Below, one piece after another: positions 1-35,730 of a DNA stretch of 35,730 nucleotides. The DNA comes from Ruminococcus sp. (GTDB taxonomy: Bacteria; Bacillota; Clostridia; Oscillospirales; Ruminococcaceae). The stretch's first letter is position 1, and every line of letters begins with the position of its first letter. The stretch spans positions 1-35,730 of the forward strand of contig JAFSSS010000010.1 of the NCBI GenBank assembly GCA_017450925.1, in the 5' to 3' direction. The notes under the pieces were generated by a model. That model was not told the DNA's origin and searched no databases. It saw only the letters and a list, made by a program, of their open reading frames with translations. A program made the position numbers and the translations under genes.

Positions 1-33
1 AAAATAAAGAATAAAGAATAAAGAAAAAAGGAT

Positions 34-81
34 AAAGAATAAACAAGGTATCGCCTATGGCGATGATCGTGTTTATTCTTT
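34..81 (+). repeat. Intergenic palindromic repeat, copy R1
   Basis: A 12-bp perfect inverted repeat (AAAGAATAAACA at 34-45, TGTTTATTCTTT at 70-81) encloses a small hairpin, ATCGCC-TAT-GGCGAT (50-64). To the left, positions 1-40 are an AT-rich run of AATAAAG-like 7-mers. The border AATAAACAAGG recurs at 2855-2865, inverted at 2911-2921, and at 35700-35710, so this is a repeat family and not a one-off terminator. Nothing else is visible in the gene-free stretch 1-179. Confidence 0.75.
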
Positions 82-179
82 TTGTTTATCATATAAAGGT
101 GCGGTCTCACGTTCCGTGTGACTGTGCATTGTGTAAGTAACGCTCCGGCGCAGATATGCATACAATACTACAGCCGCGG

Positions 180-656
180 TCAAAGCTCAACGTGGCTGCA
201 CATTATCCCTCTCGGGGTAATGTCTATGAAAGCGTAGCAGGGACGGCGGCCGTCACGGGGAAGCGCAGCCGAGCCGGGGTTAAGTATGTGTACACCGTCA
301 TAATACTCGTAAAAGCGTGTGTGGGTGTGAGCGAAAAGCGCTATCTGCGCATCTACCTCCTTGGCCTTGTAAAACACACGCTCGACCGTGTATTTTACGC
401 CCCAGTTGTGTCCGTGAGTGAAGAACACCTTCGTACCCTCGGCATCAAACACGCCGAAGTCCGGCGCCGAGGAGGAATAGTCGCAGTTGCCGGCAACATT
501 CAGAATGGTCTTGTCGGGATATGCCTTGCGCATCCTCTCAAGATCCGACTCGCCGTCACCGAGAAAAATGAAAACGGGGGCGTCTTCATTGCGGGCAAAG
601 ATCTCCTTCACCGCCCGGAAATTGCCGTGAGAGTCTGCAAAGACTATGAGCCGCAC
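180..656 (-). CDS. Metallophosphoesterase, YfcE/MJ0936 type
   Basis: Predicted cytoplasmic metal-dependent phosphodiesterase of the calcineurin-like YfcE/MJ0936 family; the physiological substrate is not known from sequence. With the start used here (158 aa) the metal ligands of the fold are all visible: D8 and H10 in ADSHGN, D34 in LGDGES, N57 in GNCD, H81 and H83 in THGH, and H110 and H112 in HTHTR. The length fits the family. A GTG at 665 would add three residues, but the AGGGGGTG site lies 6 nt before the GTG at 656, so I prefer 656. It is transcribed divergently from the three small genes that begin at 747, and the two promoters overlap. Family call is secure; substrate unknown. Confidence 0.88.
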   Translation of the reverse strand: MRLIVFADSHGNFRAVKEIFARNEDAPVFIFLGDGESDLERMRKAYPDKTILNVAGNCDYSSSAPDFGVFDAEGTKVFFTHGHNWGVKYTVERVFYKAKEVDAQIALFAHTHTRFYEYYDGVHILNPGSAALPRDGRRPCYAFIDITPRGIMCSHVEL

Positions 657-674
657 CTGTTTCACCCCCTGTAG

Positions 675-703
675 TTGATTTTTGTTCTATCATCTATTAT
701 TAT
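675..703 (+). promoter_or_regulatory. Promoter for the small-protein operon at 747
   Basis: TTGATT (675-680), 17-bp spacer, TATTAT (698-703). It overlaps the -10 of the divergent promoter on the other strand. The ribosome binding site AAGGAG (734-738 region) follows, 8 nt before the ATG at 747. Confidence 0.5.
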
Positions 704-726
704 AACATAAAATTTAGTATATGCAA
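699..726 (-). promoter_or_regulatory. Promoter for the metallophosphoesterase
   Basis: On the minus strand: TTGCAT (726-721), 16-bp spacer, TATAAT (704-699). The -10 shares bases with the plus-strand -10 at 698-703, so the two RNA polymerase sites should be mutually exclusive. Confidence 0.6.
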
Positions 727-746
727 TAGGAAAAGGAGAATTTTTT

Positions 747-995
747 ATGAGCAATTTAAAAAATCCCAACGGCCGACAGCTCTCGTCGCTGCTGGGGCTT
801 GCCGCATCGAAGCTCGGCACAGAGCCCTCCGAGCTGGAAAAGCTGATAAGATCCGGCAGGGCGGATAAGGCCGTCAGCGCACTCCCGGAGGATCAGCAGG
901 CCAAGCTCAAGGCCGCTCTTGCCGACCCCGAAACGGCCAAGCGGGTGCTTTCCTCACCGCAGGCAAGGGCGATCTTAGAGAAGCTGAAGAAGTAG
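747..995 (+). CDS. Small protein of unknown function, gene 1 of 3
   Basis: 82-aa protein rich in Lys, Ala and Leu; no signal peptide or membrane segment. It is predicted to be almost entirely helical after residue 12. Near the C-terminus a segment around ADPETAKRVLSSPQA resembles the DP-rich helical repeats of STI1-type adaptor modules, but this is only a resemblance. It starts at an ATG with an AAAAGGAG site 8 nt upstream and lies 7 nt before the next gene, so the three genes 747-1618 form one operon. I do not recognise a characterised family. Confidence 0.75.
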   Translation: MSNLKNPNGRQLSSLLGLAASKLGTEPSELEKLIRSGRADKAVSALPEDQQAKLKAALADPETAKRVLSSPQARAILEKLKK

Positions 996-1002
996 ATCCG
1001 AA

Positions 1003-1347
1003 ATGGACGATCTAATGGAAAAGCTCCGCGGCGTGCTGAACGACCCGGAGAGTATGCAGCAGATACAGGAGCTTGCGTCGATGCTGGGGGGCGGCGAGAA
1101 GCCCAACGAACAGCCGCCCCCGGCGGATATGCCCGACCTTACGAAGCTGATGCAGCTTCAAGGGGCGATGTCTCAAGCGGGCAAGGGGGATAAGAACATC
1201 GCCCTGCTTATGGCGCTTCGCCCGCTGCTCAAGGAGGAAAATCAGGCCAAGCTCGACAGGATAGTAAAGCTGTTCCGGCTTATGGCAATATGGCCCGTGC
1301 TGCGGGAAAGCGGACTTCTGGGAGGGGATCTGTTTGGCGGACTATAA
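1003..1347 (+). CDS. Small protein of unknown function, gene 2 of 3
   Basis: 114-aa protein. An N-terminal helix containing NDPESMQQIQELASML is followed by a Gly/Pro-rich linker (about residues 29-45) and a second helical region with alternating basic and hydrophobic residues. The C-terminus is Gly/Leu-rich (LLGGDLFGGL). The DP-containing first helix echoes the DP segment of gene 1. No good independent ribosome binding site is visible, so translation is probably coupled to gene 1, whose stop is 7 nt upstream. Its last 14 nt overlap the start of gene 3. Function unknown. Confidence 0.75.
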   Translation: MDDLMEKLRGVLNDPESMQQIQELASMLGGGEKPNEQPPPADMPDLTKLMQLQGAMSQAGKGDKNIALLMALRPLLKEENQAKLDRIVKLFRLMAIWPVLRESGLLGGDLFGGL

Positions 1348-1618
1348 TGACAAGGATATCAGCACCATGCGCCGGGATGCGCTGCGGCGGATGCAGGAGA
1401 TGCAGCGCCGCGCAGCGCCTCCTCCGGCCGGCAGTCCCCCGCCGGAAAAGCCGCCGGCCTCTCCCTCGCTGATAAGCTCGCTCCTCGGCGGCGGAAGGCT
1501 GCCGGGCGGGCTGGCTATAGACGAGGAAAAGGCGATGATCGCTATGCTGATCTACATACTGTACAAGCAGGGGGCGGACATAAAGCTGCTGCTGGCGCTG
1601 GGCTATCTGCTGATGTAA
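1334..1618 (+). CDS. Small protein of unknown function, gene 3 of 3 (TTG start)
   Basis: 94-aa protein with a TTG start, chosen because GGAGGGG (1321-1327) lies 6 nt upstream inside the end of gene 2. The order is a charged Arg/Met helix (about residues 1-27), a Pro-rich linker (28-44), an SLISSLLGGG segment, then a hydrophobic helix-rich C-terminus (about 60-94) that could be membrane-associated or pack as a helical hairpin. The overlap with gene 2 implies coupled translation. It runs towards the permease at 1632, with only 13 nt between the stop codons. Function unknown. Confidence 0.75.
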   Translation: MADYNDKDISTMRRDALRRMQEMQRRAAPPPAGSPPPEKPPASPSLISSLLGGGRLPGGLAIDEEKAMIAMLIYILYKQGADIKLLLALGYLLM

Positions 1619-1631
1619 GGCTGTACCGCCG

Positions 1632-2777
1632 TCATCCGGCGGCGGCGCCCCGCCTTTTATCCTCAATTGCCGTCAGCAGCTCTCCCGCAAGACAGTAAAG
1701 CACCGAACAGACCGGCACCGATATGAACATCCCGCCGATGCCTGCTGCCGTGCCCCCGACCGTTACCGCCAAAAGCACCCACAGCGGCGGCAGCCCCACG
1801 CTTTTTCCCACCACCCGCGGGTAGATAAGGTTGTCCTCCAGCTGCTGCAGGAGCATCATGAATACCAAAAACCACAGCGCCTTTTCCAGACTGACGAACA
1901 TGATGAAGAACGCTCCCGCCGCAGCTCCCGCGAAAGCCCCCACCACCGGCAGAAAGGCCGTTACCGTCACCAGCACCCCCACCTCTATCGCATAGGGGAA
2001 GCCGAACAGCTCCATTCCCAAAATGCATAAAAGCCCCAGTATGCAGGCCTCCTTGGTCTGGCCTGCGATGAAATCAGAAAAGGTGCGCTTGCACAGCCCC
2101 CCAACGCGGCATATCCTTTCCGCCGTCTTAGCCGGGAATACCGCCCGCAGCAGCCGGCAGAGCTGACCCTTCAGCTCCTCCTTGCGCAGCAGCATATATA
2201 TCGCAAACACCAGCGCCAGCAGGAAATTCACCGCTCCGGAAAACAGTGCCAGCGCCAGATCCACCGTCCCCGTCAGCGTGCGGAACATTATCTCGCTGCT
2301 GCGCAGTACGGACTGTATCTTCCCGGTGATGCTTTCAGCCGTCAGCAGCTCCGGCGGGAGCAGCCGCCTAAGCAGCGAGGAGCCGCCTATCGCCTCGGAA
2401 ATGGACTCTGCCAGCTCCGGCACCCTTTCCGTAAGCTGCGCGACCGTTTCACTTAGCCGCGGCAGCAGTATCGCTCCCGCCAGCACCAGCACTCCGCCGA
2501 CGGCGGTCAGTGTCATCAGCAGCGAGACCGGCCTTTTTAGCCGTGAACGCAGCCTGCCGCTCCTGCCGGGCGGGAAGAACGTCCGCTCCGCCGCACGCAT
2601 GGGGACGTTCAGTATCATAGCCAGCAGCACTCCGTAAAGCGCCGGTCTGAACAGCTCCGCCAGCCGCATCAGCGCCCCGAGGATATCTCCCGGCGCAAAC
2701 AGCACCTTCAGCACCACCGCTCCGAACCCCACCGTCAGCAGCATCCGCAGCAATCTTCTGTCTCTGATAACGATCAT
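1632..2777 (-). CDS. AI-2E family permease (PF01594-type)
   Basis: 381-aa polytopic membrane protein with the typical layout of the AI-2E/PerM family: two or three N-terminal helices (about 10-60), a helix near 85-110, a soluble amphipathic region (about 115-165), then a dense cluster of helices to the end. The family has been linked to autoinducer-2 export and to ion/H+ exchange, so the substrate cannot be assigned. The conserved late region with LPVVGAFAG and the LEDNLIYPRVVGKSVGL block is a strong family hallmark. The GGGAGG site directly abuts the ATG at 2777, which is unusually tight; a TTG nine codons in is an alternative start. It stands alone on this strand, convergent with the small-protein operon. 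Confidence 0.85.
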   Translation of the reverse strand: MIVIRDRRLLRMLLTVGFGAVVLKVLFAPGDILGALMRLAELFRPALYGVLLAMILNVPMRAAERTFFPPGRSGRLRSRLKRPVSLLMTLTAVGGVLVLAGAILLPRLSETVAQLTERVPELAESISEAIGGSSLLRRLLPPELLTAESITGKIQSVLRSSEIMFRTLTGTVDLALALFSGAVNFLLALVFAIYMLLRKEELKGQLCRLLRAVFPAKTAERICRVGGLCKRTFSDFIAGQTKEACILGLLCILGMELFGFPYAIEVGVLVTVTAFLPVVGAFAGAAAGAFFIMFVSLEKALWFLVFMMLLQQLEDNLIYPRVVGKSVGLPPLWVLLAVTVGGTAAGIGGMFISVPVCSVLYCLAGELLTAIEDKRRGAAAG

Positions 2778-2854
2778 CCTCCCATTATCAAGGTAGGATT
2801 ATTATCTCACGCTTTCCGTCCCATATACAGAGCGCTGGCGCTAAAACAAAAAGG

Positions 2855-2921
2855 AATAAACAAGGAGTCCGCTGATCGGACGATTATAAAAATCATCGCC
2901 GAAGGCGGTACCTTGTTTATT
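2855..2921. repeat. Intergenic palindromic repeat, copy R2 (complete, two-armed)
   Basis: Perfect 11-bp terminal inverted repeat: AATAAACAAGG (2855-2865) and CCTTGTTTATT (2911-2921). Inside are two hairpins, GTCCG-CTGAT-CGGAC (2867-2881) and CGCC-GAA-GGCG (2897-2907). The right flank (2921-2953) is the inverted form of the AATAAAG-like run seen at 1-40 and 35690-35706. Together with the terminator at 2983 it fills the gene-free stretch 2778-3042; I see no coding potential there. Confidence 0.75.
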
Positions 2922-2982
2922 ATTTCTTATTTATTCATTCTTCTTTATTCATTTAGCGGGCGCTGCCCGAAGTAAACGCAAA

Positions 2983-3013
2983 GACACTTCTGCCGTGCTG
3001 CAGCAGAAGTGTC
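2983..3013 (-). terminator. Hairpin terminator after the DUF4956 gene
   Basis: An 11-bp perfect stem, GACACTTCTGC (2983-2993) with GCAGAAGTGTC (3003-3013) and a 9-nt loop, lies 29 nt beyond the DUF4956 stop. Read on the minus strand the flanks are CCCGACAC...GTGTCTTTGC, matching the hairpin at 35507-35537. The T-tract is short (TTT), so it may be a weak intrinsic terminator or an RNA end-protecting hairpin. Confidence 0.6.
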
Positions 3014-3042
3014 GGGATAAAAGCATTTGTACTGCGCCCGCG

Positions 3043-3735
3043 TTACAGCTTATCCGGGTCTTCGGTCTTTCTGGAGCAGCTGATCTCAAGGTTCCCGTTG
3101 CGAGTACGCAGCTCGTCGATCATAGCCTTCTCCTGCTTGGGATCCTTCAAGCTTATCTCGTAGGTCAGACGGTAGAGGCTGCCCATGCCGGTGGTCTTGG
3201 ATGCGGTCAGCTCGGCGTGAGAGGTGTATTTCTCGAAGATGTCGTCAAAGATCTCGCTGTAGTCAAGGCTCTCGGGAATGGTGATGCCAAGAACCTTCAT
3301 GGTGTCTCTCGTGCTGCCAAGGGGCGAGAGGGTGTAAAGCAGCGCGACCACGCATACGACAGCGGTGAAAACTCCCGCCAGCACAAGCTGGTTCGTGCCT
3401 GTTGCAAGGCCTACAGCCATTGCAAGGAAGATGCCGCAGATGTCCTTGGCGTTGCCGGGAACGGAACGGAAGCGGACAAGACTGAATGCGCCCATTACCG
3501 CAACACCTGTTCCCACGTTGCCGTTTACCATCATGATGACCACCTGAACGATGATCGGAAGGATAGTCAGCGCAAGGATAAAGCCCTTGGACTTCTTCTG
3601 TTTAAAGCAGAAGGTAAAGCTTATTGCGATGCCCAGCAGCAGTGAGACCGCGCTGCAAAGGGCAAAGGTCTCGTTTGTGATCGTCAGAGACGAGGTAGTG
3701 GTGGTTTCGATAGTAGTAACTAAATTTTCAAGCAC
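3043..3735 (-). CDS. DUF4956 membrane protein
   Basis: 230-aa integral membrane protein of the DUF4956 family. Hydrophobic segments lie at about residues 28-46, 54-72, 78-90 and 104-135, followed by a soluble C-terminal domain (about 140-230). The conserved loop GAFSLVRFRSVPGNAKDI sits between membrane segments. The start is GTG at 3735, with AGGTGA 6 nt upstream; it overlaps the end of the VTC-domain gene by 8 nt, so the two are translationally coupled. DUF4956 proteins are repeatedly found beside VTC-domain polyphosphate-polymerase-like proteins, which suggests a membrane partner, but no reaction has been established. A hairpin follows the stop. Confidence 0.85.
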   Translation of the reverse strand: MLENLVTTIETTTTSSLTITNETFALCSAVSLLLGIAISFTFCFKQKKSKGFILALTILPIIVQVVIMMVNGNVGTGVAVMGAFSLVRFRSVPGNAKDICGIFLAMAVGLATGTNQLVLAGVFTAVVCVVALLYTLSPLGSTRDTMKVLGITIPESLDYSEIFDDIFEKYTSHAELTASKTTGMGSLYRLTYEISLKDPKQEKAMIDELRTRNGNLEISCSRKTEDPDKL

Positions 3736-4486
3736 AGTTGGTCACCTTTTCTTTCTTTTCGATATTCGTTTTCTTCTCGCCTGCGGCCGCCCGCCGTTCC
3801 TTTTCAAGGATCGTGTAGCAGGCGCCGTATTTTGAATAGGATGCGGGATAGATCTTCAGCTCGTCAAGTATGTGCGAGAGCCACATCGGCATTGCGTTGG
3901 TGATCTTGATCTCCATGATGCGTACTCCCTCGGGAAGAGCCTTTCTGCCGTAGGAGCCGTTCTCAAGCCGAAGATCGTCCTCGCGGAAGGTAAGGTTGCG
4001 GTCAAAGGTGACCCGCAGCTCCTTGTCCTCGTTGCCGAACATTGCGATCCTGTCGTAGCTTAGATACATTGCCGGAGCGATGCCCTTGTAGAATTTCAGA
4101 AAGTACATCAGCTCGTTCTCGATCTGCCTGTCGGGAGAGTTTATGCTCAAGCCCTTGTTGAAATCCCCGAACTGCTCCAGCTTCATTGATGTCCTCCGCT
4201 TATAGACCACGCTCTTGAACTTTTTCTTTATCTCCACAAAGAGCGTTCCGTCCTTGCCGGGGGTGCCGTAGCTCCGTACCCTTAGCTTTTCCTTGTAGAT
4301 CGGCTTTTCTATCGACCGCCTTACTATCAGATGCTCCGGCGTGTCGTAATAGATGTTGCAGATAGTGGTCTCGCCGTACTTATCCACGGTCATCAGCCCC
4401 TCAAGGCGCTCGCGCAGGGCATTGTACTGCGCCTCGTCCAGCAGATACTTTTTCTCTACCCGCTTGAACACTGCCTGATAAGCCAT
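3728..4486 (-). CDS. VTC-domain (polyphosphate-polymerase-like) protein
   Basis: 252-aa cytoplasmic protein of the VTC family, the tunnel-shaped triphosphate-binding fold of yeast Vtc4, which makes polyphosphate from ATP. Visible family features: an N-terminal RVEKKYLL strand (E and K ligands, about residues 10-17), basic KEKLRVRSYG (about 68-77), EIKKKFKSVVYKRR (about 88-101), and late acidic MEIKI. Polymerase activity is inferred from the family only. The start is the ATG at 4486 with GGGAG upstream. It is first in a two-gene operon with the DUF4956 gene and has a promoter carrying the same direct repeat as the neighbouring two-component operon, so phosphorylated response regulator probably activates it. 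Confidence 0.85.
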   Translation of the reverse strand: MAYQAVFKRVEKKYLLDEAQYNALRERLEGLMTVDKYGETTICNIYYDTPEHLIVRRSIEKPIYKEKLRVRSYGTPGKDGTLFVEIKKKFKSVVYKRRTSMKLEQFGDFNKGLSINSPDRQIENELMYFLKFYKGIAPAMYLSYDRIAMFGNEDKELRVTFDRNLTFREDDLRLENGSYGRKALPEGVRIMEIKITNAMPMWLSHILDELKIYPASYSKYGACYTILEKERRAAAGEKKTNIEKKEKVTNCA

Positions 4487-4518
4487 TTCATCATCTCCCT
4501 TTTTCCTTCTGTGATTAT

Positions 4519-4551
4519 ATTATAACGCTCTTACCTAAATCCAACTTAAAT
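4519..4551 (-). promoter_or_regulatory. CiaR-type regulated promoter of the VTC/DUF4956 operon
   Basis: On the minus strand: TTTAAG-TTGGA-TTTAGG (4550-4534), then 9 nt, then TATAAT (4524-4519). There is no recognisable -35 hexamer; the direct repeat (11-bp period) occupies its place, the usual geometry for activation by an OmpR-type regulator. TTTAAG-N5-TTTAAG is the established CiaR box of streptococci; the second half-site here has one mismatch. The same arrangement with the same 9-nt spacing occurs at 6647-6679. Confidence 0.72.
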
Positions 4552-4589
4552 CAAATGTGAAAGAAAGGTGAAAGTCCTGTGTCATTTTT

Positions 4590-5870
4590 TCAGCCCGCTC
4601 TGAAGGTCACCGCAAAGGTGATCCTTCCGTTTTCCGCCGTGCAGGATAGCTTTGCCTTGTGGGCATCTGCCGTGGCTTTGGCTATGGAAAGACCTATGCC
4701 GTAGCCGCCGCTGCCCTCCCTCGTCCGCGCCTCGTCCGCCCGGTAGAAACGGTCGAAGAGCCTGTTGAGGTCACCCGCGGGCGGCTCCTTGCAGTCGTTG
4801 CTGACAGCCAGCCTTACGCCCTTGTGATGCGGCTTCAGGCTTACGGTGATATTCCCGCCCTCGTCGCAGTATTTCACCGCGTTGTCAGTGAATATCCCCA
4901 CCAGCTGGCTGACCTGCTCGCTGCTGCCGATTATCTCCAGCCCCTCGTCTATGTCAAGGGTGAAGCTTTCGTTATGCGTACGGGCGGGAGCCTCAAATTC
5001 CGCAGCTGCCTTCGCCGTGACCTCGGAGATGTCAAATCTGGCAAATTCAGCCTTGACCTCTGCCCCGTCCATTTTCGCCAGACGCATCAGATCCTTTACC
5101 AGTCCGTCCAGACGCCTGATCTGGTTCTTGGTGCTTTCAGTCCACTCGGTCGGCTCCGAGGTCATCTCGATGACCTCCGTGTTGGCGGAGATTATCGCCA
5201 GCGGAGTTTTCAGCTCGTGCCCCGCGTCGGTGATGAACTGCTTCTGCTTCTCATAGGCCGCGCTTACGGGCTTTACCACTCTTCTTGAAAGCAGGATGAC
5301 CATTACCATAACGATCACCCAGCTTGCTGCCGATATGCCTATTGAGATCAGCAGAAAGCGGCTTTTGGTGTTCTGATCCTGCCGCACGTCAAGGAAGAGT
5401 ATCATCTCGCCGCTGCCGGTCTCGCTCCGGCTGAAACGGTAGTTGCCGATAACGCCCTCGCCGTCGCTGTCAGCCAGCGCTTGATCGCCCAGCTCGGCCG
5501 CCTCGTCACTGTCGATAGCCGCGATGTGGCTGGTGTCGATACGCTTCACGCTGCCGGAGCTGCTGTAGTAGATCACGAAATATCTGGTCTGAAAGCGGGT
5601 CTCCTCGTTTATGAACTTGTATTTCCCGAAATCGGCCTTGCGCTCAAAGCTCTTGTCCTTGGGAAGGTCGTCGGGCTCGTTCTCGCCGTGTATCGGCTCG
5701 TCTCCCGGAAAACGTCCGCCGCCCCCCCGGAGCATCTCGATGACCTCGTCCTGATTGCTCCTTATCTGACTGCTGTTGATGATATTTATGAGCGCCGCCA
5801 CCACTGACAGCACGATGAACAGCGACACCGCAGTTATCAGAATGAATTTCCTCTGCAGCTTTTTTATCAT
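4590..5870 (-). CDS. Sensor histidine kinase, CiaH-like
   Basis: 426-aa membrane histidine kinase. Order: TM1 (about 8-31), an extracytoplasmic sensor segment (about 32-170) with an acidic, Gly/Pro-rich stretch, TM2 (about 172-194), a short linker without a clear HAMP domain, the H-box with phospho-acceptor His in HELKTPLA (about 218), then the ATPase domain with an N-box (FTDNAVKYC), the F-box (RLFDRFYRADEAR) and a G-box (GGYGIGLSIAKA). The start at 5870 is supported by AAGGAG 7 nt upstream. It follows the response regulator after a 34-nt gap in the same operon. It should phosphorylate that regulator; the stimulus is unknown. Confidence 0.9.
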   Translation of the reverse strand: MIKKLQRKFILITAVSLFIVLSVVAALINIINSSQIRSNQDEVIEMLRGGGGRFPGDEPIHGENEPDDLPKDKSFERKADFGKYKFINEETRFQTRYFVIYYSSSGSVKRIDTSHIAAIDSDEAAELGDQALADSDGEGVIGNYRFSRSETGSGEMILFLDVRQDQNTKSRFLLISIGISAASWVIVMVMVILLSRRVVKPVSAAYEKQKQFITDAGHELKTPLAIISANTEVIEMTSEPTEWTESTKNQIRRLDGLVKDLMRLAKMDGAEVKAEFARFDISEVTAKAAAEFEAPARTHNESFTLDIDEGLEIIGSSEQVSQLVGIFTDNAVKYCDEGGNITVSLKPHHKGVRLAVSNDCKEPPAGDLNRLFDRFYRADEARTREGSGGYGIGLSIAKATADAHKAKLSCTAENGRITFAVTFRAG

Positions 5871-5904
5871 ATCCTAACTCCTTGACCTCTGCCGGTACAT
5901 TCCT

Positions 5905-6582
5905 TTACTTCGCCTTATCCTCAAGGGAATAGCCAACGCCCCGGGTGGCCTTGATCTCAATGTCTGCACCGATCTGTGTCAGCTTTTTCCGCAGATAGGA
6001 GATATAGACCCACACCACGTTGATCTCGGCCTCGGAGTCGTAGCCCCAGATCTTCTCCATGAAGCGCTCTGTAGAGATAAGCTGCTTGCGGTTCATCATC
6101 ATCATTTCCAGCATTTGGAATTCCTTCGAGCTTAGCCGGATAGTCCCCTCCGGCCCGGTAAGGTCAAAGGTCTCACGGCTAAGAGTAACGCTGCCCATTT
6201 CCAGCAGGTTGGGAGCAAAATCCGCCTTGCGCCGCGTCATGGCGCGTATGCGTGCCAAAAGCTCGCCCATTGAAAAGGGCTTGGTGAGATAGTCGTCAGC
6301 ACCGGCATCAAGACCGCCTATCTTGTCATCGGTCTCGGACTTGGCTGTAAGGATCAGCACCGGAGAGCTTATCCCCTCGGCCCGGAGCCGCTTCAGCACC
6401 TCGATGCCGTTCATTTTCGGCATCATAACGTCAAGGATTATGCCGTCATAATCGCCTGTCCTGCCGTAGGCCCAAGCGTCAGCACCGTCATAGACGGCAT
6501 CCACCGAATAGTTGTTGTGTTTGAGTATCGCGCAGAGCGCGTTTGAAAGCTCGTGTTCGTCTTCTGCAAGTAAAAGTCTCAT
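5905..6582 (-). CDS. OmpR-family response regulator, CiaR-like
   Basis: 225-aa response regulator. The receiver domain (1-115) carries the acidic pair E7/D8, phospho-acceptor D51 in ILDVMMP and the conserved Lys in LTKPF. The winged-helix DNA-binding domain (about 125-222) ends in a RGVGYSLED wing. I moved the start to the ATG at 6582 because AAGGAGGT lies 7 nt upstream; the upstream in-frame codon at 6603 falls in the -10 of the promoter. The C-terminal part around WGYDSEAEINVVWVY resembles streptococcal CiaR, and CiaR-type boxes sit upstream of both this operon and the VTC operon, so autoregulation is likely (inference). Confidence 0.9.
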   Translation of the reverse strand: MRLLLAEDEHELSNALCAILKHNNYSVDAVYDGADAWAYGRTGDYDGIILDVMMPKMNGIEVLKRLRAEGISSPVLILTAKSETDDKIGGLDAGADDYLTKPFSMGELLARIRAMTRRKADFAPNLLEMGSVTLSRETFDLTGPEGTIRLSSKEFQMLEMMMMNRKQLISTERFMEKIWGYDSEAEINVVWVYISYLRKKLTQIGADIEIKATRGVGYSLEDKAK

Positions 6583-6602
6583 GAAAATGACCTCCTTAAT
6601 CA

Positions 6603-6631
6603 ATTATAATGTATATATATGGATTTTTCAA
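6603..6631 (-). promoter_or_regulatory. Proximal promoter P2 of the two-component operon
   Basis: On the minus strand: TTGAAA (6631-6626), 17-bp spacer, TATAAT (6608-6603). Close to consensus and needs no activator by appearance; it could give basal expression of the kinase/regulator pair. Confidence 0.65.
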
Positions 6632-6646
6632 CCCCTGCCTTAAATA

Positions 6647-6679
6647 ATTATAGCTGTTTAACTTAAAATTTACTTAAAT
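6647..6679 (-). promoter_or_regulatory. Distal promoter P1 with a perfect CiaR-type box
   Basis: On the minus strand: TTTAAG-TAAAT-TTTAAG (6678-6662), 9 nt, TATAAT (6652-6647). The repeat matches the CiaR consensus in both half-sites and replaces a -35 box. An extra CTTAAAT copy on the plus strand at 6639-6645 lies just downstream of the -10. Spacing is identical to the VTC promoter at 4519-4551. Confidence 0.72.
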
Positions 6680-6753
6680 GATCGCCTTACCGCCGTTATT
6701 CTGTTCCTGTCAGATGCTGTTTGTATAGATTGCACAAAAATAACCCGCCTTTA

Positions 6754-6782
6754 TAGACAAGCGGAAAAAAATGTGATATAAT
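6754..6782 (+). promoter_or_regulatory. Promoter of the Nudix gene
   Basis: TAGACA (6754-6759), 17-bp spacer, TATAAT (6777-6782) with an extended -10 (TGA before TATAAT). The same TAGACA / 17 bp / TGATATAAT arrangement recurs at 34451-34479. Confidence 0.7.
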
Positions 6783-6818
6783 ATACAGGATAAAAAACTA
6801 CAGAAAGGAACCTGACCC

Positions 6819-7223
6819 ATGCTGCACGAAAAGTCCTGTGGCGCTATCGTGTACAGAAAGTATCACGGCAACACAGAGATATTGCTGATAAGGCATATCA
6901 ACAGCGGGCATTGGTCATTCCCGAAAGGGCACGTCGAGGGGGACGAGACAGAGGTTGAAACAGCCAAGCGCGAAATACTCGAAGAAACGGGGATAGATGT
7001 GATTCTTGACCCTACCTTCCGCGAGACCGTTACATATTCACCCAGAAAGGATACCGTCAAGGTCGTGGTCTATTTTATCGCTAAAGCGAAAAATACAGAC
7101 TTCGTGCCGCAGGAGGACGAGATCTCGGAGATAAAATGGGTGGAGATCGACCGCGCCGGACAGGTGCTTGCCTACGAGAACGACCGGAGCATAGTGAACA
7201 AAGCCAAGAAGTTCATTATCTAA
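6819..7223 (+). CDS. Nudix hydrolase, Ap4A-hydrolase-like
   Basis: 134-aa Nudix hydrolase, probably cytoplasmic. The Nudix box is intact, running from GHVEGDE through REILEETGI (about residues 33-55), with the catalytic/metal-binding Glu residues in REILEE. The N-terminal CGAIVYRK strand and WSFPKGHVE are typical of the asymmetric diadenosine tetraphosphate hydrolase branch, so a nucleoside oligophosphate is the most likely substrate; other Nudix substrates cannot be excluded. The ATG at 6819 has AGAAAGGA 8 nt upstream. It is a single-gene unit between a good promoter and a terminator. Confidence 0.88.
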   Translation: MLHEKSCGAIVYRKYHGNTEILLIRHINSGHWSFPKGHVEGDETEVETAKREILEETGIDVILDPTFRETVTYSPRKDTVKVVVYFIAKAKNTDFVPQEDEISEIKWVEIDRAGQVLAYENDRSIVNKAKKFII

Positions 7224-7235
7224 AGCCAAGGAAGA

Positions 7236-7264
7236 AGACGCCGAGAGATCGCGCGTCTTTTTTT
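7236..7264 (+). terminator. Intrinsic terminator after the Nudix gene
   Basis: Stem AGACGC-CGA with TCG-c-GCGTCT (7236-7258; one bulged C, GAGA loop) followed directly by a run of seven T (7258-7264). It lies 13 nt after the stop codon. Confidence 0.7.
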
Positions 7265-7341
7265 GCGCCCTGCCGTCGGATAACTATCAACTATCAACCA
7301 AAAGTGCTTGACAATGCTGCTGTTTTTCTACTGTTTTACCC

Positions 7342-7370
7342 TTGAAAAAAGACAGGGCTTGTGTTATAAT
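7342..7370 (+). promoter_or_regulatory. Promoter of the SGNH/MBOAT/DHHW locus
   Basis: TTGAAA (7342-7347), 17-bp spacer, TATAAT (7365-7370). It lies 45 nt before the chosen start of the SGNH hydrolase. No other strong promoter is obvious until the AT-rich gap at 11597-11801. Confidence 0.65.
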
Positions 7371-7414
7371 AAAAATGTATGCTGTGATAAAGATCATCAA
7401 TGAAAGGATATAAA

Positions 7415-8425
7415 ATGAGACCTGACAGAAATACAGTAAAGAAACGGGCAAGGATGATCCAGGGCACCGTCGGAGTGGTATGTGTGGCTATGCTGGCCTT
7501 CGTGCTGGGCTGGGCGATAAAGAATGCCGTCACCGGCTTCGGCGGAGGCGCAGAAGAGATCAAGACCGCCGAGCCCTCTTCCTCTGCCGCCGATATATCA
7601 AATACCGACAGCGCCGCTTCCAAGACGGGTTCTGCCCCCGACGGCAGCGCTGTACAGGATGATGCTGCGGCACAGGATGATGCCGCTGCGCAGACCACCA
7701 CAGTTACCACCGCAGCCCTCTCCGAGCAGACCGCCCCGGAGGTCACCACCACCCGTACCAATTACACCGGCTGGATGACCGAGGATACCCCCGGTCAGCA
7801 GCAGGGCGGCCAGACCGATGTCACCCCCGTGAACCAGTTCCCGGAGTCTGCGGATATAGCCGATGATTTCTCCGATGCCGTGTTTATAGGCAATTCGCTC
7901 ACCGTGGGCCTGAGCATGAACTGCGGCAAGCCCCTGGCAACATTCTATGCCTCCACGGGACTGAATGTCAATACCGTCTGGGACTCCGCTACCATAGCCC
8001 TCGATAACGGCAGCTACGGCACCGTGTTCGATGCTCTGGCTCAAAAGCAGTTCTCGAGAGTTTATGTGATGTTCGGCATCAATGAGGTGGGCTGGCCTTA
8101 CTGGGACGTTTTCCGCACCAATTATGCCAAGGTCGTGGATAAGATCAAGGAGCTGCAGCCGGGTGCCAAGATCTATATTGAGTCCATACTCCCTGTCTCC
8201 TCAAAGGCTGTGGAAACCGACCCCGTTTTCACTACCGATAAGATCGACGGCCTTAACGAGTATGTGAAGAATGTGGCAGCCGATACCGGCACCACCTACC
8301 TTGATGTGAACTCCGCCTTGAGACAGGCCGACGGCTCTCTGCCGGAGGAGGCCTCTACCGACGGCATCCACCTTATGAAGAACTACTGCATGATCTGGCT
8401 CAAATATTTGGCAGACCATAAGTGA
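7415..8425 (+). CDS. Membrane-anchored SGNH/GDSL-type hydrolase
   Basis: 336-aa extracytoplasmic hydrolase with an N-terminal membrane anchor (about 18-36), a low-complexity Ser/Ala/Thr/Gln linker (about 45-140, including a tandem QDDAAA repeat), and an SGNH domain (about 150-336). Catalytic elements: nucleophile S161 in FIGNSLTVGL, N223 in FGINEVG, and the D316/H319 pair in DGIHL. Asn replaces the usual Asp of the GDS motif. I chose the ATG at 7415 because GAAAGGAT lies just upstream; an ATG at 7400 has no site. It heads a cluster with MBOAT and DHHW genes, so it may deacylate or transfer acyl groups on a surface glycan (inference). Confidence 0.85.
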   Translation: MRPDRNTVKKRARMIQGTVGVVCVAMLAFVLGWAIKNAVTGFGGGAEEIKTAEPSSSAADISNTDSAASKTGSAPDGSAVQDDAAAQDDAAAQTTTVTTAALSEQTAPEVTTTRTNYTGWMTEDTPGQQQGGQTDVTPVNQFPESADIADDFSDAVFIGNSLTVGLSMNCGKPLATFYASTGLNVNTVWDSATIALDNGSYGTVFDALAQKQFSRVYVMFGINEVGWPYWDVFRTNYAKVVDKIKELQPGAKIYIESILPVSSKAVETDPVFTTDKIDGLNEYVKNVAADTGTTYLDVNSALRQADGSLPEEASTDGIHLMKNYCMIWLKYLADHK

Positions 8426-8489
8426 CCGACAGCTGACGATCCTGCTGGAATAAAAATGTATTGTATAACAAGAAAGGAATGTATGTAAA

Positions 8490-9011
8490 ATGATGAAGAA
8501 AACTCTTTGCCTGCTGCTTGCAGCAATTACCGTATGCACCGCCGGCCTTACCTCCTGCGGCGGCTCCGACAGCAGCAGCAAGTCCGGAGACGCTGCAGCC
8601 GTTTCCGCCTCTGACGATATGAAAAAGGTGGACGTCCCCGCTGCCGCCGACAGGTTCAAGAACGAGATCAAATGGGTCGATAGCCTAAACGAGCTGGAAA
8701 GCGGCATGATCGAAAAGGTCATCGGCGTATCGGCTGACCTCTATACCTCCGGCAAGGTCTATATCGGCTCCGGCGGCGCTACCGCCGAGGAGATCGCCGT
8801 TTTCGAGGCCAAGGATATCGACTCCGCCGAGAAGATCATGGATGCCTATAAAAAGCGCATCGAGGCACAGAAAAAGGCCTTCGAGAACTATCAGCCCAAG
8901 GAGCTGGACAAGCTGAACGATCCGCTGCTCACCAGCGCCAAGCAATATGTGTTCGTCTGCATCTCTGACGAGAGAAGTAAGGCTATGGAGATCCTTTCGG
9001 AGCTTATCTGA
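8490..9011 (+). CDS. DUF4358 lipoprotein
   Basis: 173-aa predicted lipoprotein. The signal peptide ends in a lipobox (LTSC), followed by a Gly/Ser/Asp linker, then a DUF4358-type domain (about residues 45-173) with alternating charged helices. DUF4358 proteins are commonly found beside MBOAT and DHHW genes in Firmicutes, as here, but their activity is not known. It lies 64 nt after the SGNH gene and 16 nt before the MBOAT gene, and is probably co-transcribed. The second ATG (8493) is an equally plausible start, since the AAAGGA site is about 11 nt from the first. Confidence 0.82.
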   Translation: MMKKTLCLLLAAITVCTAGLTSCGGSDSSSKSGDAAAVSASDDMKKVDVPAAADRFKNEIKWVDSLNELESGMIEKVIGVSADLYTSGKVYIGSGGATAEEIAVFEAKDIDSAEKIMDAYKKRIEAQKKAFENYQPKELDKLNDPLLTSAKQYVFVCISDERSKAMEILSELI

Positions 9012-9027
9012 TAAACGGAGAATTTGA

Positions 9028-10440
9028 ATGCTTTTCAGTAGTACGACATTTCTTTTCGGCTTCCTGTCGCTGGTGCTTCTTTGCTACTACGTTGTGCCGC
9101 GTATGTTCAAAAACGCGGTGCTGCTGGTATTCAGCCTCGTGTTCTATGCATGGGGCGAGCCGGTGTACGTTTTCCTTATGCTGGGCTCGATCATCGTGGC
9201 CTATGTGACGGGGCTCCTCTGCGACAGGGGCAAATATAAAGGCAGACTGCCGCTTGTTTCGATGATATTCGCTGTCGTTTGGAACATGGGGCTTTTGCTG
9301 TTTTTTAAATATACGAATTTCTTTATCAATAACGCCAATAACCTCTTCGATCTGAAGATAACGCCGCTTGACCTGACGCTGCCTATTGGCATTTCGTTCT
9401 ATAGCTTCCAGACCCTTTCCTATGTCATCGACGTCTATCGCGGAGAGGTCAAGCCGCAGAGGAATTTTCTGAATCTGGCAGCGTATGTCACACTTTTCCC
9501 GCAGCTTATCGCCGGCCCTATCGTCCGCTATCAGACCATAGAGGATCAGCTCACCGGCCGCAAGGAGAGCCTCGACAAGTTCGCCCGCGGCGTAAAGCGC
9601 TTTGCCGTGGGACTGGGCAAAAAGGTCATCCTTGCCAATAACATCGGCGCTCTGTTCGAGGAGATCTCCAATACTCCCCAGTCGGAGATGAGCGTGGCAG
9701 CCAGCTGGCTGGGCATCATCGCCTTTACCTTTCAGATCTATTTCGATTTCTCCGGCTATTCCGATATGGCTATCGGCCTCGGCAAAATGTTCGGCTTCGA
9801 TTTTTTGGAGAACTTCAACTATCCCTATGTCTCCGACTCTATCACCGAGTTTTGGAGACGGTGGCATATATCCCTTTCCACATGGTTCCGGGACTATGTC
9901 TATATCCCCCTCGGCGGCAACCGCAAGGGCAAGGTGAGACAGTGCGTGAACATCATGATCGTATGGTTCCTCACCGGCTTTTGGCACGGCGCAAACTGGA
10001 ACTTCATGATCTGGGGCGTTTATTTCGGCATCATACTCCTCTGCGAAAAGCTGTTCCTGCTCAAAGCCCTCGGCAGGCTGCCAAAGCTTGTAAGGCATAT
10101 CTATGCTCTGCTGCTGATAGTCATCGGCTGGGGCATCTTCGCCTTTGAGGATACAGATAAGCTGATACAGAACTTCAAGAATATGTTCGGTTTCGGCGGT
10201 CTGCCCTTTGCAGGCGGCACTCACGACCTGTTCTGGTTTACACAGAACGTGATACTCTTAGTGATACTTGTGATCGCATCCGTCCCGCTTTTCAAGAGGA
10301 TAGGCGAAAAGCTGGCGGCAAGGCTCCCGGCAGCCTACGGCTGCATCATCGAGCCGCTGTGTACAGCCGGCCTGCTGATCGTATCGACGGCCTACCTGGC
10401 CAGCAACTCTTTCAATCCGTTCCTGTATTTCAGATTCTGA
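9028..10440 (+). CDS. MBOAT-family O-acyltransferase (AlgI/DltB-like)
   Basis: 470-aa polytopic membrane acyltransferase expected to move acyl (usually acetyl) groups across the membrane onto an extracellular polymer. Typical signature elements: the N-terminal FSSTTFLFGF segment, SFYSFQTLSYVIDVYRG, FDFSGYSDMAIGLGKMFG, FWRRWHISLSTWFRDY (H280) and the catalytic His in TGFWHGANW (H320). About eleven hydrophobic segments span the chain. GGAGA lies 6 nt before the ATG. It is followed after 13 nt by the first DHHW gene. In alginate acetylation, AlgI works with AlgJ/AlgX, the relatives of the DHHW proteins, so these genes plausibly form one O-acylation machine; the polymer is unknown. Confidence 0.92.
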   Translation: MLFSSTTFLFGFLSLVLLCYYVVPRMFKNAVLLVFSLVFYAWGEPVYVFLMLGSIIVAYVTGLLCDRGKYKGRLPLVSMIFAVVWNMGLLLFFKYTNFFINNANNLFDLKITPLDLTLPIGISFYSFQTLSYVIDVYRGEVKPQRNFLNLAAYVTLFPQLIAGPIVRYQTIEDQLTGRKESLDKFARGVKRFAVGLGKKVILANNIGALFEEISNTPQSEMSVAASWLGIIAFTFQIYFDFSGYSDMAIGLGKMFGFDFLENFNYPYVSDSITEFWRRWHISLSTWFRDYVYIPLGGNRKGKVRQCVNIMIVWFLTGFWHGANWNFMIWGVYFGIILLCEKLFLLKALGRLPKLVRHIYALLLIVIGWGIFAFEDTDKLIQNFKNMFGFGGLPFAGGTHDLFWFTQNVILLVILVIASVPLFKRIGEKLAARLPAAYGCIIEPLCTAGLLIVSTAYLASNSFNPFLYFRF

Positions 10441-10453
10441 AGGAGGAAAGGTC

Positions 10454-11596
10454 ATGGAAAAGGGCGACGTAAAAAAAGCATCCTCGCTGATGATGTGCGC
10501 AGTGTTCGTGGGATTTTTGCTGTTCTTTGCGGTGGGGTATATCGCTATCCCATATCAAGGCGTCAATTATACAGAGCAGCGTTATTATTCTTCAAAGCCT
10601 AAATTTACCCTTGATAGTTTTATGAACGGAGAATATCGGGAAGGACTTGAGAATTATCTCATCGATCATCTTGCAGGGCGAACGTTTTTCGTAACTCTCT
10701 GCTCTGAATTGAAAAACTTTACAGGACGTCGCGGCACAAGTTTTTATTGGCGCGGCAATGACGGACAGATGTTCAGAAGAAGTGTTTATTATGAAAATGA
10801 ATTGAAAGCCACTGCAGATGCTATCAATAAGTTTGCCGAAAAGACTGATGTTCCTATAGATATGATATTAACGCCAGATGCAGCAGGTATATTGGATGAT
10901 AAGCTGCCCATAGGTGTTGTAAATGACAGCGAGGATATGATAGCAGAGGCATTTCGCCAACAGCTGGACAGTAAAATAAATATGTATTATACCAAAGATG
11001 TTATTGAGAAAGCGGCTGCGGAGGGGATAAAGGTGTTTTACCGCACTGATCAGCACTGGACCACCGAGTGTGCCCGAAGAGTATTTGAAAGCTATATGCA
11101 ACAGTCGGGTCAAGGATTGAGGGCTGTTGAATATGAGGAGCATTACTCTTCTGAATTTTACGGAAATCTTTATCCGTGTGCGCCTTCTTTCTTTGATGAG
11201 CCGGAGACAGTTCTGTACTATACTAACCCACTGGGGAAATACACGGTGACACGGCTTGATACAGGTAAAACAACAGATACAATATACGACTATTCTTTCT
11301 TGGTAACTCTTAGCAACAAATATATTATGCCTTTGAGCGGGGATTTTTGGCGGGTTAGAATCACTTCAGATGCTCCGGGAAAAAAGCTTCTGCTGCTTGG
11401 TGACTCTTATATGTTGCCAATGATTCAGCTGCTGGCAGATCAGTACAAGGAAATACTGGTAATAGATGCAAGGGATTTCGACAAGCGCGGAAAGTCAATG
11501 GAAGAGGCAATCGGTGACTTTAGACCCGATAGGATACTGTTTGTAGATACTGTATTTCAGATTTCATGCGGGGCAATCAGTCAAATATCAAGATAA
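10454..11596 (+). CDS. DHHW-family protein 1 (AlgJ/AlgX-like acyl transfer)
   Basis: 380-aa protein with one N-terminal membrane anchor (about 11-31) and an extracytoplasmic SGNH-like domain. The family motif reads D199-Q-H-W202 here (TDQHWT), and a Ser nucleophile candidate, S318, sits in LLGDSYM. AGGAGG lies upstream of the ATG. Its first 87 nt are almost identical (about 80/87 by eye, the first 47 identical) to the start of the next paralogue at 11802, but the rest is strongly diverged and visibly more AT-rich than the MBOAT gene. That suggests the outer domain was exchanged or acquired while the anchor was kept. Role: acyl transfer to a surface polymer with the MBOAT protein (inference). 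Confidence 0.83.
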   Translation: MEKGDVKKASSLMMCAVFVGFLLFFAVGYIAIPYQGVNYTEQRYYSSKPKFTLDSFMNGEYREGLENYLIDHLAGRTFFVTLCSELKNFTGRRGTSFYWRGNDGQMFRRSVYYENELKATADAINKFAEKTDVPIDMILTPDAAGILDDKLPIGVVNDSEDMIAEAFRQQLDSKINMYYTKDVIEKAAAEGIKVFYRTDQHWTTECARRVFESYMQQSGQGLRAVEYEEHYSSEFYGNLYPCAPSFFDEPETVLYYTNPLGKYTVTRLDTGKTTDTIYDYSFLVTLSNKYIMPLSGDFWRVRITSDAPGKKLLLLGDSYMLPMIQLLADQYKEILVIDARDFDKRGKSMEEAIGDFRPDRILFVDTVFQISCGAISQISR

Positions 11597-11801
11597 AAGA
11601 CATCTATCAGAGAATTATTCTTTATGTCAAAATATTACTTTCCCCTACTGCTGCATGATATATACAATCAGACAGTAAAAAAGCAGTTTTTTGTAAAATA
11701 GATGCAGTATCAGCTTCGGCTTTGAGAATAAAGGTGCTGTATAATTGCATTATTATCGGATGCTGATTGTCAATGAGGAGGTTTTGAAAGGACGAATGCG
11801 T

Positions 11802-12947
11802 ATGGAAAAGGGCGACGTAAAAAAAGCATCCTCGCTGATGATGTGCGCGGTGTTCGTTGTGTTTCTGCTATTCTTCGCGGTGGGGTATTTTTTCTTCATC
11901 CCCTCGGTAATCTATATTCCAATCATTGAGCAGGAACAAAGGCATTCGTTGCCAGAACTGTCATTACAGAGCATTACCGACGGTAGTTTTGAGAGTGGTC
12001 TTGAAGTCTATATGTGTGAAAACATTACTCAACGTGTGGAATTAATTGCGCTTAATTATACTGTTAACAAACTCCTCGGAAAGACCAGTCAGAAAGGGAT
12101 TCATATAACACATGACGGTTACTTCATAAGGGATAGCCATTTTACTCGGGATGATGCTGAACGCTATGCAGAAGAAGTCAGTAATTTTGCTGATGATTGC
12201 GGAGTACAAGTGGATCTGCTTATCGTACCCGAAGCAGGGATAATGCTTCGCGACAAGCTTGATACAGATATTCAATGCAGAACCTTTGAGGAAGCTGACA
12301 TGAATGTAGGATATCTGTCGGAGCTTGTGTCGGATAAGGTGAATGTTTTTTATGCCAAAGAGCCGATACAGAAAGTAATAGATTCAGGAACACAGGCTTT
12401 TTACCGTACAGATCATCACTGGACTACTGAATGCGCCAAGTCAGTTTTTGAATGGTATGCAGAAAAAACCAGTCTCACTCTTCCGGACATAGAGTATGAA
12501 ATACACAGCGTCCCAGGTTTTTATGGACATATCTATAGCTTGCTTCCGATGTTTTTTATTGAGAGTGATGAGCTGCATTACTACATAAATCCCAAAGGAA
12601 AATATCAAGTTAACTGCGAAGGCAGTTCATACACTGACAGTATGATCCACTATGATCAAGCGGCGCATAACGACAAATATCGAATTTTTTTTGGCGGAGA
12701 TCAGAAACGTATAGAGATCACATCAAATGCTCCAAAAGGAAATATTATGGTTATTCATGATTCGTTTGGAAGATCTTTTCTAACTTTTCTTGCAGACAGC
12801 TGTTCCGATATTTGCTCTATAGATTTGAGACAAAAAAATGCAGATGACAAAAATGCTGCTCAACAGTGCAGAGAATTTGGCGCAGACCGTGTGCTTATCA
12901 TTCTATACACAGAAAGCATAAATGATAAAAGAATGGGTAGTTTTTAG
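11802..12947 (+). CDS. DHHW-family protein 2 (chimeric paralogue)
   Basis: 381-aa anchored protein, paralogous to the gene at 10454. N-terminal anchor (about 11-33) nearly identical to paralogue 1; extracytoplasmic domain with the full D204-H-H-W207 motif and S321 in VIHDSFG as nucleophile candidate. I start it at the ATG at 11802, the position matching paralogue 1 and 9 nt after AAAGGA; an in-frame upstream extension of 19 residues has no support. Codon use is AT-rich (AAT, ATA, TTA, GAA) compared with the flanking genes at 9028 and 12978, as in paralogue 1 after its anchor. A 205-nt gap separates it from paralogue 1. Confidence 0.82.
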   Translation: MEKGDVKKASSLMMCAVFVVFLLFFAVGYFFFIPSVIYIPIIEQEQRHSLPELSLQSITDGSFESGLEVYMCENITQRVELIALNYTVNKLLGKTSQKGIHITHDGYFIRDSHFTRDDAERYAEEVSNFADDCGVQVDLLIVPEAGIMLRDKLDTDIQCRTFEEADMNVGYLSELVSDKVNVFYAKEPIQKVIDSGTQAFYRTDHHWTTECAKSVFEWYAEKTSLTLPDIEYEIHSVPGFYGHIYSLLPMFFIESDELHYYINPKGKYQVNCEGSSYTDSMIHYDQAAHNDKYRIFFGGDQKRIEITSNAPKGNIMVIHDSFGRSFLTFLADSCSDICSIDLRQKNADDKNAAQQCREFGADRVLIILYTESINDKRMGSF

Positions 12948-12977
12948 ATTTTGGTCTTAGTTTGAAAGGAACCAACA

Positions 12978-14120
12978 TTGGAAAATCAAAAGAAGAAAAA
13001 CAGAATATCCGACATGATAATGACGGCGGTGTTTTTGCTGTTTGTTTTCGGGTTTGCGGCGGCGCTGCTTATCGCAAAGGATAAGGATTTCTCCGAGACC
13101 GAGAACCGCACCCTCGCCCAAAAGCCGAAATTCGGCTGGGAGGAGATCAAAGAGGGACGCTTTACCGCTGGGCTGGAAAGCTATATCTCCGACCAGCTCT
13201 TTGCCAAGGATCAGCTTGTCACCCTAAAGACTGACCTCGACCGCCTGCTGGGTAAGTCGTATCAGAACGGAGTCTATCTGATAAAGGACGGCGGAAGGCT
13301 CCGCTATATCCAGCGCTATAAGGAGAACCGCTCCCAGCTCGAGGAGAATATCAAAAGCCTTAATGCCTTTGCCGAGGGACTGAATGTCCCGGCTGATCTG
13401 ATGCTGATACCCAACGCCTCGGCGTTTTATCTGGACAGCCTTCCCGCAGGAGCCGACTGCGACGACCAGCGGGAGAGCATCGAGTATGTCAGAGGCCTTG
13501 TCAGCGATAGGATCGGCTTTTATCCCATGACGGATGAACTGTCCGAGGTTTTGGACGCATACTATCTGACCGATCACCATTGGAACGACAGCGGCGCTTA
13601 TGCCGCCGTGAACAGCTATCTGCATCGGAGCGGCCAGCTGGCAGAGAATGTGCAGCTTACCTCCTACAGCAGCAGTTCGGCAAAGGACTTTTACGGCACG
13701 CTTTACTCCAAGGCTCCCACCGCTTTTGCCGATGCGGACGAGTTCAGATACGACGAACAGCTCTGCAGGGCAGAGACGGAATGGGTGAACGAGGGTAAAA
13801 AAACGGACAGCATCATCGACCTCTCCTACCTTGACCGCAAGGACAAATACGCAGCCTTCTTCGGTGGGAATTTCGCACAGATACGCATCCGCACCGGCCA
13901 CAGCGGCGGAAAGGTGCTGGTGCTGAAGGACAGCTACGCCAACGCGGCGATGCCCTTTCTGATGCAGCAGTACAGCGAGATCACGATGATCGACCTGCGC
14001 TACTACCATATGCAGGAAAAGACCGTTGCGGAGCTTTGCGAGGAGCAGGGCGCCGAGCGGGTGATAATGCTCTACAATCTCGATTTCCTCAACGAGGATC
14101 GGAATTTTGTTTGGCTTTGA
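12978..14120 (+). CDS. DHHW-family protein 3 (TTG start)
   Basis: 380-aa anchored DHHW protein: N-terminal membrane segment (about 10-30), the stalk motif SETENRTLAQKPKF, the D199-H-H-W202 motif in LTDHHWND and S319 in LKDSYAN. It starts at TTG, with GAAAGGA 7 nt upstream. Unlike paralogues 1 and 2, its base composition matches the neighbouring core genes, and its anchor sequence differs, so it is probably the older resident copy (inference). It lies 30 nt after paralogue 2, so co-transcription is likely. Confidence 0.85.
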   Translation: MENQKKKNRISDMIMTAVFLLFVFGFAAALLIAKDKDFSETENRTLAQKPKFGWEEIKEGRFTAGLESYISDQLFAKDQLVTLKTDLDRLLGKSYQNGVYLIKDGGRLRYIQRYKENRSQLEENIKSLNAFAEGLNVPADLMLIPNASAFYLDSLPAGADCDDQRESIEYVRGLVSDRIGFYPMTDELSEVLDAYYLTDHHWNDSGAYAAVNSYLHRSGQLAENVQLTSYSSSSAKDFYGTLYSKAPTAFADADEFRYDEQLCRAETEWVNEGKKTDSIIDLSYLDRKDKYAAFFGGNFAQIRIRTGHSGGKVLVLKDSYANAAMPFLMQQYSEITMIDLRYYHMQEKTVAELCEEQGAERVIMLYNLDFLNEDRNFVWL

Positions 14121-14132
14121 TCGGAGAAGGAT

Positions 14133-14462
14133 ATGTTCGGAAACAGACGCAATGCTGAACTCATCAGAAAAATGAAAAAGCAGGGCAGAACCGCCGTCGG
14201 CACAATTGTCTCCGTCACCGCCGTAAGCGATATTGAACAGTTGATCGGCATAAGGACCGGGACAGCTCGGCATCCTTATAATGTGGTGATAAGGTTCCGT
14301 ACTGAAGAGGGCAGGAACGAGCAGCTGACGATGCACACCTCCGACATCTCCTCCTATTCAGAGGGCTTTGAGGTGAATGTGAGATATTTCTATAAGAACG
14401 GAACTTGTCTGGCAGTGCTGGAGCTGCTGCTGGAAAAGCCGGATAAGCAGAGGTCAGAATGA
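14133..14462 (+). CDS. Small protein of unknown function, possibly DUF3592-like
   Basis: 109-aa protein without a membrane segment. A basic N-terminal helix (residues 1-19) is followed by a beta-rich region (GTIVSVTAVSD, YNVVIRFRTEEG, VNVRYFYKNG, LAVLEL) reminiscent of the short OB-like domain of DUF3592 proteins; this assignment is tentative. GGAG lies 6 nt before the ATG. It starts 13 nt after DHHW3 and its stop overlaps the dusB start by 4 nt, so it links the surface-polymer locus to the housekeeping genes in one apparent transcript. Confidence 0.65.
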   Translation: MFGNRRNAELIRKMKKQGRTAVGTIVSVTAVSDIEQLIGIRTGTARHPYNVVIRFRTEEGRNEQLTMHTSDISSYSEGFEVNVRYFYKNGTCLAVLELLLEKPDKQRSE

Positions 14463-15451
14463 TAGGATATGTTAAAATAGGGAATGTGAATATCGAGCGC
14501 ACGGCAGCTCTTGCACCTATGGCATCAGTGGCAGACAGCGCCTACCGCCTTATGTGCAGGGAGTTCGGAGCCGCCTATCTTGTCAGCGAGATGATCTCCG
14601 CCAAGGGCATGGTCTATGGTGACAAAAAGACCCCGGAGCTTTGCGCGATCGACCCGGCGGAGCGCCCTGCCGCTCTCCAGCTTTTCGGCGAGGAGGCCGT
14701 CTATGTGGGCAGGGCAGCCTATATGCTCAATGGGTACGCGCCCGATATCATCGACTTGAACATGGGCTGCCCGGTGCCTAAGATCGTGGGAAACGGCAGC
14801 GGCTCGGCGCTTATGAAGGACATTCCCCGTGCCGCCGATATCGTCCGCGAGACGGTAAAAAATGCCTTGTGTCCCGTCACCGTCAAGATGCGCATCGGCT
14901 GGGATGCGGAGCATATCAATGCGGTGGATTTCGCCAAGGCTATGGAGCAGGCAGGCGCCTCGGCTTTGACCGTTCACGGCAGAACGCGGATGCAGTTCTA
15001 TTCCGGCAAGGCCGACTGGGATGTGATACGGCAGGTCAAGGAGGCCGTCAGCATTCCCGTCATCGGCAACGGAGATGTTTTCAGCGCCAAGCAATGCGAG
15101 GATATGTATAATGCCACCGGCTGCGATCTGGTGATGATCGGACGGGGCAGCAACGGCAGACCATGGGTCTTTCAGCAGGTGCGGCACTACCTTGAAACAG
15201 GCGAGCTGCTGCCGGAGCCGGATGTGCAGCAGCGCATGAAGATCATGCTGAAGCACGCAGCGCTGGCCTGCAAATTCAAGGGCGAGCGGCAGGGCATCAA
15301 GGAGATGCGCCACAATTTCGCTTGGTACATCAAGGGGCTCCACGGTGCGGCAAAGCTGCGTGCCCGCTCCGGTGAGCTGAATACGCTCGACGATCTCCGC
15401 TTAGCCGCAGAGGAGATCATCGCTGCCAACAGGGGTGAGGAAAATGGGTAA
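14459..15451 (+). CDS. dusB: tRNA-dihydrouridine synthase
   Basis: 330-aa FMN-dependent tRNA-dihydrouridine synthase, reducing specific uridines of the tRNA D-arm with NADPH. Order: TIM barrel (1 to about 240) with ALAPMASVADSAYR, the catalytic Cys in LNMGCPVPK, the TVHGRTRMQFYSGKADW block, VIGNGDVFS and MIGRGSNGRPW (FMN-phosphate binding), then the helical C-terminal domain. The length and start (KIGNVNIERTAALAPM) are as usual for DusB. The ATG overlaps the preceding stop (ATGA), and the gene overlaps rsmI by 8 nt. Confidence 0.93.
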   Translation: MIGYVKIGNVNIERTAALAPMASVADSAYRLMCREFGAAYLVSEMISAKGMVYGDKKTPELCAIDPAERPAALQLFGEEAVYVGRAAYMLNGYAPDIIDLNMGCPVPKIVGNGSGSALMKDIPRAADIVRETVKNALCPVTVKMRIGWDAEHINAVDFAKAMEQAGASALTVHGRTRMQFYSGKADWDVIRQVKEAVSIPVIGNGDVFSAKQCEDMYNATGCDLVMIGRGSNGRPWVFQQVRHYLETGELLPEPDVQQRMKIMLKHAALACKFKGERQGIKEMRHNFAWYIKGLHGAAKLRARSGELNTLDDLRLAAEEIIAANRGEENG

Positions 15452-16274
15452 GCTGTATATCGTCGGAACGCCCATAGGCAATTTGGGCGACATGACCTAC
15501 CGTGCGGTGGAAACGCTGAAAAGCGTGGACTTTATCTGCGCCGAGGACACTCGCGTCACCACAAAGCTTATGAATCATTTTGAGATAAAAAAGCCCCTCG
15601 TGAGCTATTACGAGCATAACGCAAAGCAGGCCGGCGAGGTCGTCTGCCGCCGTATTTTAGCAGGGGAGACCGCCGCGATAGTCACCGACGCGGGGATGCC
15701 CTGCATCTCCGACCCCGGCGAGGAGCTGGTGAAGCTGTGCGCCGAAAAGGGCATCCCCGTGGAGGTCGTCCCGGGGCCTACGGCGGCAATGTCCGCAGTG
15801 GCAATAAGCGGGCTGGACACCTCGCGTTTTCAGTTCGAGGGCTTTCTTCCCGTGCCGAAAAAGCAGCGTCACGAGCGGCTTGCCAAGGCCAAGGACAGCA
15901 CCGCCACTCTTATCTTCTATGAGGCTCCCCACAAGCTGCTGAACACCCTTGAGGATATGCTGGATTTCTTCGGCGACAGGCACATTTCACTCTGCCGTGA
16001 GCTGACGAAGCTCCACGAGGAGGTCATCCGAACCACCCTTTCCGAGGCTGTGACATACTACCGCATGAACGCTCCGAAGGGAGAGTTCGTGCTGGTGATA
16101 GAGGGCGCCTCCGATGCAGGCCAGCCCGAGACGATCGAGGATGCCTTCGCACAGGTGAAGGCCCTTGTCGATAAGGGTATGCGGGGTGCTGATGCCTGCA
16201 GGCAGATAGCAGCCTCCACCGGCTTTTCAAAGGGCGAGCTTTATAATATGCTTATCAGCAAAAATACCATATAA
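15444..16274 (+). CDS. rsmI: 16S rRNA (cytidine1402-2'-O)-methyltransferase
   Basis: 276-aa SAM-dependent methyltransferase of the tetrapyrrole-methylase fold that methylates the 2'-OH of C1402 of 16S rRNA. Visible: LYIVGTPIGNLGDMTYRA at the N-terminus, CAEDTRVT, VTDAGMPCISDPG, VVPGPTAAMSA and FEGFLPVPKKQR, all family signatures. I use the ATG at 15444, 6 nt after AGGGGTG, instead of the GTG at 15435. The last codons and the stop (AAT ACC ATA TAA) lie inside the first palindrome of the 54-bp element at 16261-16314, so the protein's C-terminus is partly written by that element. Confidence 0.93.
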   Translation: MGKLYIVGTPIGNLGDMTYRAVETLKSVDFICAEDTRVTTKLMNHFEIKKPLVSYYEHNAKQAGEVVCRRILAGETAAIVTDAGMPCISDPGEELVKLCAEKGIPVEVVPGPTAAMSAVAISGLDTSRFQFEGFLPVPKKQRHERLAKAKDSTATLIFYEAPHKLLNTLEDMLDFFGDRHISLCRELTKLHEEVIRTTLSEAVTYYRMNAPKGEFVLVIEGASDAGQPETIEDAFAQVKALVDKGMRGADACRQIAASTGFSKGELYNMLISKNTI

Positions 16275-16314
16275 GGTATTTTATCAAAATAATAAATACC
16301 GTCTATGGTATTTT
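16261..16314. repeat. 54-bp twin-palindrome element, copy A (rsmI/rimI)
   Basis: Two palindromes: A1, AAAATACC-ATATAA-GGTATTTT (16261-16282), and A2, AAATACC-GTCTAT-GGTATTT (16294-16313). Their centres are 32 bp apart. A1 contains the rsmI stop codon; A2 ends 15 nt before the rimI start. Copies B (17485-17538) and C (18639-18692) have the same length and spacing but different 10-bp spacers. Confidence 0.8.
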
Positions 16315-16328
16315 ACACGGTGATATAT

Positions 16329-16769
16329 ATGTATGATATCAGAGATATGACGATCGACGACTGCGAGGCAGTTGCGGAAATAGACCGCAGCACCTTTTCA
16401 ACACCCTACTCTGTTGAGGGCTATCGGAAGGAATGCGAGGATCCGAAGGCTGTGACGCTGGTGGTGCTGTCAGAGGGGCAGATCATCGGCTACGCCAACC
16501 TTTGGAACATCGATGGCGATGTTACGCTCAACAATATAGCTGTCGCGCCCGGACATCGCTCAAAGGGTGCAGGTGCGCAGCTTATGGAGGCAATACTCCG
16601 CCGCTTCTCCGACTGCGGCTTTATCACGCTTGAGGTCAGAAGCTCCAACGAGCGGGCGATCGCCTTTTACAGAAGGTACGGTTTTGTGCAGGTCGGCCTG
16701 CGGCGGGATTTCTACGAAAAGCCCACCGAGGATGCCGTCCTTATGACGCGGCTGATGAACGGAGAGTGA
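16329..16769 (+). CDS. rimI: Ribosomal-protein-alanine N-acetyltransferase (GNAT)
   Basis: 146-aa GNAT acetyltransferase expected to acetylate the N-terminal Ala of ribosomal protein S18 with acetyl-CoA. The acetyl-CoA loop is RSKGAGAQL (about residues 78-86), preceded by NNIAVAPGH; the late motif LEVRSSNERAIAFYRRYGF is characteristic of RimI. I start at the ATG at 16329 because the in-frame upstream ATG (16305) is part of the A2 palindrome (ATGGTATTT), just as a spurious start precedes tsaD. The ribosome binding site (GGTGAT) is weak. The stop is 3 nt before the next gene. Confidence 0.88.
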   Translation: MYDIRDMTIDDCEAVAEIDRSTFSTPYSVEGYRKECEDPKAVTLVVLSEGQIIGYANLWNIDGDVTLNNIAVAPGHRSKGAGAQLMEAILRRFSDCGFITLEVRSSNERAIAFYRRYGFVQVGLRRDFYEKPTEDAVLMTRLMNGE

Positions 16770-16772
16770 GCA

Positions 16773-17486
16773 ATGCAGTACGATGATCTTACAGTTGAAA
16801 GGCTGCACGACGGCATCGAGATAGTGATCTCCACCGAGCATCGCTTCGGTACAGATGCCTTCCTGCTGGCGGATTTTGCCGCCCCGCGGCATAAGGATAC
16901 GGTCTGCGATCTCTGCACCGGCAGCGGCATAATCGCACTGCTGATGTATCAGAATTTTAAACCGAAGCACATAGATGCCGTCGAGATACAGCCGAAGGCT
17001 CACGAGCAGCTCAAGCTGTCCCTCCGGCGCTCCGAGATCACCGATATAACCCCGATCTTAGGCGATCTGAAGGACTACCGCCCCGAGAAGCCCATAGACG
17101 TTATCACCTGCAATCCGCCCTATAAGATAAGCGGAACAGGTGCAAAAAATGAAAGCGATGCCGTCACTATCGCAAGGCACGAGACCCTCTGTACGATCGA
17201 GGATGTCTGCGCCGCTGCGAAACGCGCTCTGCGCTTCGGCGGAAGGCTTTGCATCTGCAACAGACCCGAGCGCCTCTGCGATATTATGGTGGCGATGCGC
17301 TCAAACGGCATCGAGCCAAAGCGTGTGCGCTTTGTCAGCAAGACCCCCGAGACTGCTCCGTGGCTTGTGCTTGCAGAAGGCCGCAAGGGCGGAAATCCGT
17401 TCCTTACCGTTGAGCCGCAGTTATATACTGCCTCCCCCGACGGCGGGTTTTCCGATGAACTGAAAAAAATATACAGGCAGATATAA
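16773..17486 (+). CDS. tRNA1(Val) (adenine37-N6)-methyltransferase-like
   Basis: 237-aa SAM-dependent methyltransferase of the TrmN6/YfiC family. Order: VERLHDGIEIVIS and FGTDAFLLADFA at the N-terminus, SAM-binding DLCTGSGIIALLM (about 47-59), the acidic strand AVEIQPKAHEQL, and the catalytic TCNPPYKISG (about 111-120), the NPPY motif of N6-adenine methylases. Specificity for A37 of tRNA-Val is inferred from family. It follows rimI by 3 nt. The stop codon (17484-17486) runs into copy B of the 54-bp element. Finding this gene between rimI and tsaD is not the usual order for the t6A cluster. Confidence 0.85.
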   Translation: MQYDDLTVERLHDGIEIVISTEHRFGTDAFLLADFAAPRHKDTVCDLCTGSGIIALLMYQNFKPKHIDAVEIQPKAHEQLKLSLRRSEITDITPILGDLKDYRPEKPIDVITCNPPYKISGTGAKNESDAVTIARHETLCTIEDVCAAAKRALRFGGRLCICNRPERLCDIMVAMRSNGIEPKRVRFVSKTPETAPWLVLAEGRKGGNPFLTVEPQLYTASPDGGFSDELKKIYRQI

Positions 17487-17538
17487 AATACCATATACGG
17501 TATTTTATATGTATGCAAAATACCGTATATGGTATTTA
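17485..17538. repeat. 54-bp twin-palindrome element, copy B (trmN6-like/tsaD)
   Basis: B1 (17485-17506, AAAATACC-ATATAC-GGTATTTT) extends to perfect 12-bp arms at 17481-17492 and 17499-17510. B2 (17518-17537, AAATACC-GTATAT-GGTATTT) is the reverse complement of B1, so the whole element is also one large inverted repeat with a 10-bp spacer. Centres are 32 bp apart. It ends 15 nt before the tsaD ATG. Confidence 0.82.
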
Positions 17539-17552
17539 AAAAGAGAGGATAT

Positions 17553-18569
17553 ATGAAGATACTTGCTATTGAGTCCTCCTGCGACGAGACCGCTTGCGCT
17601 GTCGTCGAGGACGGTGTGAATGTTTTATCGAATATTGTGGCCACCCAGATCGCCGAGCATAGGCTTTACGGCGGCGTAGTGCCGGAAATAGCTTCCCGCA
17701 GGCACGCCGAAAGCATCTATCAAGTGGTCAGCTCGGCTCTTGACGAGGCCGGCTGCACCCTTGCGGATGTGGATGCTGTTGCCGTGACCTATGCTCCGGG
17801 GCTGATAGGCGCCCTGCTCGTGGGCATCAGCTTTGCAAAGGGACTGGCTCTTTCCGCTGGGAAGCCGCTGGTGCCTGTGCATCATATCGCCGGACATATC
17901 GCGGCGAATTATATCTCACATCCCGAGCTGAAGCCGCCCTATCTCTGTCTGGTCGTCAGCGGCGGACACTCTCACATCGTCGAGGTGCTTGACTATACCC
18001 GCTACCGCATGGTGGGACGTACTCACGACGACGCAGCAGGGGAGTGCTTCGACAAGGTCGCCCGCACCTTGGGATACGAATATCCCGGCGGAAAATTCAT
18101 CGACGAGGCCGCGAAAAAGGGCAACGCTGATGCGTATAAATTTCCTCACCCAAAGGTGGAGGGCTGCGAGTACGATTTCTCCTTTTCCGGCCTGAAAACT
18201 GCCGTGATAAATCTTGTTCACAACGCCGTGCAGAAGGGTCAAACTATTTGCGCAGAGGACGCAGCTGCGTCGTTTCAGCGTACTGTTTGCGAGATCCTCG
18301 TCGGCAGGACGGTCAAGGCCGCAAGGGATCTCGGCTATAAAACTATCGGTCTTGCAGGAGGCGTTTCGGCAAATTCCGGCGTGAGGAATGCACTGCAGAA
18401 GGCCTGCGATGACAACGGCTGGAGGCTTTATATGCCCGAGCTTAAATACTGCGGAGACAACGCCGCAATGATCGGCTGCCAAGGCTATTTTGACTACCTT
18501 GCAGGCAAGCGCGCCGACCAGTCACTCAACGGTATCGCGACCCTTTCCCTCGAAAAAATATCAGAGTGA
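17553..18569 (+). CDS. tsaD: tRNA N6-adenosine threonylcarbamoyltransferase
   Basis: 338-aa Kae1/Qri7/YgjD-type enzyme that transfers the threonylcarbamoyl group to A37 of ANN-decoding tRNAs (t6A), working with TsaB and TsaE. Signatures: MKILAIESSCDETA at the N-terminus, the metal-binding VHHIAGH (His pair near residue 111), VVSGGHSHIVE, the GGKFIDEAAKKG block, and AGGVSANSGVRNAL. I use the ATG at 17553 with GAGAGGAT just upstream; the upstream in-frame MVFKKRGY extension comes from palindrome B2. No tsaB or tsaE is seen in this window. Copies B and C of the twin palindrome flank the gene. Confidence 0.94.
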   Translation: MKILAIESSCDETACAVVEDGVNVLSNIVATQIAEHRLYGGVVPEIASRRHAESIYQVVSSALDEAGCTLADVDAVAVTYAPGLIGALLVGISFAKGLALSAGKPLVPVHHIAGHIAANYISHPELKPPYLCLVVSGGHSHIVEVLDYTRYRMVGRTHDDAAGECFDKVARTLGYEYPGGKFIDEAAKKGNADAYKFPHPKVEGCEYDFSFSGLKTAVINLVHNAVQKGQTICAEDAAASFQRTVCEILVGRTVKAARDLGYKTIGLAGGVSANSGVRNALQKACDDNGWRLYMPELKYCGDNAAMIGCQGYFDYLAGKRADQSLNGIATLSLEKISE

Positions 18570-18638
18570 TATCCAAATGTGTGTGCTGGCCGCGTACACA
18601 TTCTGTTCTTCGGGATGATACATATACTGCGGCGACGC

Positions 18639-18692
18639 AAAATACTACATAAGGTATTTTGCCAATTTAATAAATACCATATACGGTATTTT
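18639..18692. repeat. 54-bp twin-palindrome element, copy C (tsaD/polA)
   Basis: C1 (18639-18660, AAAATACT-ACATAA-GGTATTTT, one T/G mismatch in the arms) and C2 (18672-18691, AAATACC-ATATAC-GGTATTT), again with centres 32 bp apart. C2 ends immediately before the polA ribosome binding site GGAGGTG (18693-18699). The rest of the 136-nt gap (18570-18638) shows no feature. Confidence 0.8.
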
Positions 18693-18705
18693 GGAGGTGC
18701 TTGTA

Positions 18706-21249
18706 TTGAGATTACTTGCTATTGACGGCAACAGCATAATGAACCGTGCTTTTTACGGGATAAAGGTACTCACAAATTCAAAGGGGATACCCACAAATGC
18801 AGTTACCGGCTTCATGAATATTTATATGAAGGAGCTTTCCGAGGTAGCCCCCGACTGTGTCGCGGTGGCATTTGATCTGCGCGCTCCCACATTCCGTCAT
18901 AAGGCCAGTGCTGCCTATAAGGCCAACCGCAAGGGTATGCCCGAGGAGCTGGCACAGCAGATGCCGATCATCAAAAAGCTGCTCGGATATCTCGGCGTGA
19001 GGATAGTTGAGTGCGAGGGCTTTGAGGCCGATGACATTCTCGGAACCCTTTCAAAGGCCGCCTCCGACAGCGGCTGTGAGTGCTTTATCCTCACCGGCGA
19101 CCGTGACAGCTTTCAGCTTGTCTCCGACCGCGTGACCGTGCGTCTTGCGGGCACAAAGGAGACCAAGGTCTATACTCCCGCCCGCATCATGGAGGAATAC
19201 GGCGTTTCACCCCGGCAGATGATCGAGGTCAAGGCTCTTATGGGCGACACCTCGGACAACATTTCCGGCGTAAAGGGGATAGGCGAGAAAACCGCGCTCT
19301 CGCTTATACAGCAATGCGGCTCTGTTGATGAACTGTACAAAAAACTGGACGACATTTCTCTTGCGCCCTCTGTAAGGAAAAAGCTTTTCGAGGGTCATCA
19401 AGATGCTCTTGACAGCCGCTTTCTTGCCGAGATCTGCCTTACCGCTCCTATCGACACCGACATCAGCAGCTACGCTCCCGCCGAGCCGGATGCCGCAGCT
19501 GCAAAGGCACTGCTGGTCGAGCTGGAAATGCTCCGCCTGCTTGAGCGCTTGAAGCTCGGAGATGCCCCGGATGCGCCCTCTGCACCTGCCGAAAAGGCCA
19601 ATACCGCAAACCTGCCGAGCTTTCGCACCGCCCCGCTTGATGCCGATGCTCTTGCCAAGCTTGCCGCCGAGCCCAGCTGCTTTATATACGACGGCGCAGT
19701 GCTTTCCGTTGCCTGCGGAGATACTCTTTACCGTACTGATGATCTGAATATTGCTGTTTCATATTTTGATACAGACGGGGAGAAGCAGAGCTTCGAGGCT
19801 AAGGCGGCTCACAAGGCGGCTATGACTGCCGGCAAGCAGCTGCGCGGACTTGTCTTTGCCTGCGACCTTGCCGGCTATCTTCTGAATTCACAGGCGGGCG
19901 AATATACCCCCGAAAGCCTTGCGCTGACCTATCACGTCGCCTACCGCTCCGACATGGGCGAATATGCCGATATTGCCACACTTCCCGCTCTCTGCGTATG
20001 CCTGCGCTCACTTCTTGAGGGCGCGGATATGATGAAGCTTTTCAACGATATCGAGCTTCCGCTCTGCGAGGTGTTGGCTTCAATGGAGGTCTGCGGCGTC
20101 AAAGCCGATGCCGACGGCATCCGCGAGTTCGGAAAAGGCCTCGAGGGCGATATCTCCGAGCTTAGCAGGCGTATATACGAATACGCAGGCAGGGAGTTTA
20201 ATATTCTTTCACCCAAACAGCTCGGCACCGTCCTCTTCGAGGAGCTTGATCTCCCCGGCAAAAAGAAGACCAAGACCGGCTACTCCACCAATGCCGAGGT
20301 GCTGGAGGGCATTATCGACCGCCACCCGATCGTCCCGCTTATTTTGGAGTACCGCACCCTCACAAAGCTCCAATCCACATATGTCGAGGGGCTCCTCCGG
20401 GAGATAAGGGAGGACGGCCGCGTCCACAGCGTTTTCAAGCAGACCGAGACCCGCACGGGACGTATCTCCTCCGCCGAGCCGAATATGCAGAACATCCCCG
20501 TCCGCAAGGAGCTGGGACGGAATATGCGCAAGTTCTTCGTGGCAGAGGAGGGCTGTACCCTCGTGGATGCCGACTACAGCCAGATCGAGCTTCGCGTACT
20601 TGCCTCCGTGTGCGGCGACGAGAATATGCAGGCCGCCTTCAAGGAGGGCCGTGATATCCACCGCTCAACGGCCGCACAGGTCTTTGACCTCCCGGAGGAT
20701 TTCGTCACCCCCGAGATGCGCTCCGCCGCTAAGGCCGTAAACTTCGGCATAATCTACGGCATCGGTGCCTTCTCTCTTTCCAAGGATATCGGCGTTTCAG
20801 TCAACGAAGCGAAAAAGTATATACAGAATTATCTCGACAATTTCCCAAAAGTGTCCGAATTTATGGACAGAACTGTAGAGAGCGGCATTAGGAACGGCTA
20901 TGTTACCACTATCTTCGGAAGAAGAAGACTTATCCCCGAGCTTGCCTCAAAAAACAAGCAGATACAGGCCTTCGGCAAGCGTGCCGCAATGAATGCTCCC
21001 ATACAAGGTGCCGCCGCCGATATAATCAAGCTGGCTATGGTGGCGGTCTATCGCCGTCTGAAGGCCGAGCTTCCCGAGGCCAGACTTATCCTTCAAGTCC
21101 ATGACGAGCTTATCATCGAGTGCCCCGAAAAGCAGGCAGAGCAGGTCTCCGCTTTGCTCAAGGAGGAAATGGAAAACGCCGTACACCTCGCCGTCCCCAT
21201 GACGGCAGATGTCCACAGCGGAAAAAGCTGGTTCATTGCCAAGGGCTGA
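18706..21249 (+). CDS. polA: DNA polymerase I
   Basis: 847-aa family A DNA polymerase for Okazaki-fragment processing and repair. Order: 5'-3' exonuclease/flap domain (about 1-285; LLAIDGNSIMNRAF, FEADDILGTL, GDRDSFQLV, GDTSDNISGVKGIGEKTA), a Pro/Ala linker, a degenerate 3'-5' exonuclease-like domain (about 300-460) in which I see no DxE proofreading motif, and the polymerase domain with motif A VDADYSQIELRVL (about 620-632), motif B AAKAVNFGIIYG and motif C QVHDELIIE (H799-D800-E801). The TTG start at 18706 is set by GGAGGTG 6 nt upstream and by the canonical MRLLAIDGNS N-terminus. Loss of proofreading is common in Firmicutes PolA. Confidence 0.95.
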   Translation: MRLLAIDGNSIMNRAFYGIKVLTNSKGIPTNAVTGFMNIYMKELSEVAPDCVAVAFDLRAPTFRHKASAAYKANRKGMPEELAQQMPIIKKLLGYLGVRIVECEGFEADDILGTLSKAASDSGCECFILTGDRDSFQLVSDRVTVRLAGTKETKVYTPARIMEEYGVSPRQMIEVKALMGDTSDNISGVKGIGEKTALSLIQQCGSVDELYKKLDDISLAPSVRKKLFEGHQDALDSRFLAEICLTAPIDTDISSYAPAEPDAAAAKALLVELEMLRLLERLKLGDAPDAPSAPAEKANTANLPSFRTAPLDADALAKLAAEPSCFIYDGAVLSVACGDTLYRTDDLNIAVSYFDTDGEKQSFEAKAAHKAAMTAGKQLRGLVFACDLAGYLLNSQAGEYTPESLALTYHVAYRSDMGEYADIATLPALCVCLRSLLEGADMMKLFNDIELPLCEVLASMEVCGVKADADGIREFGKGLEGDISELSRRIYEYAGREFNILSPKQLGTVLFEELDLPGKKKTKTGYSTNAEVLEGIIDRHPIVPLILEYRTLTKLQSTYVEGLLREIREDGRVHSVFKQTETRTGRISSAEPNMQNIPVRKELGRNMRKFFVAEEGCTLVDADYSQIELRVLASVCGDENMQAAFKEGRDIHRSTAAQVFDLPEDFVTPEMRSAAKAVNFGIIYGIGAFSLSKDIGVSVNEAKKYIQNYLDNFPKVSEFMDRTVESGIRNGYVTTIFGRRRLIPELASKNKQIQAFGKRAAMNAPIQGAAADIIKLAMVAVYRRLKAELPEARLILQVHDELIIECPEKQAEQVSALLKEEMENAVHLAVPMTADVHSGKSWFIAKG

Positions 21250-21278
21250 CCCGATCTTATTTAGGCAGGTGAATGATT

Positions 21279-21980
21279 ATGCCTTTTGTTGAATTTAAAA
21301 ATGTGTATAAACGCTATAAAATGGGCGAGATCACCATAAGCGCCAGCGACGGTGTCACCTTCGGCATCGAAAAGGGCGAGTTCGTGGTCATCGTCGGAGC
21401 CTCCGGCGCCGGAAAGACTACTATCCTCAATATGCTCGGCGGAATGGATACCTGCGACGAGGGCGAGATCATTGTGGACGGCAAAAACATCGCCGCCTTT
21501 TCCCGCCGGGAGCTGACCGCCTATCGCCGCTATGATATCGGCTTTGTGTTCCAGTTCTATAACCTTGTGGGAAATCTTACCGCCAAAGAGAATGTTGAGC
21601 TGGCAGTCCAGATTACCAAGGATGCCGCCGACCCGCTGACAGTGCTTTCAGAGGTCGGCCTTGCGGACAGGACGAACAATTTCCCCTCGCAGCTTTCCGG
21701 CGGCGAACAGCAGAGAGTCTCTATCGCAAGAGCCCTTGCCAAAAATCCCAAGCTCCTGCTCTGCGACGAGCCTACCGGCGCACTTGATTACAATACCGGC
21801 AAGACTATCCTCAAGCTCCTGCAGGATACCTGCCGCCGCACCGGCATGACCGTCATCGTCATCACCCATAACTCCGCTATCGCTCCCATGGCTGACCGCA
21901 TCATCCGCATCAAAAACAGCCGCGTTGACAGCATCACCCTCAACCCCGAGCCCGCCGATGTTTCAACTATCGAGTGGTAG
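21279..21980 (+). CDS. ABC transporter ATP-binding protein, MacB/LolD type
   Basis: 233-aa ATPase subunit. Walker A is GASGAGKTT (40-48), the Q-loop lies in [13 protein letters not shown], the signature is [15 protein letters not shown], Walker B is [12 protein letters not shown] and the H-loop is VITHN. The sequence belongs with the MacB/LolD/FtsE-like group, whose permeases are FtsX-fold proteins, but no permease gene is adjacent: the next gene is a K+ channel. The ATG at 21279 fits AGGTGA 6 nt upstream better than the ATG at 21273. It starts 29 nt after polA. Possibly an orphan ATPase serving a permease encoded elsewhere. Confidence 0.9.
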
Positions 21981-22034
21981 AGCCGCGGAGCATAAGTCAC
22001 ATTTCACACATAGGAAGGGCGTGAAGTTAAAAAA

Positions 22035-23018
22035 GTGAAGAAAAGGATCTTTGATATTATCTCGATCGGCTATAAGGAGGATCTTCCGAGCCGGCTCTTT
22101 GACTGGTTTATCTCCGTGGTCATCATTCTGAATATACTTGCAATGACCCTTAGCACGTTCAAGACCTTAGAGCCAGCCGCCCCGGTGTTCGAGGTCATCG
22201 AGCTTGTAACGGTGGGAGTGTTCTGCATCGAGTATGTCCTAAGAGTATGGACGGCCGACCTGCTCTATCCCGACTTGGGACCCATAACCTCACGCATCAG
22301 ATTTTTCTTCTCCTACGACGGTATAATCGACCTGCTGACGATCCTGCCCTTCTACTTCCTGTCCGGCTTCATCGTGTTCAGAATGCTCCGGGTGGTCAGG
22401 ATATTCCGGCTCTTCAAGATCAACTCCCAGCTTGACAGCTTCAACGTCATAACCTCTGTCCTAAAGGAAAAGCGCAATCAGATCATCTCTTCGGTCTTTA
22501 TAATATTGATACTGATGCTCGCTTCCTCTATCGGAATGTATTCCGCCGAGCATACCGCCCAGCCGGATAAGTTCGAGAATGCCTTCTCCGGCATCTGGTG
22601 GAGCATCTCCACTCTGATGACCGTGGGCTACGGCGATATCTATCCCATAACAGTCGTGGGAAAGATCATGGCTATCTTCACCGCTATCCTCGGCGTAGGC
22701 GTGGTGGCAGTGCCTACAGGTATCATCAGCGCCGGCTTCGTCGAGCAGTATCAGAAGAACATCTCCTCCGACCGCACCTACCGCGATATCTCCAGCATCG
22801 GTGAGATCCTTGCCGATGCCGACAGCGGCTTCATCGGCCTGTCGGTAGGGGATATAAACCGCTCTTTTGGCTTGAGAGTCCTCGTGCTTATCCGCGGTGA
22901 GCTTACGATCATTGCCGCCGACAGCGTGAAAGCCGAGGAGGGCGACATCCTTGTGGTCGAAAGCGATAAGCTTAAAAAGAAACGGATGAAGATCAGAAAG
23001 CAGAAGGCATCAGAATAA
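22035..23018 (+). CDS. Voltage-gated-type K+ channel with TrkA-C-like domain
   Basis: 327-aa six-TM ion channel (about 28-225). S4 carries regularly spaced Arg residues (RMLRVVRIFRLFKI), and the pore helix leads to the selectivity filter TVGYGD (about 196-201), diagnostic of K+ selectivity. S6 is followed by a cytoplasmic helix and a C-terminal ligand-binding-like domain (about 255-315; GLSVGDINRSFGLRVLVLIRG, ADSVKAEEGDILVV) of the TrkA-C/RCK-C type, which in other channels binds c-di-AMP or nucleotides (inference). The start is GTG at 22035; no good ribosome binding site is visible, so the start is the least certain part. Confidence 0.88.
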   Translation: MKKRIFDIISIGYKEDLPSRLFDWFISVVIILNILAMTLSTFKTLEPAAPVFEVIELVTVGVFCIEYVLRVWTADLLYPDLGPITSRIRFFFSYDGIIDLLTILPFYFLSGFIVFRMLRVVRIFRLFKINSQLDSFNVITSVLKEKRNQIISSVFIILILMLASSIGMYSAEHTAQPDKFENAFSGIWWSISTLMTVGYGDIYPITVVGKIMAIFTAILGVGVVAVPTGIISAGFVEQYQKNISSDRTYRDISSIGEILADADSGFIGLSVGDINRSFGLRVLVLIRGELTIIAADSVKAEEGDILVVESDKLKKKRMKIRKQKASE

Positions 23019-23042
23019 CCCCCTGCATTACAGCGGCAATAA

Positions 23043-23073
23043 AAAAGGCATCCTCCGCGGGATGCCTTTTATT
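23043..23073. terminator. Bidirectional intrinsic terminator
   Basis: Stem AAAAGGCATCC (23043-23053) with GGATGCCTTTT (23060-23070), 6-nt loop, A-rich on the left and T-rich on the right. It lies between the convergent K+ channel and D,D-carboxypeptidase genes and can serve both. Confidence 0.85.
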
Positions 23074-23087
23074 ATGCTGTTCAGAGC

Positions 23088-24173
23088 TTATTTCTTCTTT
23101 GGAACATAATTCTCCAGTACCTTGATGCAATCCTCGGTGGAGCTTAACTGCGATGCCGAGAAGCAGGTGATAGCAAGATAGGTCTTGCCCTCGTATTCAT
23201 AGATGAACTCCATGCAGAAGCCCGCTTCGTCAGTGAAGCCGGTCTTGCCGCCGATGATCTCGCCGTCAGCGTTGCCGTCGCCGTCCAGATCAACGAACCA
23301 GCCCAGTATGCGCTCCTCGATGATGCTGTAGAAGGTCAGACCGTCCGGGTGGAACTTCTTGGTCTTGGTGGTGGTGTACTCCTTTGCGGTAAGCACCTTG
23401 CGGCAGGTCTCGTTCTCCATAGCATAAGCCAGTATGCGCTCCATGTCAAAGCAGGTGGAGTAGTGGTCATCGTCATGCAGACCGCTGGCATTGGTGAAGT
23501 GTGTGTTCTCAAGTCCCATTTCTGCGGCCTTGGCATTCATCAGCTTGACGAACTCCTTTTCCGAGCCCGCCACCATGTTGGCAAGCCCTAAAGTGCCGTC
23601 CGCACCGCTCCGCAGGATAGACGCATACAGCAGATCCTCAAATGTAACGCTCTCGCCTATCTCAAAGCCCGCTACAGATGCATTGTCCTCCACCAGCGGG
23701 GCAATGTCCTTTTCGGTGAACTTGTACTTTGCCTTTGGATCCTTTACGTTCTCCACTGCAACTACCAGCGACATCACCTTCGTCAGCGATGCAGGATATA
23801 TCTTCCTGTCGTACTTCGAGCCTGCAATTATCTCGTTTGTCTCCAGATCAAGGAGCATAGCGTGCTTTGCCGACATCGAAAGCCCCTTGTAGTCTATGTC
23901 CTTGTAATCCGCCGCCTTCTGCGGCACGGGATATTCGATAGCCGGCTCCGGCTCCGACTCCTGCACCTCAACGCTTTCGGTGCTTTCAGCCGCCGATGTG
24001 TCCTGCACCGATTCAGCCGCACTGCTTTCCTCCTTCGCCGCAGCCGGGATATCCTCCGCCTCTCTGATCCTGCCCTTGCCGGTCACGATCATTACCGCTG
24101 TTCCCGCTGCCACAAGTATCAGCATGATAAGCACTGCCACCAGTGCCGCGCCGCCCTTACCGTTTCTTCTCAT
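23088..24173 (-). CDS. D-alanyl-D-alanine carboxypeptidase (PBP5/DacF type)
   Basis: 361-aa penicillin-binding protein anchored by an N-terminal membrane segment (about 10-30), with an acidic Ser/Glu linker (about 40-80) and an S11-peptidase domain (about 95-361). It trims the terminal D-Ala of peptidoglycan pentapeptides. Active-site motifs: S129-L-T-K132 in YPASLTKVM, SGA (189-191) where SxN is the textbook form, and K310-T-G in GGKTGFTDEAG. Just before KTG is VDLDGDGNADGE (294-305), a Ca2+-binding-like acidic loop. No C-terminal amphipathic anchor is obvious. Its start overlaps the stop of the CBS gene by 4 nt. A terminator follows. Confidence 0.9.
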   Translation of the reverse strand: MRRNGKGGAALVAVLIMLILVAAGTAVMIVTGKGRIREAEDIPAAAKEESSAAESVQDTSAAESTESVEVQESEPEPAIEYPVPQKAADYKDIDYKGLSMSAKHAMLLDLETNEIIAGSKYDRKIYPASLTKVMSLVVAVENVKDPKAKYKFTEKDIAPLVEDNASVAGFEIGESVTFEDLLYASILRSGADGTLGLANMVAGSEKEFVKLMNAKAAEMGLENTHFTNASGLHDDDHYSTCFDMERILAYAMENETCRKVLTAKEYTTTKTKKFHPDGLTFYSIIEERILGWFVDLDGDGNADGEIIGGKTGFTDEAGFCMEFIYEYEGKTYLAITCFSASQLSSTEDCIKVLENYVPKKK

Positions 24174-24598
24174 TGTCCGTTCTCCCTTTCTTTGTTTTCT
24201 TTGATAATTGTATGACAGTATTGCAGTATGTCACTTCTTGTAACGATGCCGATAAAGGTCTTTCTGTCATCAATTACAGGTACAAAGTTCTGGTTCATCG
24301 CCAGCAGCACCAGCTCCTCCACCGTGGCGGTGACAGATACCGGCTCCGACCTCACTCTCCGCGGTATTTCCGAGATGCTGTACTGCTCCAGCCCGCGAAT
24401 GTCGAAAATATTGTTATCCAGCATGAAATACAGAAAATCGCCCTCTGCGATTGCCTTGACGTATTCGCCCTCCCGGGTTATGACAGGTATCGCCGTAAAC
24501 CCGTGGTTGCGCATCTTTTCAATAGCCTGTCTTACGGTGCAGTCGCTATATACATAGTCGATGACTGCCTTAGGCTTTAGGAGTTTAAGTATATTCAT
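24170..24598 (-). CDS. CBS-domain pair protein
   Basis: 142-aa protein consisting of two CBS domains (about 10-62 and 75-130), a Bateman module that normally binds adenine nucleotides or cyclic dinucleotides and regulates a partner. Typical strands: GFTAIPVITREGEYVKAIAEGD and NFVPVIDDRKTFIGIVTRSDIL. No catalytic domain is attached. It lies 1 nt downstream of the lipoprotein gene and overlaps the carboxypeptidase gene by 4 nt, so all three form an operon and the CBS protein may sense a nucleotide signal relevant to the cell envelope (inference). Binding specificity cannot be read from the sequence. Confidence 0.85.
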   Translation of the reverse strand: MNILKLLKPKAVIDYVYSDCTVRQAIEKMRNHGFTAIPVITREGEYVKAIAEGDFLYFMLDNNIFDIRGLEQYSISEIPRRVRSEPVSVTATVEELVLLAMNQNFVPVIDDRKTFIGIVTRSDILQYCHTIIKENKERENGQ

Positions 24599-24599
24599 A

Positions 24600-25622
24600 T
24601 TATTGTATCAATGCCTCACTTTGCGTCAGCTGCTGCCGGGAGCTGTCGTCCCGCTCCGCGGCTGACGGTTCATCCGCCGTTTCTCCGCTTTCAGTCTCCG
24701 CGCTCTCCTCCGACTCGGAAAGGCTGCTATCCTCCTCCGCCCCTCCGTGAAGCTTCCCGTAGGTGTGGATAAGCAAAAACAGCGTATCATAGTCGATCGT
24801 CTCAAGATTGCCGGAGTTTATCCCCAGCTCGAACATCTCATCGGCGGTTATCCCCCAGGTAGCACACAGTCCCTGGCAGAAGCCCAGCTTCTGCGGCTCG
24901 CTCATGCTGTCGAAGTTCACCAGCGTGTCGGCAAAATATGCGTTGAATACCGAGGTGTCGGCCTCGCTGTCCAGCCGCAGGACCTTTCTCGTCTCAACGA
25001 TATCGTCCCTGCCCTCAACCGTATAGGTCATGGTGTATTTTACCAGATGTCCGTCCTTTTTGTCAAAGAAAAAGTCGGCAGCGGTTATATATGTGTCACC
25101 CGTGTAGGTGTAGCGCTCGACGTCATAGCTGTCATCTGCAGCAGCAGCCTCCGTCCTCGGGATATTCCCCTTTACTATCTGCTCGATGATGCCCGGCTGC
25201 AAAGGCTCTGTGCTTTCACGGTACATCCCGCAGACATAGTCGAAGTCATATGTCTTTCCCGAAAAGGTCACGGTGCCGTGGCTGCCGAGCCTTTCCTTTT
25301 GCAGCTGGTAGCTTTCGCCGCCGCTGACTATCTTGATTATGTCGATAGCCTCCGGGACGTTGGTGCCGGTAAGCTCGCATTCAAATGTATAGCTGCCCGC
25401 CGAGAGAATGTCATAGACTGCCTTGAGCCTTTCCCCCGTTTCCGACCTCGGAGCGGCAGCAGCCCCGGAAACGGCAGAGGACAGATCATCCCCGCTGCTT
25501 TCCGCCGGTGCCTCGGTCACCGCCGAGCTGTCCTGCACAGACGAGCTGTCAGTATTCTCCGCGCATCCGGCTCCCGAGAGCATTGCAAGAGCGCATACGG
25601 CCGGGATCATTCTTTTAAACAT
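24600..25622 (-). CDS. Predicted lipoprotein of unknown function
   Basis: 340-aa secreted lipoprotein. The short signal peptide ends at C20 in LSGAGC (position -3 is Gly, slightly off the usual lipobox), followed by a Ser/Glu/Ala linker to about residue 55, a beta-rich domain (about 60-240; repeated strand patterns such as SYTFECELTG and YTYTGDTYITAADFFFDKKDG), and a C-terminal Ser/Glu-rich low-complexity tail (about 300-340). The beta domain resembles LolA/LppX-like or outer-face scaffold folds only in general style; I do not recognise a family. I start at 25622, where GAGG is upstream; 25631 is too close to its site. First gene of the operon from promoter 25677-25706. Confidence 0.78.
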   Translation of the reverse strand: MFKRMIPAVCALAMLSGAGCAENTDSSSVQDSSAVTEAPAESSGDDLSSAVSGAAAAPRSETGERLKAVYDILSAGSYTFECELTGTNVPEAIDIIKIVSGGESYQLQKERLGSHGTVTFSGKTYDFDYVCGMYRESTEPLQPGIIEQIVKGNIPRTEAAAADDSYDVERYTYTGDTYITAADFFFDKKDGHLVKYTMTYTVEGRDDIVETRKVLRLDSEADTSVFNAYFADTLVNFDSMSEPQKLGFCQGLCATWGITADEMFELGINSGNLETIDYDTLFLLIHTYGKLHGGAEEDSSLSESEESAETESGETADEPSAAERDDSSRQQLTQSEALIQ

Positions 25623-25676
25623 TATCCTCATACCTTTCCGGCAGTTCCGCTGGACGCCGCGAACTACTCAACCTAT

Positions 25677-25706
25677 ATTATACCACCCCCACCGCCGGTA
25701 TGTCAA
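25677..25706 (-). promoter_or_regulatory. Consensus promoter of the lipoprotein-CBS-carboxypeptidase operon
   Basis: On the minus strand: TTGACA (25706-25701), 18-bp spacer, TATAAT (25682-25677), with TGG before the -10. Both hexamers are perfect consensus. The 5' UTR is about 50 nt. Confidence 0.8.
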
Positions 25707-25745
25707 GGCTGAAACGGAAAATATATTTTTTGTCAGAAATGCGTC

Positions 25746-26591
25746 TCAGATGTCGGCCGTCCTTACCAGCGAGACAAATCCCGGCTCGGGAGAGCAGACC
25801 GTTACCGCCCCCGCCTCCGGTGAGATGAAGCTAAGCCTTGTGCAGTGCAGAGCCTGCCTTGACATATCCTCAAGGCTCCCGCCGTAAAGCTCGTCCCCTG
25901 CTAAAGGACATCCGATGTAGGCAAAATGCACCCTTATCTGATGCGTCCTCCCCGTTACGGGCATTACTCTGCAAAGTGAGTATTTCTCCGTCTCCGCAAT
26001 GACCTCGAACCGGGTCTGAGCCGCCTTGCCGTCATCCCTTACGCATCGCTTTATCAGCGAATGCTCCTCTCTTGCTATGGGGGCGTTTATTATGCCCCCC
26101 TTTGGATGACCGCAGCAGAGGGCTAAGTATTCCTTTTCAAACCTCCCCTGCAGCGCCGCCGCCGCAAACTGCGACTTCGCCGTAAGCACACAGCCCGAGG
26201 TGTCCTTGTCCAAACGGTTCACAGGTCTGAAGGTCAGCCCGGGATACATCGCCGCAAAGCAGTTGCCCAGTGTGTCACCGTGATGCTTCAGCGAGGGATG
26301 CACCGGCATATCCGGCGGCTTGTCAAACACCGCCACAGCCCCGTCCTCGTAAAGCACCGGCACACTTATCTCCGCGGTCTGCGCCGGCAGCCCGGCCTCC
26401 GGGCAGCAAAGCCTTACCCTGTCGCCGCAGGCTACCCTATCCACCGTCCTCAACAGCACCCCCTGCCGGGTGATGCCTCCCTCTGTGTGCTTGAGTTTGA
26501 CTGTCAGCCTCCGGGAAAACCCCCGCCGCTTCAGAACCTCTCCCAGCGTCAGCCCCTCCTCCGCAGAGGTTATTATTATCTCACTTAGCAT
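25746..26591 (-). CDS. RluA-family pseudouridine synthase
   Basis: 281-aa pseudouridine synthase acting on rRNA or tRNA. An N-terminal S4-like segment (about 13-60; TLGEVLKRRGFSRRLTVKLK) precedes the catalytic domain. The catalytic motif is R126-L-D128-K-D-T-S-G with D128 the nucleophile; the GRTHQIRVH block and PLAGDELYGG near the end are also family-typical. The target nucleotide cannot be assigned. The ATG at 26591 has GGTGGA 6 nt upstream and overlaps the previous gene by 11 nt. No terminator is evident between its stop and the next promoter. Confidence 0.9.
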   Translation of the reverse strand: MLSEIIITSAEEGLTLGEVLKRRGFSRRLTVKLKHTEGGITRQGVLLRTVDRVACGDRVRLCCPEAGLPAQTAEISVPVLYEDGAVAVFDKPPDMPVHPSLKHHGDTLGNCFAAMYPGLTFRPVNRLDKDTSGCVLTAKSQFAAAALQGRFEKEYLALCCGHPKGGIINAPIAREEHSLIKRCVRDDGKAAQTRFEVIAETEKYSLCRVMPVTGRTHQIRVHFAYIGCPLAGDELYGGSLEDMSRQALHCTRLSFISPEAGAVTVCSPEPGFVSLVRTADI

Positions 26592-27417
26592 ACTTGTTCC
26601 ACCGCTGTATCATAACAGGGTACTTGTCCAGCCAGTAGCTGCCCAGCATCTCCTGCGCAAAGGCGCACCAGCACATCTTGAAATACGGCTCCAGCAGGAA
26701 TATCGGATAGAACAGCAGCAGCAGCGGTATGAACTTGGCAAATGAAAACAGAAACGACATATATCGCCCGTGCTTTCCGTCCATTATCCTCATCGAAAGA
26801 TCGCAGGCGTCAAACACGTTTGCCCGCGGATTGAGCAGCATGATATACTTCGCCAGCGAAATGGAGATGCAGTAGTGGATGAACACGCCCGTCCACACTA
26901 TCGTGAAGCCTATCGAGATCATGAATATGAACAGTCCCAGCGTGGTCAGCGCCCTGTCCTTCTGCGAAAAGCCCCAGTACCATATCCCGTATAAGCTCAA
27001 AAATATCGGCGAAAGCACGATCAGCTTCAGCAGCATCGGCAGCATCATTGAAAAGGTGGCCTTCGGGTGTATCTGCCGGGAGTTGTGCTGAATGTAGCGC
27101 CGGGTCTCAAGATAATTTCTTCCCGTGAAAAGATCAAGATATATCCGGTCAAGGATGTACCTTTCGGGGTTGGCTACAAACAGCACCACAAGTATCCTTA
27201 TCAGCGTCATGAACCTGCCGAAATGCGTGCCTGTCAGATAGCTCGGCCAGAAGCTGTATTCTATGCCGAGATGATCGAAGATCCTGTAAAGCAGCATCTC
27301 AAAAAGCACCCACGCCAAAATGAACGATACCTTGAACACGGTCAGCGCTATGCCCGTGCCCCAGTGTCCGCCCAGCTTTGTGAGCCCCTTGGCCTTTATC
27401 TCCTTGTTGGTCAACAT
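26581..27417 (-). CDS. Membrane protein of unknown function (DUF975-like layout)
   Basis: 278-aa integral membrane protein with about five or six hydrophobic segments (roughly 20-45, 65-82, 125-150, 155-190, 220-245). It contains RYILDRIYLDLFTGRNYLETRRYI and a late aromatic, Cys-containing region (MCWCAF). The general pattern, with a cytoplasmic LTNKEIKAKG start and repeated long helices, resembles DUF975-type proteins, but I would not assign that firmly. The ATG at 27417 has GGGTG 6 nt upstream; a GTG at 27426 is the alternative. It is the middle gene of the histidine phosphatase - membrane protein - RluA group. Confidence 0.7.
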   Translation of the reverse strand: MLTNKEIKAKGLTKLGGHWGTGIALTVFKVSFILAWVLFEMLLYRIFDHLGIEYSFWPSYLTGTHFGRFMTLIRILVVLFVANPERYILDRIYLDLFTGRNYLETRRYIQHNSRQIHPKATFSMMLPMLLKLIVLSPIFLSLYGIWYWGFSQKDRALTTLGLFIFMISIGFTIVWTGVFIHYCISISLAKYIMLLNPRANVFDACDLSMRIMDGKHGRYMSFLFSFAKFIPLLLLFYPIFLLEPYFKMCWCAFAQEMLGSYWLDKYPVMIQRWNKYAK

Positions 27418-27449
27418 ATCGATCACCCGCTCTGCCGGCCGAAGCCGTC

Positions 27450-28079
27450 TTACTCTCCGCTGCCGTCCGCAGCAGGGAACTGTCCCATAAGCTCAAATGC
27501 ACCCGACCGCTGCCACATGGATGCCGTTATGCTTATCTCAAAGCCCTCGCCGAAATCGCAGCGGTATGCGGCAGGGGTCAGCTTCGGCACCCCGAAGCAC
27601 ATCAGCATATTCATGATTATCCCGCTGTGAGTCACGATAGCCGCCTCTGTGAAGCCCTCGTACATCATGTCCGAAATGATGATGTTCAGCGCTTCATAGC
27701 AGCGGTTGACCACATCCCTCGCCGACTCGCCGTGGGGCGGCGGATTGTCCAGCCCCCCCTCGAGCCACTTCGCATACGCGGGATCGTTTTTCAGCTCCTC
27801 TGCCGTCTTGTTCTCAAAGTCACCGAAATCCATTTCCGCCAAAAGCCCCAGCTCCACGGTGAATGCCTCGTGAAAGAGGATGTCCGCCGTCTGCCTGCAG
27901 CGCTTCAGCGGTGAAACATATACCTTCTGAACACTGCCGTATTCCAGCCTGTCAGCCTTGTCATACAGCTGCTTTACGCCCTCGGCGCTAAGCGGCGTGT
28001 CCGTTATCCCGATGTACCTTCCCTCGGTGTTGGCCTCGGTCATCCCGTGCCGGATAAGCTTTATTCTGTAGCCCTTCAT
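27450..28079 (-). CDS. Histidine phosphatase (phosphoglycerate-mutase-like)
   Basis: 209-aa enzyme of the histidine phosphatase superfamily. The phospho-acceptor is H11 in LIRHGMTEANTEGRYIG; PLKRCRQTADIL contributes the second basic pocket residue; the catalytic second His lies in AAIVTHSGIIMNML. The sequence fits the cofactor-independent broad phosphatase or alpha-ribazole phosphatase (CobC) branch; no cobalamin genes are nearby, so the substrate is open. The start is set at 28079, 6 nt after AAGGAG; an upstream in-frame extension of 16 residues has no site. First gene of its minus-strand group. Confidence 0.88.
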   Translation of the reverse strand: MKGYRIKLIRHGMTEANTEGRYIGITDTPLSAEGVKQLYDKADRLEYGSVQKVYVSPLKRCRQTADILFHEAFTVELGLLAEMDFGDFENKTAEELKNDPAYAKWLEGGLDNPPPHGESARDVVNRCYEALNIIISDMMYEGFTEAAIVTHSGIIMNMLMCFGVPKLTPAAYRCDFGEGFEISITASMWQRSGAFELMGQFPAADGSGE

Positions 28080-28189
28080 AGTCTTCTCCTTCGTATATAG
28101 TTTAACAGGGTGAACGTGCTTTCGCACAGTTCGTCAAATACAATATTTAGAGGGTGATATAATTGATGAAATATGTGAATTAATAACAC

Positions 28190-28218
28190 TTTACATTTTT
28201 TAAAAATTGTGCTATAAT
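28190..28218 (+). promoter_or_regulatory. Promoter of the XRE regulator
   Basis: TTTACA (28190-28195), 17-bp spacer, TATAAT (28213-28218) with extended -10 (TGC before TATAAT). A second, weaker TGATATAAT lies at 28155-28163. The divergent region 28080-28276 holds no gene. Confidence 0.65.
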
Positions 28219-28276
28219 AAATTAGATACTATTTTTTGGAAAGCGTACCGATATGTGCTTGTTGGAGGTGTTCCGA

Positions 28277-28867
28277 ATGAAGACCGGCAGCGACAGTGAT
28301 ATCTTTATCGGCCGCAGGCTGAAAAAACTGCGGCGTGAATGCGGTATGAGCCAGCTCACAGCCGCAAGGTCAATGGGCGTTACCCAAAGCTGTATCTCAC
28401 AGCTTGAAAACGGCAGAAGATCGGTCTCGGCAGCAGCCGTGATCCGCTTTGCAGAGCTTTATCGGGTCACCCCCGCCGAAATATACGGCGACCCGCCTGT
28501 GCTGAACGTCCCCGTCAACGGCGGTGAGCTGCTCAAGCAGCTGGCGCAAAGCTCCGGCTCGGAAAAGCTCATTGGCGCAGTGAGCTGCTATCAAGCCTTG
28601 AGTATCTACAGAATGCTCCGGGCAGTGTATATGCTCAACCCCCATAATACCTCCGGGCTGTTCTCTCTTTCGTGGGAGGAGGCGGACAGGCTTACCGCCG
28701 CCTTTCTCAGGGACGAGCCCCATAGGCTCTCTACCCTCGGCCTCGCAGGCACCGCCCGTGAACGCTCCCGGATAGAGCTTCCCGCAGATCAGTCGGCTGA
28801 ACTAAGGCTGTTCATCGAACAGTGCGAAGCCCTCCTCGGCGCCGGTGTGACAGGGAACAAGCCTTGA
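28277..28867 (+). CDS. XRE-family transcriptional regulator
   Basis: 196-aa protein. The N-terminal Cro/C1-type helix-turn-helix (about 8-63) reads IGRRLKKLRRECGMSQLTAA, then SMGVTQSCISQLENGRRSVS, with the recognition helix around VTQSCISQLENG. The remaining 130 residues are helical with no recognised sensor domain. GGAGGTG lies 6 nt before the ATG at 28277. It immediately precedes the rnf operon on the same strand; its stop overlaps the -35 of the rnf promoter, so it may regulate rnf (inference from position only). Confidence 0.85.
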   Translation: MKTGSDSDIFIGRRLKKLRRECGMSQLTAARSMGVTQSCISQLENGRRSVSAAAVIRFAELYRVTPAEIYGDPPVLNVPVNGGELLKQLAQSSGSEKLIGAVSCYQALSIYRMLRAVYMLNPHNTSGLFSLSWEEADRLTAAFLRDEPHRLSTLGLAGTARERSRIELPADQSAELRLFIEQCEALLGAGVTGNKP

Positions 28868-28892
28868 TACATATGATTATAACATATAAAAT
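28864..28892 (+). promoter_or_regulatory. Promoter of the rnf operon
   Basis: TTGATA (28864-28869), 17-bp spacer, TAAAAT (28887-28892), giving a 5' UTR of about 35 nt before the rnfC TTG. The -35 overlaps the stop codon of the XRE gene. Confidence 0.6.
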
Positions 28893-28933
28893 ACATATTT
28901 GCAAGACCTCGTGCCCGAAAAGGAGATAATCGT

Positions 28934-30226
28934 TTGATAAGACTCAACGGGATAAGACTGTCCCACAGCAAGAATACCGAGAACTGCGAAACGAGGGAGC
29001 TTGAATGCCCCAAAAGGATAACAGTCTCTATGTCGCAGCATATAGGCGCCCCCGCCCAGCCGCTGGTCAAGCCCGGCGACGAGGTAAGGGTCGGTACCAA
29101 AATTGGCGACGCCGATACCTATATGACCTGCCCGATCCATTCCGGTGTGTCCGGAAGGGTGACTAAGATAGGTGAGCTGCTGCTGCCCAACGGTAAGGTC
29201 TGCAAGACTGTGGAGATAGAGTCCGACGGCAGACAGACCCCCGATGACAGCCTCTCTCCCCCCGAGATCACCGATAAGGCCAGCCTCGCCGCTGCCGTGA
29301 GAGCCTCCGGCTGCTGCGGTATGGGCGGCGCCGGCTTCCCGACGCACGTCAAGCTCGCTTATGACGAGAATACTACCCGTATAGATACACTTATTATCAA
29401 TGCCGCCGAGTGTGAGCCCTATATCACCAGCGATTACAGAGAGCTTATGGAGAATGCCGAGGGCGTTATCGGCGGGATGACCCTGATGCGCGAGGCCTTG
29501 AAGATCGACCGCGTCTGTATCGGCATCGAGGAGAATAAGCCCAAGGCTGTAAAGCTCTTCCGCGATAAGCTGCGGGATAAAAAGGGCTTTGAGGTGCTGA
29601 AGCTGCGCTCAAGCTATCCGCAGGGCGCCGAAAAGGTCATCGCCTATTATGCCACCGGCCGGGTCATCGGCGAGGGAAAGCTGACCTCCGAGCATGGGAT
29701 AATCGTGCTTAATGCCTCCACCACCGGTATGATAGACCAGTTCGCCAAAACAGGTATGCCCTTTGTCGCAAGACGTGTCACCGTTGACGGCGACGCGGTG
29801 GGTAAGCCCTCAAATATCCGCGCCCCTATCGGCACTCCCGTGTCGGAGCTGCTGTCAGCAGCAGATACCGATACCGACAGCATGAAGCGGCTTATCGCCG
29901 GCGGCCCCATGATGGGCATCAGCGTATATGACCTCTCACAGCCGCTGCTCAAGACCAATAACGCCTTCCTTGCGTTTCGCTCCGAGGCCGAAAGGCCCCA
30001 GCCCACAAGCTGCATCCGCTGCGGACGCTGCATTCAGGCCTGCCCGCTCGGCCTTATGCCCTGCGAGTTTGAAAAGGCCTATGACCGCGGCGACAGAGAG
30101 GCGCTCAATAAGCTGAAGATAAACCTCTGTATGAACTGCGGCAGCTGTACCTACGTCTGCCCCGCAAAACGCCCGCTCGCTGAAAAAAATCAGCTTGCCA
30201 AGGGCTTGGCGCTGTCTCCCCATTGA
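28934..30226 (+). CDS. rnfC: Rnf complex subunit RnfC (NADH/FMN and Fe-S)
   Basis: 430-aa peripheral subunit of the ion-translocating ferredoxin:NAD+ oxidoreductase. The glycine-rich FMN/NADH motif GMGGAGFPTHVKL (about 131-143) resembles NuoF. Two [4Fe-4S] clusters are bound by CIRCGRCIQACP (about 357-368) and CMNCGSCTYVCP (about 396-407). The start is TTG, with AGGAGA 7 nt upstream; the MIRLNGIRLSHSKN N-terminus is typical of clostridial RnfC. First gene of the operon. Confidence 0.95.
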   Translation: MIRLNGIRLSHSKNTENCETRELECPKRITVSMSQHIGAPAQPLVKPGDEVRVGTKIGDADTYMTCPIHSGVSGRVTKIGELLLPNGKVCKTVEIESDGRQTPDDSLSPPEITDKASLAAAVRASGCCGMGGAGFPTHVKLAYDENTTRIDTLIINAAECEPYITSDYRELMENAEGVIGGMTLMREALKIDRVCIGIEENKPKAVKLFRDKLRDKKGFEVLKLRSSYPQGAEKVIAYYATGRVIGEGKLTSEHGIIVLNASTTGMIDQFAKTGMPFVARRVTVDGDAVGKPSNIRAPIGTPVSELLSAADTDTDSMKRLIAGGPMMGISVYDLSQPLLKTNNAFLAFRSEAERPQPTSCIRCGRCIQACPLGLMPCEFEKAYDRGDREALNKLKINLCMNCGSCTYVCPAKRPLAEKNQLAKGLALSPH

Positions 30227-30271
30227 GAATAGGGCGCATATATAAAGCATCAGAATAAAGGTGATAAACTC

Positions 30272-31198
30272 TTGGATAAATATACAGTCAGTCCGTCGCC
30301 GCACCTTAGAAGCAGCGCTTCCACGACTAAGATAATGTTCCATGTTATCGTAGCCACTGTGCCGGCAATGGCTGCTTCAGCTGTGTTCTTCGGCTGGAGG
30401 GCGTTGCTGCTCATCAGCTTCTGCGCCCTTTCGGCTATGGTGTGGGAGCGGCTTTCCTGCTTCGTCATGAAGCGCCCCGACAGTACGGACGATCTCTCAG
30501 CTTTGGTAACGGGGATACTCTTAGCCTTCAACCTGCCCGTGACCCTGCCGCTGCAGTTCGCCGCGATAGGGACATTCGCGGCGATCGTTATTACAAAGCA
30601 GCTCTTCGGCGGCATAGGCCAAAATTTCGCCAACCCCGCTATCGTCGGCAGGATAGTCCTTATGCTTTCCTTTACCGGCAGGATGACCGACTGGGTCGTC
30701 CCCAACGGCCTCGATGCCGTGTCCTCGGCGACTCCGCTGGTCAGCGGGAACGCCTCGTATCTTGACCTCTTCATCGGCCGCTGCGGCGGCTGCCTCGGCG
30801 AGACCTCGGCAGCAGCCCTGCTGGCAGGCGGGATATATCTGACGGCAGTCAGAGTCATAACTCCCCATGCGCCGCTTGCGTTTATCGCTACGGTCTATGG
30901 GATATCCGCTGTCACCGGGCGTGACCCGATCTATCAGATACTCTCCGGCGGCCTTATGCTCGGCGCGATATTTATGGCGACCGATTACGTCACTACCCCC
31001 ATTACCAAAAAGGGCAGGGTAGTGTTCGGCATCGGCTGCGGCATCATCACCTGCGTCATCCGCTTCTGGTGCAGCGCTCCCGAGGGCGTCAGCTATTCCA
31101 TACTGCTGATGAATATAGCCACACCTTATATAGATATGTTCACCCGCAAAAAGCCCTTCGGCGGTATCAGTCACCGCGGCAAAAAGGAGGCGGTGTGA
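30272..31198 (+). CDS. rnfD: Rnf complex subunit RnfD (membrane flavoprotein)
   Basis: 308-aa membrane subunit carrying covalent FMN in characterised homologues. About nine hydrophobic segments are visible. The predicted flavinylation motif is D148-A-V-S-S-A-T154, with T154 the likely FMN-phosphate acceptor; the middle residue is Ser where Gly is usual. GGCLGETSAAALLAGG and FMATDYVTTPIT are family blocks. The TTG start has GGTGAT 6 nt upstream, a 45-nt gap after rnfC. Overlaps rnfG by 1 nt. Confidence 0.94.
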   Translation: MDKYTVSPSPHLRSSASTTKIMFHVIVATVPAMAASAVFFGWRALLLISFCALSAMVWERLSCFVMKRPDSTDDLSALVTGILLAFNLPVTLPLQFAAIGTFAAIVITKQLFGGIGQNFANPAIVGRIVLMLSFTGRMTDWVVPNGLDAVSSATPLVSGNASYLDLFIGRCGGCLGETSAAALLAGGIYLTAVRVITPHAPLAFIATVYGISAVTGRDPIYQILSGGLMLGAIFMATDYVTTPITKKGRVVFGIGCGIITCVIRFWCSAPEGVSYSILLMNIATPYIDMFTRKKPFGGISHRGKKEAV

Positions 31199-31755
31199 TG
31201 AAGGAGAACCTTATGCCCTCACTGGTGCTGACATTGGTGTGCGTCATAGTCTCGGCACTGCTGGTGGCCGCCTATAACCTTACCTATGTGGATACCACAG
31301 GGGTCATGACCGAACAGCTTTCAGCAGGCTGCGAGGAGGTCTTCGGCTCCGGCGAGTATCATATCCTCCTTGATAAAACGGCAGAGAAAAAAACTCCCCT
31401 TACCTTCGGTGCCGAGGGCGTGAAGGCCGTTATCACCGACGGCAGAGATAAATGTCTGATCGAATTGGTGCAGGACGGCTACGCCAACGACGGCCTCCAC
31501 CTGCTTATCGGCATTGATACTCAGGGGCGCGTCAAGGGCATCAGCTTTCTCAGCATCGGCGAGACCCCCGGCGTGGGTACAAAGGTGCAGGAGGAGTCCT
31601 TCCTCTCCCGGCTGACAGGCTACGGCACCGATACCGACGATGCCTCTATCGACAGCGTCACCGCCGCCACATTTTCCTCAAAGGGCATGAAGGCCGCCTG
31701 CCGTAAGGCAGTCGAGCTTTATGCCGCTAATAAGGAGGCGATCTTCAGTGAATGA
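31198..31755 (+). CDS. rnfG: Rnf complex subunit RnfG (covalent flavoprotein)
   Basis: 185-aa subunit: one N-terminal membrane helix (about 8-27) and an extracytoplasmic FMN-binding domain. GETPGVGTKV (121-130) is the conserved entry loop; the flavinylation motif is D152-S-V-T-A-A-T158, where the common form is (S/T)GAT, so Ala replaces Gly. The ATG at 31198 overlaps the rnfD stop and has AAGGAGG upstream; a longer frame upstream is only the rnfD shadow. FMN attachment would require ApbE, which is not in the window. Confidence 0.93.
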   Translation: MKENLMPSLVLTLVCVIVSALLVAAYNLTYVDTTGVMTEQLSAGCEEVFGSGEYHILLDKTAEKKTPLTFGAEGVKAVITDGRDKCLIELVQDGYANDGLHLLIGIDTQGRVKGISFLSIGETPGVGTKVQEESFLSRLTGYGTDTDDASIDSVTAATFSSKGMKAACRKAVELYAANKEAIFSE

Positions 31756-32455
31756 AAATAAGCCTCTTTCGGCAGAGTTTACCAAGGGCCTGCTCAAGGA
31801 AAATCCCGTGCTGGTAATGCTCCTCGGAATGTGCCCCACGCTGGCGGTGACCACCCTCGCCTCCAACGCTATAGGCATGGGACTTGCCACGACCTTCGTG
31901 CTGGTCTGCTCGAATTTCGTCATTTCACTGCTCAAAGGAGTTATCCCCAAGGCCGTGCGCCTGCCCTGCTTTATCGTTATCATAGCGGGCTTCGTTACGC
32001 TTATATCCTTCGTGCTGCAAAGGTTCCTGCCGGGACTCTATGAATCCCTCGGCGTGTTCCTTACGCTTATCACGGTCAACTGTATAATCCTCGGCAGGGC
32101 AGAGGCCTTCGCTTCAAAGAATAAGCTGCTGCCCTCGGTGCTGGACGGCCTCGGAATGGGGCTGGGCTTCACCGGCGCACTCTTCGTTATGGGCTCCCTG
32201 AGAGAGATCCTCGGTGCCGGGTCATGGTTCGGCATAAAGCTCCCCCTTATCTCGCAGGAGCCGATGCTGATATTCATAATGCCCGCAGGAGGGTTCTTCG
32301 TCCTCGGCTGTGTCATCGCTTTGGTCAACAGGCTGGCTAAGAAAAAGCCGCCTAAGGAGATCAGCTGTGAAAACTGCCCCTCGGCTGCACTGTGCGGCAT
32401 GGATAAGGCGGGCTGCAAGGCCTCGTCCCCGGCGGAAAGTGAGGCTGCGGAATGA
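31748..32455 (+). CDS. rnfE: Rnf complex subunit RnfE
   Basis: 235-aa membrane subunit with six hydrophobic helices, of the RnfA/RnfE/NqrD/NqrE family that holds the membrane Fe-S centre in solved complexes. N-terminal AEFTKGLLKENPVLVMLLGMCPTLAV is highly typical; internal ILGRAEAFASKN and GMGLGFTGALF are also conserved. A C-terminal Cys-rich tail (CENCPSAALCGMDKAGCKASSP) extends beyond the usual end. The GTG start at 31748 overlaps rnfG by 8 nt and has AGGAGG 9 nt upstream. Confidence 0.93.
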   Translation: MNENKPLSAEFTKGLLKENPVLVMLLGMCPTLAVTTLASNAIGMGLATTFVLVCSNFVISLLKGVIPKAVRLPCFIVIIAGFVTLISFVLQRFLPGLYESLGVFLTLITVNCIILGRAEAFASKNKLLPSVLDGLGMGLGFTGALFVMGSLREILGAGSWFGIKLPLISQEPMLIFIMPAGGFFVLGCVIALVNRLAKKKPPKEISCENCPSAALCGMDKAGCKASSPAESEAAE

Positions 32456-33027
32456 AGGAGATCATAATCATCATCGTTACGGCGGTGTTCGTAAATAATG
32501 TGGTGCTTTCCCAGTTCATGGGGATATGCGCGTTCCTCGGCGTTTCAAAGCAGCTCAAAAGCTCGCTCGGAATGGGCGGAGCAGTTATATTCGTCATGGT
32601 CTGCGCCACAGCCTGCACCTATCCCGTCTATATGCTGCTGGAGCGGTTCGAGATCACCTACCTGCGGACGGTGGCTTTCATTCTCGTGATAGCTATGTTC
32701 GTCCAGCTGATAGAGATCGTCATGAAAAAGACTATGCCCCCGCTGTATAAGGCGCTCGGTGTCTATCTGCCGCTGATAACCACGAACTGCGCCGTCCTCG
32801 GCGTTACCGTGGCAAATATCGACGAGGGCTACAGCTTCCCGCAGTCGATCGCCAATGCCTTCGGCACGGGGCTTGCCTTTACACTGGCACTGGTGCTGTT
32901 CTCCGGCGTCCGTGCAAGGATATCCGGCTCGGATATCCCCGAGACCTTCAAGGGCGTCCCCGCTACGCTGATAGCCGCCGCTATAGTGTCCCTCAGCTTT
33001 ATGGGCTTCAGCGGCATGAGCCTGTAA
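32452..33027 (+). CDS. rnfA: Rnf complex subunit RnfA
   Basis: 191-aa membrane subunit, six helices, with VFVNNVVLSQFMGICAFLGVS at the N-terminus, GVYLPLITTNCAVLGV in the middle and AFGTGLAFTLALVLFSGVRAR later, all near-invariant in the family. Cys residues in MGIC and TTNC are the conserved ones next to the membrane Fe-S site. Overlaps rnfE by 4 nt (ATGA), so translation is coupled. Confidence 0.95.
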   Translation: MKEIIIIIVTAVFVNNVVLSQFMGICAFLGVSKQLKSSLGMGGAVIFVMVCATACTYPVYMLLERFEITYLRTVAFILVIAMFVQLIEIVMKKTMPPLYKALGVYLPLITTNCAVLGVTVANIDEGYSFPQSIANAFGTGLAFTLALVLFSGVRARISGSDIPETFKGVPATLIAAAIVSLSFMGFSGMSL

Positions 33028-33072
33028 TAGGGATGTAAAGATCATTTGAGTGTAAGAGAGTAATTTGATATA

Positions 33073-33858
33073 ATGAGTTATGTAATACCGATAGGTATCT
33101 TTGCGGTGCTGGGTGCAGTGTCGGGAGTGCTGCTGACAGCTGTCTCAAAAGCCTTCGCCGTAAAGACCGATGAACGGCTTGAAGCCGTAACAGAAGCGCT
33201 GCCCGGAGTCAACTGCGGCTCCTGCGGCTATTCGGGATGCGCTGATTATGCAGGCGCCGTGATAGGCGGGGCACCCTGCAACCTCTGCCGCCCCGGAGGC
33301 GCGGCAGTCTCGGCTAAGCTTTCCGAGATCATGGGTGTGGCCGACGAGGGAGCCGAAAGGCTCCATGCCTTCGTGCGGTGCAGCGGCAGCTGCGAAAGAA
33401 CGACCCATAAGTATGACTTCGGCGGCATCAATAGCTGCGCTGCCTGCAACAAGTTCTATAACGGCTCGAAAACCTGCGTGAGCGGCTGCCTCGGCTACGG
33501 CGACTGCCTGCGGGTCTGCCCCGAGGGAGCGATCTCCATAAAGGACAGGATAGCCGTCGTGGATACAGAAAAGTGTATAGGCTGCGGTCTTTGCGTGAAG
33601 GAGTGTCCCAATGACCTTATCACCCTAAGACCCGAAAGCCAAAGGTTTGAGGTCGCCTGCTCGTCTGTACAGCCCGGCAGGATCACCCGCACCACCTGCT
33701 CCTCGGGATGCATCGGCTGCGGACTGTGCGCCAAGAGCTGCCCCGAAAAGGCTGTGAAAGTTGAAAACAATCATGCGGTCATAGACAGTGATCTTTGCAT
33801 CGGCTGCGGAGCCTGCAAGGAGAAGTGTCCCGTGGGCGCTATTGTTCAAATAAGGTAA
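33073..33858 (+). CDS. rnfB: Rnf complex subunit RnfB (ferredoxin-type, electron entry)
   Basis: 261-aa subunit thought to accept electrons from reduced ferredoxin. One N-terminal membrane helix (about 4-26), an Fe-S motif with C48, C51, C56 and C69/C72 (the CGSCGYSGC block), a Cys-rich middle (CAACNKF...CVSGCLGYGDCLRVCP), and further [4Fe-4S] motifs CIGCGLCVKECP, CIGCGLCAKSCP and CIGCGACKEKCP. Many clusters are as expected for clostridial RnfB. No ribosome binding site is visible before the ATG at 33073, and a promoter-like sequence (33046-33074) overlaps the start codon. Confidence 0.94.
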   Translation: MSYVIPIGIFAVLGAVSGVLLTAVSKAFAVKTDERLEAVTEALPGVNCGSCGYSGCADYAGAVIGGAPCNLCRPGGAAVSAKLSEIMGVADEGAERLHAFVRCSGSCERTTHKYDFGGINSCAACNKFYNGSKTCVSGCLGYGDCLRVCPEGAISIKDRIAVVDTEKCIGCGLCVKECPNDLITLRPESQRFEVACSSVQPGRITRTTCSSGCIGCGLCAKSCPEKAVKVENNHAVIDSDLCIGCGACKEKCPVGAIVQIR

Positions 33859-33899
33859 AAAATTGCAGAAAAGGAATTTTCTTAGAGGAGGAAATATCA

Positions 33900-34358
33900 A
33901 TGAATGAAAAAGTAAGAAAAGAATGTGTGAGCGCAATGTTTGAACTCTATCCGAGAGCCAGAAAGCTTATGTATAAGTCCTTCGACAGGCTCGACGATGA
34001 CCTCACCCGCACCCAGCAGATCATCCTGCTGTCCCTTGCAATAAGGGATAACCTTTCTATGTCCCAGCTGGCATCCAAGATCTGTACCAGCAACGAGCAG
34101 GCTACCCGCGCAGTAACACAGCTCGTCGATAAGGGTCTTGTGAACAGAACACAGAACAAGACAAACCGCAGGGTAGTTAATATTACCCTTACCCAAAAGG
34201 CAAGAGATCATATCGAGGCCGCCAAGAAGGCCGCCCTCGCCGAAAGCTTCAGCAACTCCCAGCTTATCTCCGACGAGGAGATGCAGGCTATCAATAACTC
34301 TGTCCACACGATCCTCGAGATCATCAAAAAGCTGGATTCAAACGATATCATCTATTGA
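33900..34358 (+). CDS. MarR-family transcriptional regulator
   Basis: 152-aa winged-helix regulator. The DNA-binding core reads LSMSQLASKICTSNEQATRAVTQLVDKGLVNR (about 60-91), followed by the wing TNRRVVNITLT (about 97-107) and a long C-terminal dimerisation helix. GAGGAGG lies 8 nt before the ATG at 33900. It follows rnfB by 41 nt on the same strand and is probably the last gene of the rnf transcript. Target genes and ligand are unknown; autoregulation of the operon is possible. Confidence 0.88.
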   Translation: MNEKVRKECVSAMFELYPRARKLMYKSFDRLDDDLTRTQQIILLSLAIRDNLSMSQLASKICTSNEQATRAVTQLVDKGLVNRTQNKTNRRVVNITLTQKARDHIEAAKKAALAESFSNSQLISDEEMQAINNSVHTILEIIKKLDSNDIIY

Positions 34359-34378
34359 TCCCGCTTCCGGCAGATAAC

Positions 34379-34439
34379 AGCCGCCATGCACTTCTGCCCC
34401 CAAAGGGCAGGGGTGTTTTGGCGGTTGCTGATTTTTTTA
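34379..34439 (+). terminator. Intrinsic terminator after the marR-type gene
   Basis: Long two-part stem: CCGCCA (34382-34387) with TGGCGG (34420-34425), and inside it CACTTCTGCCC (34390-34400) with GGGCAGGGGTG (34406-34416; two G-U pairs, 5-nt loop). A run of seven T (34433-34439) follows. Confidence 0.75.
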
Positions 34440-34450
34440 TCTCAAAAATA

Positions 34451-34479
34451 TAGACAAATCGGATTTTGTGTGATATAAT
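34451..34479 (+). promoter_or_regulatory. Promoter of the membrane-protein gene at 34511
   Basis: TAGACA (34451-34456), 17-bp spacer, TATAAT (34474-34479) with TGA before the -10: same hexamers and spacing as the Nudix promoter at 6754-6782. Confidence 0.7.
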
Positions 34480-34510
34480 ATGTGTATTATTTATTAAAGG
34501 AGGGCATTAA

Positions 34511-35482
34511 ATGTCAAATAAAGATATCTATAAGAAGACGCTCGTCTTTTCAGTCCGCAGCCTTCTTATGAGTCTTATCTCGCTGACGCTGTTCGCCGGC
34601 CTTTGCGTCGGCGGCTATGCGATCGCCGAAAAGACCAATGATATGGGACTGGTAGGCTTGGGCATCGGTGCCGTCATCGCTATCGTGATCATCATTATTT
34701 TGGCGCATTTCTTCGGATATGCGTTCAAGGCCGCACAGATAGCTATGATGACCAAGGCCGTTACCGAGGATCAGCTGCCCGATGATGTCTATCACGAGGG
34801 TATGCGGGTCGTCAAGGAGAGATTTACTACCGTTGCAGCCTATTATCTCGCCACCAGCCTTATCAAGGGCATCTTCCGCCAGATCGGAAACCTTATCACC
34901 AAGGCCGGCCAGGCTATAGGCGGCGATGCCGGCGATACTATCGGCGGAATAATCTCGACAGTCATCCAGGTGCTTATCGGCTTCCTCTGTGACTGCTGCC
35001 TCGGCTGGGTGTTCTACCGCAGCGATCTTGCCTCCACAAAGGCTACCTGTGAGGGCGCAGTCATCTTCTTCAAGAACGGCAAGACCCTGCTTAGAAATAT
35101 GGGTCGTATCTTCGGCATGGGCATCGTCTCACTGCTTGTCATCGGCGGCGCATTCACCGGCATCTTCTACATGATCGCCACCAGATTCGGCACAGCCTTC
35201 GATAAGCTGGCCGCAGAGATCATCGAAATGGGTCAGAGACAGAACGTGAATATCCCCGCATTCTTCCAGAATGCCGAGAACCTCGCTCTTATCGCAGGCG
35301 CTGTTGCAGGCGTTATTCTGTGGGAGATCATCCACTCCACCTTCGTCCGTCCCTTCATCCTTGCCGGAGTTCTCCGCAACTACATGAAGGCCGGTATCGA
35401 AAATATGCCTACCGCCAACGATTTCAATATGCTCGACAGCAAGTCCCCCAAGTTCGCAAAGCTCCACAGAGAGATAGGCTAA
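34511..35482 (+). CDS. Multi-pass membrane protein of unknown function
   Basis: 323-aa membrane protein with about six hydrophobic segments (roughly 16-38, 45-77, 110-125, 140-175, 200-228, 258-285). Notable parts: a Gly-rich stretch KAGQAIGGDAGDTIGGII followed by a cysteine-rich turn (FLCDCCLGWVFYR), and the block STFVRPFILAGVLRNYM near the end. AAAGGAGG lies 6-7 nt before the ATG. It is a single-gene unit with its own promoter and a hairpin after the stop. I do not recognise a characterised family. Confidence 0.75.
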   Translation: MSNKDIYKKTLVFSVRSLLMSLISLTLFAGLCVGGYAIAEKTNDMGLVGLGIGAVIAIVIIIILAHFFGYAFKAAQIAMMTKAVTEDQLPDDVYHEGMRVVKERFTTVAAYYLATSLIKGIFRQIGNLITKAGQAIGGDAGDTIGGIISTVIQVLIGFLCDCCLGWVFYRSDLASTKATCEGAVIFFKNGKTLLRNMGRIFGMGIVSLLVIGGAFTGIFYMIATRFGTAFDKLAAEIIEMGQRQNVNIPAFFQNAENLALIAGAVAGVILWEIIHSTFVRPFILAGVLRNYMKAGIENMPTANDFNMLDSKSPKFAKLHREIG

Positions 35483-35506
35483 GAGCATGATCTGAAACTC
35501 AAACCC

Positions 35507-35540
35507 GACACCTCTGCCGTGCTGCGGCAGAGGTGTCTTT
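35507..35540 (+). terminator. Hairpin terminator after the membrane-protein gene
   Basis: 13-bp perfect stem GACACCTCTGCCG (35507-35519) with CGGCAGAGGTGTC (35525-35537), loop of 5, then TTT. Sequence and flanks (CCCGACAC...GTGTCTTTGC) match the hairpin after the DUF4956 gene at 2983-3013. Confidence 0.65.
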
Positions 35541-35595
35541 GCATTATCTGCCGACCCCATGCTCCTATCACAAAAATGACCCCCGCTCCAAAAGC

Positions 35596-35647
35596 GCGGT
35601 GGCGATAAAGAAGTATTAGACAATTACAGCTTTGTATGTGCCACCGC
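35596..35647. other. Inverted repeat in the terminal intergenic region
   Basis: GCGGTGGC (35596-35603) and GCCACCGC (35640-35647) form perfect 8-bp arms around a 36-nt AT-rich loop. A TATAAT (35656-35661) and a small hairpin CCTAAC-TAAA-GTTAGG (35667-35682) follow. The gene-free stretch 35483-35730 holds this, the terminator and repeat copy R3; no reading frame of note. Confidence 0.4.
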
Positions 35648-35691
35648 TAAAAGAATATAATAATATCCTAACTAAAGTTAGGCAGAAGAAA

Positions 35692-35730
35692 GAATAAAGA
35701 ATAAACAAGGTGTCCGCTTTGCGGACATAT
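35692..35730 (+). repeat. Intergenic palindromic repeat, copy R3 (cut by window end)
   Basis: AATAAAG-like run, then the border AATAAACAAGG (35700-35710) and a 7-bp hairpin TGTCCGC-TTT-GCGGACA (35711-35727). Same orientation as copy R1 at the window start; the right border is outside the window. Confidence 0.7.

Follow-up and report, generated by a model that had tools for sequence, protein, structure and literature searches.

Paired palindromes at three gene boundaries of the rsmI–polA run in Ruminococcus: a predicted NrdR-like paired operator

One of the questions raised by a run of translation and replication genes in Ruminococcus sp. is why three of its intergenic gaps carry the same twin palindrome. 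The window, i.e., the whole 35,730-nucleotide stretch of contig JAFSSS010000010.1 that was analyzed, contains three pairs of the form AAATACC-N6-GGTATTT, each with 32 bp between the two palindrome centres. A search of the window with AAATACCNNNNNNGGTATTT, allowing up to three mismatches, gave seven matches: five are exact (16262, 16294, 17486, 17518 and 18672), the one at 18640 has one mismatch and reads AAATACTACATAAGGTATTT, and the one at 33860 is a lone, unpaired site with three mismatches. In 100 shuffled windows the mean was 0.84 matches and the largest number was 4; none of the 100 reached seven. An earlier note on this DNA had described three pairs with constant 32-bp spacing and no further pair in the window, and the pattern search agrees with both statements, the only extra match being the single site at 33860. 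In copy B each palindrome is indeed the exact reverse complement of its partner, as that note had said; the note's single design for all six palindromes holds for five of them but not for the first palindrome of copy C, which is imperfect. In the source genome, which is 66.64% complete, no pair beyond these three was found with up to three mismatches and 32-bp spacing, and the reversed-pattern control gave 0 pairs.

The genes and the copies are listed in Table 1. DusB, RsmI, RimI, TsaD and PolA all exceed their NCBIfam cut-offs. The gene that had been named trmN6 is TrmN/PrmC-like, but its scores of 54.3 and 58 bits are both under the NCBIfam cut-off, and no pair stands directly before it in the window or in the examined pair-bearing neighbourhoods. 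A promoter search gave two weak matches, both touching a copy, which is not beyond chance (shuffle mean 3.1).

Table 1. Genes of the run and the three paired palindromes, in positions of the window
Feature	Positions	Strand	Remarks
rsmI, 16S rRNA cytidine-1402 2'-O-methyltransferase	15435..16274	+	TIGR00096, over cut-off; last codons and stop extend into copy A, the TAA stop falling within dyad A1
Copy A, gap rsmI-rimI	16262..16313	.	dyads A1 16262-16281 and A2 16294-16313, 32 bp centre to centre
rimI, behind copy A	16329..16769	+	TIGR01575, over cut-off; start codon chosen, mechanical ORF from 16305
TrmN6/PrmC-like methyltransferase	16773..17486	+	family scores below cut-off
Copy B, gap TrmN6-like/tsaD	17486..17537	.	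dyads B1 17486-17505 and B2 17518-17537, 32 bp apart
tsaD, behind copy B	17553..18569	+	TIGR03723, over cut-off
Copy C, gap tsaD-polA	18640..18691	.	dyads C1 18640-18659 (one mismatch) and C2 18672-18691, 32 bp apart; adjoins the polA ribosome binding site
polA, behind copy C	18706..21249	+	NF004397 and TIGR00593, over cut-off; TTG start chosen, mechanical ORF from 18691

The pairs are found at the same places in related genomes. They are present in 11 of the 14 genus genomes that have a TsaD orthologue, and in these 11 the rsmI-rimI gap and the gap before tsaD are always occupied and the polA gap in eight, i.e., 30 of 33 gaps. In four genomes with an inserted extra gene, the pair stays with the start of rimI and polA. 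G003 and G008 are without a polA pair, and their tsaD pairs lie 32 and 58 bases from a Shine–Dalgarno (SD)-like tetramer. A scan of the 14 loci at centre distances of 18-60 bp found 32 pairs from the 11 genomes, all at 31-33 bp; the remaining rows are an artefact of overlap (25 bp), the distance from one pair to the next (55 bp) and the polA gap of G005, where the centres are 19 bp apart, the sole real exception in spacing. For the counts below, 31 pairs were tabulated, placed by hand from the scans and leaving out the 19-bp palindromes of G005 and a degenerate extra pair of G001. Judged by the conditions set in the earlier note, i.e., hundreds of copies, variable spacing and lack of conservation, the outcome speaks against a MITE.

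It had also been proposed that the element is specific to this gene run. This stands throughout the genus, where the pattern matches fall exclusively within the run and where 16 genomes hold no pair outside it as a possible autoregulatory site (32-bp spacing, up to three mismatches), but not for the family, where G395 has a lone run-type pair elsewhere. A looser pattern matches nine of 396 family genomes, namely seven of the eight sampled genus members and two others; one match outside the genus sits directly upstream of nrdJ. Class-wide, the pattern search returned one of 391 genomes, the source genome itself. A TsaD match exists in 118 of 119 family genomes, and from the best 30 loci, two of which belong to the genus, 28 loci in 28 genomes of other genera were scanned for pairs before tsaD: the best run-matrix score was 18.8 (L215) and the best RNR-matrix score 19.9 (L217), and both are poor palindromes and were rejected.

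From the sequences compared, the pairs appear to be kept in place by selection. Between species, identity is 0.77-0.87 in the boxes vs 0.35-0.39 in the spacers, which are close to random; the box figures are partly built in because the pairs were picked by their arms, while the places and the spacers are free of that selection. With the same reservation, all 124 half-sites have C4/G13, 9 bp apart, and 120 have A8/T9. Of the 124, 100 carry C at position 5, 79 carry G or T at position 6, 120 carry A at position 0 and 103 carry A at position -1. The preferences in the centre are two-fold symmetric (Y7/R10, A8/T9, C6 almost absent), which counts for a DNA dyad, as no hairpin stem accounts for them.

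One possible option is that the element acts in the RNA, as tandem hairpins or as one long box 1/box 2 hairpin upstream of the ribosome binding site that affects translation or mRNA stability. An SD-like tetramer does lie close behind box 2 (1-9 bases) in 27 of 31 pairs, and the transcript of copy B folds as a 21-bp hairpin of -25.1 kcal/mol and resembles a terminator on the minus strand. Across the pairs, however, the folding energies spread from -25.1 to -4.9, and the bases do not vary as a stem would: pair 5/12 departs from C-G in 22 of 62 boxes, with one compensated change, four wobbles and 17 mismatches, and its C-G count is that of independent half-sites (40 observed vs 40.3 expected). 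Complementarity between the centres of box 1 and box 2 is 4.77 of 8 vs a permuted value of 5.11, with a fraction of 0.994 of 5000 permutations reaching 4.77; positions 1-4 show zero compensated changes (56 rows, less two shifted L083 duplicates), and Rfam at the gathering score reports no family in 14000-21500. Since the half-sites are independent and the box-box complementarity is below the permuted mean, the data argue for a DNA operator rather than an RNA hairpin, and the alternative mRNA hairpins of the earlier note, set aside on these two grounds, are unlikely. A tiny MITE/REPIN-like element, spread to three gene boundaries and without present function, is more improbable still. REPIN and MITE elements are small twin palindromes, and several features would suit such an origin: three genus genomes are without pairs, with rsmI and rimI overlapping in two of them (G004 and G011), copy A provides the stop codon of rsmI, as an insertion would, and in G395 a tyrosine-recombinase-like gene stands about 2 kb away from the lone pair. 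The element of the run differs in having three fixed places and no spread across its own genome. Neither hundreds of copies nor variable spacing was found; there are just three pairs in the (66.64% complete) source genome, at gaps that are the same in 11 genomes, and similar boxes with near-random spacers in fixed gaps point to selection and not to recent copying. On this copy number and these fixed places the MITE reading was rejected, and a mobile origin followed by later use as an operator is possible.

A more probable explanation, and a likely one, is that each copy is a two-dyad operator for a dimer-of-dimers regulator, with one dimer predicted on each palindrome. The 31-33 bp phasing in 32 pairs, together with the near-random spacers, supports the proposal that two dimers sit on one face of the DNA; they would be about three helical turns apart. 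In operators of the BlaI/MecI type, two dyads in helical phase are bound by two repressor dimers; this arrangement of two phased dyads is similar to ours, whereas the dyad sequence differs. The three operators would act serially in one co-directional run, each as a rule adjoining the ribosome binding site of rimI, tsaD or polA, whichever gene follows, and a bound regulator would most likely lower downstream expression, either by standing in the way of RNA polymerase as a roadblock or by closing a putative internal promoter. If the run is one transcript, polA would be hit hardest because it lies behind all three sites.

Which protein would bind is a further question, and the best single candidate, though a tentative one, is NrdR, a link to the geometry that the earlier note had not drawn. 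The NrdR box pairs of RNR promoters (TIGR00244) likewise have two palindromes per site, with C/G 9 bp apart and a central AT. Box pairs are recognized by 14-17 (or 24-27) bp between boxes, i.e., whole helical turns, and the NrdRs of four species bind best at boxes 15-17 bp apart (PMC12051234); the centres of the run pairs, at 31-33 bp, leave 15-17 bp between 16-bp boxes, G005 excepted. In the NrdR-DNA structure, G-C pairs at a distance of 9 bp are conserved and the kink is at AT (PMC9110341); C4/G13 and A8/T9 of the run boxes agree with these two features. The run pairs have the outer ATAC/GTAT in common with the pair that precedes nrdJ in G372, a genome of the family. In the source genome, the nrdD promoter boxes are ATACTATATACTTGTA and CCACAAGATGTTGTGG, with the same 32-bp spacing, and the left half ATACNATATAC is common to nrdD box 1 and the run boxes. 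Of the 12 rows that the RNR scan gave for the genus, 10 entered the half-site comparison with nrdD. The differences are that nrdD box 1 holds the -10 hexamer, that neither nrdD box has a CC/GG step and that the two nrdD boxes are unlike each other.

The likeness was also scored with matrices. Training boxes from RNR upstream regions were selected with the consensus acaCwAtATaTwGtgt; 67 loci were scanned and 31 pairs kept, after low-scoring, oddly spaced and all genus rows had been dropped. At 31-33 bp, these RNR matrices from outside the genus rank the run pairs first to third in the window, with scores of 25.1, 24.3 and 18.4 and a next score of 10.0; the maximum over 60 Markov windows was 13.6. 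The first matrix included the G372 pair, which had been found by a run-derived pattern; a second, which omitted it and swapped one other pair, gave 23.9, 22.9 and 16.7, with a next score of 10.2. In a spacing control, the same palindromes in shifted register scored at most 19.8 at 25 bp and 18.0 at 39 bp, which is near copy A, and as non-run pairs reach 18.4 (L245) and 19.9 (L217, of another genus), copy A (16.7-18.4) does not stand out by itself. For a second RNR set, 55 loci outside the genus were reduced to the 33 that scored at least 25. Covariance model R1, made from 33 RNR pairs, ranked a partial A+T-rich match (17.4 bits) first in the source genome, followed by copy B (16.8 bits, E 0.019) and copy C (15.4 bits, E 0.053); of 389 candidates, 150 were scored, and the R1 matches listed include neither copy A nor the genome's own nrdD. 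The A+T-rich spacer of the model makes it weak; on the window alone its best three places are copies B, C and A. The half-sites agree with RNR boxes at six of eight positions, a modest similarity, with a fraction of 0.015 of 40320 column orders scoring equally well.

The run boxes also depart from RNR boxes, in which C5 and G/T6 are disfavoured: they have C5/G12 for A/T, a position 6 that is not A and extended AA/TT flanks, while the RNR consensus has A/T flanks like A0/A-1 on the inner sides only. NrdR box pairs stand upstream of RNR over a TTGACA-TATACT promoter, whereas the run pairs stand before rimI, tsaD and polA inside a gene run. The published NrdR-box expression C.[AT].A[AT].[AT].G is matched by 21 of 62 boxes; both boxes match it in two of the 31 pairs, neither of which lies in the window. 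The genus nrdD promoter pairs also fail it (upstream regions, with no start found for four of 29 loci). These departures suit a dimer-of-dimers repressor of another family, e.g., TetR-like, that has the same three-turn geometry by chance and nearly its whole regulon in this run; C5/G12, the free position 6 and A at 0 and -1 are systematic, and the unmatched published expression points the same way. All 16 genus genomes encode NrdR in which D15, R17 and the arginine run are present (one sequence is a fragment), and a protein this canonical would be expected to have kept its specificity. A correlation of box presence with NrdR residue 2 (R or K) was rejected, as G006 has boxes and K2. A protein of another family would, on the other hand, make the agreement with RNR boxes at six of eight positions and the same phasing a coincidence; the 16 genus genomes hold no further pair that might serve for autoregulation (see above for spacing and mismatches), and no regulator gene was seen to travel with the run: from 13 neighbourhoods, 101 ORFs of at least 90 codons had no match among the window genes compared, and none of them recurs in more than three neighbourhoods. 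We regard such a repressor as a serious competitor, and as a regulator other than NrdR is about as likely as NrdR, we term the element an NrdR-like paired operator.

NrdR is a tetrameric ATP/dATP sensor and as such would couple the translation and replication run to the dNTP pool. It is conceivable, if somewhat doubtful, that the genus has a wiring of its own, with a nucleotide-sensing tetramer (NrdR or a regulator of NrdR geometry) as repressor and three serial operators of one design, mostly placed at ribosome binding sites, that throttle tRNA modification by tsaD, ribosomal protein acetylation by rimI, and polA together by roadblock and not at the promoter. Were NrdR the binder, the repressor of RNR would directly control replication and translation genes, and its box would tolerate the CC/GG step, which changes NrdR site prediction; if not, another regulator would have converged on this layout of two dyads three turns apart. 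In both cases, the matched operators of the run, three in number, would offer a natural series for asking whether a dimer of dimers, once bound, is an intra-operon roadblock. In the literature searched, no work joining NrdR and tsaD and no palindrome or operator record with both motif arms was found, and a text search of PMC12176259 gave nothing relevant. A hint, and an indirect one only, comes from E. coli, where NrdR overexpression lowers PolA (PMC4898720).

Regarding the spacing, a minor observation is that viral contigs with such palindromes have them 39 bp apart.

The six palindromes that the earlier note described lie where it had placed them, with AAATACC-N6-GGTATTT exact in five and a single mismatch in one, and they form three pairs with 32 bp between centres. 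The palindrome matches seven times in the window, against a maximum of four among 100 dinucleotide shuffles. A search of the window's own genome (2.03 Mb, 66.64% complete) at the 32-bp spacing returned just these three pairs, and the reversed-pattern control gave no pair. Besides the six, seven single palindromes were found there at up to two mismatches, each with two, and the reversed control gave eight. Between 14300 and 18900 there are 10 terminator-like sites, where shuffles average 3.8; copy B, read on the minus strand, is among the 10.

Coordinates of the twin-palindrome copies and of related features in the window and in other loci
Feature	Sequence	Position	Remark
Copy A	window	16262-16313	before rimI
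rsmI end with stop codon	window	16262-16274	within first palindrome of copy A
Copy B	window	17486-17537	before tsaD
Terminator-like hairpin	window	18576-18602	11 pairs; between tsaD stop and copy C
Copy C	window	18640-18691	before polA
Two successive 32-bp pairs	L242 (relative G005)	3612-3746	run orientation; ahead of rimI
Palindromes just 19 bp apart	L242 (relative G005)	about 6090-6137	run orientation; ahead of polA
Run-type pair	L251 (G395)	8034-8080	only one found outside the genus
Short NrdD C-terminal match	L199 (relative G008)	1612-1881	separate from the long match
Second box pair	L076 (own genome, C53)	2848-2895	upstream of the nrdD promoter pair by about 480 bp

In a first search of 61 relatives' genomes (32-bp spacing, up to three mismatches) eight genomes matched, every one in the window's genus and always on the contig bearing the run. 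A TsaD search of 16 genus genomes then gave a close orthologue in 14, and pairs are present at 11 of these loci and absent at three (G004, G010 and G011). The spacing is 31 bp in G003 and G008 and in single pairs of G001 and G013, and 33 bp in G009 and in one pair of G005; such pairs were invisible to the first search, which allowed 32 bp only. A scan open to 18-60 bp found 32 pairs at 31-33 bp, while its other rows reflect an overlap artefact in the window copy (25 bp), the distance between neighbouring G005 pairs (55 bp) and the two palindromes at the G005 polA gap (19 bp).

The common frame of the 13 fetched neighbourhoods is rsmI-rimI-(TrmN6-like)-tsaD-polA, interrupted in some; in L240 the TrmN6-like gene was masked by the ORF selection used. 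With the window counted, a pair occurs in the rimI and tsaD gaps (named after the gene behind) of all 11 pair-bearing genomes, G005 having two in the former, and in the polA gap of eight, G003 and G008 lacking it and G005 carrying the 19-bp form. Where a gene is inserted between rsmI and rimI (G003, G008) the pair keeps with rimI, and where one is inserted between tsaD and polA (G001, G006) it keeps with polA. Most pairs abut a ribosome binding site, with an SD-like tetramer starting 1-9 bases beyond box 2 in 27 of 31. Of the four exceptions, one is the leading pair of the two in G005; in the others the tetramer is 32 bases away (tsaD pair of G003), 58 bases away (tsaD pair of G008) or 23 bases away (polA pair of G001). 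In several relatives, as in the window, the rsmI stop codon (TAA or TGA) falls within the first palindrome where rsmI enters the rimI gap, so that the predicted operator doubles as the end of a coding sequence.

Exact pairs are found in two public records, a Ruminococcus sp. from sheep rumen and an uncultured Clostridia bacterium. A looser pattern matches nine of 396 family genomes, namely seven of the eight sampled genus members and two outside the genus, and in a class-wide search of 391 genomes the own genome was the sole match. The G395 pair sits where a large membrane-protein-like gene and a LysR-type gene converge, in the gap between their ends, and a tyrosine-recombinase-like gene lies about 2 kb away. 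Two AATACC-N6-GGTATT palindromes also occur in each of four viral contigs (L033-L036), with a 39-bp spacing.

Among the 31 tabulated pairs, spacer identity between species is 0.39, 0.36 and 0.35 in the three gaps and flank identity 0.26 to 0.41. Identity reaches 0.77 to 0.87 in the boxes and 0.99, 0.99 and 0.94 in the outer arms (positions 1-4 and 13-16), figures that are inflated because the arms served to recognise the pairs; the occupancy (30 of 33 gaps) and the near-random spacers are not inflated in this way. Palindromes and spacing have been held while the intervening DNA drifted, which excludes a recently copied mobile unit.

Another option is an RNA hairpin; a long one, of -25.1 kcal/mol, is possible for copy B alone. 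A selected stem should leave compensated changes. Yet positions 5/12 are C-G in 40 of 62 boxes, where independent half-sites predict 40.3, and the 22 other boxes comprise one compensatory, four wobble and 17 mismatched pairs. The two boxes of a pair are less complementary to each other (4.77/8) than randomly matched boxes are (5.11/8), and 0.994 of 5000 permutations attain the observed value, which gives no support to selection for a long hairpin. The two half-sites share their centre preference (position 7 T or C, position 8 A, position 6 almost never C), for which a hairpin loop gives no reason. Judged from the sequences, the element is a predicted operator at the DNA level, not an RNA-level one. 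For two dimers to sit on one helix face, the centres must be some three turns apart, as the 31-33 bp seen here are.

Paired, helically phased operators are an already known kind. The excerpted text of PMC9110341 describes Streptomyces coelicolor boxes of NrdR, the tetrameric ribonucleotide reductase (RNR) repressor, as having conserved G-C pairs that lie 9 bp apart within a box and 31 bp apart from one box to the next; the DNA is kinked at AT, and a single tetramer spans two boxes about three turns apart; an excerpt of PMC12051234 gives best binding at 15-17 bp between boxes for NrdRs of four species. Our element has C and G at a distance of 9 bp in 124/124 half-sites, AT at the centre in 120/124 and 15-17 bp between boxes: its geometry is that of NrdR. 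NrdR itself gives one match in each of 16 genus genomes (15 over the cut-off, one a contig-end fragment), with D15, R17 and the arginine run intact in all. RNR matrices trained on nrdJ and nrdD upstream box pairs from genomes outside the genus rank the three copies as the window's top three at 31-33 bp, far above the fourth. The spacing control is less clean: in shifted register the same palindromes score 19.8 with 25 bp, exceeding copy A (18.4), and 18.0 with 39 bp, close to it. A run pair is on top in all 10 pair-bearing neighbourhoods, a non-run pair (18.4) coming second in L245, and the best score in the three pairless ones is 11.0. Run pairs (8.9 to 25.9) overlap with 10 genus nrdD pairs (23.0 to 35.3) and are lower overall. 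One of the two looser-pattern matches outside the genus lies directly upstream of nrdJ (family confirmed).

However, RNR boxes have A or T at position 5 and A at 6, whereas the element has C at 5 in 100/124 half-sites and G or T at 6 in 79/124. The published NrdR-box expression, as excerpted from PMC12051234, accepts any base at 5 and requires A/T at 6 and 11; two of 31 pairs, and none in the window, satisfy it. This test is strict, since the boxes of the genus nrdD promoters (TTGACA-17-TATACT core, boxes 32 bp apart) likewise fail it. A column-permutation test of half-site similarity to RNR boxes gave 0.015, which is suggestive and no more. We therefore do not class the element as an NrdR box, and predict that it acts in the manner of such a pair. 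Among single candidates for the putative binder NrdR leads, at somewhat less than an even chance. Another regulator with the same architecture is about as likely. No candidate for it travels with the run: of 101 unnamed ORFs of at least 90 codons, none recurs in more than three of 13 neighbourhoods. Among open-licence literature we found no paper on NrdR together with tsaD and none on the motif with both arms; what is new is that three matched copies, with the binder unassigned, stand in a single housekeeping run and were found in a single genus.

Unlike the run copies, box 1 at genus nrdD contains the -10 hexamer. Promoter-like matches at the run are not above chance (two, both weak and both touching a copy, where shuffles average 3.1), and this, with the position at ribosome binding sites, suggests that binding would affect either polymerase during elongation or an internal promoter whose type is unfamiliar. 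Should NrdR be the binder, high dATP would reduce rimI and tsaD, and also polA, which has three sites ahead of it. In Escherichia coli, according to a passage of PMC4898720, NrdR overexpression lowers PolA, direct binding not being shown there.

The genus NrdD looks like a split anaerobic reductase: the long match stops at about profile position 550-559, and the glycyl-radical C-terminal stretch (552-581, ...RRITGYLVGT) is encoded apart from it, in short frames about 90-118 codons long, with small C-terminal matches in 12 of 16 genus genomes and, in some, NrdR-like box pairs nearby. Several relatives show distal box-pair matches upstream of nrdD similar to that of the own genome. In six genus genomes (L183, L184, L187, L188, L189 and L200) a 32-bp box pair with an NrdR-like score lies directly upstream of a gene whose start resembles pyruvate formate-lyase, assigned by eye in five; for L183, the protein aligns with positions 1-483 of the 744 of formate C-acetyltransferase, below the full-length cut-off because the locus end cuts it.
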